DNA from: Albula goreensis
Taxonomy: Eukaryota > Chordata > Actinopteri > Albuliformes > Albulidae
Direction: 5' to 3'
DNA length: 64,000 bases
NCBI GenBank assembly: GCA_022829145.1
Contig: CM040764.1
Span: 18,782,237 to 18,846,236, forward strand
The position numbers were made by a program, and so were the translations under genes. The notes beneath the pieces are model-generated. The model was not told the DNA's origin, ran no database searches, and saw only the letters and a program-made list of their open reading frames with translations. Shown here piece after piece: positions 1-64,000 of this stretch (the stretch's first letter is position 1; the number at the start of each line of letters is the position of its first letter).

Positions 1-139
1 TGTGTGTGTGTGTGTGTGTGTTTGTGAGTCTGTTAGAGAGAGTATTTTGTAAGTATGTCTGTTGGTGAATGCTTGTATGTGAGTATGTGTCTTCCTGTGT
101 ATGTCTGTTTTTTTTTTTCTGTCTCTGCAATATAGTCTC

Positions 140-460
140 CTTTGGAGTCTGCTTTGAGAGAGAGGAGTGGACATGGGGGAGGGGGGAGTGAGGGAGACTA
201 AGAGAGTGAAAGATGGACAGAAGAAGGACAGAGAAGAGAAACAGAAATGGAGAAAGAGAGGGATAGAGCATGGCTACAAATGCATTATGGAGCTGGAAAT
301 TATTGTTTGTGAGCTGTGAAGCCAAACTGGAGAACAGGAGAGATTGAACAAGAGAAAGTGATAAAGAGGAAAACAAACTGAGGGGGAAAATGATTCAAAG
401 AGAGAGAAAGTGCATGTGATAAGAATAGTGTGCTCAGATCAGCAGAAGTGAAAGTGAGCA
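140..460. repeat. Polypurine (GA-rich) tract
   Basis: The + strand is dominated by AGAG, GGAG and GAAAG runs over about 320 bp, inside the palm intron. Small open frames across it have no recognisable protein. Confidence 0.6.
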
Positions 461-639
461 GGAAAACTGCTGAAGTGCAGATCTGGATGGAAGATGCGTA
501 AGGACGACCAGGAGAGCACACTGTGTAGTAAGCTGGCATTCCACACCTGCCGTTTTAGGCACCTGGATACGCACAGATCGGTGTGCGTGCTTTCTGCAGG
601 CCAGGGTGCTGGCAGGGTCAGCCACGGTGCACCATCTGA

Positions 640-960
640 GCATTGTATGCCTTGCATCAGCCGATCAGTACGCCTCGGATCAATGAACTGACTGCACTAC
701 CAAGGCAATGATCTTCGTATGCTGCGCATCAGCTGAGCTTAGATCAGCTCAGCCGCCGCCCTGCACCACCTGCAAAACTGAGTGCTGTGCAAGAGCTGAT
801 CTGGAATCAGTTCAGTGACTGCACTGCCCCACCCATGCGCTGATCTGGGACCACAGCAGAAGCTGACTGACTGCAGCCAAGCCTGTGCAGAGGCAGCTGA
901 TCAGCCAGTGGGCATGAGGATGATCAACTGGTCACCTACGCCGATCCAACTGCCAGGCAC
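640..960. repeat. Degenerate tandem repeat rich in CAGCTGA/GATC
   Basis: Words such as GCTGATC, CAGCTGA and GACTGCA recur at roughly 45-60 bp steps with many substitutions. It looks like an old minisatellite; period and copy number are estimates by eye. Confidence 0.4.
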
Positions 961-1459
961 AGCACGGATTCAACAAACGGCTCCCTTAAAGTGATCCAAA
1001 TACTCAACACTGTATAAATAAAACTAATTAAGCATTTGAATTTATCCAACCACCATAAAGAGTACAAATAAGATGAACAGCGCACTTACGCAGAACCAGA
1101 TGCCAGATATAGGCTATAGCCCGGCCCATGTGCAGAGTCACTGAACTGAATCACTGAATTGTGCAGTGGGTTGTGTGGTTGTGGATCATTGAACAGCATG
1201 ACTTTTTCCCCAAGATCTTTTGATGCTTTTCTTCCACAGTTCTGTTTGTACAGCTGATTTAACATCGATGTATCAGTATGGCATGTTTGAACACTGCATT
1301 TCCATTTTTGTGCTTTCATATTAGTTGCTACAGGTTTTTGTCTTCGTTATTGTTTCTTTATCTCTTGTGTGCAGAAGTTTATCATTAGTTTTTTGTTGCA
1401 TCAGTTCTTCTGATAAACTTGTGTTGAGAAGTCACAGCCCAGTGTTCTGCCCCCTGCAG

Positions 1460-1587
1460 TCAAAAGCCCTGCGAGAGCGATGGCTGCTGGACGGAGCGCC
1501 CTCTGCTGGCTCGGAGGAGGACGAGGCACAGAAACAGCTTCAGGAAGATGAGGCTAAGACCCAGAACCTAGAGGAGACCATTCTGAG
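1460..1587 (+). CDS. palm: palm coding exon (coiled-coil, SKALRERW block)
   Basis: The acceptor CCCCTGCAG and donor AG|GTGAGC bound a 128-nt exon that starts in phase 0 and ends in phase 2. It encodes SKALRERWLLDGAPSAGSEE and a glutamate/glutamine-rich helix ending TILR. This is the second half of the paralemmin N-terminal coiled coil. Confidence 0.93.
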
Positions 1588-4500
1588 GTGAGCTGGGACT
1601 GGAATCAGCAAGATTTATGTGAGCAGGTTCATTAAAATATTACTACAAGTAAAAAGATAAATTGTTGTGAATATATCTCGATGTCTCAGGCTGGAGCAGG
1701 AGCTGGAGGAGCTAGAGACAGGCGTGTCAGCTACCTCCACCAAGGAGAACCTGGCAGAGATCAGCATGAAGCCAATAGACGGTCCGGTAGACAGCCTGGA
1801 CACTGTGAGTCGCGACCCCACACTGCACTGATCACCAGAGGGACGCATGCAGAGTCACAAAGAATGTGACTTTAGGACAACTACAACAAACACTAAAGAC
1901 AACCACTCAATAGGCCATTGGCAAGATCAATCTTCCTCACCACTTGAAGTCAGAATGTTAGTACTTAAAGCATGTTTTGAAAATTCATTAAGGGACCAGA
2001 CAAGACATCATTTTCTGGTCTTTCATATAGAAATGGAGCACCCAAAATTCCAGTCACCAAATGGAACCTCCTGTAGTTCAGAAGCAAGCAGTACAGAAGG
2101 AAATACCTTCTGTCCAATCAGAGATTTCCTCCCTATAGTTGTATTTTTATGCCATAGTGTGAGTCATGGTGCTTTTTGGTCATGAATCTAAAGCTGCAGC
2201 TGAACAGATTCCCTGCTCTCTTTCCTTACAGACTCCTGCAACTGTTGTCACAGGTAAGAGTCATATCTCTGAGACTGTGTCCAAGGTAAGAGTCGTACGT
2301 CTAAGATGCTCTGACACTTCAGATTGAGTCAGTCATACTGAGCGACTCAGTAATATTTTTCAGATTCTCCTTATATGTTTGGAATTGCAGTATACATTGG
2401 AATGAAACCAAGCATACACAAGGGAGGTCCAGGAACAGGGCTGAGTGAAATGGAGAAAGTTAGTCATAACTCTCAGACTGTGACGTTTAGGAAGGAGTCA
2501 GTACTATATAGCCAATTAAACACATGGAGCATGTTAGTTAATGAGTCATCAACTAGAGTGACTCAGTCATCTGCAGCAACTCAGTCATGATAGTGAGTTA
2601 GTCAGAGTGAGTCAGTTATATAGAGCCAGTGAATCACATGGAGTCTGTCAGTCATATCTCTCAGACTTCAGCGCTGTTGTCTGCGGTGCAGAGGAGGAAT
2701 TTTAGGGTTACACCCCAGATGCTGTTTAATATCATCATCTCATTTCCTGTGACGGCACCCTCAGGCTCTCTGCTCTGAGAAGTGCTGAAATTCAGATGTT
2801 AGGCAGATTACCCTGAAAGTGATCACAGCCATTACCCATTATGTATTGATTTTTACGGGTTTTGAAATTGGACACCATTTGCGTTTAGCAGTGGATTTGA
2901 GATGAGTAAGACACAGGCACAGTTTTGTGAGAGAAATGGGGCCGCTTTATTTACATTTGAAACCCTATGTCAGAATTCTGGCCGGAGAATGTAGCGTTCC
3001 CTCTGTTTAGGAAAGTAGTGGGGAGCAGTCTCCTTTTTCCAGTTCGGACAAAACTCCCCCTCCCTCTCTCTCTCTCCTGTCTCTCTCTCCTGCCTCTACT
3101 TGTGCTGGAACACCACTCTGTCTCTCCACCTCTCTCTCTACTCATGCCCTGGCCTCGCTGCCCTCTGTCTCACTCTGTGGTCTTTAGAGGTCAAAGTTCA
3201 CAGCAGCCCCCGTGTGGACAGTCCCAGGCGTGGCTCAGATATGATGAAGGCAGGTGAGTCTGCGTCCCCTGCCTCGCAGATGCAAATGAATAAAATAAAG
3301 CGCTAAGGTTTTATGACCACTGTGCCTCTCTTTCCGGCCCCCTCTGCGCCCTGCAGCCCCTCCTTCACATAATGTGCCTCTGACAGACACAGCTCTGTGC
3401 CAGCAAGGCCGCCTCGCCCCAATTTTCACTCCGCTTATGTACTAGTGTTTCACTCTTCCTCTGTGGTGGCTGGGGAGCTGGGGGAAGGAAAGTCTCACCT
3501 TTCAAGCTGTGTATTTGTGTCGACCAGTTTTCATTCCCTTAGCAAATATATGAATACCCCCCCCCAGCAAGTAAACCCAAAGCTTCCTCTTAATCATTGC
3601 TTTCTCTTTCTTCGTGTCACATTAGAGATTATGAATAAGCTGGGGTTCATTTGAAGAGATTAAATTTTATAATTAAAAGAATTATAATTAGACTGAATAA
3701 AGTCCCTCTGTTAACTGCTCACCCACCAGTGTTTATTATTCAGCCCACTCCTAATATGTAATATTGTTGCGCTGTTCTTCTGTTAGTATCTACTAGTGTC
3801 TTCCATCTCTAAGCCTATGTTTTTCCATCACTCAGTCAACCAATCAACCAATTGAAATGAAATATGGTTCATATGTGTAATACGGCATTACCGACTGAAG
3901 TACAATTGCATTCAACTGAGGGAAAAAGATGCACAGTGACTACAGAGATCAGATTGCTTCAGCAGAGGATGTAGAATGTACAGTATATTTTATCTGTGCA
4001 TGTGCTGTAATATGTGTCCTGATGCAATGAAGTTCAGTTATAGAATATAAATGTAAATGGTGCTGTGTGGTATTTAGGATTTATGTATTATAGTTATACA
4101 TACATATTATAAGTATATCTAGTATGTAAGACAGTAATATTGTAAAATATATAAGACTTCAGTAGAATATGCTAATTTGTAATTTAGTGGATCATTGTCT
4201 GTCTATTTGTAAATTTGTCCCAGTCGGAGTAGTTGATCCTTCTGCGTATATGTGTGTGAGTGTGTTTGAGAGAGAAAGAGGGAGAGAGAGAGTGCATTTG
4301 CGTGTGTGCCTACAGACTGATAGTTCTAAGTTGGCGATGCATGCTAAGTATGCAATTGAAATGGCTTTCTTCTAGGAAATAAATCCCCTACACATCCAAG
4401 TATCTGGCATATTGGCTGTTGCCATGGCATCACTGTTAGGCTCCACAGGTGGCTGCTGCCGTATCTTCCCAGCCATTGGTTGCCACTTTTGTGCATCACG

Positions 4501-7500
4501 TCACTTTCCTGGGAATCCTAACCTTCTTTTTCCTGTATCTCTGAAACTGCCTCAGTGCTCAGCAAGAGCATCGCCCAATCTTAGCGGCCATTTTCACAGA
4601 CCAGAACTCACTGACCACAGAGAAATATCACTTCTCTTAGCAGTGCTGTATAAGAGTGCCTTTTTGTCCTCCAGGTTGTGAGTGAGCAAAGGTGCATGAG
4701 CGGTTGAGGGTGACAGCTTTACTGAGTGAGTGAGGGTTTGGGCGAGTGGGTGGGTCAATGAGTGAGAATATGTGAGTGAGACTGAGTGAGTGAGTGTTGA
4801 GTGAGCTGGAGGGTGAGTGCGTGAGGGGGTGTGAGTGAGTGAGTGAGTGAGTGAGGGGGTATGAGTGAGTGGAGTGGTGAGTGAGGGGGTATGAGTGAGT
4901 GAGTGAGTGAGTGAGTGAGTGAGTGAGGGGGTATGAGTGAGTGAGTGAGTGAGGGGGTATGAGTGAGTGAGTGTAGACTTGGACACTGAGAGGAAGTTCT
5001 GGCTGCGTTATTGAAAGTATGGTCACTCAGAGCAGAGGGGTGTGCTGGCTGTCCTCCTGTTAGACTGTCTGTAGAGAGAGAGGGGGCCAGATGCAGATCC
5101 TAACCTCCCCTCTTATTGATGCTCCAGCGATGTACTCTGTTGAGATCACCGTTGAGAAGGACAAACTCACAGGAGAGACTAAAGTGCTGTCTACCAACAC
5201 AATGCTGCCGAAAGACCTGTCTCACCAGGCCGTCAAAGTGTATGAGGATGACCTCAAAGGTGACAGCCCAGAAGCCATGCAAAAAAAAGTATGCTCAGTG
5301 CAGTACACTTTACGAGAAGTGTCCGAGATGCGATCAGTTATCGGCACATCTTTAACACCTTGTGTCCTGCAGAGGAGGAAAAAATTCTAATTTTGGGAGC
5401 AAACCCCTTTCATGGTATCGATTTATTTACTTAAACTCAGGATTTAAAGAAGAAATTAAAGAAATGTTTCCCAACAGATTGCTATTTTATGTTCTATAAA
5501 ATCTTTGTCACAGAATTATAAAACAGTTGCAGCCACTGTTGCTGTAAAAAAACTCCCAAATCTTATCTTTTAATGTACGCCAGTCATCGTGCCTTTTATT
5601 TTAAAAAGTGCAGTTTTTGTGTGGATATTTCACTTCTCGTAAAGTGAAAACAAAAATGTGCGTTGACCCCAGCATTGCTGCTGTAGAGGCGTGGCAAATG
5701 ATTCCTGAATGATAACTCTAACCTCATCCTCTCCATCAGACCTCAAACCTTCCCCACACCTCTTACACCACAGATCTCAAACCTTCCCCACACCTCTCAC
5801 ACCACAGATCTCAAACCTTCCCCACACCTCTCACACCACAGATCTCAAACCTTCCCCTCACCTCTCACACCACAGATCTCAAACCTTCCCCACACCTCTC
5901 ACACCACAGATCTCAAACCTTCCCCACCTCTCACACCACAGACCTCAAACCTTCCCCACACCTGTCACACCACAGACCTCAAACCTTCCCCACGCCTCTC
6001 ACACCACAGACCTCAAACCTTCCCCACACCTCTCACACCACAGATCTCAAACCTTCCCCACGCCTCTCACACCACAGATCTCAAACCTTCCCCACACCTC
6101 TCACACCACAGATCTCAAACCTTCCCTCACCTCTCACACCACAGACCTCAAACCTTCCCCACACCCCTCACACCACAGATCTCAAACCTTCCCCACACCT
6201 CTCACACCACAGATCTCAAACCTTCCCCACACCTGTCACACCACAGATCTCAAACCTTCCCCTCACCTCTCACACCACAGACCTCAAACCTTCCCCACAC
6301 CTCTCACACCACAGATCTCAAACCTTCCCCTCACCTCTCACACCACAGATCTCAAACCTTCCCCACACCTCTCACACCACAGATCTCAAACCTTCCCCCA
6401 CACCTCTCACACCACAGATCTCAAACCTTCCCCTCACCTCTCACACCACAGATCTCAAACCTTCCCCACACCTCTCACACCACAGATCTCAAACCTTCCC
6501 CACACCTCTCACACCACAGATCTCAAACCTTTCCCCCTCACCTTCTCACACCACAGATCTCAAACCTTCCCCTCACCTCTCACACCACAGATCTCAAACC
6601 TTCCCCCACCTCTCACACCACAGATCTCAAACCTTCCCCACACCTCTCACACCACAGATCTCAAACCTTCCCACACCTCTCACACCACAGATCTCAAACC
6701 TTCCCCACACCTCTCACACCACAGATCTCAAACCTTCCCCTCACCTCTCACACCACAGATCTCAAACCTTCCCCACACCTCTCACACCACAGATCTCAAA
6801 CCTTCCCCACACCTCTCACACCACAGATCTCAAACCTTCCCCACACCTCTCACACCACAGATCTCAAACCTTCCCCACACCTCTCACACCACAGATCTCA
6901 AACCTTCCCCACACCTCTCACACCACAGATCTCAAACCTTCCCCACACCTCTCCACAGATCTCAAACCTTCCCCACACCTCTCACACCACAGATCTCAAA
7001 CCTTCCCCACACCTCTCACACCACAGATCTCAAACCTTCCCCACACCTCTCACACCACAGATCTCAAACCTTCCCCACACCTCTCACACCACAGATCTCA
7101 AACCTTCCCACACCTCTCACACCACAGATCTCAAACCTTCCCCACACCTCTCACACCACAGATCTCAAACCTTCCCCACGCCTCTCACACCACAGATCTG
7201 AAGCCAGGCTGGCTTATTATGACCCATTAGATTGGCTGGCACTTACTTAGATCACACTGGCTGACAATGTTTAGATTTTGGTATTTGGTAGGTAAATGTG
7301 CATGAATTCTTCATTATTCTCCATTATATTATCAGAGGTGGTTACTCAGCATAGGAATGTAAATGCTGCTAAAATCACATCATGGCTTATAAAATTATTC
7401 TATCTCATTAAATGCTCTGTGGGACGTATATTGTCAGACGGCAGGTAAAGGCCCAGGGCTTGATTGAGATTTGGACTTTTAGTGGCAAGGAGTAATGAAT

Positions 7501-9037
7501 AAAAGCTACAGAAAGTGGAGCCATGCTAGGTAGATTCAACTGATGTAAAGAGTTAAATATTTCAATGTGCTGAAACGAAATATGGATGAAAATGTTTAAC
7601 TATTTAAAGAGTCCTGACATTTGATTTGGAGAAATTCATTTGTGATATCAAATTCTGTGTAAAGTAGAGGCTTTTTATTCTTGTTAGAATATATGGCCTG
7701 GCAGATAACTTCATTCACAGAGCTTTTATTACAAATTTTCCAGTGGCTTCAAAAATGGTAAATGAGCAGTGGAAAAAATATTAAAATCATACAAGGAAGT
7801 TTTATATTCTGTTTGTTGCTAATAAATAATTCCTCATGACTGGTTTTATGCCTACGGGTATCTCTCTGTCACAGTCCTGTTTTCATATTTATTGATGATG
7901 TCATAAATATGAACTGTGCAGTGCTGTTTATCTATGCCTGAGAGCCAGACAGACAGTACTTCACTACCCAGAATCCAGTGCTGTATATCCCCCACATTAC
8001 CCCCAGGACTGTTCACTCTTCTGTTTTGCCTGCTCTGTATGACTGCTTTATTGCAAGTGGGAGCTTTTGCTGTTTTCATTGGTGGCTACCTGCAGCCTGC
8101 AGACCAACTAGCCTTTGCTGCCAATCATTTGCTGCATTTTATCCCCTCCCCGCTGTGACCCAACACTTTGCCAGTATGTGGGAGGAGTCTGGCATTACAG
8201 TGTATTTTCCAAAGCATGTGGTGGATTTTAATAAAACCTCTATGGACTTAGATCTCTCTTCTCACTTCTCTCTGTCTTCCTAATCTCTCCATTTCTCCCT
8301 CTCCATCTCACTTGTTCTCTCTCTCACCCCTTTTATCTCTGGTATCTGTCCCTCCCTCCTCCTCCTTTGTCTGTCTCACTCTCTTTGTCTCTCTCCATCT
8401 CTCAGTGGTGCATGAGGTGCGTGGGACAGACTCCTCTCTGGAGAACGGAGTCCGGCTGCTGAGCTCCTCAGAGGTGGAGGAACTCATTCACAAAGCGGAT
8501 GCAGTCGATGCCGGAGGCACGCCGGAGAAAACGGCCGTGGCTGAGAAAACGGTGGATATTCCAGAGAAGGTGGGCGTGGCAGGAAAAGCACAAGCGGCAG
8601 ATGCAGCATGTGTTTCAGGTGAGGGCGAGACCCCTCCCGGTGCAGAGGAGGGGACAGCAACACCGCCAGCAGAAGCGGCAAAGACCCCCAAGAAGGAGAT
8701 CACAGGCCTGGAAGCCAAGCCCACGGCTGGGGTCCCTCCCACAGAGACGGCCGGGGCCACGGCGGAGAACCCGGTCTCCATGGTGTTCATGGGGTACCAG
8801 AACGTGGAGGACGAGGCCGAAACCAAGAAGATGCTGGGGCTGGAGGGCACGGTGAAGGCCGAGGTGGTGCTCATTGAGGACCAGGCCAACGGCAAAGAGG
8901 AGCAGGCCCCGTCCAATGGGAGCACCGCTGAGGTCAAAGGTCAGGAGGTGGAAGGGGAGAAGGCAGAATCCGACCCCGTGGCAGCGGAACTCAACACCAA
9001 GGAGAAACGACCCTGCAAGTGCTGTTCCATCATGTGA
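1460..9037 (+). CDS. palm: Paralemmin-1, six 3' coding exons (partial gene, N-terminus outside window)
   Basis: Coding exons are 1460-1587, 1690-1804, 2232-2253, 3188-3253, 5128-5259 and 8406-9037. They join in phase into 364 codons plus stop. Paralemmin is a lipid-anchored plasma-membrane phosphoprotein linked to membrane dynamics and cell-shape control, abundant in neurons. Recognisable family blocks, in order: SKALRERWLLDG and an acidic coiled-coil tail; AMYSVEITVEKDKLTGET; SSSEVEELIHKADAV; FMGYQNVEDEAETKK; and the C-terminus KCCSIM, a CaaX box with adjacent cysteines for prenylation and palmitoylation. The human protein is 387 residues; here about 45 N-terminal residues (start codon and first coiled-coil half) must lie left of base 1. 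Reading frame, phases and motifs all agree, so the family call is very secure. Whether it is the palm1a or palm1b duplicate cannot be told. Confidence 0.95.
1690..1804 (+). CDS. palm: palm coding exon (end of coiled coil)
   Basis: The acceptor GTCTCAG|G completes an arginine codon from the previous exon. The donor is ACT|GTGAGT. The 115 nt encode LEQELEELETGVSATST followed by KENLAEISMKPIDGPVDS. The KEN match to human paralemmin and the phase fit support it. Confidence 0.9.
2232..2253 (+). CDS. palm: palm 22-nt micro-exon
   Basis: This very short exon lies between TTCCTTACAG and GTAAGAG and encodes TPATVVT plus one base. It is needed in phase: the previous exon ends in phase 0 and the next begins with two bases completing a GAG codon. 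A second copy of the same donor (AGGTAAGAGTC) lies 32 bp downstream but would put the rest out of frame. Sequence conservation alone is too weak to prove the exon. Confidence 0.72.
2254..3187. other. palm intron with scattered AGTCAT / CTCAGACT repeats
   Basis: GAGTCAGTCAT, AGTCATATCTCTCAGACT and similar words recur between 2260 and 2670 as an imperfect, irregular repeat. From about 3050 to 3150 a pyrimidine-rich tract leads toward the next acceptor. No exon seen. Confidence 0.5.
3188..3253 (+). CDS. palm: palm coding exon (SPRRGSDMMKA block)
   Basis: The acceptor TCTTTAG and donor GCAG|GTGAGT bound 66 nt, phase 1 to phase 1. The peptide EVKVHSSPRVDSPRRGSDMM plus KA lines up with the human segment ending GSPMMKA, just before the AMYSVEI block. 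Confidence 0.9.
3254..5127. other. palm intron, unique sequence plus a GAGT array
   Basis: The first 1.4 kb is AT-rich unique sequence without a recognisable feature. The last part carries the (GAGT)n array described separately. Confidence 0.6.
4721..4976. repeat. (GAGT)n tetranucleotide array with GAGGGGGTAT interruptions
   Basis: About 250 bp of GAGT repeats are broken at fairly regular places by GAGGGGGTAT. It gives long Thr/His/Ser/Leu open frames on the minus strand that are repeat artefacts. Confidence 0.9.
5128..5259 (+). CDS. palm: palm coding exon (AMYSVEITVEKDK core block)
   Basis: The acceptor GCTCCAG and donor CAAAG|GTGACA bound 132 nt. It encodes AMYSVEITVEKDKLTGETK followed by VLSTNTMLPKDLSHQAVKVY and EDDLK, the most conserved block of the paralemmin family. 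The apparent open frame running on past 5259 is intron. Confidence 0.96.
5739..7200. repeat. 34-bp minisatellite, about 43 copies, in palm intron 5
   Basis: The unit reads CTCACACCACAGATCTCAAA then CCTTCCCCACACCT (34 bp), mostly identical, with a few short or long units and T/C or A/G variants (AGATCT versus AGACCT). Since 34 is not a multiple of 3, the three frames rotate and an open frame of 513 codons (5709-7250) results. Its peptide is a repeat translation, not a gene. On the + strand nearly every unit has a pyrimidine-rich run ending CACCACAG, resembling a 3' splice site. Confidence 0.96.
7201..8251. other. palm intron 5, unique AT-rich part
   Basis: No repeat, exon or RNA gene was recognised between the minisatellite and the pyrimidine tract of the last exon. 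Confidence 0.5.
8252..8405 (+). promoter_or_regulatory. palm: Extended AG-free pyrimidine tract before the last palm exon
   Basis: No AG dinucleotide occurs from 8252 until the acceptor AG at 8404-8405, and the strand is almost wholly C/T. CCTAATC (branch A near 8283) fits the branch-point consensus, about 120 nt upstream of the exon. Long pyrimidine tracts of this kind are typical PTB-family binding sites. Confidence 0.6.
8406..9037 (+). CDS. palm: palm terminal coding exon with CaaX box
   Basis: The acceptor ATCTCTCAG is preceded by 152 nt without AG. The exon opens VVHEVRGTDSSLENGVRLLS and ends CKCCSIM-TGA at 9035-9037. It carries SSSEVEELIHKADA, then an alanine/proline/glutamate-rich low-complexity stretch, then KKEITG and FMGYQNVEDEAETKKMLGLE. 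The last four residues CSIM are a CaaX prenylation signal. Human PALM has an alternatively spliced ~44-residue segment around REITG; here that stretch lies within one large exon that has internal donor-like and acceptor-like sites. Confidence 0.95.
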
Positions 9038-10580
9038 GACAACCCCACCCACCCTGTCCCCTACTCTGCCCTACTGCACGCCCGTGCTCACAGCAACTTT
9101 ACCGTTTCAATAACATCAGGCTGTAAACAGCAAAAAAACTCAAAAATGCCCAAAAATTTGTTCTGTATCCTCTGAACTTTGGTTCTTCCCTAAAATGCTT
9201 TTCCACTTCTTGTTGCATTTACATTTTTTGTTGTTTTTAATACCTATTCATGTACTTCTCCCCCCTTTACTTTGCATATGGTGTGTATAGTTATTACTGG
9301 TAATACAGAACCTGACACTCTGGGACACAGTACCTAGATCTGAGAGTTGGAACAAGAGAAAAAAAAAATTCATTCAGTCATTTGGTTCTGTCTCAACAAA
9401 GACATTGTAAAATTTCATAAAAATGAATATTGTAGTCTCATGTATCAAAACATATTTTATATCTGAAGACATTACATGAATTTTTTATCTTTTACCCTGC
9501 TTCATAAATGTCATTGTTTCATATTTAAGCAATGAATTGTGGTTATATGAAGCAGCTAGAACAAAGTATTTGGCCCAGATGAAGAAGTCTACTGTGCAGC
9601 ATTAATGACTGTCAGTGCTGTGAAAGAATTCTTCAGGTTTTAGTTTTGCCAGAAGTAAAGAAGCATTAACCAGATTTTATGTATACAGAACAGAACTGCA
9701 GTAAATCACAGATGTCGTAATGGAAAGTCTCCTGGATCCTCTGGTCCACCATGTGTTTTGTACACTGGTTGGTGAATCAGCATCTTTGCTCAGACAAGGC
9801 CAGAAATCTTTCAGAGGCAAAGAAATGTAAATGGCACGCTTTATTTGACATTATGTCTCAGGTCATAATCTCAGCTAGCCTGCCATTTGCAGCTCCTTTT
9901 TTTCTCTCTGAAACCCCCTAAACTCATCCCTCAACTTGATGGTCAAGATAGTTGTGCTTTCACAGCCTTTTGAAATACAGGCTAGTCAAATGGCTAAGCA
10001 TCTCCAGTGAAGACTCCAGTGAAGGCACAGAAAATGTTCTGAAGCTGACTTTCTGTGCTGTTCTAAACTATGCACGAAGTTTCCTTCTCAGACTGCAGAC
10101 TGGCACTTAGAAATCCACAGAACAAACTGCCTTTGCATGTTACGGGGGTAAAAATGGATCTCGGTTTGAGCCCCTTAGACCTGAAGTCAGGGCTGTTAAA
10201 CCTCGGTACATTCCAGGACTAAAGACTTTCCAAGTGTTCAGTTTTGCTTTAGTCATTAAAATTTTTGATATTTCATTTGTTTATCTTCCCATCTATCAAA
10301 AGAATGTTTTTTTTGTGTGGCTTACTTTGCAGATTTCAGTATTGCTCTTAACATATTCTTCCTGTTTTCAGTTTTTTGCTTAAGATCAATTTTTTGGGCA
10401 GATGTGGAATGAGTGATGTTTGGGCGCTGAAAGGCTGAGTGAAAAAGTCTCGTGTGTTTTCTGAGGAGTGTGATGATGAGCAGAGGGTGGAGCTGCTTGG
10501 CTGTGTGGGGCAGAAATCTGCCCCTCTGTGTTGGGCTCAGGTGTTACCAAAGGCCCTTGTCTTATCCTATCGCAAATAAA
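9038..10580 (+). other. palm: palm 3' untranslated region
   Basis: About 1.5 kb of AT-rich, non-coding sequence follows the stop codon with no splice-consistent open frame. An AATAAA at 10575-10580 is the best downstream polyadenylation signal. The 3' end is inferred; no transcript data were available. Confidence 0.65.
10575..10580 (+). promoter_or_regulatory. palm: Candidate polyadenylation signal of palm (AATAAA)
   Basis: This is a canonical AATAAA hexamer 1.54 kb after the stop codon, followed within about 30 nt by TTTTGTTTG, a U/GU-rich downstream element. Confidence 0.55.
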
Positions 10581-10792
10581 CTACATTTTGTTTGCAAAAC
10601 TGGCTGGGTAATGGATGCTCTTGTGTTTGCTTGATTGATTTATAGCTGATTTACAGTCACTTCTCTTTAAATATCTTGGCATTTTCTTCAGCCAGTCACT
10701 TTGGGGAATATTTGTACCAGGAACATTTTGGTAGAATCGTAATTCTGGCAATGATGTAAGAATTTTTAACCACAGCAGGGAGGAAAGTGATG

Positions 10793-10834
<42 letters not shown>

Positions 10835-13800
10835 CTCTCACACACACACGCACGCACACACAATGCTAAGACTTCTAAATAGCATAGGAGACAGCATAGC
10901 AGCAAATGCAGCACAAAACACACACACACATACCTCCCTCATCAACATATGCATTCCTTTGGTGTATCTCTTCAGACTAAATTAAATTAAATAAGGGCCA
11001 GTAGAAGTGGGAAGTGGGGGTGAATGTAGGTGAGGTTTGGGATTTGGGATTAGGGGTGTGGTTTGGAAAGCCTTAGTTTTGTGGTCAGCAGAATTCCAGC
11101 ATGGTTCCCCTACCCTCAGCACACATACAGCCACTGGTGGAAAACAACAACCAGAACTGTGTAACTGTTACAGACACAAACGTGTGCTCACACACACACA
11201 TACGCAGGTGCATGAACACACTCTCATAGGCATGCACACACAAACAGAGTATCACAAACAAACACATAGCCGCAAACATGCAGAGATTAATGGTCTTGGA
11301 GAGATTACTGGGTTAACTGGGTTTCAAACACAGTCATCCTGGCTCTTCATCCGGTGTGACTCTCTGCAGGCCAGGAGACTGCTGACTCCATTGCAGCCTC
11401 TGCGACAGACAGTGTGGAATGTTTGAACTTTTGTTCTAGAACACCAGGCAGTCCAGACTGGGGTGGCACAACTCATTCAGTGAGCTTTGGTGTTTTGCAT
11501 CTGTCAAAACACACCTGTTACTCCTGTGTTTGCTCAGAGTTTTGAAATGTATTTTCTGATCTTGATTACGTGTTTTATTTTTATCTCTTTTACATAACCG
11601 AAAGGGAAAATAATTGCAGGATGCTTTTCCCTTCGTGGCCCCTGTGGCACAAACTACTTAAACCTACAACGGAAGGAGTTCCTGCAGCTTTAATTTGAGC
11701 CCCTTATATATATGCCGCCTTGGGCTCCACGGCTCTGTGAAGAGCATAACAGCATGTGTGAATGGAGCCAGGCCCAGGCCGGATTTATGAGCAGGAATTG
11801 AGGCACGTCCCTTGGTGTTACCATGCAGGGGGAGAGGTGAGCGCGAGCTATGTGGTCAGTCTGCCGTTAATTAAACCTAGTCTGGGGTACATGACATCAG
11901 TGCTCTGTAACCATGGTGATAGGAGTTGGCAAAAGGTAAGAATAACAGTTTAAGTCTTCACATTGTAAGGCACATTTTTCATTTTATGTCATGTTTGTAT
12001 CTTTACTTTTGATAAGCATCCATTTTATTCAAACATTTAATTTTCATGAATTGTAGCATATACTGTATTATTATGTTTTTGAAATGATTTCAGTATCATT
12101 CATTTTAAAAAAATATTTTAAGACTTGCAAGGAGATGGTGGACTTTCCATAAAATACTATACATGTTCTTGGGCTCTTGAGTCAATGTTAGCTGTTTTTA
12201 AACAATTTCTCCTAAGGCACAAAATGACAAGTTTATAATAGTTATGTGGACTGTGTATTGAAAAGTGTTTTGTAGAAAGAGAAAGAGAAAAATACGATAA
12301 AATACTACTCTTCAAATATGATTTCTTGTAATTAGAGAGATAAGAGCTGAGAGAGAAGTGTGTTCTAGAAATGATACATGTCCCAACATTATTGACATAC
12401 TGTTTTTCTCTGGGACATAGGTTCTATCATTGCAGAAGAATACTGCCATCTCTTGGCCAAACTAGTGTCTTACTCTAAGATGAATGTGGATAAGCTTTTT
12501 TCTCTGATCCATCTTATTTAAATATAGACATAACTTTAAAATACAATATTCAGTTATATAAAATATGTTTTGTAATTGTCACTGTAATTATGGTTTTTTG
12601 TAAATGTATGTTTGTTTTGCTTTTTATCCAAAGCTAATATCATTGGCCATAAGGTAGTTAATGACCCATTTTCCTGCCTGATCGAATGCTTTAGCCTGGC
12701 CTTCCTCTTATGGCACACTGCCAGTAACAATAGAGTGTAAAACAAATGGCGCCGTCTCAGCACGAAGGCTGCATAATGTGCTGTGAAAATCATGATATAC
12801 TCCGTAGGATATTCATATGTATTCACTGCTTCTATTCCTGCTATAGACAGGATGAAAATCAAACAGCATGAAAAAAACAATTATTCAAAAAGTGTTATAA
12901 TGTTCCTTTTTTACGGAGCAAAACTATGTTGGAATAATAATCAATGACAGAACAGGAAAATAATATGTATGATAAAATCCTGTTATAATAACCATTTTTA
13001 AACTGTGGTACAGTCAAAGAGGACAGGTCCTAGAAGAGGTGAGGATTTGGTGGAAATCTGAGGGGCACTCGCAGTGGCAACCTGTTTCTTCCTGACTTCC
13101 GTTATTATTATTATTATTATTATCTTGTTTCAAAAACGTTACTGTCTGAGGTATGAATGCTAAAAAAGTACACCAACAGGGTATTTGCAGTAAGTTATAA
13201 TTCTAATTCACAAATGCGAACTGTGATATATACTTCACCACACGGTGGAGCCCAAAGACATTTCACAAGAATAGAAGAAACTATCACCAGTGGGCTAATG
13301 ATGATTGAGAAACAGTTTCCACCTCCAAAAACATGTATTTCGGAATACTTATATGTCGGTAGCTATTTGAAACGTGTTTTGCAAGTAAGATATAAAATTC
13401 GCGTTTGTTAACCATCACAATCTCTAGCTGGTCTGCCCTTAACCTCAGTAGTGATGGACTTTCACGTTCCTTTGCATAATCAGCTGTGACTTCACCCATG
13501 GTTTGGAGACACAAATGCAGGTACGTATAATCAACTCCAGCCACGGAATGGTCAGATCTAGAACACCTCCCGTTAACCTCAAACTTCATGTGGTTGCAGG
13601 CTAAAAGCCTGTTTCAAAAACAGGAACTTCGCACATACATACATTCGTGTGATTCTGAAGTAGATACAGTTATGGCTAGTCATCCATAGTTTTTTTTTCC
13701 CACAGGCTCGGATAACACATGGCAAATAGGCTTTTACGTCACTAGCCTAATCCAGTTACTCCTGTTGTTGAGTCATCGATGAAGCATTTCACTCATAAAG

Positions 13801-15650
13801 GACATGAAAGCGTAAACAGCTGTATCCACGATACAGACCCATTCACTGTGGTTTTGCGCCATGTTGTTTTTGAATGCAACTGTGAACTGCGGTTTATTTT
13901 TAACGATTTGACTTAGTTGATTTGTTGCATGATATTCTGTACAAGTTTGACACTTTGCAGTTCTTTATTTCTAATACCCTACAAATTAGTCGTGTATTAA
14001 AGTATTACAGTGAATTACAACACTTTTACATTGATAAGGATGAGGGATGAGAACATAGACATGATGTGTTACAGAGAAATGCTATTATTTGCATCTTAAT
14101 TGAAACAGTAGTGATAGTAATATTGAAAGAAACACTGAGATATATTCTGAGCAGATTCTTCTTTGTGTTTGAGAGTTTTTGTTTATTGTTCGAGATACAT
14201 TTACCCAATAAGAAAAACATTTTCACCTTTTAATGTAAAATGTTATTTTATAAAGTTTAATTGAAATGCATATTTATTTTTTATATTAGTAGCTCTTAAA
14301 GGTGCCTTCTAAGAATCTTGATAAAATGAAGACATAATAATGGCTTAAGTTAAGTCCTTCTGCCCACCCCCCATCCACTGTTCGAGAGCACACAGGAACA
14401 CTGTTACCTGACCCACTGTTTGGACAGCTTGCTGGCAGCCATGGAAACAATAAGCTTCTGTCTTACCTTCCAGAACTCCTTTCAATGATTTATCTCTGTG
14501 CAGGTGTGTCACCTGCCACAGCTCAGAAACTCACCCAGTGTTCGGTGGCTGGGAGCGTTGCAAACATCTGAAAGGCAGTTAATATTTATTATATTGTCTT
14601 ACATCTTTCATAGATTTTCGCTTACATTTTTTATCAGTATTTTTTTTTTTAATGTGTGCAGAATTGATGTTTGCAAAAAAGTAATAACAAAACAACATTA
14701 ACAAAAACAAACATATAATTAGTAATAAAGGGTTTACTAAAATCATAATTCCTGAATAAACGATAAGTTCTTACTTTTCAGTTATAACAGTGGCAAACAC
14801 AGTTTCGGAAAAGAGTGTACACCAACAAACATAAGGCAGGTAATGCAAACATAAGATATTTAACTTGACTGTTGACTCCCCAGTCAAGTTATGCCCCCCT
14901 CCAATGAAAAGGGACATTCCAACTCCCAACAGCAGTTACCTGAGGGTGTGGCACACCCAGTTTCTGTTGGTATATGTGTACTGGAGGGGAACTTAAGTAC
15001 ATGCTGCTTTATCTTATTTCACAGCCATGTTGAACCCAGCATGCATTTCGTCAGTAATTATAGACCTAACTCAGAACTGGTGTTGAAACTGCGACAAAAG
15101 TCTTATTAAAATGCCATCCTTTGTAATGATTTTTAAAAATATTTTTCCCTTCTTGCTTCATTTTTAAAGACCTGGTCCAGACTGTACAGTGTTTCCTGGA
15201 TAGCCTATTTTGGTCATGATAGCAGAAATTAATTATCACAAATAGCAATGTTGTCTTGATTTATCTTAAGGTTTGCAGAAGACCTGTACCGTTTATGAAT
15301 AATTTAACGTGTATGATCTTAGAAGATTAACACTCCCCTGTAGGTTGCAATCTTTTTAGGAAAAGTCAGGTTAGATGAGATCTCAAACAGTGCGAGACTA
15401 GTGATGAAATCACCATATTATTCGTGCGTATCATAATGTGTCGTGCATGATGGAATTCTTTGATTGTGCACATTAAACTTGAAGCAAGATAAAGAAGGAA
15501 GCAACAATAATCGCATAAATCTCTGATACAACATGATGGCATCATGTATACATCATGTATACAACGTAAGGCGTAAAATACCTTGAGATAACGCTTATAT
15601 TTGTTGATACACCTTATGAACATTTCTCGCAAAATCACCACAAAACTTTT
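10581..15650. other. Intergenic region between palm and ptbp1
   Basis: The 5 kb are AT-rich. They contain a (CT)n(CA)n microsatellite at 10797-10862 and a (TTA)n run near 13102-13122. No conserved exon was recognised. In human a further gene, MISP, lies between PALM and PTBP1; nothing resembling it was seen here. Confidence 0.5.
10797..10862. repeat. (CT)n(CA)n compound microsatellite
   Basis: Seventeen or more CT dinucleotides are followed by a CA/CG-CA run. Confidence 0.95.
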
Positions 15651-15689
15651 ACCGCAAAACTTTTGGCCGCCTTTTTAGAGCCGTCGACC

Positions 15690-15863
15690 GTCTTGTCCAA
15701 TCACATCGTATGTGTTCTTTTAAGCTCCCGCCTCTTTTTCATTCTTCCTTGCTGCTGGACTAATCAGAATACGCCTTGGTATTCTCCGCCATTTTGAAGG
15801 GGTATAAGAAAACTCCGCGAGGCTGCCGTCCTGCTGCTCTGATCTGTAGTTCTGCATTGTGCA
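15690..15863 (+). promoter_or_regulatory. ptbp1: ptbp1 promoter and short 5' leader
   Basis: Upstream of the start codon lie a CCAAT box at 15697-15701 (GTCCAATCAC), a second inverted CCAAT-like ATCAG site near 15764, and the YY1-like motif CCGCCATTTTG at 15786-15796. A TATAAG at 15803-15808 follows. A pyrimidine-rich region CTTTTTCATTCTTCCTT precedes them. The layout fits a housekeeping promoter with initiation near the YY1 motif, giving a 5' leader of well under 100 nt. The start site is inferred. Confidence 0.55.
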
Positions 15864-15871
15864 ATGGACGG
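15864..15871 (+). CDS. ptbp1: ptbp1 exon 1 (start codon, 8 coding nt)
   Basis: ATGGACGG|GTAAGT gives Met-Asp-Gly, the same 8-nt first coding piece as in mammalian PTBP1, ending in phase 2. Confidence 0.9.
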
Positions 15872-18800
15872 GTAAGTGATGGGGAAATTGAGTCAAAAAG
15901 TAGTATAAATTCGTGCGGTATGGTTTTAAACATGAAGGATGAGTAAACAGAATATGTTTACAGTTGTACAACATTAATAAGGCCAGATAACTGTAGCAGA
16001 AAGTGTTTTGAAAGACCAATTTCCTACCTACGGAGCTAGGAGAAAGCAGTAGCTAGCTAGCAGTAGTTGTGTTGGCGTAGATAGCTAACAAATTGGCTAA
16101 GGTTAGCTAGCTTATGTTAGCACTACCTCTGTCCGGAAGAGATTCACATTTAGCTATGTCGCAACTTAACTTGGATTTTTTTGGCAGTCGTATGAAAAGT
16201 TCTTTCTAGAAAATAGTTTGTTTGATTGCCGCATGTAGGTTATATTATCAAAGTGGCTCTAATTTGATAGAATAACAACCACCTGTGGATTTTCATAGTT
16301 CCTTTACCAGGTAGCAAGCTGTTGATTAAGAACTTCGCTATCGCTAGCACGCTAACCATGGCTAGGATTTGTTCAGCTAGCATACTTTTCAGGCGAATTG
16401 TTGATAACATGACGATTGTTTAATGTTGAGTAAGTTAAAAGCTGACTGACATTAGTTCCCATTCCGACATTATGAAAAATCAGATCGAGTTGCTGACGTT
16501 AATTTACAACTTATGTTAGTTTCACAACCTATCGATAGCTACGGGGCATCAACGTGTCTGGTTTCCGCATCTTTGATGATTTTTTATTTCCGTGAATTGT
16601 GAAGTAGCTACCAATGGCGGAAGGTGATGGAAACGTATAAATGATAGTTTATAAGAACATTAATGTCTCAATAGACGTCGCTAGGTACACGTAATTGTCT
16701 ACCAGTGAGTTATAGTTTTAAGAAGTTGTCTGAGTAACGTTAAGATGTCCTCGGTAGTCCGTCTGTAGAGTGGTTTAGCTGGCCTGCTTGGTATACATTT
16801 AAATGGCCTGAATTGGCCATTTAAGCGGACGGATTAGCAGAATCTACTGGGAAACTTTGGAACATCGATTAACGCTTGGCTAATCTGTCTGCTTAGTTCA
16901 GCCCTAAAGGTGTGTTAAGTCTTGGGTTTGTAGCTACCTCGTGTGTTTTAACATCGAATGGTAGCTTCCTCAGGTAACCTTATCCATGTAAAATTTGATA
17001 GCTATCTTGCCAGGTAGCCCAATCTACATCAGGTCAGTGGGTTGGTATCGGGTTACCTTTTAGTCATTGTACCCGTTTCGTGGCGACCCACAAGAGCTCA
17101 AGGCATGTAGTTTAATTGAAACTCCAACTGGACTGCGTCACCTATTCACAACCTGGATGTTCACTCATGCTAGAAGGGGATTCAGAACTCTTTTCATTTA
17201 AGTATTTTAGGTTACTTTTTCACATTTTCTCTCTGCGGAATAAACCAGGTTTAGGTTGCATTATTTAATTTGCACTCCATAGTGTTGCAATAGATGGTAC
17301 ATGACATTGTTTCGGCCGGTAGGGAAGTCTTTATTTTAACTGGAGGAATTTTAGACGTACTTTTTCTTGGCAGTCATCCAGTCTGTATTAAGCCTCAATG
17401 TTATCGGTATTTTCACTAATGTGTTCTTTGAGACTCAAACTCCATAATTAACCTATCACTCCTGTCTGTCTTTCTCCCCTTGCTTCCCTCAGCCGTTTAG
17501 AGACTGATTTGTATCCTCTGGGATCCCGTTACGTCGCTGAAATAGAGTAAGTTTCCTGTTTGTGTGAACTCTCTTCCTTGTATTAGTCTGGAGGGCTGGT
17601 AATCTCGTTTTTTCCACCCTTCACAGCCTTAATCGCAGGAAGTTTTCTGAATCCAGCCATCTATGGCGCACTGGGTTACTTTATTGAAGATTTGTTGTCT
17701 CGTGACATTATGTTGTCTGTTTGGACTTGTGCTAGCATGGCTTGTTCTAGCATTCCTGAACATGCAGACAATGTAAAATAGACCTCAGAAAAAAAGGTTG
17801 TTCTCTGGAATAGACTTGAAGGGAAGTGCTATTTGTTTTTCCATAATTGCAAAACATAATTGTTAGAACGTGGTCAGAAAGTACTGCATTTTGCAAGTCT
17901 TTCTTGCAAATTTTATCTTCAAGGTCTTTTACCTTGTTCAAGATTGCATTCAGCAAGTTGAGTAGTATTACTACAACAACCACATCTCAGAATCTTGGGT
18001 TAAATGTTTTTCCTTGCTTAAGAATGCCTGTATTCCTCAAATGTGTATTTTTTTGGGGGAGGGGTTACTGGGGCTGTTTAAAACTGATTGCCTCCCAGTT
18101 TTGTTCCTGTGTTGCGACACACCAGTTTGGGTAGCCTTTATCCCCTCAGGGGAAGGCTTGATTTGACCAAATGTGTGTCTGTCTCTAATTTGTTTCAAGG
18201 TGGCCACACCCTCTAGGAGACAAAGGAATCAGCCAGCACCTATGGGTGTGTCTGCCCATACTACGATTGGCTCATTTTTCAATTCATTTGGCATAATGAT
18301 TCAGCTGGCCCCTAAACCCCACCCTTGGACCTTTAGTTTAGAGTTGCACATTAACTTTGAGGAGCAACAAATTTGGGGATTTCCCAAACCTTTGATAAAA
18401 CCCCAGTGTGGGTTTAGGGGCCAGTAATGGCCTTGAGTAGCCAACTAGACCGTGTGTACAACTCTGCAGAGTGTGGAGGCAAACAGAGTGGAGAAATGCA
18501 GAGTGCTCCGAGCTTTTCATCACTGTTTTCCATCACTATTGTATTAAGGAGAAAACAGTGGCATGGTGGGATGAGGAAGAGGACTACCTCAATGTGCTCT
18601 CCACGTCACAGAATTGTATGGGTTTTACTTCCCTGTCGGGTAAATTCAGGTGTTGATCATTATCAAATTGCTAGCTTCTAGGGACAGGTTATGGCAGTGG
18701 TGGCCAGCACCAGTTCCAGCTTTGTCATTTTACAGGAAATGGCAGGATGTTTAACTGCATTTTTTTTCCCTTCCAAATATAGACATGGTGCTTAAGAATT

Positions 18801-21800
18801 AGACCATTGGGAGTAAACAGCATGAAAAGGCACATGTGGATGCCAAGTAAATATACTTCAAAGTTAAGCTATGTTTTGCATCTTGGATTTAAATGATGTT
18901 CAGTATTCAGACTTGGGGGACATCAGTATGAATCATTTATTAGAGCATTCCTTGGCTTTTGGTCATGAATATCAATGAAAGAATAATTTCTTGGTACATT
19001 AACATGCTTTGAAATGCAGGTAATCATTTATCATGTCTGCTAGTACTTGATCTCTGGTTGTTTAGTTTTTTTTTGAAAGGGCACAGCTTTGCTGGGAAGG
19101 CTTTGTTAGTCTCTGAGTAGATCATGAGAAATTGTGATTGGTTGAACAGTAAGACTGCCACCCTCTGATTGGTACGGGATGGTGCATTTTGTTCCTCCCT
19201 CACTGCAATGTGGTCAGACTGGTTTCCTGTAGCTTGTAATGGGCTCTGCTGCCCACAGTGTCCCAGATGCGGATGGAATGTGGTGTTCAGGGGAATCTTG
19301 GGTGCAGGGAGACTGGGTTACACGTGTGCTTGGCCTCTCACAGGCATTACAAACCATTTCGGCCATTTTATGCAGAGTAAATCTTGGATGAACACAGGCA
19401 AAAGTTTTGAAGAACCCCAGGCAAGAGGTGGTTAAAATGAACCATTTTTAACGTGAAAGTTTTATCTTTGTGTTTCCCACACTGAAAGGTGTGTTCTATA
19501 TTGTTTTGGAGCAGAAGCTTAGCTTGGGTAGGTATGTTTTGGCACATGGCTGTGGCAGAGAGAAACCCCTTAGCTTTGTGCGTTCCTGTGGCTCCTTCCC
19601 TCCTGCAGTCTCAGGTCAGAGCTGCACAGGGTTTGGGCAGATGAGTGAGCGTGTTGCTTATTGAGCCTCCGGGCTTGTTCAAACAGAAATGCAGCAGATG
19701 TTTATGCACATGCAGAAGTAGTCCATTGTTTTCATTGGTGGGCAGAGCTGCAGCTAGTGGGGGGTAGTGGTAAGTGTTACAGAAATACATTTAATCTCAT
19801 TTATTGAGAAATATTGTCTCAGCAGTCACGGCAAACAATTTATTTTCTTTAGGGATTTGGGAAGTATTCTGTTGGTGGATGTGTTGTGCCACCCTGCATT
19901 CCTGTAAGAGTTTAAGACTTTTTTTTTTTCCTCCTTTCTTAATCACATTTTTTCTGGCTGCACTGCATTGGTCTTTTGTCGTATGACGGCATGTTACTCA
20001 TTGAGGGGAAAAAAAAAAAACTAGCGCAGTTGCGTGTTTTGCGCATCTGAAATTCCTGTGTGCATGCATCCTTACTCAGGGGGGGAGGGGCCCTGCTGGC
20101 TGAAGCTTGCCGTGCCCTGCAGGCCCACCCCTTTGATGGAGGGGTTGGTGGGGGTGCTGAAAGCTCTGCTCACAGGTCTCATCCTCTGTGGGTTCAGGCG
20201 TGCCTTCCCCTCATTGTTTAGAGATCAGAAGCAGCAGCGCTTCTGCTGAACATGTTGTAGAATGAGGAGCCGTGTAAGCCTGCAGGCCCGTATGTCCTGT
20301 GGAACCCTCCTTTTTGTTCCGCAGCCTGTCAGATTTCAGCCGCTCCAGAACCCAGCAGTGTTCAGACCCGGCTTTTGCATGCAGCAGTGGATGGCCGAGG
20401 TGGTTCATGGGTTTTGCTTAGCATAGTTTGAGTATTTTGTTTGGAAGTTGTGGACAAACTTAACCCCCTTTTTTTTTTTTTTCTGTTGAGACACTGCTTG
20501 TGTGAATTTTGGGTCTGTCTCGGCTCATTTCTGTTGGTCTCTGGGTGAGGTATTGTGATGTTGAGCTATACTGACTTGCTTACTCACCCATGCCGAGTAC
20601 TTGGTGTCTTGGAAAAGTGTATGGGCTAACATAAGTCTTCCAGTTAGCGTGTTTAGAATAGAAATTATCCACCTTTTTACATGGAAACTTATCAAACCAA
20701 GTCATACTGCACCCTTAACACCAGAGGTTGTCTTCTGTCATTGGATACAACTTGCTGTAACTAAGATGTTTGTCAAATAAAGATACTGGTTTCATTCACA
20801 TTTATTGGTTTTTGTGAGGTTTGCTACTTAATGAGATTGCATCCAAACAAAAAAAATTGCTTCCACACTCATACATTTACTTGAATGTTCATGATGAGTT
20901 GAAAAAAATGAAGCACTATCCTAGCTAGACCAATATGAAATAAGTCAGACATGTACATTTTTGTGAAGAATTAACAATGGGGGGGTGGCTGCTCTGTGTG
21001 CTTCAAGTGAACATGGCAGGAGTGAAACTTAATTGCTGTAGAGAATTCTCTTGTCAATTGGTTTAAAAAAACAAAAAAAAGACCCTGTTTAATGACGCAC
21101 TCGGCACTTGTTTGTTGAGCTTGCTTTTTCCTATTTGCTAAGGTTTTGCTGTTGTACCACAGAGTAGTAAATATGACTTGATGCAAGGAGAGTCTCAACC
21201 TCAGAAGCATCTGGAAATGGCTCTGATTTTACTGCTGTCTGACATTCCTGCCTTCTCTCTCTTCCCTCCACAGCAGTGTCCACGACATAACCGTTGGTAC
21301 AAAGGTAGGTTTCCCTTTCTTTAACCATGTTTTACTATGTTTGCCTTTGACTCCAGTCTGATTGCTGTCAATGTGTTGGTGGTGCATGGTGGGCTCTTAA
21401 AGAGGAACCCCTATATAGTCTTTCCCTGTTTTAGTAGTAGGCCTATAGGTGTCTAGTGTCATTAAGGTAGTTGAACAAAGACCTGCAGCTCCTGTGCGGT
21501 TCAGGTCACTCTCACTTCCTGCTAGACCCAGACTCACCAATTGGTTAATCTTTAAATCGCTTTCAGTAGTGGTATTGTGTTCCTCTTGGCCTAGAAATGC
21601 TTCCCGTTTTGATTTTTGAGTACTGGTGGGATCCTTTCATAAAGAATAGAGGAATCTATGTTGGCGCCCCTTGCTTACCTGCTTTTTAAACTTGGACGGC
21701 TGCAGGTGGGAAGAAGGCCTGCATGATGTTGCCAGTGTGGTCTGTAATGGCGGTAAAGGAGGAGGCGGAGTCCCGAGTCAGCACTCTGGTCAAAGGTCAC

Positions 21801-23251
21801 TTGCTACATAAACCCCTGTGCAGATAAGGACCGAAAACACCCAGGGAGCAAATAACCCTGCCCCCACCCCACCCCCCTCGCCATGATGCTCCCTTCACAC
21901 GGTCGACTGCACTACGCCATCTTTATCATGATTCATGTGTAAGGTGTTAATCAGTGACCAAGGCCCACATTCAGCTCTGCTGCAGCGCACCCTTCCCATG
22001 GTCACACTGACTCACTTTCAACCAGTCTTCCTTTACACTCCGAGTTTGGTCTCAGAAATATTTGGGAAATGTCCTAGGTGGGATCGTTTTGGGGTGGTGA
22101 TAAAGGAGTGGTAGGAATCTGTAAGCTTGTGGGAACTGGTTAAGTTGGCAAAATGCCGTTTTGATTAGATCTGGTCTGGCTAGGCTGGAGGCATTGTGCC
22201 ACTGGAAATGTGAGATTCAGGATCAAACTGTCCCGGGTTGTGTGCAAAATTACGCCACTTAGCTTTGACAGTGCAGCAGCCTCCCCACAATGTTGTACAT
22301 GGTGGTGAATGCCATCGATGTCTAGGTGTGTTATTACAATGACTACTGCATGTACGATACCCGTTGTTTCGTCTGTTTAAATTGTGCTGAAGAGGCGCAA
22401 TTATGACCTCAATCTGGTGGCATGGCAAGTGTCTTTACGGTGCCAGACCGTAATGTCATGGTTCAGTCCCACCTTAGAACCCTGTGATACATTAACCAGT
22501 ATTTAATGTTAGTTTTTCTTCTTATGCTTTTTATGAGAAATCATTCCATGGTTGTAGTGTGAGCATGCAGTAGTCTGTACTGTAGAAACCTTGGTGGTCA
22601 TTGTAGTTTGTGTGCTGGCATGAGTGAATTTTTTTTAGTGGCTGCTGTATGTGGGCATGTGTTTGTGATATCTTGCACACGCGTATCTTCTCTGAGCTTG
22701 TATGTGCGTGAGAGTGCGAGTGTGTCTACAGCACGTCTCTGGCTTGTCTGGAATGCTGTAGTTGTGTTCCTGTCTGTTTCCGGGCCCTGGGGCAGCAGGT
22801 CTGTTCTTTGCTTTAAGAGGCTCTGTGCTTCTGACTCGGCCATAAACATGCCAGCACACGCAGCTTTAACTGCTTACACCCTCACCCTCGCTGTCTCTGC
22901 TACGGCAGACATTTTGTTTGTTCACATTCATTTTGGAGGGACTCCACCCCCACTCCCACCCCCAAATTGGTGTAGTGTATGGAATTTTCCTTTTTAGGAA
23001 ATTGAATTTAATGGAAAAAATCTGCTTCGGAAGAAGTTGATTTTGGAAATGCAGCTGATATCTTGATGCAAGAACTCCACCATTGTTTTCAGTATTCAGA
23101 GTGACAGGAGCTTTTTACTGTTGCTTGTTTGTGCAAGTGCCTTCCAGAGTGCTGTGTGGATTGGTCTTCCAATGTCTGGATTACCAGTCTCAGTGGTAAA
23201 ATAATGACAACTTGAAAAGCATAGTGCTCAAGTATTATGCAGTAAAAGTTT

Positions 23252-23283
<32 letters not shown>

Positions 23284-26200
23284 ACAGTGGAGCTCGTTTT
23301 GGATAGTGCATTGTAATGGTGATGGTGGTAGAAAGCAGGAAGGAAGGGAGGGCGTTTAGGGCCCTGTGTGAGGCCGTTTCCGTAGTTTTTCCTGTAATAA
23401 AGGCCCTCCCTGCTGAAGCATTCCGCTCATAATCAGCTACGGCATGCCAGAGCTCCTTCAGCAACCTGCACAAAAGGGGATTGTTATAGGTACACAACCG
23501 TGTGTGTGTGGGGGAGGCGTGTGCTTGCGTAGCCGCATGTGCCCCTGTTGCAGAACCCTGCAGGTGGCAGTGCTGGCACTGGTTGTTGGTTAGGTTGTGT
23601 AGGGGCGGATTGTAGACCTTTATCCATTTTATCTGTCAGTTTGGGGTGTAACATGTTAACCGTGCAGCAGCACTGTTATATCACCCCTCAGCCGTCTGAT
23701 GCTGCATTCGGTAGTTGCTTGGTAAGGTGGAGGGGGCCGGATGTTAAATCACCGCGTGTATTGGCGGTGGGTGGGCTGCATCTGTACATCCAGCTGCAGT
23801 ACTGTAGCTGGTCCTGCCTCCCTGTAGGTCTGTGTTATTAATGAAGGCCCATGTTACAGGAGCCATTCAGGTCTGCTGATCAGAGGAGGTCTTTAGTATC
23901 AGGTTATTGAGGTGTGTGTGTGTGTGTGTCCATGTGTGTCTGTGTGTGTCCATGTATCAAAAATATTCTGCAGCTTCTAGCTCTCCCATCAAAGCACCTT
24001 TGCAAGCCCTGGCTTGTTGGATCAGTTCTTGTCTGAAAAATGCTTAACCCCGTTTTTGTTTTTTGTTCTGTATTATATCTCTCACTCTGTGGTGTCCTCT
24101 TGTTGCATGCTTTGATCTGGTAGAAGGTCCTCATCGTTTACCATTGATCTTGTTTCCACAGAGGGGGTCTGACGAGCTCTTCTCTTCCTGCCTGTCCAAC
24201 GGATCCTATATCATGAGCGGTTGGCTTGCCTTTCTCAAACTCTATACTGGTGATGGGAGAGTGAGGTTTCTTGAATCCCATGAGTGGAGCCACAATACGC
24301 TGTCAATCAGAGTTGTTTTAATCAAATAGTTTTGCTTCCCTTAAAAAAAAAATAAATAAAATAAAAAATAATGGACTAAATCAGTTGGAAAAAATCATTT
24401 TGAATTTCAACTACAAAATCATTTTGATTCAGTATGTTAGGAATTTTTATTGATGTTGAAATTGTCAATAAGTCCTTATCAAGTTGAATATCAAAAGAAT
24501 AGTCCTTGTCAGAAGATTGACATACAAAAACAGGATCAATGTGTTCCTTTTAAAAGTCATTTTTAAATATTTGCATTGAAAGATTGATTTTGAATATTAA
24601 GTGTGTTTTAATTGTATATGTTGCTCTTGGATCAGTAATTGTTGCCTCTGGTTCAGAGTGAGTTGTTGATAGTATATTGTAGCTCCACCCATTTTCTCCA
24701 CCCTTTCTCCAATCACTGCTCTGAACATGAGATGTTTATTTCTGAAATTATTGAGCAGGATCAGTGTGGTTATTGGTTTGTGATCTTTCCACAGCGAATG
24801 GCAATGACAGCAAGAAGTTCAAAGGTGACATCAGAAGCCCTGGCATTCCGTCACGCGTCGTACACGTGCGCAAATTGCCCAATGACATCAACGAGGCTGA
24901 GGTCATCTCTCTGGGCCTGCCCTTTGGCAAAGTCACAAACTTGCTCATGTTGAAAGGAAAGAACCAGGTAATTGCCTACATGCACTACATTTCCCAACAT
25001 TCAGCCTTTTGCACATATTCTCAAAGGAAAGAACCAAATAATCTGCACAACATTTCCCAGCATTCAGTGTCCACCACACATTCTATGCAGCCCAGCATGT
25101 CATGACAGCTGTGAACCAGGAACCTACCTATTCTGTAGCTAACAGTGACCCGTGTATGTTTACAGGCCTTTCTGGAGATGAACACAGAGGAGACAGCTCA
25201 GACAATGGTGAGCTACTACTCCTCAGTCACGCCAGTCATCCGGAACCACCCCATATTCATGCAGTACTCCAATCACAAGGAGCTGAAGACTGACAACTCG
25301 CCCAATCAAGTGGTGAGTTCTGAATGATGTCCAAAGGGTTTGAGTGTCTTTCAGTGTCATCCATCATCACCTCCAGGTGGCTCATTGGGTAAAAGCATGT
25401 GCTCTCAGTGCATGAGTTTACTTCCTGTTAAATGTTGCTCTTGGAGCAGGAGCAGATTGCAAAGCAACAGGAGTAATAAAGGAATTATGGGTTAGCAACT
25501 TGAACTTGAACGGGGGGCAAGAGGTTGCAGGTTTGACTCTCTGGAGGGAGTACTGCCACTGCAAGCAGCAAGCAGACACTCAAGCATTTTAAAGCATATG
25601 ACGTGTGTGAAATTTGCTCTGCATGTCTGTTTGTAAGTTGGCCTCTTAGCCAGGGTGCTAAATGCATTGCAGCTGGCATTCCCTGACTGATAGAACAGTG
25701 GATTTACTGTGCCTAGCACATGACTGAAACGGTATCCAGCCTGCGAAGCATTAATGCCACGCACGCAAGCACACTGTCCTGCAGATGTGTGTGTGTGTGT
25801 GTGTGTGTATGCACGCAGGTGTGTACGAGCACGTGTGCATTCGCTGTTGGGGAAAATTAAACGCAAACCTCCCCTTCCGAGAGGGACATGGTCAGTTAAC
25901 AAGGATAACATCCCCTTAAAAATCGGTTATTCCCATGGTTTTTGGCCCCCTCCCATATGTAACCATGCACTTCCAGATGTATGGCGGATCACTGCTTTTC
26001 CACAGGTACTCAACTACACGTTGAGTGTGGTGTGTACATGTGTCAGACCCCAATAAGACCTTTATAGTATCTGCCATGTGACCTTTGTTTTGCTCTTCCT
26101 GTGTTTGTCTTTTCTCCTTCATAGAGGGCGCAGGCTGCCCTGCAAGCGGTGAATGCGGTCCAGACAGGCGGCATGGCGGTGGGGGGTGTGGCTGGGGTTG

Positions 26201-29200
26201 AGGCGTCTGGCATGGGGGGCCAGAGCCCTGTCCTACGGGTCATTGTGGAGAACCTGTTCTACCCTGTCACCCTGGACGTCCTGCACCAGGTACCCCACTC
26301 TATCCTGCAGCGCCCCAATTTATTTCCATGTCACACTGGCAAGATCCTCATTTCAGTCACTGTTAGAAGTTCTTTTTCATTTGGCAGACATCTTAATCTT
26401 GTCTTGGATGAGGTGCTGGGCTTGTAACACAAAGGTTGTAGGTTTTAATGAAATATGACAATGGCATTTGCTTTTGTATCTGAGTAAGGTACTTAAGCTC
26501 AGCTGCCTCAATAGTGTCTAATTTTTGTTTTTCATTGAAAGTTGTTTGTTTTTTTCCCCCACTCTGAATAGGTTGCTGCTGGGTGTCCATGTATAATAAA
26601 GTCAAAATTCGGTGTTGTCTCCTTGTATTTATCTTGTCTGCTAATCTCAGTTTTTAAACCTTCTGCAGATCTTTTCCAAGTTTGGCACTGTGCTGAAGAT
26701 CATTACCTTCACCAAAAATAACCAATTCCAAGCACTTCTCCAGTATTCTGATGCACTGACTGCCCAGCATGCCAAACTGGTGAGTTGTGATTGGTTTAAA
26801 GACCATCAGGGAGGGCACTGATTGGACAGTTGACTGACTTATCATAAAGTTGTTTTACCTGAGGGCTCCATGCCATTGTTCAAAATGGATGAATGGGTGC
26901 ATTCTGTGAGAAGCTGCCAAGTCTATTTTGGGGACATGACTTGAACTGTATCACCTGAGTATTTTTCAAATCTGCAGCATATGATTGTTTCAGATCAGGG
27001 AGTATGTCATTATTGCTTCATGCATTTTTGGGATGTTGATACTGTGTAAATGTCGGCTGAGTCTGACAGCATGCGTTGGCTTCTTGCAGTCTCTGGATGG
27101 ACAGAACATCTACAACGCCTGCTGCACCCTGCGCATCAGCTTCTCCAAGCTCACCAGCCTCAACGTCAAGTACAACAACGACAAGAGCCGTGACTACACC
27201 CGGCCCGACCTGCCCACGGGGGACAGCCAGCCCGCCATCGACCACCAGGCCATGGCTGCCGCAGCCTTCGGTGAGGCCGCACCTCTGAACCCCACCTGCT
27301 CAGAGCCCCATAGGCTGGGCTCAAGATGAGGGCAAAGTCAGCCGAAGCTGCACTGCTGGAATGCACTCGCTGCTATACCCTGGCATTCACTGTTCCCCTT
27401 TGAGAACCTTTGAATGTGCTGTTTTGTGCTTCTCCTGGCACTTGATTAGTTAAAGCAGCTTCGAGTGCATCACGGTAAAGGCCATGATTGTACACATGTT
27501 GGCTGTGATTGCTCCGCCCCCTCACTGTAGGTCCTTCCTGTTCTTCCAGGTGCTCCTGGGATAATCTCTGCTTCCCCATATGGTGGGGCCGCCCATGCGT
27601 TCCCACCCACCTTCGCCATCCAGCAGGCAGGTGAGTGACGCGTCCGCTGGTACATTACTGCTCTCACCTGCCATCACCTTCTGGGTTCACAGTGAACACT
27701 TAAGCTGCTGAGGTGCCTGCACACTGTCTGCCGAAATGGGTCTGTGTGAGATGGTGTCTGTAAGCATTTGGGTATGTGAGCGGGTCCTCATAGCGTAGGG
27801 TTGTGTGTATGTCGTCACAGTGCCCGGGATGTGTGTATGTCCTCACTTTTCTGGGTTCTGCATTTGTGTTTGTAGGTCTGACGATGCCTGGTGTTCCAGG
27901 GGCGCTGGCATCACTGAGCATGCCCAGTGCTGCTGCCGCGGCTGCTGCAGCCGCAGCTGCAACCCGCCTCGGCATCCCCAGCATGAGTGGAGGCCATAGT
28001 GTCCTGCTGGTCAGCAACCTCAATCCAGAGGTCAGTGCCCCCTCTCTCACTTCACCCCATCTCACTCTCACTCATCTGTCTCTCCCTCTACTACTCTACT
28101 CTCCTCTACCACATCTCTACTACTCTACATCCCTCTATCTTTCTCTTCCTCCCTCTATCTTTCCCCTCCATCTCCTTTTACTGAGGCATAGTTTCCAGTG
28201 CAGTTCTGTTGTATTCTCCATGACTTCTGTGGAACTAACAAGCTGCTGCTGTTTTTAAGGGCAACTTTCAAGTCTTCATTAAATTAAATTTTGTGTTTTT
28301 AAGACCGTTCTGCTCACCCAGACTTATTTCTTGTTACATATCCTGGCTGGCATGTTGCATAGCAGGGAGCAAGCACTTCAGTCAGGGCACCAGTTGACTG
28401 TAGATCAGTGCTGCAGAGCTGTATTCCTGGAGGGCTGCATTGTTTGCTGAAAGGAAACTGAACCTGTCACCCATTTCTGCAGGAAAAGAGATTTGTGGGC
28501 CCTGTAGCCAATCAAACAGTCGTGTTGAAATGCCCTAGAATCAGTACACTGGTCCTTCAGGAATGGAGTCATGCAACCCTGCTGTATATCGAAGTCACAT
28601 TATGTCTTGCGGTGTAATGGTATGACTTAATGCAGCATGTTCACAAATGATGTAAGATGGATAGAAGCGAAATTCATTCTGTGTTTGCATTAATTTGAAT
28701 TAATTGCAGGGGTGGAGCTGGCACTCCCATTTCTACCTGTTTAGGGCTGTTCCAGATTTTATTGCATACTGATATACTGATAGTTTGACCTGGACTGATC
28801 CAAACAGCTAGGCATGGGGGTGCAAGCTTCTGTCAGGGCTTAGTTAGGGGTCTACCTTCTCAGTATGAAAGCCAGGACCTCCCGGCTGAATGTGAATAAT
28901 TGTCTCTTCATGTTCTGTTCCATGGTAATTTTTTTTTTCTCCTTCTCCGTGTTCCTGTAGGTTTGGGGGGTCATTACCATTTATAATTTATTAAACCATA
29001 TTTACTAGCATTTTACTCTGCAGACTGGAGCATCACATCCCTTTTGTGTGTACTGACCTTGTTTTTTACCTCCTTTTTTTTTCTCCTTGTTTCTCTCCCT
29101 CCCTCCCCAACCCCACCCCCTATCCCCCCCTGTCCTCTACTCCCTCTTTTTTGTTTTAATACCTTGACCTGGATCATCTTTTGCCAACTGACTGCACACC

Positions 29201-29685
29201 CCTGTCGTCCCACCCTCCCTCCCCCAACAAAAATTTTAAAATGTGCTCCCGTGTTGAAATGCACAAAAAATCTTTGCAACTACAAACATTGTGGGGGTGG
29301 AAAAAAAAATTTGTTTCTAAACGAAACCAAAATACCCCACCACTCCCTCCACTCTGTGGGACACCTCCACCCCTCCCCCTCTGTCTCCTCCTCCCCCCAC
29401 CCCTTTCTCCCCCCCCCTCCCAAATGTCACCCATCTCCATGATCCAACCACGCGGTTTTTTGGCCCATTTCCTGTGGATCTGCTTGGCTGTGGACATGTT
29501 GGACCTCCACTGTCCTGTTCCATCTTTCCCTGTCTATTCCCACTCGCTGCCTTCCTCTGCTGTCTTAAAGAACGTAACGCCCCAATGCCTCTTTACTCTC
29601 TTCGGTATGTTCTATTAGCTTCTCTTTATTTTATCATTATTATGTTATTGTTGTGTTTAGCATTATTACTCTTATTGGTTGCTCC

Positions 29686-29726
<41 letters not shown>

Positions 29727-31197
29727 TTAGACAACTTGAGTGCCTTATTTTTTAATTTTTTTTTTTTTTATTTTTTTTTAGTTGTGTGCTTTTTAAAATG
29801 GGGTCTAAAAAGCTACGGCAGTTTTCCTGGCTTCATGTGTATGCCTGTGCTCATGCTTTGGACTCAAACTCTTGAGAAATAAGTCAGAAAACTAATTTTG
29901 ATGGCCGAAAAAAAGGCACCCAAACCTGTTTAGGTCTCTGGCACAAGGAAGCTTTTTAACTCATAGTTCCAACACTTGGAAACACAATGGAAAATCCTGA
30001 TTTTCTTAATTTGATGTGAATGAATTTCCAGAAAACTGCTGTAACTCTTTGCCTCAGTGATTATTTTTTTTTTTTTTCCTTTTTTCAATCTGCTCAGCCA
30101 TACTCTTAGTTGGATTTCTGCATGTTTGATTTGTTTTGCATGTCATAAATGAATAAAATTCAGCTACTTGGGTTTATTTTGAGTAAGTTTGCAAGCACAG
30201 AGCTTGTTTTTTGCATAGTCAGCTGTTTGAGTTTCAGCTCTTTCCTTGAGTTTAAACTGTCTCTCAGCAGCCTTCACTGGCCCCCAACCCAACCTTATCA
30301 TACCACCACCCCCAGTCCCCAGTACCTCAGTTCTTCCTTTATTTCATTAATCCACATTTAATTAGCTGGACAACTTGAATTAACACGCATAAAGTTTGAA
30401 AATCACAACAGCGTCATGCAAATGAACTTGTGTAGAGTTACATTGTTTTGCAGTGGGTTGCTGTCTCCTTTTAAATCTCTGGTTGGAGGGACCGTCATCA
30501 GTTTGTTCCATTTGCTAGTGAACTGAATATGTGAATTTCATGAAGGCAACATGCTATTTTTAGTGTCTGTTAAGTTTGCTGTTGGCTAACACATTGCAAA
30601 AGTGTGTAGTGTGCTCTGATTAAGCTGAGCCAGTATTGTTACAAGATGAAGTTTGAATTGAATGGTAGATGTCCACAGCTGTTTGGTTGTATGCTTCTCC
30701 ATCAGCTCGGCACTTCATTTCCAGTCAGCACCCCAACCCTTTAACTTTATCGGGGTTCTAAGGCTTTCAGTCACGCATTACTGTTACTATATTGGACTCT
30801 TTGGGCTTCAGTAGTTTGAGGAAATGAGATTAACTTTGTGTGGGAGGGAGAAACGGCAGTGTGGGTGTGGCTGTGAGTCTCTGTGGTTGATTGGTGTGAG
30901 ATAAGAAATAAAGCTCAATCCAGGAAGTAAGAGTGTCTCACGGTCTTATCCCACCCCCTGCAGGTGTGTACGGTGATGTCATGAGGGTGAAGATCTTGTT
31001 TAACAAGAAGGACAACGCTCTGGTGCAGATGGCAGACGGGACCCAGGCACAGCTCGGTACTGCCCCCTTTTGGCTACCCCCTCCATGTTTTTGACTTGCG
31101 TTGCCATTACTCCATTTTCTCACCCTGATGTTTGTTGCATATTTAGCAGATGTGGTGTAGCTATCCTGCTCATAGTGATCGACAGTGAAGAGGAACT

Positions 31198-31229
<32 letters not shown>

Positions 31230-33805
31230 CCTCTTCTCCTCTCCAGCAAAGTCCTTTCACTTCTGTCTGCCACAGTTTTATAGATATCCCCTCAGGGCGA
31301 TATCAGAAATTCAGTAAGAGTTTGCCTTTAATTAGCAATGCTGTAGTTGGGTAGCTCCTAAATTGATGGTTAGGTGGGAAGTTATGAATAAATGTGTCCT
31401 GTGCTGACAGGCTGGGAGAGTTTGGAAGCAGACATCCGGCCCCTCTTTCCAGCCCTGAAGCTTTTCCTCTCCCGAATGTGTGCTTGTACAGCAGTACAGC
31501 AGCGGGTTGAATATTTATCACACACTTCGCATGCGCCGCTCTCTGTACTTGCAATTTACCATCTTGAACACCCCCCCCCCTTCATATTAAATTTTTAACA
31601 ATTTCTACATTACTTATGAAGCCAGAGATGGTGATTATGCAGTCGACACTGCCGCTTGATAGCGGGCTCTCTCTTACACGGAGCCTAAAAAATATATGGG
31701 CTCTTCATACAAGTATGAGCGTGTGAAGATATGAGCCCGGCACTTTGCACTGCAGGGCAGAGCGCTCCAGGAAAAACGTACCAGTACCCAGAGTTTTGGC
31801 CATGGAGCTGCTGGCCCGGTGCTTTCACACTTGGTGTAGACCGATGCTGGAGACGGACCAATTCCCTCAGCCAGAGTGAGCTCGGACTCTGAGCTTGTAG
31901 CTGTGCTCCTGTGCAGAATCTCATTAACCCTTCGTTTTACCGTGGCTGAGTTCAGTGGAGTTGCAGACGCATTTTTGGCCGCCGTGTTCATTGAGGGCTC
32001 TCTAACACTGCTCGTGTTCCCATAGCAATGAGCCACCTGAATGGACAGAAGCTGCACGGGAAGGCGATCCGAGTGACTCTGTCCAAGCACACCACTGTGC
32101 AGCTGCCCAGAGAGGGTCATGAGGACCAGGGGCTCACCAAGGACTTCAGCAACTCACCCCTGCACCGCTTCAAAAAGCCCGGCTCCAAGAACTACCAGAA
32201 CATCTTCCCTCCCTCCGCCACTCTGCACCTCTCAAACATCCCGTGAGTCACTCTCACATGCCAGCTCATGCTTACACGCACACACTCACACTCACATACA
32301 CACTCATACATGCACTCACACCCACATGCATACAGCTTCCTCCTGCTTTAGCTAAATGTTACTTTCTGCTCATTTGGAGAGGTGAATTGGTTCACTGCTG
32401 CACTAATCATTTATCTAACTTCAGTCAGCAGCTATCAAAATGAAAGTCTGAACTGTTGCCCAGGTCCCCCGCTAGTTCCACTACCAAGTCTTTCAGTGAA
32501 GCCAGAAGTTCTCAAGTTTTTGAGTTTGAAAGTTATGGGGCAGAAGTGTCCTTGTTTACTTGTGTAGTAATTGGCCAGCTTTTCATTACGTGTTCATTAA
32601 ATCTCAGTGCACGATTTATTTATTTATTTATTTTAAGAGTCAGAGCTAGTTTGTGTTCTGGTCAGTAGACCATAGATATCCTTCATCTGTAGTCTGGATA
32701 GTTCGGAGAATTTCTTCAGAAGTAACAAAGAAATTAAAACTGTACCTGTGGGTTTCTGGTCTTGGTAATTAAATTGGACTGAATTGCCAGGATGTCAGAG
32801 TTCCCCTTTAACCACATCTCTAATGGAAAGCCAGCTGCAAGCTTGTGGCTAAAACCTCATTTTTCTGTTCTTCCCTGAAAACATTTGTCTAACGATGGCT
32901 CATGCTCCGTCCCAGGCCCTCCGTTGTGGAAGATGACCTGAAGTCCCTGTTTGCCAGCTCCGGTGCCTTAGTCAAGGCCTTCAAGTTTTTCCAGTAAGTT
33001 CCTTTTCAGTCATGCAACAGTCTGACCCAAGTCAAATCCTGAGTTTTTACATTTTTGTTTCTGAAGCATTTCCAAGCACAGTGGCCCAAGCTTACTTATG
33101 CTTTATTAAGCATTTGCAAATTCTGAATTCTCCTTGAAATGTTATCCATATTTTATCCTCCCCCCAGTCCTATTTCAAATGGCTTTATCATGATCATTGA
33201 AAATTTTAGGCCTGTGATTTGACCCATTTTCATCCAGTTGCCTTCCGGTTGGTGTTCTTTTTGAGAAACAAGTTCTTTGAAACCCTAACATTTTTGAAGT
33301 ACAACTTGAACTTGTTTAACAAAAAAATAAGCCTAGACGTATTTGCACATCTCAAATACTCAAACACTCAAATGCTTTTTATTTCTGGATATTCTAAAAC
33401 GTGGAATGTGAAAGACATTTATAGGCCATGTGCCCAAGTTTTGATCTCTTGTCAACAAAATTTTAGTCACATGAAAACAGAACAGGAAACACTTCTTCCC
33501 ACTTCCAGGCTTATGTAATAAACTAAGGATGTGTGGTTCAGAATTTATCTTTATACAGAGCTGGACAGAAATCCCATGTGCTGTAGAAGCGCAGCTGGTG
33601 GGCTGAGTTTTGCCTGCCGTGTGGCTTGGCTTGGGCATTACCCTGGTTACCGTTGTCCATCATTTCTTGCAGGAAAGACCGCAAGATGGCGCTGATCCAG
33701 ATGGGCTCAGTGGAAGAGGCCATCGAGTCGCTCATCGAGTTCCACAACCACGACCTCGGGGAGAACCACCACCTGCGGGTGTCCTTCTCCAAGAGCACCA
33801 TCTGA
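15864..33805 (+). CDS. ptbp1: Polypyrimidine tract-binding protein 1 (complete gene)
   Basis: Fifteen coding exons (15864-15871, 21274-21304, 24162-24219, 24795-24967, 25166-25312, 26125-26289, 26669-26779, 27090-27270, 27550-27630, 27876-28030, 29571-29604, 30964-31056, 32026-32242, 32916-32993, 33673-33805) join in phase to 1665 nt, 554 residues. The human isoform with exon 9 has 557. The product is a nuclear and shuttling RNA-binding protein that binds CU-rich RNA, represses exons, and acts in IRES use and mRNA stability. Visible features: N-terminal [15 protein letters not shown] with a bipartite nuclear signal (KR at 13-14, KKFK at 39-42); RRM1 about 52-136; RRM2 about 174-250; an alanine-rich linker; RRM3 about 357-440; RRM4 about 475-552, ending SFSKSTI. 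PTBP1 rather than PTBP2 or PTBP3 is supported by MDGxVxDIxVGTKRGSDELF, the conserved exon 9 peptide and synteny. An additional 54-nt exon at 17493-17546 may be included. Confidence 0.97.
15872..17492. other. ptbp1 intron 1, proximal part
   Basis: Unique sequence with several GCTAGCTAGC-type words around 16050-16390. No exon or known repeat was recognised before the 54-nt cassette exon. Confidence 0.5.
17493..17546 (+). CDS. ptbp1: Candidate in-frame cassette exon of ptbp1 (54 nt)
   Basis: A strong pyrimidine tract and TTCCCTCAG acceptor, an open 54-nt stretch, and a GTAAGT donor define it. Read from the phase of exon 1 it gives [17 protein letters not shown] plus D across the next junction. 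Being 18 codons long it can be included or skipped without a frame shift, inserting between MDG and [10 protein letters not shown], just before the nuclear signal. It has no counterpart in the standard human protein that I recall. Use is inferred from splice sites and the open frame only. Confidence 0.65.
17547..21273. other. ptbp1 intron between the cassette exon and exon 2
   Basis: 3.7 kb, mostly unique. It contains an inverted repeat at 18305-18424 and poly-T tracts near 19920 and 20468. No further exon was recognised. Confidence 0.5.
18305..18424. repeat. Inverted repeat with 15-bp perfect arms
   Basis: CTGGCCCCTAAACCC at 18305-18319 is the reverse complement of GGGTTTAGGGGCCAG at 18410-18424. 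Pairing could continue with one bulged base. About 90 bp separate the arms, and the interior includes GGGGATTTCCCAAA. It may be a small foldback element or an RNA hairpin. Confidence 0.6.
21274..21304 (+). CDS. ptbp1: ptbp1 exon 2 (31 nt, tandem acceptor)
   Basis: TCCACAGCAG is a NAGNAG acceptor. Use of the first AG gives 31 nt, [10 protein letters not shown], matching human IVPDIAVGTK in length; use of the second removes one serine. The donor is AAAG|GTAGGT. Confidence 0.9.
21305..24161. other. ptbp1 intron 2
   Basis: 2.9 kb with a poly-T tract at 23256-23278 and a (GT)n tract near 23911-23945. No exon recognised. Confidence 0.5.
24162..24219 (+). CDS. ptbp1: ptbp1 exon 3 (RGSDELFSS, uncertain 3' end)
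   Basis: TTTCCACAG precedes [19 protein letters not shown]. The 3' border needs phase 1. GTTGGC at 24220 gives [13 protein letters not shown], close to relatives, but is a weak donor. GTGATG at 24250 also fits the phase and would add about ten residues, [10 protein letters not shown], unlike any family member I know. I chose the shorter form. Confidence 0.75.
24220..24794. other. ptbp1 intron 3
   Basis: AT-rich, with an A/AATAAA-rich low-complexity stretch at about 24341-24372. No exon recognised; the first bases may be exonic if the alternative exon 3 donor is used. Confidence 0.5.
24795..24967 (+). CDS. ptbp1: ptbp1 exon 4 (nuclear signal, first half of RRM1)
   Basis: The acceptor TTTCCACAG and donor CCAG|GTAATT bound 173 nt. 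It encodes [11 protein letters not shown], then [16 protein letters not shown] (RNP2 of RRM1) and [19 protein letters not shown]. Confidence 0.97.
24953..25070. repeat. Partial duplication of the exon 4 / intron 4 junction
   Basis: AAAGGAAAGAACCAGGTAAT at 24953-24972 recurs at 25023-25042 as AAAGGAAAGAACCAAATAAT. Both copies are followed by CTGCAC/CTACAT and ACATTTCCCA.CATTCAG. The spacing is 70 bp. The second copy has lost the GT of the donor. Confidence 0.75.
25166..25312 (+). CDS. ptbp1: ptbp1 exon 5 (second half of RRM1)
   Basis: 147 nt encode [20 protein letters not shown] and then [20 protein letters not shown] up to SPNQV. The RNP1 strand AFLEM and the QYSNHKEL end of RRM1 are conserved. 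The donor is GTG|GTGAGT. Confidence 0.97.
25313..26124. other. ptbp1 intron 5 with SINE-like traces and a (GT)n tract
   Basis: GAGGTTGCAGGTTTGACTCT near 25522 resembles the B box of a tRNA-derived SINE, and GGTGGCTCATTGGGTAAAAG at 25376 resembles an A-box region. A (GT)n tract lies at about 25786-25808. All are too decayed for a family call. Confidence 0.4.
26125..26289 (+). CDS. ptbp1: ptbp1 exon 6 (linker and start of RRM2)
   Basis: 165 nt encode [16 protein letters not shown], a glycine/valine-rich linker unlike mammals in detail, then [20 protein letters not shown], the RNP2 strand and first helix of RRM2. The donor is CAG|GTACCC. Confidence 0.96.
26400..26600 (+). mobile_element. Decayed tRNA-derived SINE in ptbp1 intron 6
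   Basis: GGGCTTGTAACACAAAGGTT and GTAGGTTTTAAT resemble a tRNA anticodon arm and B box. CTGAGTAAGGTACTTAAGCT and TGTCCATGTATAATAAA match the body and tail words of common fish SINEs. Borders are approximate. Confidence 0.5.
26669..26779 (+). CDS. ptbp1: ptbp1 exon 7 (RRM2 core)
   Basis: 111 nt encode [20 protein letters not shown] then [26 protein letters not shown] is the RNP1 strand of RRM2. Both borders are phase 0. Confidence 0.98.
27090..27270 (+). CDS. ptbp1: ptbp1 exon 8 (RRM2 end and linker)
   Basis: 181 nt encode [40 protein letters not shown] and QAMAAAAF. It is distinctly GC-rich at third positions compared with its introns. It ends in phase 1, TTCG|GTGAGG. Confidence 0.98.
27550..27630 (+). 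CDS. ptbp1: ptbp1 exon 9 (alternative linker cassette, 81 nt)
   Basis: The acceptor TTCTTCCAG and donor GCAG|GTGAGT bound 81 nt, read as [20 protein letters not shown] then TFAIQQA. In mammals the matching 78-nt exon is alternatively spliced, making the isoforms called PTB1, PTB2 and PTB4. Here it is also a multiple of 3 with phase 1 on both sides, so skipping keeps the frame. Confidence 0.95.
27876..28030 (+). CDS. ptbp1: ptbp1 exon 10 (alanine-rich linker, start of RRM3)
   Basis: 155 nt encode [18 protein letters not shown], a run of ten alanines, and [14 protein letters not shown], the RNP2 strand of RRM3. The donor is GAG|GTCAGT. Confidence 0.97.
28031..29030. other. ptbp1 intron 10, upstream part
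   Basis: It begins with a pyrimidine-rich stretch (CTCTACTACTCTACTCTCCT and similar, 28050-28180). It includes a possible dispersed fish repeat at about 28405-28590. The last 540 nt of the intron are the AG-free zone listed separately. Confidence 0.55.
28405..28590. mobile_element. Possible dispersed fish repeat (TCCTGGAGGGCTGCA type)
   Basis: ATTCCTGGAGGGCTGCATTG near one end and CTGGTCCTTCAGGAATGGAG near the other are imperfect inverted repeats. Such words mark short palindromic elements common in teleost genomes. Confidence 0.45.
29031..29570 (+). promoter_or_regulatory. ptbp1: 538-nt AG exclusion zone and pyrimidine tracts controlling ptbp1 exon 11
   Basis: No AG dinucleotide occurs between GGAG at 29029-29030 and the acceptor AAAG at 29569-29570. 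At its upstream end TACTGAC (branch A at 29056) is followed directly by a long U/C tract (TTTTTTACCTCC, CTCCTTGTTTCTCTCCCTCC). Other candidates are CTTGAC (A 29166) and CTGAC (A 29191). In mammals exon 11 of PTBP1 is known to use a distant branch point and to be skipped when PTB binds nearby pyrimidine tracts. Confidence 0.88.
29571..29604 (+). CDS. ptbp1: ptbp1 exon 11 (34 nt, autoregulated)
   Basis: It is exactly 34 nt, like the mammalian exon, and encodes [12 protein letters not shown], helix 1 of RRM3, between TCTTAAAG and GTATGT. Skipping shifts the frame, and in mammals the skipped mRNA is destroyed by nonsense-mediated decay, lowering PTBP1 when it is abundant. The same length and setting suggest the loop is kept here. 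Confidence 0.96.
29605..30963. other. ptbp1 intron 11, T-rich
   Basis: A long poly-T tract at 29689-29720 and T-rich runs at 29745-29780 and 30063-30085 follow exon 11. They are possible PTB-binding sites flanking the autoregulated exon. No exon recognised. Confidence 0.55.
30964..31056 (+). CDS. ptbp1: ptbp1 exon 12 (RRM3 core)
   Basis: 93 nt after CCCCCTGCAG encode [20 protein letters not shown] and [18 protein letters not shown] is the RNP1 strand of RRM3. The donor is CTCG|GTACTG. Confidence 0.97.
31057..32025. other. ptbp1 intron 12
   Basis: It contains a 29-nt poly-T tract at 31201-31229 followed by CTCTTCTCCTCTCC. The region 31620-32020 is GC-richer but has no splice-consistent open frame. 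Confidence 0.5.
32026..32242 (+). CDS. ptbp1: ptbp1 exon 13 (end of RRM3, linker, start of RRM4)
   Basis: 217 nt encode [60 protein letters not shown] and [10 protein letters not shown]. The acceptor is TTCCCATAG and the donor CC|GTGAGT. Confidence 0.98.
32243..32915. other. ptbp1 intron 13
   Basis: It starts with a (CACA/CTCA)n low-complexity run at about 32265-32335. The rest is unique sequence without features. Confidence 0.5.
32916..32993 (+). CDS. ptbp1: ptbp1 exon 14 (RRM4)
   Basis: 78 nt encode [20 protein letters not shown] and AFKFFQ. The acceptor is CGTCCCAG and the donor CA|GTAAGT. Confidence 0.97.
32994..33672. other. ptbp1 intron 14
   Basis: Unique AT-rich sequence; nothing recognised. 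Confidence 0.5.
33673..33805 (+). CDS. ptbp1: ptbp1 exon 15 (end of RRM4, stop codon)
   Basis: After TTCTTGCAG come [40 protein letters not shown] and STI-TGA (33803-33805). The end SFSKSTI is invariant in PTB proteins. Confidence 0.98.
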
Positions 33806-34164
33806 GGGTGGGGGTGGGGGCAGGGCCTGGAGGCCTGAAGCCACACCCCCCTGAAGGACTGTCACTTTAGGCCACACCCATGTAGAACTCATGGATCCTT
33901 TATATCCAACCCAACCACCCCATTCACTCAATCATTCCTATATATATATATATATATATGTTTGTATATCGCCAGAGAAATTGAATGGCCTTTTTTTTAA
34001 AGCATTTATTTCAGCCTCAGAAAGAACACCGCAAGGGCTTGCCCGTTCACTTCAGTGAGTCACACGCACCGGGTAGCGATTGGAGGAGAGCAGCACCATT
34101 ACATTGTGAATGGAGCCCTGAGTTTACTCTTTTGTTTTTGCCCATGTGGTGTTTCCCCATGCAT

Positions 34165-34199
<35 letters not shown>

Positions 34200-34548
34200 T
34201 GCGCACAAACATATCCTTGTGCCTCGACACCAAGCCTTAATTCCACTTTTTACTCTGCATTCCTCTCTCCTTTTGGGGGTTCACACCACTATGTAGCCAG
34301 GTGTATCCACGTGTGGGCAGTATGATCTGAGCTGCCTCTGGCCACATGACTGTCTCTCAAGCACACATTTCACTCTTGACTCTGCCTTAGGCCTGGGTGC
34401 CCTTTTTTTTTTTTTTCCCCTAAATTTGTAAACCAACTGCTGACATGAAATTTCAGATATCGAAAGGCAAACCCTCTGCTAAGCTGTTTACGTTCATGCA
34501 CGTTTGTAGCAGTCATAGGGTAAGTGCAGATGCACTTATGTAAATCAT

Positions 34549-34581
<33 letters not shown>

Positions 34582-36620
34582 CCCTTCCACATGGCATGTC
34601 AGTAGGTATTAACCCATCCTTTTCATCAGAGAACATTTTGCTGGTTTGTAGTTTTGGCACATTAACGAGCAGCGAGTCGGTGGTATAAATGATCCTTCGG
34701 CAATACCGCCAGCTCAGTGGGCAGAGGTGTTACAGGCATATTTTGAAGTTGAGGTCTAGTGCAGGACAGTACCTCCACAGCCAGGAATGGACTTCAGTTC
34801 CCAGCAGGCCAGTTATGGCCAGCTGCAGTGGCCATGTTCAGATCCCCATGTTCTGCACCACTTCCCCTTTTGTTTTTTGTTTTTTGTTTTTTTTTTTTTT
34901 TAATGGAAAGAATAGATCCCTTTTATTACACGAGGCCACGTCAGTCTTATTCCTGTATCTTATTTACTGTTTGTATCTATATATAACTCTACAGCATTCT
35001 CATTCCATTTTTATTATTTTAAAATTTATGCAAAAAATGTTGTGCAAATTCAATATTGTGCATATTTGTATGATTTCTATACTGTATTTGGACTGGGGGG
35101 TGGGTGTCAGTAGTCTTGCCACCGTGCCTTGGTCATATCTTAATGTTCCTTTAGACTTATTTCTGTTTTCTGTTCCCCAAGAGGCTTCTCCTCATGACAT
35201 CTGTTCCTTAATGATGTACAATTTTCGCCACCAATGAGGGGCATCTGATCGTCTGATTGGCTGCTTGCAGGTAGACTTTTTTTTTTATTAAGGACAGTTT
35301 TCATTTAAAAAAAAAAAAAAAAACAGCCAGCTTGTCTGATGCCAGATAAAAATAATAATAAACCACCTGGAAAGCAGAAGCCTTCATCTTTAGCCATGAC
35401 CATGTGATCATGAGTGCTGCAAACCGGGAAGCTTCAGCACATATGACTTTCCTCAACAGTCCCTACAATGTTGGCTTTGATGGGCGAAAGAGGTGAAGCA
35501 ACAGTCTCCATTTAATTTGTTTGATCCAAAGGGTTTTTCTCCTCATAACACAGCAGTCATTGGTTAAAATCTGCAAGCTACTGGTAGCATTCAGTAACTC
35601 CACCCATTTTTGTCATCTCATCTTTCCATCACTAGTTTGGTGTCGTGGACAGGTGAACTCCCTTTCGCCAATATCAGCCTTCTAAGTTTTCTTTAATAGA
35701 TGGGTTGGTGTGAACCTCATCCAGGCACACAGAACAAGGGGAGAGTCACAAACGCACCTGGGTGTGCGTTATTGCTGTGGCCGTTTCCAGCATTACAGCC
35801 TTTGTGTAGTAATGTGTTTTACTATCTGAATGTGTAATACAGGTGTACGGGATATGGGGTCGCACCTCCTTACCCCTTCTGCTGAAATACCTCCGCAGCT
35901 CTGTGAAAGCAGTCGTTTCTGTAAAACCCCCAACTGGTGCCTGCACCACGGTGGCCTTCAGCTGCGAGTCTCTTAGTCTTAATTCCCAGACATTCCTTTT
36001 GGTGCCTACAAGCTTTTGTAGAAGCAGAGACCATTTTGTATTTTGAGCTTTGTGGTTTTGTGTATCCTTGAATACTGCGAGATTTTTTTTTTTCAGGATT
36101 GACAAAGTTTAAAAAAAAAAAAAAAAAAAAAAAATTAGGTATGAATTTGTAAGTGTTGCAAAGCAATAATCGTACTCGTGCTTTTCAGGGGAAAGACATA
36201 ACTGAGGACCAAAGTGCCCCACTTCTCAGCTCCACCTGTAGCTGTTAATGTAGAGTTTCCTTTGAGCAGGCCTCTTCTCCTGCCTCCTGGGGTGCTATGA
36301 GCAGGGCAGGGGGGACTGGTGTACATATTCATGCTCTTCTCTTTGCTGTACCACATGACATGGTAATGAGGAAGCAGAGCGGGTTTTGTATTGGACACAT
36401 GTACATGTACATTTTGTTTCTTTGTGTTTTTTGATGACGGCAAATCATTCTAGAGCCGTAAAAAAAAAAAAAAAAAAAAAAATTTTGTATTGCGGGGGGG
36501 AAATAAACTCCTATTATAACTTTGTTTTTCTTTTTGTAAATGACCAACACCACCGCCAGCCATCACTGACGCTCACGCTTCTCTTTCTGCCTTCAATAAA
36601 TTTTTCGTTTAGTCATCCTT
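33806..36620 (+). other. ptbp1: ptbp1 3' untranslated region
   Basis: About 2.8 kb of non-coding sequence contains a (TA)n run near 33942-33959, (CA)n at 34167-34195, poly-T tracts at 34403-34416 and 34549-34581, and poly-A tracts at 35308-35324, 36110-36134 and 36461-36482. AATAAA occurs at 36502-36507 and at 36595-36600. The second, followed by a T/GT-rich stretch, is the better candidate for the main 3' end. Alternative ends are likely but unproven. Confidence 0.7.
36595..36600 (+). promoter_or_regulatory. ptbp1: Candidate polyadenylation signal of ptbp1 (AATAAA)
   Basis: AATAAA is followed by TTTTTCGTTTAG and a T-rich stretch. Another AATAAA lies 93 nt upstream (36502-36507). Confidence 0.6.
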
Positions 36621-36825
36621 CCATCCTGGTCTGAATTTGTTTTTCTCTTCCGTCCTGCAAGCCCATGCGCGACCGTAATTCTCTCGTTTTCTTAACCTCC
36701 CCACTTCCTGTTCTGTTAACTCCCAACTCCACTTCCTTTCCTGTTAACCATCTAGCCCGCTGCTGAACACTTTGCTCTTGCTGCTGTAAGTGTAAACGTT
36801 CCTGGGGGCGAGTGTTCCTTTAACT

Positions 36826-37040
36826 CTGGTCCCGGAGTACCGCTATGTATGCTGGTTTTCACTCCAGCCTTGGTTCCAAAAAAATGCTAGTTCTCAAAAT
36901 TGTGTTTTATATAAGTTAAGTATTTCAGTACTGTTATGTAATTGGGCAAGCAGATGGGGGTCAAAATTTTCCACTTTTTCCTCTGCCCATGTACAGCTGG
37001 TTGGTTCTAGCTGGTTGATTAACTCCTAATCTAGATGCAT
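36826..37040. mobile_element. Dispersed palindromic-type fish repeat (decayed)
   Basis: CTGGTCCCGGAGTACCGCTA, TGCTGGTTTTCACTCCAGC and, toward the other end, GTACAGCTGGTTGG and GATTAACTCCTAATCTAG are typical of short non-autonomous elements found near fish genes. Ends are estimated. Confidence 0.45.
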
Positions 37041-39280
37041 GACAATATTTTTGTTTCTTGAGCGTAGCCAAGTATTGGCAAGCCACCTTTTATTGAATTG
37101 TTTGACAAAATGGTTGATTCCAAGATTTCTGCCCCCTCAAAGTGGAAAACCAGTCCTTAAAGGCGCTTCTGTTCCTGACTCTTCAGAGCCCCTGTGGTGT
37201 GGTTTGCACAGTAAACATTGTATTGCATCTAGATTGTACATTCTGCTAAGCTGTTAAATGGCTGAATTTTTATTTTTTTTTAAGGTTGACCCTCAGGATG
37301 TTTGACTATTGTTTACTTGTTCTGCGGAAAAAGATCCTGTCATTTGAGAACATATGCCCCGTGGGAGCGGTAGTGCGCACAGACTGAAGCCAGGCTGGGA
37401 GGCAGACTACAGAGCAGGGAGGAAGCTGGGTTCAGATCGCTGCAGGAAAGGGTACACCGGAGGTGCCATGTCTGGTAAATGTGGTCTCCAGAAAAGGCCT
37501 GGCCCTCAGGGAGGAGGACCTGGATGAACGTTCTGAGCAAGACAACCCGTCATCCCCAGGGCACCCATGTGCATTCAGAAAAGCAAGTTAAGCACCTTTT
37601 CCAAAGCTTTTTTTTGTGGAATTCTGCTGGTGCCATATACAGGCCCTGAGGTTGTAGTGTTGAGTAGGAAAGTAAAGTATTAAGGATTGGAGCCAGTAAT
37701 GCTCAAAATATTAGAGGAAATAGTGATGAAGAAATACTTGCAAAACCTAAAACTATAAAAACATGTAGTGGACCCTGTTGGGATGTATCAAAAAGAACTG
37801 GACAAACGTGAGGATGTAGGCCAAAATTTCTGTGGGTAAAGTTTGCTTTGAATTGATGAGGCAATGCACCCTAGATGTAAAACAGCCCCGCACGGAAGCC
37901 GACTGTGTCTGTCACTGAATGTGGAATTTTGGAAACAAAAGATGCAAGCACACTAAAAGTGACAATGCCAACAGCAACACCAAGCTAACCGTATTTCAGT
38001 CACAATAGAATAAACGAACACTGCTTTGGGAGGCTGTGGAAGACATACTGAAGGAGGAAAACGTCCGCACCTTTCTGCTGGAATCATCCTCTTGGCTTTC
38101 TGTTAGGAGAATTAAGCTTCAGCCAGAGCAGCATTATTTGTTCTTGCCCTCAGAGCTGCAGGATTGGCTTATTTTCAATGTGATTCTGCACCTAACTGTA
38201 ATTAGTTGCTTTAATTGATCGTTTTGCTCACCTCAGTTGATGTACTTGGTCTGCAATGGTTGCATAAGGTGACAAAAAGCAGTCATCCTGTATTTGTCTA
38301 AGGGCCGAATGAAATGCAGCTAAACCCCCTGGGACTTTCACCAGCCCCATGTCCCAGATGACTGCATTATGTGAATTCACTAAGCTGCACACAAGATTTT
38401 GGCCACTGGAGGGAGACAAACCATTTGGCTTCACAAAACTGCTGATACAGTACGCTGAATACTAAATCAGATTTTCTCAAATCCCCTTATTTTCTGCATC
38501 TGGGTGATTTCCTCTGTATTTAACAGTGGTTTTTGGGTCCCTGGATGTGGCATGCAGTCAGTTTTGATAAAGCTTTTATGGTAATTCAATGCACAAACTA
38601 GATGGATTTTAGGCAGCTTCGAAACATAAGCAGGAGATGAGGTAATATTAAATAAGGAGCAGAAGTCACACCAGCTTTCTGCACAGAGAGAAGCTGTTCT
38701 CACACTATTTATAGTGACAGCCCCTAACATTAGAAAGAGCTAGTGTTGGACTTGTGCCTTATGTCAAGAGTTTGAGGTTCTCAGACAAGGGCCCTATGAA
38801 ACTACAAGAAAGTTTACTTTTCGTAACATCTTAAATGAAATAAAGTACCTCAACAACATGGCTTTAAAAGCTGATCATATCCCACTGTCATCCTTTCTCC
38901 TCACCCCTCCCCACCCCCCATGAGAATGGTCTGTAAATGGGGTGAGGTTATGGGCAGGGTCCCACACCTGAGTCTGTCATCCCCCCTAAAAAAACCATCA
39001 TGGGTGAACGGCCTTAATTTTTACTGGACTCAGTTGTGGATTGGAGTTGGGGGTGGAAGAATAGGCTACCTTGGGGGAGGGGGTATAACTGATGTCTGGC
39101 ATTACTGGTGTGAGTACATATTACTCTGTCCTGCTCTGCTCACTCTCATACTACTGAAGCAATGAACAGAGGGTTGCCTTGGCAATGTGGCACCCCCCTC
39201 CCCCTAACACAGTAATAAATATTAATGTCTTGTATAAAACTGTTGTGATAATCATTCTCACGGTTGCACATTTGTGTGAG

Positions 39281-39475
39281 TACCATAGCAGTCTTTGGCT
39301 TGGACTAGAGGGCTAGAGGGTTGTGGGTTCCAATCCAAAGTGAGGCACTGCATTTAGGAGTTAAGGTTGTTAACTTGAATTATTTCAGTAAATGTCTCCC
39401 AGATAACTACATTAATAATGGGTGAGACTGGAGCCGTGTGCGTTACCCTAGATTAGTGCCTCTGCTTTACTGGCA
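39281..39475 (+). mobile_element. SINE-like remnant
   Basis: GGCTAGAGGGTTGTGGGTTC followed by CAATCC resembles a tRNA-like B box. TTAAGGTTGTTAACTTGAAT and CAGTAAATGTCTCCCAGAT resemble the SINE body. Weak evidence. Confidence 0.35.
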
Positions 39476-39479
39476 CATG

Positions 39480-39910
39480 GTGAGAATAATCATTTAAAAA
39501 GTTGGCAAAGCGCTCGCTGACAGTGGCTGTAATTTCAGCAGGCCTGTCATTCAGGGACTTGCTGAAAACCGGATTTCACAATTCTACCGAGACGCGCGGA
39601 GACAACGCACGTACGGAGTGCCTCAATTGCCACACGCGAGAGAGAAAAAAGCAAAGCAATTTGAAAATGTAATAACCACCCGTTAATGATTACCACTCGG
39701 TCGAAAGCGACAATGTGGAGGAGACGTTTACAGCGCAATTAATAAGAAAGCATTTCTTTATTAAGGCGGCCGATGTCATATTGCTGGAATAATGAGCTTT
39801 GAAAAAAGCGACATGGAGTGGCTCATTCCCAGCTGCGCAGGCAGTAGATTGCTTTGTCAGGGGGCAATTTATCTTAAATGATTTCTTTACTCAAACCAGT
39901 GGATCTGAAA
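39480..39910. promoter_or_regulatory. Candidate conserved non-coding element (enhancer-like)
   Basis: Non-repetitive, free of long open frames, and dense in homeodomain-type words (GTTAATGATTACC, CAATTAATAAG, TTTATTAAGG). TTAATAAGAAA (39739-39749) and TTTCTTTATTAA (39753-39764) form a near-palindrome. Call by texture only. Confidence 0.35.
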
Positions 39911-41405
39911 TACAGGGCTGTAATGGGCTTTACCATGGACTACACAACAGAGTTAGCACATAAAGTAAGCTAAGCTCATCTGCCTCTCTCTCTCTCCCTC
40001 TCACACACTCACACATCTCACCCTACACACACACACACACACACAGTGTGGAGTTTGCCTACCCTTTGCACACACACAGCAGAATAATTTGGGTATTTCT
40101 CAACAAAGTTGTGTGGTTGGAAGAGGGGGGGGTATGAGTGTTGGAATTGTTTCATTGTTTTTTGTTTATATCTTCCTAACTTGCAGAAATGTAATACTGG
40201 CGCAGATGAAGCTTAGTTTTGCTGGGAATTGGAGAAGATCCCGTTGTTGAGGGCCTGATTTATCTGAAATGGCACAACGGCTGGGATTATAGGGATGGTG
40301 TGGGGGGTGGTTATTTGGATTGAATGCTGGGTAATTTCAATGAATTGATGAGAGGAGAAAGGGAGGGGGGAGAAGAGAAAAGAGGATGAGATTTGCCCAG
40401 AGGATTTCGGATGAGAGACGTGTATAGGAAGAAAAGAGACGCGTGTATTCGTTGTTGTCTGATAAATTGTGGAAAGGCCGCTAGAAAAGGATAGTGCATC
40501 AAAAAACGTCTTCGCTGTTGTGTTTTTTTTTTTTTTTTTTTTACCCAGCAGTCTTTTCACAGTATCATTTTGTAATCGGCACATCTGTGTTTGCAGGGCG
40601 CGGTGGCATATTGTTTCTGACAGGGCTCATGAATAAGCCAGTCTGTTTTCTGAGAGATTGAATATTAAATTCAGTCATGTTCCTCTCTGTGATGCTGGCA
40701 GTTGGGCTGTGACAGGTGAGATATGTGCCACTCGCGCCTTATTTGCTCATTGTCCCAGCGATCATTCAGAGTCAACTTTCAGCCCTCAACATTGTGAGAA
40801 AATTGACTTTAACTTCTCTCCCCCAGGTGAAAATGAGGAGGGGGAGGGGGCCCTGTCAGCAGCCTCGTTTCAATCGTGTACTCAGATCAAATGGAAGGAG
40901 AAAAAGGTAAACACAGACATGGCAAACATGTTGGTATGAATTCACTGAAGTGCTCGAGCAGAGGGTTTTTTTTCCCTCCTTCTTCTTCCAAAAGACAAGA
41001 TTATAACCTTGAAGCAAGTCACCTCCCTCCCATGACACCACTCACTAGCTCTCTCTGTCTCTCTCCTTTCAGCCTCTCGGCCTCAAACACGTGCACACTC
41101 TCTTTCATGCTCACCCTCTAACTCACTCAGTCACTCGTCTCACACACTCATTCATACTCACTCATTCACCCTCACACCCTCATCCTCTCGGTCCTCTCAC
41201 ACCCTCAGGCTGTCATAAGCTGTATTTCCATGAGCAGTGACGGGGGGCTGGGGTTTGGCAGCGGCGGGCAGGGTGTGGGGGGGAGTGGAGACGATGTGGT
41301 AGAGTTGTTTTGTTTTGTTTTTACAGCACAGCTCTGCGCCACAGGGACCTTAATGCAGGACTGTGCTTCAGTGTATTGCTTCTGACAGTCTGCACACTCC
41401 TGCAT

Positions 41406-41448
41406 ACACACACACACACACACACACAGTGTGCTTTCTGCAAGAAGG

Positions 41449-41499
<51 letters not shown>
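41406..41499. repeat. (CA)n and (GT)n microsatellites
   Basis: (CA)n at 41406-41428 and (GT)n at 41451-41499 lie 22 bp apart and are complementary, so they could form a hairpin. Confidence 0.9.
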
Positions 41500-41500
<1 letters not shown>

Positions 41501-41829
41501 ATATGCATATGAGTCTTAGCCAGCTGGAATCATATGTGCTTTGGAACAGCTTTCATTTGATTTTGCCTGCAATTTGAAATGCAGCTAAAGACAAAGCCGG
41601 GTCCCAGTCCCTGCATGGCTGGGGCCAGAGCTCGGGCCGGAGCCTCGTGTTTGACATGTCAGATAAAAGCGCCGCTCTGCGTCGCGGCCGTCAGCTGATG
41701 AGGCACAAAAAAAATGGTTTCTCAGAGGAGAGCGGCGCTGGCGGGCGCGGATGCTGACGGCGCTCGCACGGCTGTCCCAGCTCTGAGCTCATCACAATTC
41801 CATCACACAACATCCAGCGGCTTCATCTA

Positions 41830-42535
41830 TAAAACATCCATACGCGCAGATCTGATGTGTAGATTTGATCTCTTGGAAAATCAATGCGCAAATTGAGATT
41901 TATAAAACATGAAACTGACATTAAGAAAATATTCTTATGCGTACGCAAACTCCAAAGTTTGTGCACAAACTATTCCTTATAGTTATACAGCTGCACTGCA
42001 GGCTCAGCTATTCTGAGCTATTTCCGATCCCCTGACAAATAAGTTAAGAAACCTTCATGATTTACATAAGGCTTGTTATTTTTGTTATGAACAGTTGTAG
42101 TATTTATATTAATAAAGACTTATGGAATAACAGAAGAATAGTTTCACCTTTTCACCCATGGGAATGAGTTTTTCCCACTATCCCTGTTATCACCTCTGTC
42201 ACACTGACAATTTCATTTCCTTTTGCTGTCCCCTTCACTCGCCATTTTAATTGAAAACTTGCCTTAAAATGTTCAGACCATTCTTATGACACAAAACCCC
42301 AGGCGAGGGTATGTGAGGTCATTCACTGGGTGTAGCTGATAGTCTAAGCTCCTTTGAGTGCACACAATTTCAGGGAAGTTTGTGATTTATAAACTGAGCA
42401 TTCGCAGGGTAGATGTAGGAAAAGTTATCCATGCATAAGGACACTTGATAAATTGTTCATGTGAACATTTTAGAAGACAATCGTACATTCATATTTAGGA
42501 TGAAATCTAAGGGAATTTCATAAACGAGACCCCAG
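41830..42535. mobile_element. Possible decayed DNA-transposon remnant
   Basis: TCTATAAAACATCCATACGC and TTCTTATGCGTACGCAAACT on one side, and GATAAATTGTTCATG and TTTCATAAACGAGACCCC on the other, resemble end sequences of non-autonomous elements abundant in fish. No protein remnant and no clear target-site duplication were seen. Confidence 0.3.
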
Positions 42536-43308
42536 GTAGCAACAGAGACGGCTCCAATCTCAACTGTTGCAGACTGGTGGCGGCCACTGAGCTGGAAGCA
42601 CAGTGGGGAAAACAGTTGTTGTTCCTGACATATTTCCGTTTACGTTCTTTGGTCAACAATAAAGCAACTAGTCCACCTTAACAACACACAAAGATGGGCC
42701 TGTAGTTATAAAGTCTTATCATTATGTCTTGCCTCATCACCCTGTCTTATCAGACTCATCAGTTTTTGGTTAGTGGTAGCTATGTGCACATCTTCCCATA
42801 GTCATGTATCATTGGAACTTATGGACAAAAGTTATCTCTCCATATGTACACTCTGGGAATAGCTATGACAATTACCTCTGTGTCTGACTTGTGCAATTTC
42901 TGCATTTTAAATGATAATCAGGGATAAGGGGTTTCTTTCCTCAGCCATGCTTTGTGCTGAAAGTTAAGGCAGCATTCAAGGGTATTCTCTCTTATTGTCA
43001 GAGGTTGTCTTTGTAATGATCAAATTGGTTTTTCTTAATTGAACTCATGGTTTACATTCTGTAACACGGTGTGATATGAATGAATAAGATGTGTGGGACT
43101 CTTCTCGGGAAGCTTTGGGTTTAATTTCCTGTGGAGTATCCAGATTTTTGGCACCCTTGTTCATTTAAAGTACAAAATAATTGAAAAGTTACACCAATGA
43201 TTTAAAGGTAAGACTGCTGGCCCTCTCTGTTACCTCATCAACTGCCACTGCTGCTAACATTTATACTTATCTGTGTCTTCATATAATATAATTACCTGCC
43301 TCTTATAT

Positions 43309-43312
<4 letters not shown>

Positions 43313-43342
<30 letters not shown>
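43313..43342. repeat. (TA)n(CA)n microsatellite
   Basis: A TA-dinucleotide run passes into a CA run. Confidence 0.85.
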
Positions 43343-43503
43343 AACGTATACATGTATACACGTCTACACAAGTGCTGCTGTAAAATGGGGTGCAATAGTA
43401 ATGATGGATACTGTTCTGATCTCTGAGACATTTTTGGAGTATATCTCTGATAAATCATGGAAATATCTCCTTCTGCGTGCTGTGTGTGCCTGTCGGCATA
43501 GGT

Positions 43504-43611
<108 letters not shown>

Positions 43612-43951
43612 GCACAACTGGAAGTTTTTGCTGTTGGAGATGCTTGCGAGGGATTCATAGTTCATTGCTAATGTTACCATACATCGTTATATCTATAGTC
43701 TGGATATCCACCTCTAACCTGAAGTGCATCTACACGCTTTGAATCAAATCGCACCCCTCTCCCTCCTCCCATCCGCTCCTCTCTCTCTCTCTCCCTTTTT
43801 TTCTTTGTCTCTCTCATTGTCTGGCAGCAGCAGCCCCTGATCTGAAAGCTTGATGGACAGGATAGATTCAAAGCAGGCTGACACCTGAGCACAAAGCCCA
43901 AACAGACTAACACAAGCGATAGGTGGAGTCTGAGGCAGCAGGAACAGCAGT

Positions 43952-43982
43952 GTGTGGGGGGTGGGGGTGGGGGGGGGGGGTT
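43952..43982 (+). repeat. G-run cluster (potential G-quadruplex)
   Basis: Closely spaced runs GGGGGG, GGGGG and a final run of more than ten G lie within 30 bp. Confidence 0.6.
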
Positions 43983-44399
43983 GGTTGCTAGGAGGCGTGG
44001 GGTATGGGGGGCTGTGGTCAGCTGCACTCACAGGACCTCTTGTGTCCATTCTGTGGAAAATGATAAACTGTTTACTTTCAAAATCACAACTGAACATATA
44101 CAATTTACAGCTGAAGCATGAAATCAATGTAATGCGTGTGTGAGAGTGAGGGGGGCGGGGTGGAGGGAGGTCATTAAGTGCTGGGGAATAAACACTGAGG
44201 ATGGCGAACGGTGACGTGGGCCGAGCAGGGTGCCACTTTGAGGCCTCTCTGTGGGGTGGTGCTTTAAATTCCAGGCACATCCATCCAGGTGTCTGTCTCT
44301 GGGCTGTTTGTGCTCACAGCCTAACGGGGTTGTTTAACCTGGGTATCTGAATCCCTGGGCTACCGCCCTACAGTAACAGTTACTATGAACAACAGCAGC

Positions 44400-44460
44400 T
44401 ATGATGATGATGATTATCATTATTATTTTTATTAGTAGTAGAAATCATTATTATTATTAG
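44400..44460. repeat. Trinucleotide-like (GAT/ATT)n tract
   Basis: ATGATGATGATTATCATTAT and TTAGTAGTAGAAATCATTAT, a degenerate trinucleotide repeat with inverted-repeat character. Confidence 0.6.
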
Positions 44461-44968
44461 AAGTGGAATTAAAAGCACCAGCAATAATTATTATCATTAT
44501 TGTCAAAAAGATGTGTTCCATTTTATCTAGTGCCTTTCAATGTACATAACAGTGAATGGGGGAAGCTCACTTCATCCAGCAGTGAGTGGCGTCCACCAGG
44601 GTGATGCACTTTTGCCTTTTGGCAGCAGAACACTCACCGCGCACCGGCTGAGGCCGAGATCTGAGCTGCGCTAAAACCTGCATCAGCAGCACTGTGAGTG
44701 GAGTCAGTGGCAGCACTGGGGTCCTGAACAGCGGCTCTGTCAAAACAGGACGAGGCAGAAATGTGCTAGAATTACACAGAAGAGAAGAGCATATGTAAGG
44801 GATAATGCAGAAGGAAGTGTCCAGTTGCACATAATTATTGTATGACATGGAGGGCGAAGAACATCCCCAAAAATGTAGAATATAAAGGTTTTTAATGAGA
44901 ACAGAAGACTGAAAACTAACAGGCTACTCAAACCATGTAGGTTTGTTATTTTACCTGCTGTTTAGAGC

Positions 44969-45165
44969 GGAGGTGTCTAAATTAGTCCGAGAGGGGCCAG
45001 GGTGGATTGTAGGCTTTTGTCTGAGCCTAGCACCAAAACAGCACATTCAACAAATCAGCTAATCGTTGTCTTCAAACAAGACCTTGATGTGATGAATCAG
45101 GTGTTTTGTTGTGCGGGAACAAAAGCTTGCTGCTACGCTGGCCCTTCACAGGTAGGACTGCGCTC
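44969..45165. mobile_element. Palindromic non-autonomous repeat, about 200 bp
   Basis: GAGGGGCCAGGGTGGATTGT with GGCTTTTGT at one end is an imperfect reverse complement of ACAAAAGCTTGCTG with ACGCTGGCCCTTC at the other. Inside, CATTCAACAAATCAGCTAAT mirrors GATGAATCAGGTGTTTTGTT. This is the layout of a very common teleost palindromic repeat whose consensus carries GGAGGGCC ends. Confidence 0.7.
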
Positions 45166-48100
45166 CCCTGCTCTCAAGCCAGGTCACAATCCCTGCTATC
45201 CCACCAGGGAAATTTTGTATTCCACCAGGATTATATCAAAACACTTGTGCATCATTAAAACCTTTTCACACTCACTGAAGATATTTAACACTAGATATTT
45301 AAAAGACACTCTAGGGGTTGTTAGGCCTAAGATATTAAGTAAATGATACTTCATTAACAGAACTACTGCTGCTCTAGAGAATATCCAGAACTGTGACAAG
45401 CCTGGTCTTAATCCCATCAAGGCTCTCTGCTTCCTTCACCTGATCCAGAGAGCTTTTCCTCAAACTGGCAACTCTGTGAACAAATACGCTGTGAAATCAG
45501 TGAAAATCTGACCTTTAAATAAATTCACCTGTGCCCCATTGTTCTGCTGCAAGAATCCAATCTGAAACATCTCCTGTTGTGCGCTGCAATAATCCTTTAT
45601 GAAAATGGAAAGCTCACAGTCACCGTCAAATAGAGCGGAGATAACATCGGGATAACATATTAATCCTATTAATTACCATGGAAGGCTGTGTATTTAATGC
45701 ATAGGGACGTGGCTGCCTGGTGAGGTGTCAGTGGTCTCTCTGTCGAACCCAAGACAATATCAACTGTATTATCAACTGTTCATTTTTTGACTCCTGCTAG
45801 TCTTAAAGCCATGTGACTGTATTTTATGTAGTTACATAAATACTTGTTATATCAGTTGAATACAAGCTTACCCAAGAATGGTGCTTTTGAGTGCAGGTTT
45901 TGTCCCATTCTTGCACTAAAATACCTGACTCAACAAGTCAAGGTCATGGTTACACCTCTTGACTCCCACGGGTTTGAATGCAGTGTGACTAGATGTGTTT
46001 GTGTTTGAATGCATATTTATGTTTTTATGTCGTGATGTTTTCGTTCATCTAAGCCCCTCTCCACTGGCTCTGTTTAATCTACCGCGAGAGCCAATCGGTT
46101 GCCTATCGTCACCCTGAGTCACAGTCACTGGTGTCACTGCTTCAGCGCGTCTCTCCTTGTTGGCGTGCGTTCTATGTCGATAGGCCACGCCCCTCCCATC
46201 AGCCTCTCTTTCCTGTAACATAAAATCCCCCTTTTTGTTTTCATGAAATATGTAAAGGATTCCTCTTTATGGCAGAGAATCTGTGATTCTGTGTTTCTGG
46301 GGCCAGCCAAGGAGAGCTCTTAGAGGAAGTGAGGCATAGATATATTTAACCATTTAGGTAAATGGTGATATAAATATATATATCTACTTAGAGGGAACTA
46401 AAGAACATGAGAATACATAATAACGAGGACAGGACGTTGGGCCTATCTAGGCATGTGATTCACTCACAGTCCAGCAGTCATGCAGCTCCGCACAACATGT
46501 GCAGCGCAGACACCTGCCCCTGGGCTCATTACTGACCGCCTGCTCCCTGAAAACCGCGCTCGCCTCCTGCTCTAATTATATATTAAAAGGAAGGGTACAG
46601 GTAGTTCTGCACTACTAAAGAAAGAACAGTCCTTGGGTAGGGGCCTATGGAGAAGAAACACAAGGCACAGATGCACTAAAGTTGCCTCAAAGCACAAATT
46701 ATATTCTGAGCACACAAATTTAGAGAGAATTGAGAGTATGAGTAGGACATGCACTGGAAGCGAATGGGACAGGTGAGTAGCAGATCCTGGTCAAGCACTT
46801 TATGTGAGATACTCTCAGAATAATTGAAATACTCTAGAGGTGCCAATAGAAATTTAAAACATTCCTGTAATTAATTTTTCTATTAAACATGTTGCCGACC
46901 AGTATGAAATGTTTGATTCTAAGCATTGGAGAATGTTATATATATATCTTTTGAAACTGTCAGTAATCTGCAGGAATATTTCCAGTGTCTAAGGGGTGAA
47001 AGAATTACAAATACTAATGTAGACTGGTATTATTTATGTATTCCTTGCCATTTGAGCTGTTATGTTATTTATGTTTTGGATGAATATCAGCGTTGCCATA
47101 GAAAAGGGTGAGTCTCCTCCTGTATTCAGGGTGCGGACCTGCCACTGAAAGTCATCGGCTCACTCTAATGGGCCAGAATCACCTCAGAATAGAGCCTCTC
47201 TCTTTCATTTCACCCATTAATCAACAGGGAGTTTGCCTGTAATTCTCTCTGTCTCACAATGGGGGACAGCCTGCAGGTGACTCTCCCTCTTACGGCTGGG
47301 TTTGTTTGTTGGTCTTTGGGGGTCGGGGATGGTTATGTTGAACCTGCCCAATCATGAGTGCCCCAGCCCTGGTTCCTGTACCGAAGGGGCTGAATGGTGC
47401 CCCAATCCCCCCCTCCCCCGTGAAATGAGGACGAGAATGAGGGGAGCGTGTGTTTGGCAGAGCCTCAGCAAAGTGGTGTGCTTTGAGTTAATCTTCAGAA
47501 CAGGAGAAGGGGGAAGATGAGTCTGAGGGGTGGGGGGGTGCTGGGGCAGCATTAGTGGGGCAGTCAAAGTCAATCTGGAGAAAAACATAAACAAATGAAG
47601 TCATCACTGGTGTAGCAATGTTCAAATTCCCCTACAAACCCCCCTGAACCTCACTCTCCTGCTAAGCATTTTGAATTTTCCGTGTCCTTCAGCAGTTATG
47701 TGAGGAAAAACAGGAGTACATACAACAAATACACACAAACACACACATACATGGGAATACAGTAATGCTGAAGCTGTTTACCCTGGCAGGCAGAGGTAAG
47801 TGAGTTTTGCAGAAAGTGTGGTGACCCAACGGGCCTTGGCTGAGATGTACAGCGGAATCAGGCTGACGCAGTCTCTGAATTCCCTGCAATAAGACTGTAA
47901 TTAGATATTGGATGGTTCATGCAGAGCAGCTCACACCCCTGGAACTGAATCACGGAGGAACCATTAACCTTTTCCTCACCAAGAACCAGGAGTGAGGAAA
48001 TAATAAAAAATAATGTTTAAAACTATTATTACTATTATTGTTGTTGTTATTATTATTACGATACTGGATTTTGGGGAAACCCCTTTTTGACTCTTAGTTC

Positions 48101-48639
48101 ACAAGTACTTTTTAGTGTACTCTTTTTTAATAAAGGACTGAGTAAAAGAACTGTTGAACTATTTATTTACTTGTGTCCCTTGGAAATTGCAGAGAAGAGG
48201 CATTTTAAAAATCGATTTTTTTTTTCTAATTTCAATGCATATCCATTTAACAAATGCTTTTTAAAGGAAATAAACAGAGTTGTTAAATGTCCCATGCGTT
48301 TAAATATGCTATACCGAGAATCTCGGAGTCGTTAGCCTAAAGCAGACATTAAAACAAACATCCACCAAAATATTTGCTGTCAAATCTGCTAAAATTCAGA
48401 TAGCCAGTAGAGGGCGCGTTTGCTCCAGGGCTCTTCGCCAAATCCAACTAAATTAAGCTTAAAATCACATCTGTGTAACAGTAAACACTGGCAATGAAGT
48501 AAAAAATGAATTGGCGTTTGAGGGTGTATCGAAATTTATGAAATAATTACTTCATCATTGATCCAGGTGAACTGACTGGAACCTTTTATTAAGTTAGACG
48601 AAATGAAATCCAATGTTCTTCATGCGTGTTATAAAGTTA

Positions 48640-48728
48640 AATAAAATTGACCCTGGTGGAAGTACTTGTACTAGTACTCGTATTAGTAGTAGTAGTATTA
48701 GTAGTAGTAGTAGTAATAATAATAATAT
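48640..48728. repeat. (GTA)n-rich tract
   Basis: GTACTTGTACTAGTACTCGT followed by ATTAGTAGTAGTAGTATTAG and related units ending (AAT)n. Confidence 0.75.
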
Positions 48729-49379
48729 GCGTCATGTTTTTCTATTTTAAATTAATATTGCAATTGGCAATAGCAACCAAAATATTAGATGTATGCTCGT
48801 GCTGTCTTGCATCAGATATATACCCTTTGGAATCAAAGTATTTATCGTTGGATGCCCATATGTTTTTCAGGTGGTTTTCTTGTAACTTCTGCAGAATTGC
48901 TCATGTGTATAGCCAGAGAAAACGACTCCTCAGCTCCCCAGGCTAAACTGCGCCTGGCGCTCCGGTAATTCCACCGGAACATTCATGCTTGAATGCATTT
49001 CAACCTTAAACATATGTGCAAATGAAGAAAATATCAATAAAATTTGCATGTGTGTTGCAAGACCAAATCACGCGCCAATTGACGGCCCCCGACCTCTGTA
49101 CCTTCACTTGCAGGTGTGGCATGGTATTCTAACTATCAACATGAATCTACTTTAGGGGGCTATATAGAACAATTCAAAGCTCATCTCTGATAATTGTGTT
49201 GCCTCGTCGGGAGTTAAGTCAGAAACATTCCAAGAAATCTCCAGTGGTTCATTACATTTTGCTTATTAATATCAATGTATTTATTTATATATTTTTTTTT
49301 ACCGTTCACAACCAAGGACAACCAGTGTTGCAGGGGGATAAGCCAAGAAGTAACTTCTAAATAGATTATCAAAGTGGAG

Positions 49380-50723
49380 TCAAACCTTAAAAGCGAAGAA
49401 ATGGACAGGAGTGTCTCCCTGGGCCCCCGTGCGCTGCCCCTCCCTTCGCAGAGGAGCGCAGACTGAAATGCGCGAGACGTGCAGTGGAGCCGACAGAGCG
49501 CGCAGGAGGAGAGTACCTAGCGACTCGCGCCAGCCACGCTGTGTATACTGGGACGAACTGAACATGGGGGGATAGTTAGAGCTGTACATTGCGCATCGGG
49601 AGGATTGAGCAAAACGCACAATACTGACAAACCAGCCTGTTTTCAAGGACAGAAGAATACGAGGCAGTGAAAGCAACAACTTTGAAATTATTACACAAGG
49701 CTACGCCTGTGCTAAGACTATTACGCCTGCACAGGGACGCGGAAAACACGGGAGGAACAATTCAAAACACAGATTCATAAGCCATCAACTTCTGCATTGA
49801 TAACAGAAGGATGAACGAGAGCGTGAAATCAAGGCGACACATTTTCTTCCTATGCTGTCATTTAATTTCGCTGTCAGAAAGCGTCACAAAGGGAAAGTCG
49901 GACCTCTGGATAAGTCGTAGGTTTCCGTAGAGCTCGGACATTGTCGTGCTGCAGAACAATTGTAGCCGTTTCTAGGTTCCACCTTGGAATATTAGAAATA
50001 TACACTTGTCAACAGCTGAGATTGTGCGCTTTTTGACAGCATCACACATGATATTTCTCATCTGAACGCGACGAGGGGGAAACCCGTCTACTCGATGCTG
50101 TGGTCTTGTGGCGCTCATTGAGATTTTATATCTGTGTTTTGGAATGTATGGATGGTAAAGGAACTGAAGTTACTGGAAGTTACTGTGGACAGAGATGGAT
50201 TCACAATGCGAAACATCACTGTGGAATGTTACTATTCAAGAATATCTGAGAAGACCAATGTTTTCCTGTTTTTAATTGTTTTTTAATTTTAACGATATTT
50301 TTTTTATATTGGGAATGGTGTTTTGGAATTTTGAACTATTCACGGCATAGCACGTTTTCAGAAGTGTGCTTTCCTAGGACTAATAGTTACTTAAGGTTGT
50401 GGTCAAGCATGCAGAAAGACGCGTCTTTTTGAAAAAGTACTTTTAATTTGACATGCTCGTGTTTTTACTGAAGGGGAACGGACACGTAAAGAATTAATGT
50501 TATCTAGGCACATCATCTGAGTATCCCCCCTCTTACACGGTCGGAAAATTTGAGTTTAGAGAAATAAAAATGAGTGTGGAGCGGAATTAAGTTTATCTCT
50601 AATTGGAAAATCGAAACAATTTCGCATGTGTAATTAAACTGGTGACTGCCCATTAAGCAATATCAATACCCTATTAAATTCTCTCCCCTTGCTTTCGGCT
50701 AAGGACAAGCGCGAGCTTACCGA
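49380..50723 (+). promoter_or_regulatory. efna2: Promoter and long 5' leader of the ephrin-A gene
   Basis: A GC/CpG-rich core at about 49420-49520 (GCGCGAGACGTGCAG, GACAGAGCGCGCAGG, GACTCGCGCCAGCC) suggests the promoter, with TATATAG at 49161-49167 upstream. From there to the ATG at 50724 the sequence has no recognised splice junction and many short upstream open frames, one at 49811-49930. The transcription start is not determined; a leader of up to about 1.2 kb, or an unrecognised 5' intron, is possible. Confidence 0.45.
49811..49930 (+). CDS. Upstream open reading frame in the ephrin-A leader (39 codons plus stop)
   Basis: It begins MNESVKSRRHIFFLCCHLIS and ends SDLWISRRFP-TAG. It is not in frame continuity with the ephrin start and matches no family I know. 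If the leader starts at the CpG-rich core, it would be scanned before the ephrin ATG and could lower translation. Confidence 0.3.
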   Translation: MNESVKSRRHIFFLCCHLISLSESVTKGKSDLWISRRFP

Positions 50724-50833
50724 ATGGAGTTGTCACTTCTGGTTTTAACCCTCGCGTGTCGAGTGTGGGTGTGGGCCGAGGAGAAGGTGATCTCCGACAG
50801 ACACGCAGTTTACTGGAACAGCACAAACCCCAG
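50724..50833 (+). CDS. efna2: Ephrin-A, first coding exon (partial; likely ephrin-A2)
   Basis: The exon encodes 36 codons plus two bases up to CCCAG|GTAAGA. Ephrin-As are GPI-anchored ligands of Eph receptor tyrosine kinases, used in axon guidance and tissue boundaries. The start MELSLLVLTLACRVWVWA is a typical signal peptide (charged start, Leu/Val core, Ala before cleavage). EEKVISDRHAVYWNSTNP follows; SDRxAVYWNxxNPR is the opening of the ephrin receptor-binding domain, and N-S-T is a glycosylation site conserved in the family. The exon stops after NPR, as in other ephrin-A genes, where exon 2 begins with the first strand after this motif. The rest lies right of the window. Ephrin-A is secure; A2 rather than A5 or A3 rests on the PALM-PTBP1 neighbourhood and on the SDR word. 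Confidence 0.88.
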
Positions 50834-53800
50834 GTAAGAAAGGGGAAGAAAATTAGGGGGACGTTCGATTTAAATCTGGCGACCGTGGTTCTTCAATCAC
50901 TTCAGTGTATCTGGTCATTTAAACGGGAATTAACATAGGCTGATTATCACTCAAGTAATCCGGCAGTTAGATGAAAGGAATGAATTTCTTAAGTAAGAAA
51001 CTAAGAGAAGGTACGGACAGAACGTCACAACGGTTAAACTGTATCCATTACAACAGGGTTTTCCCTGAATTGATTGGGCTCTATCCCCCATCTTCCCCTT
51101 TAAACAGTCTGTCATTCATAGCTATTTTTCTACTTTCACTGGAAAAAATGAAGCGTTTGGATCTGAATACACTATATATGACATTGACAGCAGTTATATT
51201 GCTAGATAAGTCCACTGCTGGACATGGAATTCGTTAAGGAGCTCATCTTCACACAGATATATGAGACATGACAGCATGGGGTTGGAGCTGTGGAACCTTC
51301 CACATCCAGCTTGTAATAGCACGCAGTGAAACAGTGCCCTACCCCGCAGGAGCGCGCCGCAGAAAGCAGCGCATACCCACAGGTGATCCTCATTAGGCCG
51401 CGGCTCGGTAATTAATTCATACAGGCTTGTGTAGCCTACATAATTTATTTTTTGTAATCCTTAAACCGTGGGGGCAAACGTATATAGTTTCACACAGTCC
51501 CTGGAGTTCGTGAAGTTTATCGTACAAAGAAAGATAACTCGCCACATAAGTGAGGGGACACGCTAGAAATTCATTGAACAGCTGTTTTCAAAAATGAACA
51601 CAGCAACCAAAGGTTTGGTTCTTGTTTCTTCAGTGGTAAAGGTACTGGCCTGAAGCAAGGGAATGTGCTTGCACACATTTCTTAATTTTTCATTCTGCAA
51701 TGTTCAGGGTGACCTCATTTTATTTCCAAAGCAATGAAATGGCCAGCAATTCATTCCCAAGTTATAGCTTGCAATGTGGTGTAAGCAGTGTGTGGACATG
51801 GTCGTGCATTTAGCAGTGCTTTTTTATGGCCTTGCACTACAGTTTTCACTTTTCTTTCATTCATTCATTAAACTGTTTCTCAGGAGGGGTGAAAGTGGTA
51901 ATATATTACATTAAGGGACTCTTGTATACCCAATGTTTCTCCTGCAGGTGACAGATGGTAGCCTGCTCTTAATTTGTTTTTTGGATGACAAACAAAGAAA
52001 AAATGAGATGTAATTATGTACAAAAATATTTGATATTAAGTTGTGTCAGTGTCATCGTAAACTATTTCCAGCACAGGGGCCTTCACAAGACATACTTTTA
52101 TTTATTAGACTTCAAGTTAAAATTGATCCACATCTCATAACTAGTGAGCTGTCATTTTGAGTCCCTGGTATATTGATACTGTTGTGTAAGTAAGCGAATT
52201 CTCCCTCTCTTTTCAGCTCTGCTCATGTGTGCAGTGTTGTTCTGGCACAAAATGGTTTCTGCATTATCACCCAGGTGATGGCTGCATATTAGTGGTGGTT
52301 GAAGTGAGTCACGCGCCTTTTATCATCATGACGGGACCAAACACCACTTGTGCTGGTGGCAGTATTACCAATCAACTGACATTTTAAAACTTAAACAATC
52401 ATTACTTGTGGTCTGTTTGTTCCAGAGACTTCTCACTAATGTCAATAGATCAATGTCCACGCTGTCTTATCAAGACTTCAGCCTTAGAGCACTACTCCAG
52501 TCAAAACACATGGTGGTGCTATGGAGCTCGAAATATGAAGAAAATGTAGTAAAATTCTCAGAAAATTCACTGTTCCTTTGTAGAGATTTCAAACCTGCTT
52601 CAGCTTTGCCTTCATTGTGAATACATATGTGCCTTATTGGTCGCTGACATCTGGAATTGGTAACAGAGAGCCAATGAAAATGAAGCATTGCTTTGCTTTA
52701 CAAAAACCTCTTGACATAGTTTGACATATCATAAATGCACAAAAATGAATGAACAGTGTAGAAGAACCTACCTGCAGAAGATCATTGTCGTCAAGAAGGT
52801 GGTATAACAATAACATTCTGGTACCTTCTAAATGGGTACCTTGTTGCATTTTCCTCAGAAGCATGGCATGAACTCAGTGAGTTTGGGAACAAAATTATCA
52901 TGCTGTATTCCTCCAGACTGTCAGCATATTCAGCATATTCATATTCATGGGGATGGACGGATCTCATACCTGCCTCTCACAGGCATGCAGTAGCATTGCA
53001 TTAGTATGTGATTACGTTATGTGGGAAACAACCCCCCGGTAATGCTAAGCGTGAGCACATCCTGTACTTAACGCAATCTCCACCATCTCCACATCAAGAG
53101 ATGAAATATAAATGAGGGGAGTTTTGTCTGTTTACTGTGAATGGGATCATAGTGAAGTAAACACTGAAGACGTTTTGCTATGTTACATTATGTATATGTG
53201 TTTGCTTTCACCTCACCGCCTAACACACACACACACACTTCTCTACCCGCCATCTTCATCACTACTAAACATTCCTTATACATTTTAATGCCTGACCCAC
53301 ATTCTCTTCCCTGCTGAAGAGCTCCTGAGCGCAGGAGGCACAACGTTGCCTCACAAAAAAGGCTTCTGCTTATAAAAAAAGGACTGAGCCTGTGAAAAGC
53401 AGGTACTGGGCTGTCACTCTGTTTTTCCCCACCGATGCGGGACAGCGTAAACAACAGCAACACGTGAAAGGGCAGAAAAGCACTTTCTCTCTGAGACGGA
53501 CACTGCAGGTGTATGCTGCGCTTGCTTGGAGATGCAGTGAGTCTGTTTGGGCTGTAGCAGTGCACCTATAGACACCATTGTCCATTAAAGCGCCAATGTG
53601 TTCACCTGCCCGCACCCTGGCTTTTGTGATCATGCGATCTTCAGTATGAGGGGCTTGTTCCAGATGCCTTCCACAGCTTTAATAACAGATTAGCTGTGGG
53701 GGGGGGTCAGAAGGCACAGGTGCCGATATGACCTCACTGGCTACATTACCCAACGACAACCGAATGGTGACTAATATCTGCCCTGGAGACACATATAATT

Positions 53801-54961
53801 GTCCCTATAGAGTATATCTTAGGCTTTAGGAATCCAGCCTGCACATCTTCATCATGTAACAAACTGCTCCAGTCCTTTCCCCTGGAACACACTGATTCAC
53901 CTGTGGAGAACAGGCCAGTGGTTACCTCTAACACTGGTTTGATGGGAGGAGTTTTCATTCTGCTCACAGGAGAACACTCTGTGCAAGAGAACACTGTAGT
54001 CCACACTTGGGAGAACGTTGTAATCACACAAAATAATGCACCTATCAGCTGCCAGGATGCTGTGGTCACATGGGAGAATGTTCTAATCTGCTTGCAGGCC
54101 TCATCCTAGTCCTTCTGGTCCTTTCTCTGAACCCGAGGGCCCAGAGCCAGACCTGACACCCGATGATCAATTTCACGAGAACAGACCAGCATTTTAGCAT
54201 CATTCAGGACTGAGTGCTTCACCTTTCCCCATGCTGTCCCCACTGGTCCTCTCGATGGGCCAGCGCTGGTTACCTTCGGATCGATTTTTACTTTTTGTCC
54301 AAGGTTATGCTTTCCTTTTTGAACCGCAGATAAAGACGAAAGTAATTACCGCTAAAGATCTCCGGCCAAGTATTAGACTTTGTGATTTTTTTTTTCCAAG
54401 GAGTTCTTTCTGTATTTTTCATTATGTTGTAGAACACAGAGCTTTCCCCTCTTATCGTCTGTCCAAATGTTTGTCTTTTTATCGCAAAAAAGAGCAAACT
54501 GAAAGCTTGATTAGACAAATGTGTAACTGCACTGCTGTTTTGTTTTCTGCTCTCCTATATTTACTTCCTAGTTTGCATTGTGGGCACCCACTGTGCCCAC
54601 CCCAATGTAGTGCATATCATTGGTATATGAAAGTGTCCTCTGTATTTCCAGTTGTGAGAGCTCCCAGGTCATCCTCAAGACTCTAAAAGTGGAATTAGAG
54701 CAGATTATGACCTATAATTACTCCCTTGCTTCCTAAATAATACCCCCTATTACTGACGCTAGTCCCTACAGAAATCCAGTCCAGGATGGGGTGGGAGACT
54801 TTCAGCCCGAGAGAACCAGAACCCCGAATTCAATTCCCGTACCCCCCAAAGACTGTGCCTTGCCTTACAGAACCAGAACCAGGGCAAGCAGCCATTTTCT
54901 GCATCATTTACCGCACTGTTCGGCGCGCAGAGCTCAGTGGTCTCTTAAATTGGTTGAACTT

Positions 54962-55376
54962 GTTTCTGGTATGAAATGTAAAAGTTACGCGGAAAGACTT
55001 TGGGAGGCCTAGTCTATTCAGGCTTAGCAAAAGGAGATTAAGAGGAGGGGGATTTAATTGATGTTTGTAAATTCATAAAAGTGTTTAACAAGGTGAATTA
55101 CAAAAGAATTTCCTGGTTCAGTTCTGTCAGCGGGGCAAGGGTATTAGTTAAAGGTAAATTCAGAACTGATATCGGAAAGTGTTTTTTTTTTTTCCAAAGA
55201 CTTGCCCGTGTATGGAACAGCTTGGCCAGGTCATGCAGTAGAAAGAGAGAGACCCTTGGAGTATTGATGTCTTGGCTTGGTGCAATGCTGGATTTCTCAA
55301 TAGACTGTCAGTAAAAGATGAGCCTAGTTGGACTGAATGGCCTGTTCTCATCATTATTTATTCTTATGTTCTGGGG
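54962..55376 (+). mobile_element. LINE 3'-end fragment (CR1/L2-like), degraded
   Basis: In broken frames one can read the C-terminal tail typical of fish non-LTR retrotransposon polyproteins: AERLWEA, then KEIKRRG, then KVFFFFQRLARVWNSLA and RKRETLGVL. The nucleotide end GGACTGAATGGCCTGTTCTC with TTCTTATGTTCT is the usual 3' tail of these elements. Stops and frame shifts make it a dead 5'-truncated copy. Confidence 0.75.
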
Positions 55377-57593
55377 GAAAAAAACACTGTGTCAGAAAAC
55401 AGTAACACTGCCAGGAATCCTCTGCTCAAGGTTAGGGACAGGCCTCAGAGCGGCTGGATCAACTCCGGGCCGCTTCAGCTTTCAGTACCCTGGTGTGTCA
55501 TTATTTGGCCTGTTTTTCCACCATAGCAAATATTGGCAAAAATCACAGAGCAGTCATTTTACAAAAATAATAGAAACTGGGGGGCTGGGGGCTGGGGGGG
55601 GGGGGTGAGGAGGAAAAGTTCTGGTGATTTTATGTTTTTGCATTTTTTCCCCACCTAAAGTGAACTGCAGTTCTTCCGGCCTTTCACAGTGACTTTCCCC
55701 CAGAGTCTGCAGGCAGAAGCTGGACATGAGATTCCTCTGCTTTGTGTGCCATCTAGCCCTCGCTTTTTCCCCTTTGCAGATGTGACACCAGTCTATCGTT
55801 AGTGAGACACTCGGTCGATATACGATTACCTCACAAAATTTTGTCGCAGAGGCTGGTTGTGATTAGGCTGATTTTAATCCACTGAAACGCTTTTCTTCTC
55901 TGGCCAGGCTGTGTCGGTTTTTGCCTTGCCAGTATGGACCCCTGGCTTTGGTACTGGTGCAGCTGGGATATAAAAGCCAGTACCCACAGCTGCACCAAAT
56001 GTATGAGATTATGCTGCATGCCTCACCCTCATTGCTGTGGTATATAACTTCAGTAACATACACAGCTGTAGAAATGGACTTTTAACATTGTAATTAGCTG
56101 TCTTGCTGTAAGAAACAATTACATTAATGTCTGTTAAGGTTACATTTACCTTACTTTAGTAATAGGAAGGTAGGTAGGCTTCTTGTTAAAGGATTGTGCA
56201 GCTCATACACCACTGAGATGTGCAGTTGTGTGAAAATGAACCACTTCATGGTGGTTAGTTGTTCCCTTGTCTTTGCCTCAGGATCACATGGCCTCACATT
56301 TATTTTAGTGCAACAGCATAGCCTGTCATTTGTTTCTCATGTAACATATCGTATTATCTTAATAACTGTATTAACTTACAGCTGTCCTGCAGATGTCCAG
56401 CCGTCTGAAACACACATTTCTACTGAGTGAAGCTCTGCTGAATGCATTTTGACTCTTACATGGCTCTGAATTAGCTCACCAACCTTTCTGGTCTCATAAG
56501 CGAAGCGAGGCAAACTGCTTTGGGCAGTTATTGAGCATGTCAGCTCAGCTGTCTTCAGTTTGTCTCGGTGGAATGTCATTGTGGTTAGACTAAATACAAG
56601 TGCATCGGTGTCAATCCCCTCTGTCTGATAAATTACTGCAGTCTGCAGGGGATTTTAAAGGAGGTAGTGACTTTCTCTAGGGCCAGGAGCTGAACACTGG
56701 CCTCCTGCAGCATGGTTACTTTACAGAGTTGCTATTATACCTGGTCTCTGCTGTTGACTTTAACCTGGGATGGGCCATATTTCAATTAAGATCAGTACCC
56801 TACTCATGACATAGAGTATATGGAGAAAAATAAGAATGAATCTTGGAAAAACACTCACCTGGTATTCTATGCAGGTTTAAAAAGGGAGCGCCAGAGGTAT
56901 CAAAATATAAGTGATAGCAGAACAGTAGCCTGTCATAGACCTACCCCAGAGGGAGCAAAGAGAGCATACCCAGCACTGAATTCCAAAGCATAGACAAGTA
57001 TCAGAATCTAAACCATTACAAATCTCATGACCTTCCCTTCTACGGTGTAAGAAAAAGCATAGTAATCCTTCTCCAGGCCTGAAATAGAAAAAGCACAACC
57101 CCCCCTCCCCATCTCTCCACATACCCCCTGTAGTACAGTGCCTTACACTTACTTGAAATTAATTTTTATGCATGCATTTTCAATGTAATATAGTGTCTCA
57201 CCTCTTCTTTTTTTATGGTTTATACCAATGTCCCTCCTGCAAAACTACCCATTCCTTCAGTAGTAAATGCAGTTTCTCTACATTAAAAAGGCACTCTTCA
57301 GGACTATTTTCTAACAAATTAAATGTACTTTTGGCCAACTGTGACTGTGAAAATAGAAATTATGAACACATAGGTCACTTTGCAAGTTGGCCAGGGGTAT
57401 AAACTATACAAAAAGATGCATGAAACCCATACCACATTTGAAATAAATTAAGAAAAACACTATATACGAATACACATAAATTAAATACTTCTTATCCTTG
57501 ACTTCATCAATACCACCTCCAGTCCCTCCCAGTCTGACAGGCAGCATGATAAGAAACCACATTTTCCATATGAGTCATGCTGCCCAGCACAAC

Positions 57594-57720
57594 CAAGGCT
57601 CCCCAAACTTGGTGCTTTGTGAATGCTGGGTTTTTGTTCCAGCTCAGATCGCTGTTTCAGCATTTAATGAACTGCTAATTGAGCTGTAGTTGGTGAAGGA
57701 GCCCGGATTACATGGGCCTA
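57594..57720. mobile_element. Short dispersed repeat (palindromic type)
   Basis: GGCTCCCCAAACTTGGTGCT, GGGTTTTTGTTCCAGCTCAG and GAACTGCTAATTGAGC recall the same class of teleost short elements as at 44969. Weakly supported; the right part overlaps a possible conserved element. Confidence 0.35.
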
Positions 57721-59903
57721 ATTGATAGGCTGATGAATTGCTTGATTAATCTTGTGATTGACAGACAAAATCTCCCCCCGTGGGAAATTGAGGCTTATGA
57801 AAACAAACGGGGAAAGAGCTAAACCTGCATTCTGGGCGAAAATAAATAAATAATGGGAGCACACAAATACACAATATCGGTTACCTAAAGTGATTCTGGG
57901 ACTGGATGGAATGAAAACCTGTATACGCTGGGGATCACATGATCGAGTTTCGAAAACCCTGCAGTGCCACATGCCCAATCTTGGATAGATATTTATTGAA
58001 TATTCTTTGTGAGAAGTAACTGTTACTCCAAAATAATGAAATACCACTTGTAAACAAGAAAGTACGCCTTTTTCATGACTATTCCAGTGCAGATTTTTAA
58101 AATATTTATCAAGTGGTTACACATTGCAGAACTGCAAACTGATTTTTTTGCTTAATTGCTATCCAAAATTCAAAGGTTTGAACTTGTCCTTGTTAACTTT
58201 TCTGTTCCTCATTTGAGATTCTCCTCAGCCATCATGTTATAAAAGTGCCCATTAATTGGTTGGAAACCAAAGCTGATATGTTTTGCAAATAATTAATATT
58301 TCATTGGATTCAAATAATATCAATTTTCTGAGATTTGTTAAGGGGGCCAACATGTAGCACACACAAACACACACAGACCTTTTGTTTTTGAGTCCTGTGC
58401 TCTTTCAGTCAAGCGGTGAAATAGGTGAAATAGGTGGTCTGCCTGATCGTAGAAGAGGGGTAGTGAGTTTGCTTAGGTCCTTTGCTTAGAGAGGAAGGAG
58501 TATGGATTATGAGCAAGAGAATCACCTCACTGTGTTAAAAAATAAAAACATTAAAAGTGCCCTGAATATCTGTGCAATGTATACATTTTTTATGTGATTT
58601 GCATTTGTCATCCATCTTTTAAAAAGCCTAAATGAACTATACCAACAATGGAGAGTAAAGAACACAACCCTTGGCCTGTGGAGGTGGCCTGGAGAATGGG
58701 CTGGCATGAACACAAGCGTGGCATCCAGCAGCTGGGGTGAGACCACCCTCCTTGAGTGGATTTTGGAGGTTTGTGTGACCCTGTGTTTGTTTTTGTGCAC
58801 ACTCCCTGTACTCCCTGTGCCCTGGCTGTTAGTAGACCCCAGCCCTTTGTGGGTACCATTAGCTCACTCTCCTGGGTCTCAACAGCGTTTGAGACACGTT
58901 GAGATAATATTTGTTTTGCGGGAATCGCATTTGGATGTCAAAGCAAATATTTACTTTCGTTGAGAATATTTATTTATTGAATACTTCGTCTGTTTGGAAG
59001 ACTTGGTATTCATGAATAAGATTTCAAATACAATTATTTTTGGCGTAGGTGTGATACGCCCTGCCTGAAGGCTCCCTGCGCTCTGCTTCTTTTGTGGGGG
59101 GCCTGGCTGATCCCAACCAAAGGAGCAAGCAGTGCTGCCCCATACTGTGTTTGATTATGAGATGCAGACAGGAAGCTGCTTTTGTTTTGCGACTCAAAAA
59201 AACCATGTCTGAAAAACTCTGCAGATACCTGTAAAATTTGAAAACGCTGCTTTGGATCTCTAAATTTGTTTGTAAAAGTGACATGTTTCCCAACAAAGCG
59301 TGCTCTGCTTTCAAAGATATTTTTTTTATGGGTATTGCTGAAAATAACTGTTTCTTTTAAAATGGTTAGCAGTCTGCTGGAATGAATTTCACGTAAATTT
59401 TTAAGTATTTTAAATAATCCCTTTGACTGAGGCAGGTGACTTTACTGCTTGGAGAGGAACGGGCTGGAGGACAAGCCATATAGTGCAGTCTCTGAGATAA
59501 GAGGGGTGGAGAACATTCGCTCTGCTCTCTTCCTCCTCCTCTGTTCAGCATACCCATTTTTTTTGTCTTCCTGCTTAATATGATATATAATGATGTTATT
59601 TATAATTTCGACGTGTTTCAGGGAAAGCTTTGTGAGCGAGTTCGATGGTGTTTCTAAGTGTTGCAATACCGGAATACCTGAATAATTCAGTGGGCTCATT
59701 GCTGGTTGCTTGGGAAAGAGAGAGAGAGAGCAGAGCAACGTCAGGCACTTTTAATGCATGTGTGTGACAGCATGGGCATTTATTAAAGTCCATAATTCAT
59801 GCATCAGAACTCATAAGAAAAATATGGAGATGCCTTCACCATTTCAGCTGTTTAAAACATACACACACACAACCATATTTGCATATGTGCAGGTGCCGAT
59901 ACC

Positions 59904-59912
<9 letters not shown>

Positions 59913-59964
<52 letters not shown>
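59913..59964. repeat. (AC)n microsatellite
   Basis: About 26 AC units in a row. Confidence 0.96.
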
Positions 59965-59967
<3 letters not shown>

Positions 59968-60026
59968 CAGTCATACATTCATGCACATACACAATTCCCA
60001 TACGCAGTGTTGTGGTAGCTATATAT

Positions 60027-60240
60027 GTGGTCTGGTCCTCATACTGTGTGTAGGCTGCAGCAGGTTGCAAGTTAGACTGTGCTCAGGTTGGGGACAGGTG
60101 GTATTTAAATGGAGGTTAGATCATGTTGTGTTGTCGTTGCAATAGATGTGGTCAGGTCTTTAGACTGTGGATAGGCTGTAGCCTGTTGCAGGTTGTGTGC
60201 TTGGATGGAGGTTAGATCACGGCATGTTGTGGTTGGCTGT
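60027..60240. repeat. Imperfect tandem duplication, unit about 120 bp
   Basis: GTGGTCTGGTC, TAGGCTGCAGCAGGTTGCA and TGGAGGTTAGATCATG of the first unit recur from 60147 as GTGGTCAGGTC, TAGGCTGTAGCCTGTTGCA and TGGAGGTTAGATCACG. Confidence 0.7.
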
Positions 60241-62433
60241 GTTTGGGCTCTGCTGGTGCTATGCTGCTGGAGGCTGTAGCACTTCCATCATGCTGTTGAG
60301 TTTGACTGAAGAAATGGTCTCGCTGTGTGAAAGCATGATAAATAAGATATGACCAGGGTGAGTCACTCAGTGTAAGGGTGCCAGCTGAGCACTAAATAAT
60401 ATCAGCAGTAAATATTAACACCATAACCAAACACACACCAGCTATGTGCCTTGAGTAAATAATAATACCACAGCCACGACTGAATAACATCATAATTAAG
60501 AACAAACCAGTTATTTGCCTTAGAGAGTAAATAACACTTAAGCCAAGAACCTACCAGCTGGTAGAATGAAATCTATCTAATTGGTGCCCTGGAATTTCTT
60601 AGGGTTGAATCCGCTTACTGGGGAGGTTATTGTTTCATGCACCTGCCCTTCTCCCAGACTTTTACTTCCATATTTCCTTTAAGCAGAAATGGCAGTGCTG
60701 TATGATAATGCCTCTGAGCTTTGCTAATTATGGAAATTTCATAAGATTTCTTCACATCTGGTATTATATTGGTTTGCATTGTCTGCAGTGTCCCTAGTTA
60801 GGGTCACACTGCTGTGCCTTTGTGTCAAAATTGTCCTTTCTAATTGAGGCATTCTTTCCCTGCCTTCCTGACAGGAAATGGAAAAAGTCAGATCTGTCAG
60901 GCCTGTCTGTACAATATGAAGTTTGTTGTCATATGATTCCCCTCTGAGATGACCACAGAATGCCATTGTTTGGGTCATATGCCCTTCACTCTCTGCGATG
61001 GGAGAGCCAGTGAGGGGTTTGAAAGTAGAGGATTTTTCAGCTGCACATGTCAATCAAAATACATTCGCAGATGAAGGTCTTTCCAATGGGCATTTTGATT
61101 TTGAAATTACATTTAGGAAAATAGGTTCAGACTCCAGTGTACATTTTTTTTGGCTGGGCCACAGTGGGACAGTGGTCACATTTAAATAATTTGTTAGCTT
61201 GTTTACTGTTTAGTTAGTTATGTAAACCCACTGGCCATCAGGGCAAAACATGTATTCATAATATCTAGATAGCCATGTCCCAAAAAGGTGTGGTTATTGT
61301 TGTTATACATTTATTAGAGAAGAAGCAGCAAAGAATTTTCTGGCTCTGAGTAGCTGATTCCAATTGGAGTCATACCACAAGATGCTGATTGGTCAGACAT
61401 AGTAACAGATCGTTGGTTTATTTGTGAGGAACTTCCCTAAAGCTTGGAAGTGTGATACCACATCAGAAACTGTCATCTGTCAGGTCAGCGTTTGCTATAG
61501 CAAGATATTGATGCAGGCTTTGTGAATTTTTGGTGCCTGAGATTTTGGGCCAGAGATTGCCTTTAGATCCCAGGGATTTTTCAGGATGGTTTGGGACGGT
61601 GGCTGAAGTGCTTTTAAGATGGATGCGTGAGGGGACAGGGATAAGGGACAGAGATCTTTAAAGCCTGTGTAAAACGGTGGGATTAGAGGGCCTGACTCAG
61701 GTGTGACAGTAATGGGATTAGAGAATCCTTTGCCCTGTTCTACACCTTGCTGATCTGGATTAAGAGTAAAAAGAGCAGTGATAACGCCGAGCCGTCTGAT
61801 GTTGTGGGTCAGGTTGGCTCCCTGGTGTCAGCGCAAAGATGATCCCGGCACAGAGAAAAACAGTCACACACTTACTCATCACACATCATAAAACACACTA
61901 AACCATAACTGAGTGGTACGAAATGGACAGTGATAGGACCGTATTAATGTACAGTCGCAAGAACAGAAGAGTGGCAGTGTACACTTTGACAGTGAGTAGC
62001 GAGTATTATTGTCTCAAATTTGTACTAGTATATAGTGTGTGTGGTAGCTTACATGTTGGCATGTAGCTGTGTGGATGTTGCAAACTTGTGGTAGTCTGCA
62101 CATTAGTAGTGAGTGGTAGCATGCACACTGATAGCATGTATCAGTGTGCTTATTAGGAGTGTGTAGTGTGTATTGTAATGTCCACTTTAGGAGCATGTAG
62201 TAGCTTGCACGTTTGCACATTTGCACCGTTAGAAAGAATGCGTTGCATATAGATAACCTGATTTCAGGTTTGTTTAGATTTTTTTAAGCTGTAAGGAAAT
62301 TGAGAGGGAAAGTGGGGACGGGTCATCTCTGCAGCGCTGCCTGAGATTCAGGCCTGAATAAAGCAGAGGTAAAGCTGGAACCACCTGCCTCCCCTCAGCG
62401 GCTGAGCTGAGGTCTGTGCTCTCCCAGGAGAAT

Positions 62434-62451
62434 CACACACACACACACACA

Positions 62452-62485
<34 letters not shown>

Positions 62486-62662
62486 TCAATGAGTTTATAA
62501 GGTGCAGTGGTGCTGCTGTGTTTTAGCTCCTGGTTGGGGTGTGTGTGTGTGTACGTGTGTGTGTGAGAGAGAGTGTGTTTTTGTGTGTCTATGTGTTTCT
62601 CCATGTGTGTGTGCTTTTATGTTTGTGCATGTGTTTGCCTGCGTGTGTGTGTGTGTATGTGT
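62434..62662. repeat. (CA)n tract followed by degenerate (GT)n region
   Basis: (CA)n at 62434-62481 interrupted once by CT, then GT-rich sequence at 62538-62662. The two are complementary in an inverted sense. Confidence 0.85.
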
Positions 62663-63092
62663 GGGGGAAAAAGCCCCTGATTGGCCCGCCCACAGGGTTC
62701 CGCTTCTATTTTGGGGGTCTATCCTCTAAAAGACCCCTCCTACCCTGCAAGGCTTTGTGGCTCTTCAAAGAGCTCTCCCCCGCTCTACAGTGGGAGGAGG
62801 CTGGACTCGGGTTCGATCTTCAGAAAAAGTCCTAACAGGAACAGGGTGCCTTGGGGAGTTTGGTTTCTTCCTAGAGGAAGCCGCGGTCGTTCCCTCGATA
62901 GCTGGGAAGAAGGCGGGGGAAGTGGGGGTTGTGTCTGTCCCTCCCAAAGCCTGCCACCGTGGCAGCCTGCCCCTGGGACCTGAGGCCTGAGATGCAAGAG
63001 CTCCACTGCCGCGCTGAGCTTAAAGCACCAAACAGCCTCAGTCAGCACCAGTCCTTTCCATGTGCTCCCTCCATACACGTGACACTGCCCGT

Positions 63093-63198
63093 GTTCCCCC
63101 TCGCACGTCTGTCTGTCCATGTTCCCCCTCGCACGTCTGTCTGTCCATGTTCCCCCTCGCACGTCTGTCTGTCTGTGTTCCCCTTCGCATGTCTCTCG
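63093..63198. repeat. 28-bp tandem repeat, nearly four copies
   Basis: GTTCCCCCTCGCACGTCTGT plus CTGTCCAT is repeated at 63093, 63121 and 63149 with almost no change. A diverged partial copy starts at 63177. Confidence 0.9.
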
Positions 63199-63659
63199 TA
63201 CGTCTTCTGCCTTTCAAAACTGCCTGGTGTAGCTGGTAATACAGTTAAGTTTATTTCCAGTTTCCAGTCAGAGATTGATTATTTATTTATTTATTTATTT
63301 ATTTCTACACCACAGCCAGTTTTATCCAGTGTGGTGAAAAAGGGGGACAGGGTGAGTCGCACTATTTCACTCACAGCCGTACCCTGCAAACCCAAGGTGC
63401 CAGTCTTGCCATTTTTTAGAGCTTGTGTGATGGGCTCATGCTGTCATGTTTGGGGCCTGTCGGGGGGGGCAGGCAGCTAAAGCACCAGTTCTCCATGCAG
63501 TGAGGCACCATGTGACCCAGATTGATTCGTGGTCGTGTCGGCGCTGACTTTCGCCGGTTGGCGTGCTGGGAGATACATTGCATTGCTCAGGCAGGGAGGT
63601 GTTCTCCCTGCCCCCCCCACGGATATGGAGCCAGGCTTATTACTCAGAGGATGTATATT

Positions 63660-63820
63660 CTGTTCCCAGTTCAGTTATTGCCGTTTTACCCTTGTGCAAG
63701 GTACTTTACCTGAATTGCTTTAGTAAAATATCCAGCATTATAAATGGATAAGGTGCAAAAAAAAAAAAAAATAAATAAAAGTAAACCGTGTAAGTGGTTC
63801 TGGATGAAAGTGTCTGGAAA
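63660..63820 (+). mobile_element. Fish SINE 3' part
   Basis: TTGTGCAAGGTACTTTACCT, GAATTGCTTTAGTAAAATAT, CCAGCATTATAAATGGATAA, an A-rich run, and GTGTAAGTGGTTCTGGATGA match in order the body and tail of common L2-tailed teleost SINEs (consensus GTGTAAGTCGCTCTGGATAA). Confidence 0.75.
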
Positions 63821-64000
63821 AATATGTAAAACGAGTGATGTAAATGCAGTGACTCTTGTGGGGGTTTCGAGACGGGCTGCGTGACAAATGCGCAGACCTG
63901 CAGCGGAATGGCTGCGCAGCTCAGCCAGAGGATGTCAGAGTGGAGAGACGGAATGGTGGGCTTGGCTGCATGGGCTGCGCGGACGCATTCGCCAGCCTCG

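Follow-up and report, generated by a model that had tools for sequence, protein, structure and literature searches.

A 538-nucleotide AG-free zone and a predicted distant branch point precede the 34-nucleotide exon of a ptbp1 gene in the fish Albula goreensis

The stretch of DNA that was analysed (64,000 nt of Albula goreensis contig CM040764.1, hereafter the window) contains on its forward strand a ptbp gene. Thirteen coding exons of this gene, lettered B to N, were mapped between positions 24162 and 33805 by tblastn with PTBP probes, splice borders, one open frame and RRM domains; the map starts downstream of the first exon or exons. When the C-terminal half of the protein (RRM3-4) was compared with solved structures, human PTBP1 was the best match (373 bits) and PTBP2 scored 348 bits, while PTBP3 gave no match among the solved structures searched. 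Measured against the PTBP probes, exon K clearly favours PTBP1 (90% identity, with PTBP2 at 81% and PTBP3 at 84%). The same probes give a mixed paralogue signal in the short exons: exon J is closer to PTBP2, exon L has 86% identity to PTBP1 and PTBP2 alike, and PTBP3 has a slight lead in the last exon. Separate ptbp2-like and ptbp3-like loci are present in the same genome. Judged from its sequence, this is a ptbp1 gene rather than a ptbp2 or ptbp3 gene.

Paralemmin-family exons (Pfam PF03285) lie upstream of ptbp1 at window positions 1325-1588, 5064-5387 and 8252-9034, which agrees with the position of PALM in human, where it lies near PTBP1. Between the paralemmin exons is a 34-bp minisatellite (5737-7199; about 43 copies, 95% matches), in which each of three forward frames stays open over some 500 codons. 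The window gave no match to Rfam at gathering thresholds or in a tRNA scan. Pattern searches of prokaryote and viral collections gave 112 and 12 matches, respectively, none of which was confirmed by tblastn, as is expected for a vertebrate gene.

Three exons of the gene bear on its regulation, all on the forward strand. Exon I (27876..28030) encodes a segment that ends in LVSNLNPE and closes in frame with GAG (donor GAG/gtcagt). Exon J (29571..29604) follows the acceptor AG at 29569..29570, has AG and GT borders and adds 34 nt (11 residues plus one base) that align with RVTPQSLFILF of human PTBP1. In the normal frame, exon K (30964..31056) then reads GVYGDV. Exon J has the pattern of PTBP1 exon 11 in its length of 34 nt, its place before the GVYGDV exon and its residues of the xVTPQxLFxLF type, and these features identify it as the equivalent of exon 11 in mammalian PTBP1. 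When exon J is skipped and exon I is joined straight to exon K, the frame of exon K shifts and the product ends in NPEVCTVMS followed by a stop codon; the three junctions that remain lie 72, 289 and 367 nt downstream of this stop. The limit for nonsense-mediated decay is usually 50-55 nt before a junction, and by these distances the premature stop would lie past it. The first-pass annotation had proposed both that this is a 34-nt exon of ptbp1 and that it is the counterpart of mammalian exon 11, the skipping of which triggers decay. The AG and GT borders, the length and the best structure match bear out the first proposal; the premature stop and the layout in this and the related copies support the second.

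Upstream of exon J lies an AG exclusion zone at 29031..29568 on the forward strand. It consists of 538 nt without any AG (540 by the definition of Gooding and coworkers in 2006) and is flanked by an AG at 29029-29030 and by the acceptor AG of exon J. From 29031 to 29616 the acceptor is the sole AG. The zone is three times as long as the next AG-free run of the window, which measures 179 nt, and the other 11 mapped introns of the gene have AG-free zones of 18 to 74 nt. AGs are back at normal frequency immediately upstream of the zone, at -542, -549 and -564 from the exon. The zone would hold 34.5 AGs at the AG density of the window and 11.8 for its own composition. Every one of 20,000 whole-zone shuffles, and of 20,000 more that were confined to 30-nt blocks, contained AG, and the reversed dinucleotide, GA, occurs 12 times against 11.8 expected. 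Other dinucleotides depart from the single-base expectation (CG, GC, TA and AT are below it; AA, CC, GG and TG are above it), and AG is the only one absent. The zone is 70% pyrimidine (375/538) and includes C/T-rich blocks. Its middle is richer in A, with 62 A and 23 G in 230 nt; 6.2 AGs are expected there, and 8 of 20,000 shuffles of the middle were AG-free.

Branch point candidates were scored with the weight matrix published by Gooding and coworkers in 2006 (Table 2). The best candidate is TACTGAC at 29051..29057 on the forward strand (7.52 bits), a predicted distant branch point whose A, at 29056, is 515 nt from the exon (-515) and 27 nt past the AG that ends the zone, near the 5' end of the zone. 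TACTGAC occurs five times on the forward strand of the window, which gives a probability of about 0.002 for a chance hit among the first 30 nt of the zone. It adjoins a pyrimidine-rich region (29058..29165, forward strand, 88% pyrimidine), and the other ptbp1 copy and the two ptbp2-like copies described below contain the same motif. For a distant-branch-point exon, Gooding and coworkers look for a large zone (those of at least 150 nt are examined), a strong branch sequence close to where the zone starts, an adjacent polypyrimidine tract and, further upstream, AGs at their normal frequency; here the zone is 540 by their definition, and the branch sequence, the tract and the upstream AGs are all present. 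Several elements of this arrangement had been described in the first-pass annotation. Its statements that no AG occurs from 29030 to the acceptor at 29569 and that TACTGAC, with its A at 29056, lies 515 nt from the exon at the far end of the zone are exact, and the U/C tract that it placed directly after the branch sequence is the region of 88% pyrimidine. Its estimate that about 30 AGs would be expected by chance agrees with the window average but is too high for the local composition, for which about 12 are expected. The idea that RNA structure brings the branch point close to the exon was rejected, as the folding of 29044-29604 was no better than that of shuffles (33 of 100 folded as well; z -0.54).

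A second candidate within the zone raises an alternative, namely that the branch point is distant but is chiefly CCTTGAC (29162..29168 on the forward strand, A at 29167, -404), or else the lower-ranked TTTTAAT at -412 (5.64 bits) or AACTGAC at -380 (5.39 bits), and that the exon works in the same way over a shorter distance. CCTTGAC scores 6.94 bits, the two ptbp1 copies do not differ in the block TTTTTTGTTTTAATACCTTGACC, and more than one mapped branch point per exon has been reported for other long-zone exons (PMC2991248). However, CCTTGAC scores below TACTGAC and is not directly followed by a pyrimidine tract (CTGGATCATCTTTTGCC), and if it were the branch point, the absence of AG from -515 to about -420 would be needless. 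In the human study (PMC1431707), mutation of UACUGAC at -351 abolished the inclusion of PTB exon 11, and mutation of CCUUGAC at -51 was without effect. Chief use of CCTTGAC or of the two weaker sequences is unlikely, and TACTGAC at -515 is preferred as the predicted branch point.

The genome that holds the window (932 Mb) was searched with the exon-L peptide, which gave six matches with E values up to 0.001. The six ptbp loci, assigned by residues in exons J to L, comprise ptbp1 on C24 (the window) and C13, ptbp2-like loci on C24 and C13 and ptbp3-like loci on C1 and C4. Each of the three ptbp genes thus appears twice in the genome. In the C13 ptbp1 copy, AG is absent for 465 nt, TACTGAC is at -434 and CCTTGAC at -353. 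The exon of this copy is also 34 nt long, and when it is skipped the frame runs into VYMVMS followed by a stop codon. The exon itself starts with AACG in the C24 copy (29571-29604) and with AGAG in the C13 copy (L007:7320-7353). A DNA search of the genome with 29040-29200, by a method that omits simple repeats and very common words, returned the two ptbp1 copies only.

The C13 zone was AG-free in 0 of 20,000 shuffles. Chance or simple sequence as the cause of the AG-free run was rejected on the shuffles and on the second ptbp1 copy. A related possibility is that pyrimidine-rich or simple sequence lacks AG as a by-product unrelated to splicing, and that the branch point is conventional. The pyrimidine content of the zone fits such a reading, as does the weak signal from the middle of the C13 zone taken alone, for which 461 of 20,000 shuffles were AG-free. 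However, whole-zone shuffles of C24 and C13 alike never yielded an AG-free sequence, the A-richer middle of the C24 zone gives a strong signal, and none of the nine best branch candidates (eight of which are inside the zone) is closer to the exon than -147 (3.64 bits). A by-product origin is extremely improbable.

In an alignment of the two ptbp1 zones, 138 of 446 aligned bases differ and 104 columns are gapped, and AG is in neither sequence. The branch point and its tract, the identical block noted above and about the last 120 nt are alike between the copies, and the middle is hardly alignable (22.5 to 50% identity in 40-column windows). The segment just 5' of the zone (28970-29050) is also similar between the copies despite the AGs there. 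When the changed and inserted bases were redrawn from the zone composition, a mean of 5.8 AGs arose into C13 and 8.1 into C24, and no AG arose in 29 of 20,000 and 3 of 20,000 redraws, respectively, a result that hinges on the alignment and on a simple model. Across all 16 dinucleotides, AG alone was strongly low in both directions; into C24, TA, GC and CG were also low.

The C/T-rich blocks invite the suggestion that the zone serves mainly to give PTB or other CU-binding repressors a long platform to land on, with the absence of AG as a secondary effect. CTCTT is over-represented in exon J (two occurrences, reached by 5 of 500 shuffles) and just downstream of it (three occurrences, 7 of 500), but these are two signals among 54 uncorrected tests, and TCTT downstream of exon J is not enriched (three against 4.5 expected). 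In the zone itself, dense PTB motifs were not found with the nine motifs tried. UCUU-type motifs number five against 6.0 expected for the composition, and in the first 108 nt of the zone they are scarce (one against 4.1 expected). A platform also gives no reason to forbid AG in the A-richer middle. As the main role of the zone, a platform is very unlikely, although it would be compatible with a distant branch point and AG scanning.

The arrangement is partly shared by the other ptbp genes. Both ptbp2-like copies have TACTGAC followed by at least 408 and at least 290 nt without AG, up to a stretch of N. The stretches at these loci (L010 and L011) are of 132 and 130 N and presumably span the acceptor and exon. 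The sequence TACTGACCT is identical in the two ptbp1 and the two ptbp2-like copies. In 113,505 bases, made up of the window and five stretches that surround the other copies, the exon J sites of the two ptbp1 and two ptbp2-like copies have the four longest runs without AG, where the ptbp2-like runs include N bases, and the next-longest run is 203 nt. The two ptbp3-like copies (L008 and L009) have a matching 34-nt exon with zones of just 40 and 30 nt, and one of them has TACTGAC at -34. The short zones are in line with human ROD1 exon 10, for which an apparently conventional branch point at -21 is reported (PMC1940037).

Exon J very probably corresponds in this fish to the regulated PTBP1 exon 11, with a distant branch point predicted at -515, AG scanning and autoregulation. 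By analogy with work in mammals, the first step of splicing would probably occur at TACTGAC, beside its own pyrimidine tract and independently of the 3' AG, and the spliceosome would then take the first AG downstream. Because any AG in between would be taken in place of the acceptor, selection would have purged such AGs. At high levels of PTB (or of a relative), the 34-nt exon would be skipped, exon K would be read out of frame, and the mRNA would become a substrate for nonsense-mediated decay, which would lower PTB. In such an arrangement, a splice site can be run from hundreds of bases off and a splicing regulator can limit its own amount. The genome adds a natural test in the form of two ptbp1 copies whose spacers have drifted with AG absent from both, and of two ptbp3-like copies that are without the arrangement, as in mammals.

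The comparison of the ptbp1 copies also allows a tentative and rather doubtful proposal. The spacer may be held at both ends, with its middle limited to little but the absence of AG, so that after duplication it is free to change in length and sequence (-515 in one copy and -434 in the other). Its length may then act as a dial for skipping, and the two ptbp1 copies may autoregulate at different set points. In zebrafish, ptbp1a and ptbp1b are described as co-expressed, with one dominant (PMC9304896), which bears on the proposal of set points without testing it.

The within-genome comparison of ptbp copies is new here. What had already been published is the phenomenon, including gene, exon and branch sequence, and its occurrence in a fish. 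The original report is by Wollerton et al. (2004). Gooding and coworkers defined AG exclusion zones and described PTB exon 11 as a distant-branch-point exon (PMC1431707), and, according to a review, both Xenopus laevis and Fugu rubripes have been seen to have the PTBP1 loop (PMC7764535). Zebrafish RBM4 proteins have been tested on a mouse PTB reporter (PMC3602429). A literature search found no report of this exon in another fish in the titles and abstract openings among the matches listed.

Long AG exclusion zones and distant branch points are also known from OGDH exons 4a/4b (PMC7969005) and from other mapped exons (PMC2991248); the OGDH exons differ from exon J in being mutually exclusive, and a length of about 280 nt is named as usual for a zone. 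Human nPTB (PTBP2) exon 10 belongs to a paralogue and has the same layout, with a zone of 438 and a predicted branch point at -389 (PMC1431707), and its skipping leads to decay in human (PMC1431707; PMC1940037). The Fugu PTB exon 11 is likewise a fish exon whose branch point is predicted to be distant and whose AG-free zone is very long. By the published figures its zone (590) and branch point distance (-566) are each longer than those found here, and the zone of a human tyrosine phosphatase sigma exon is listed at 1126, with its branch points unproved (PMC1431707). On these figures the earlier suggestion that the branch-to-exon distance may be among the longest known was rejected. Human PTBP1 exon 11 shares with exon J its length of 34 nt, a UACUGAC that lies beside a uridine-rich tract towards the 5' end of the zone and several weaker branch candidates, and its skipping is tied to decay in human (PMC1431707; PMC1940037). 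The two differ in scale, the human zone being 381 with its branch point at -351 and the zone described here being 540 by the same definition, with the predicted branch point at -515.
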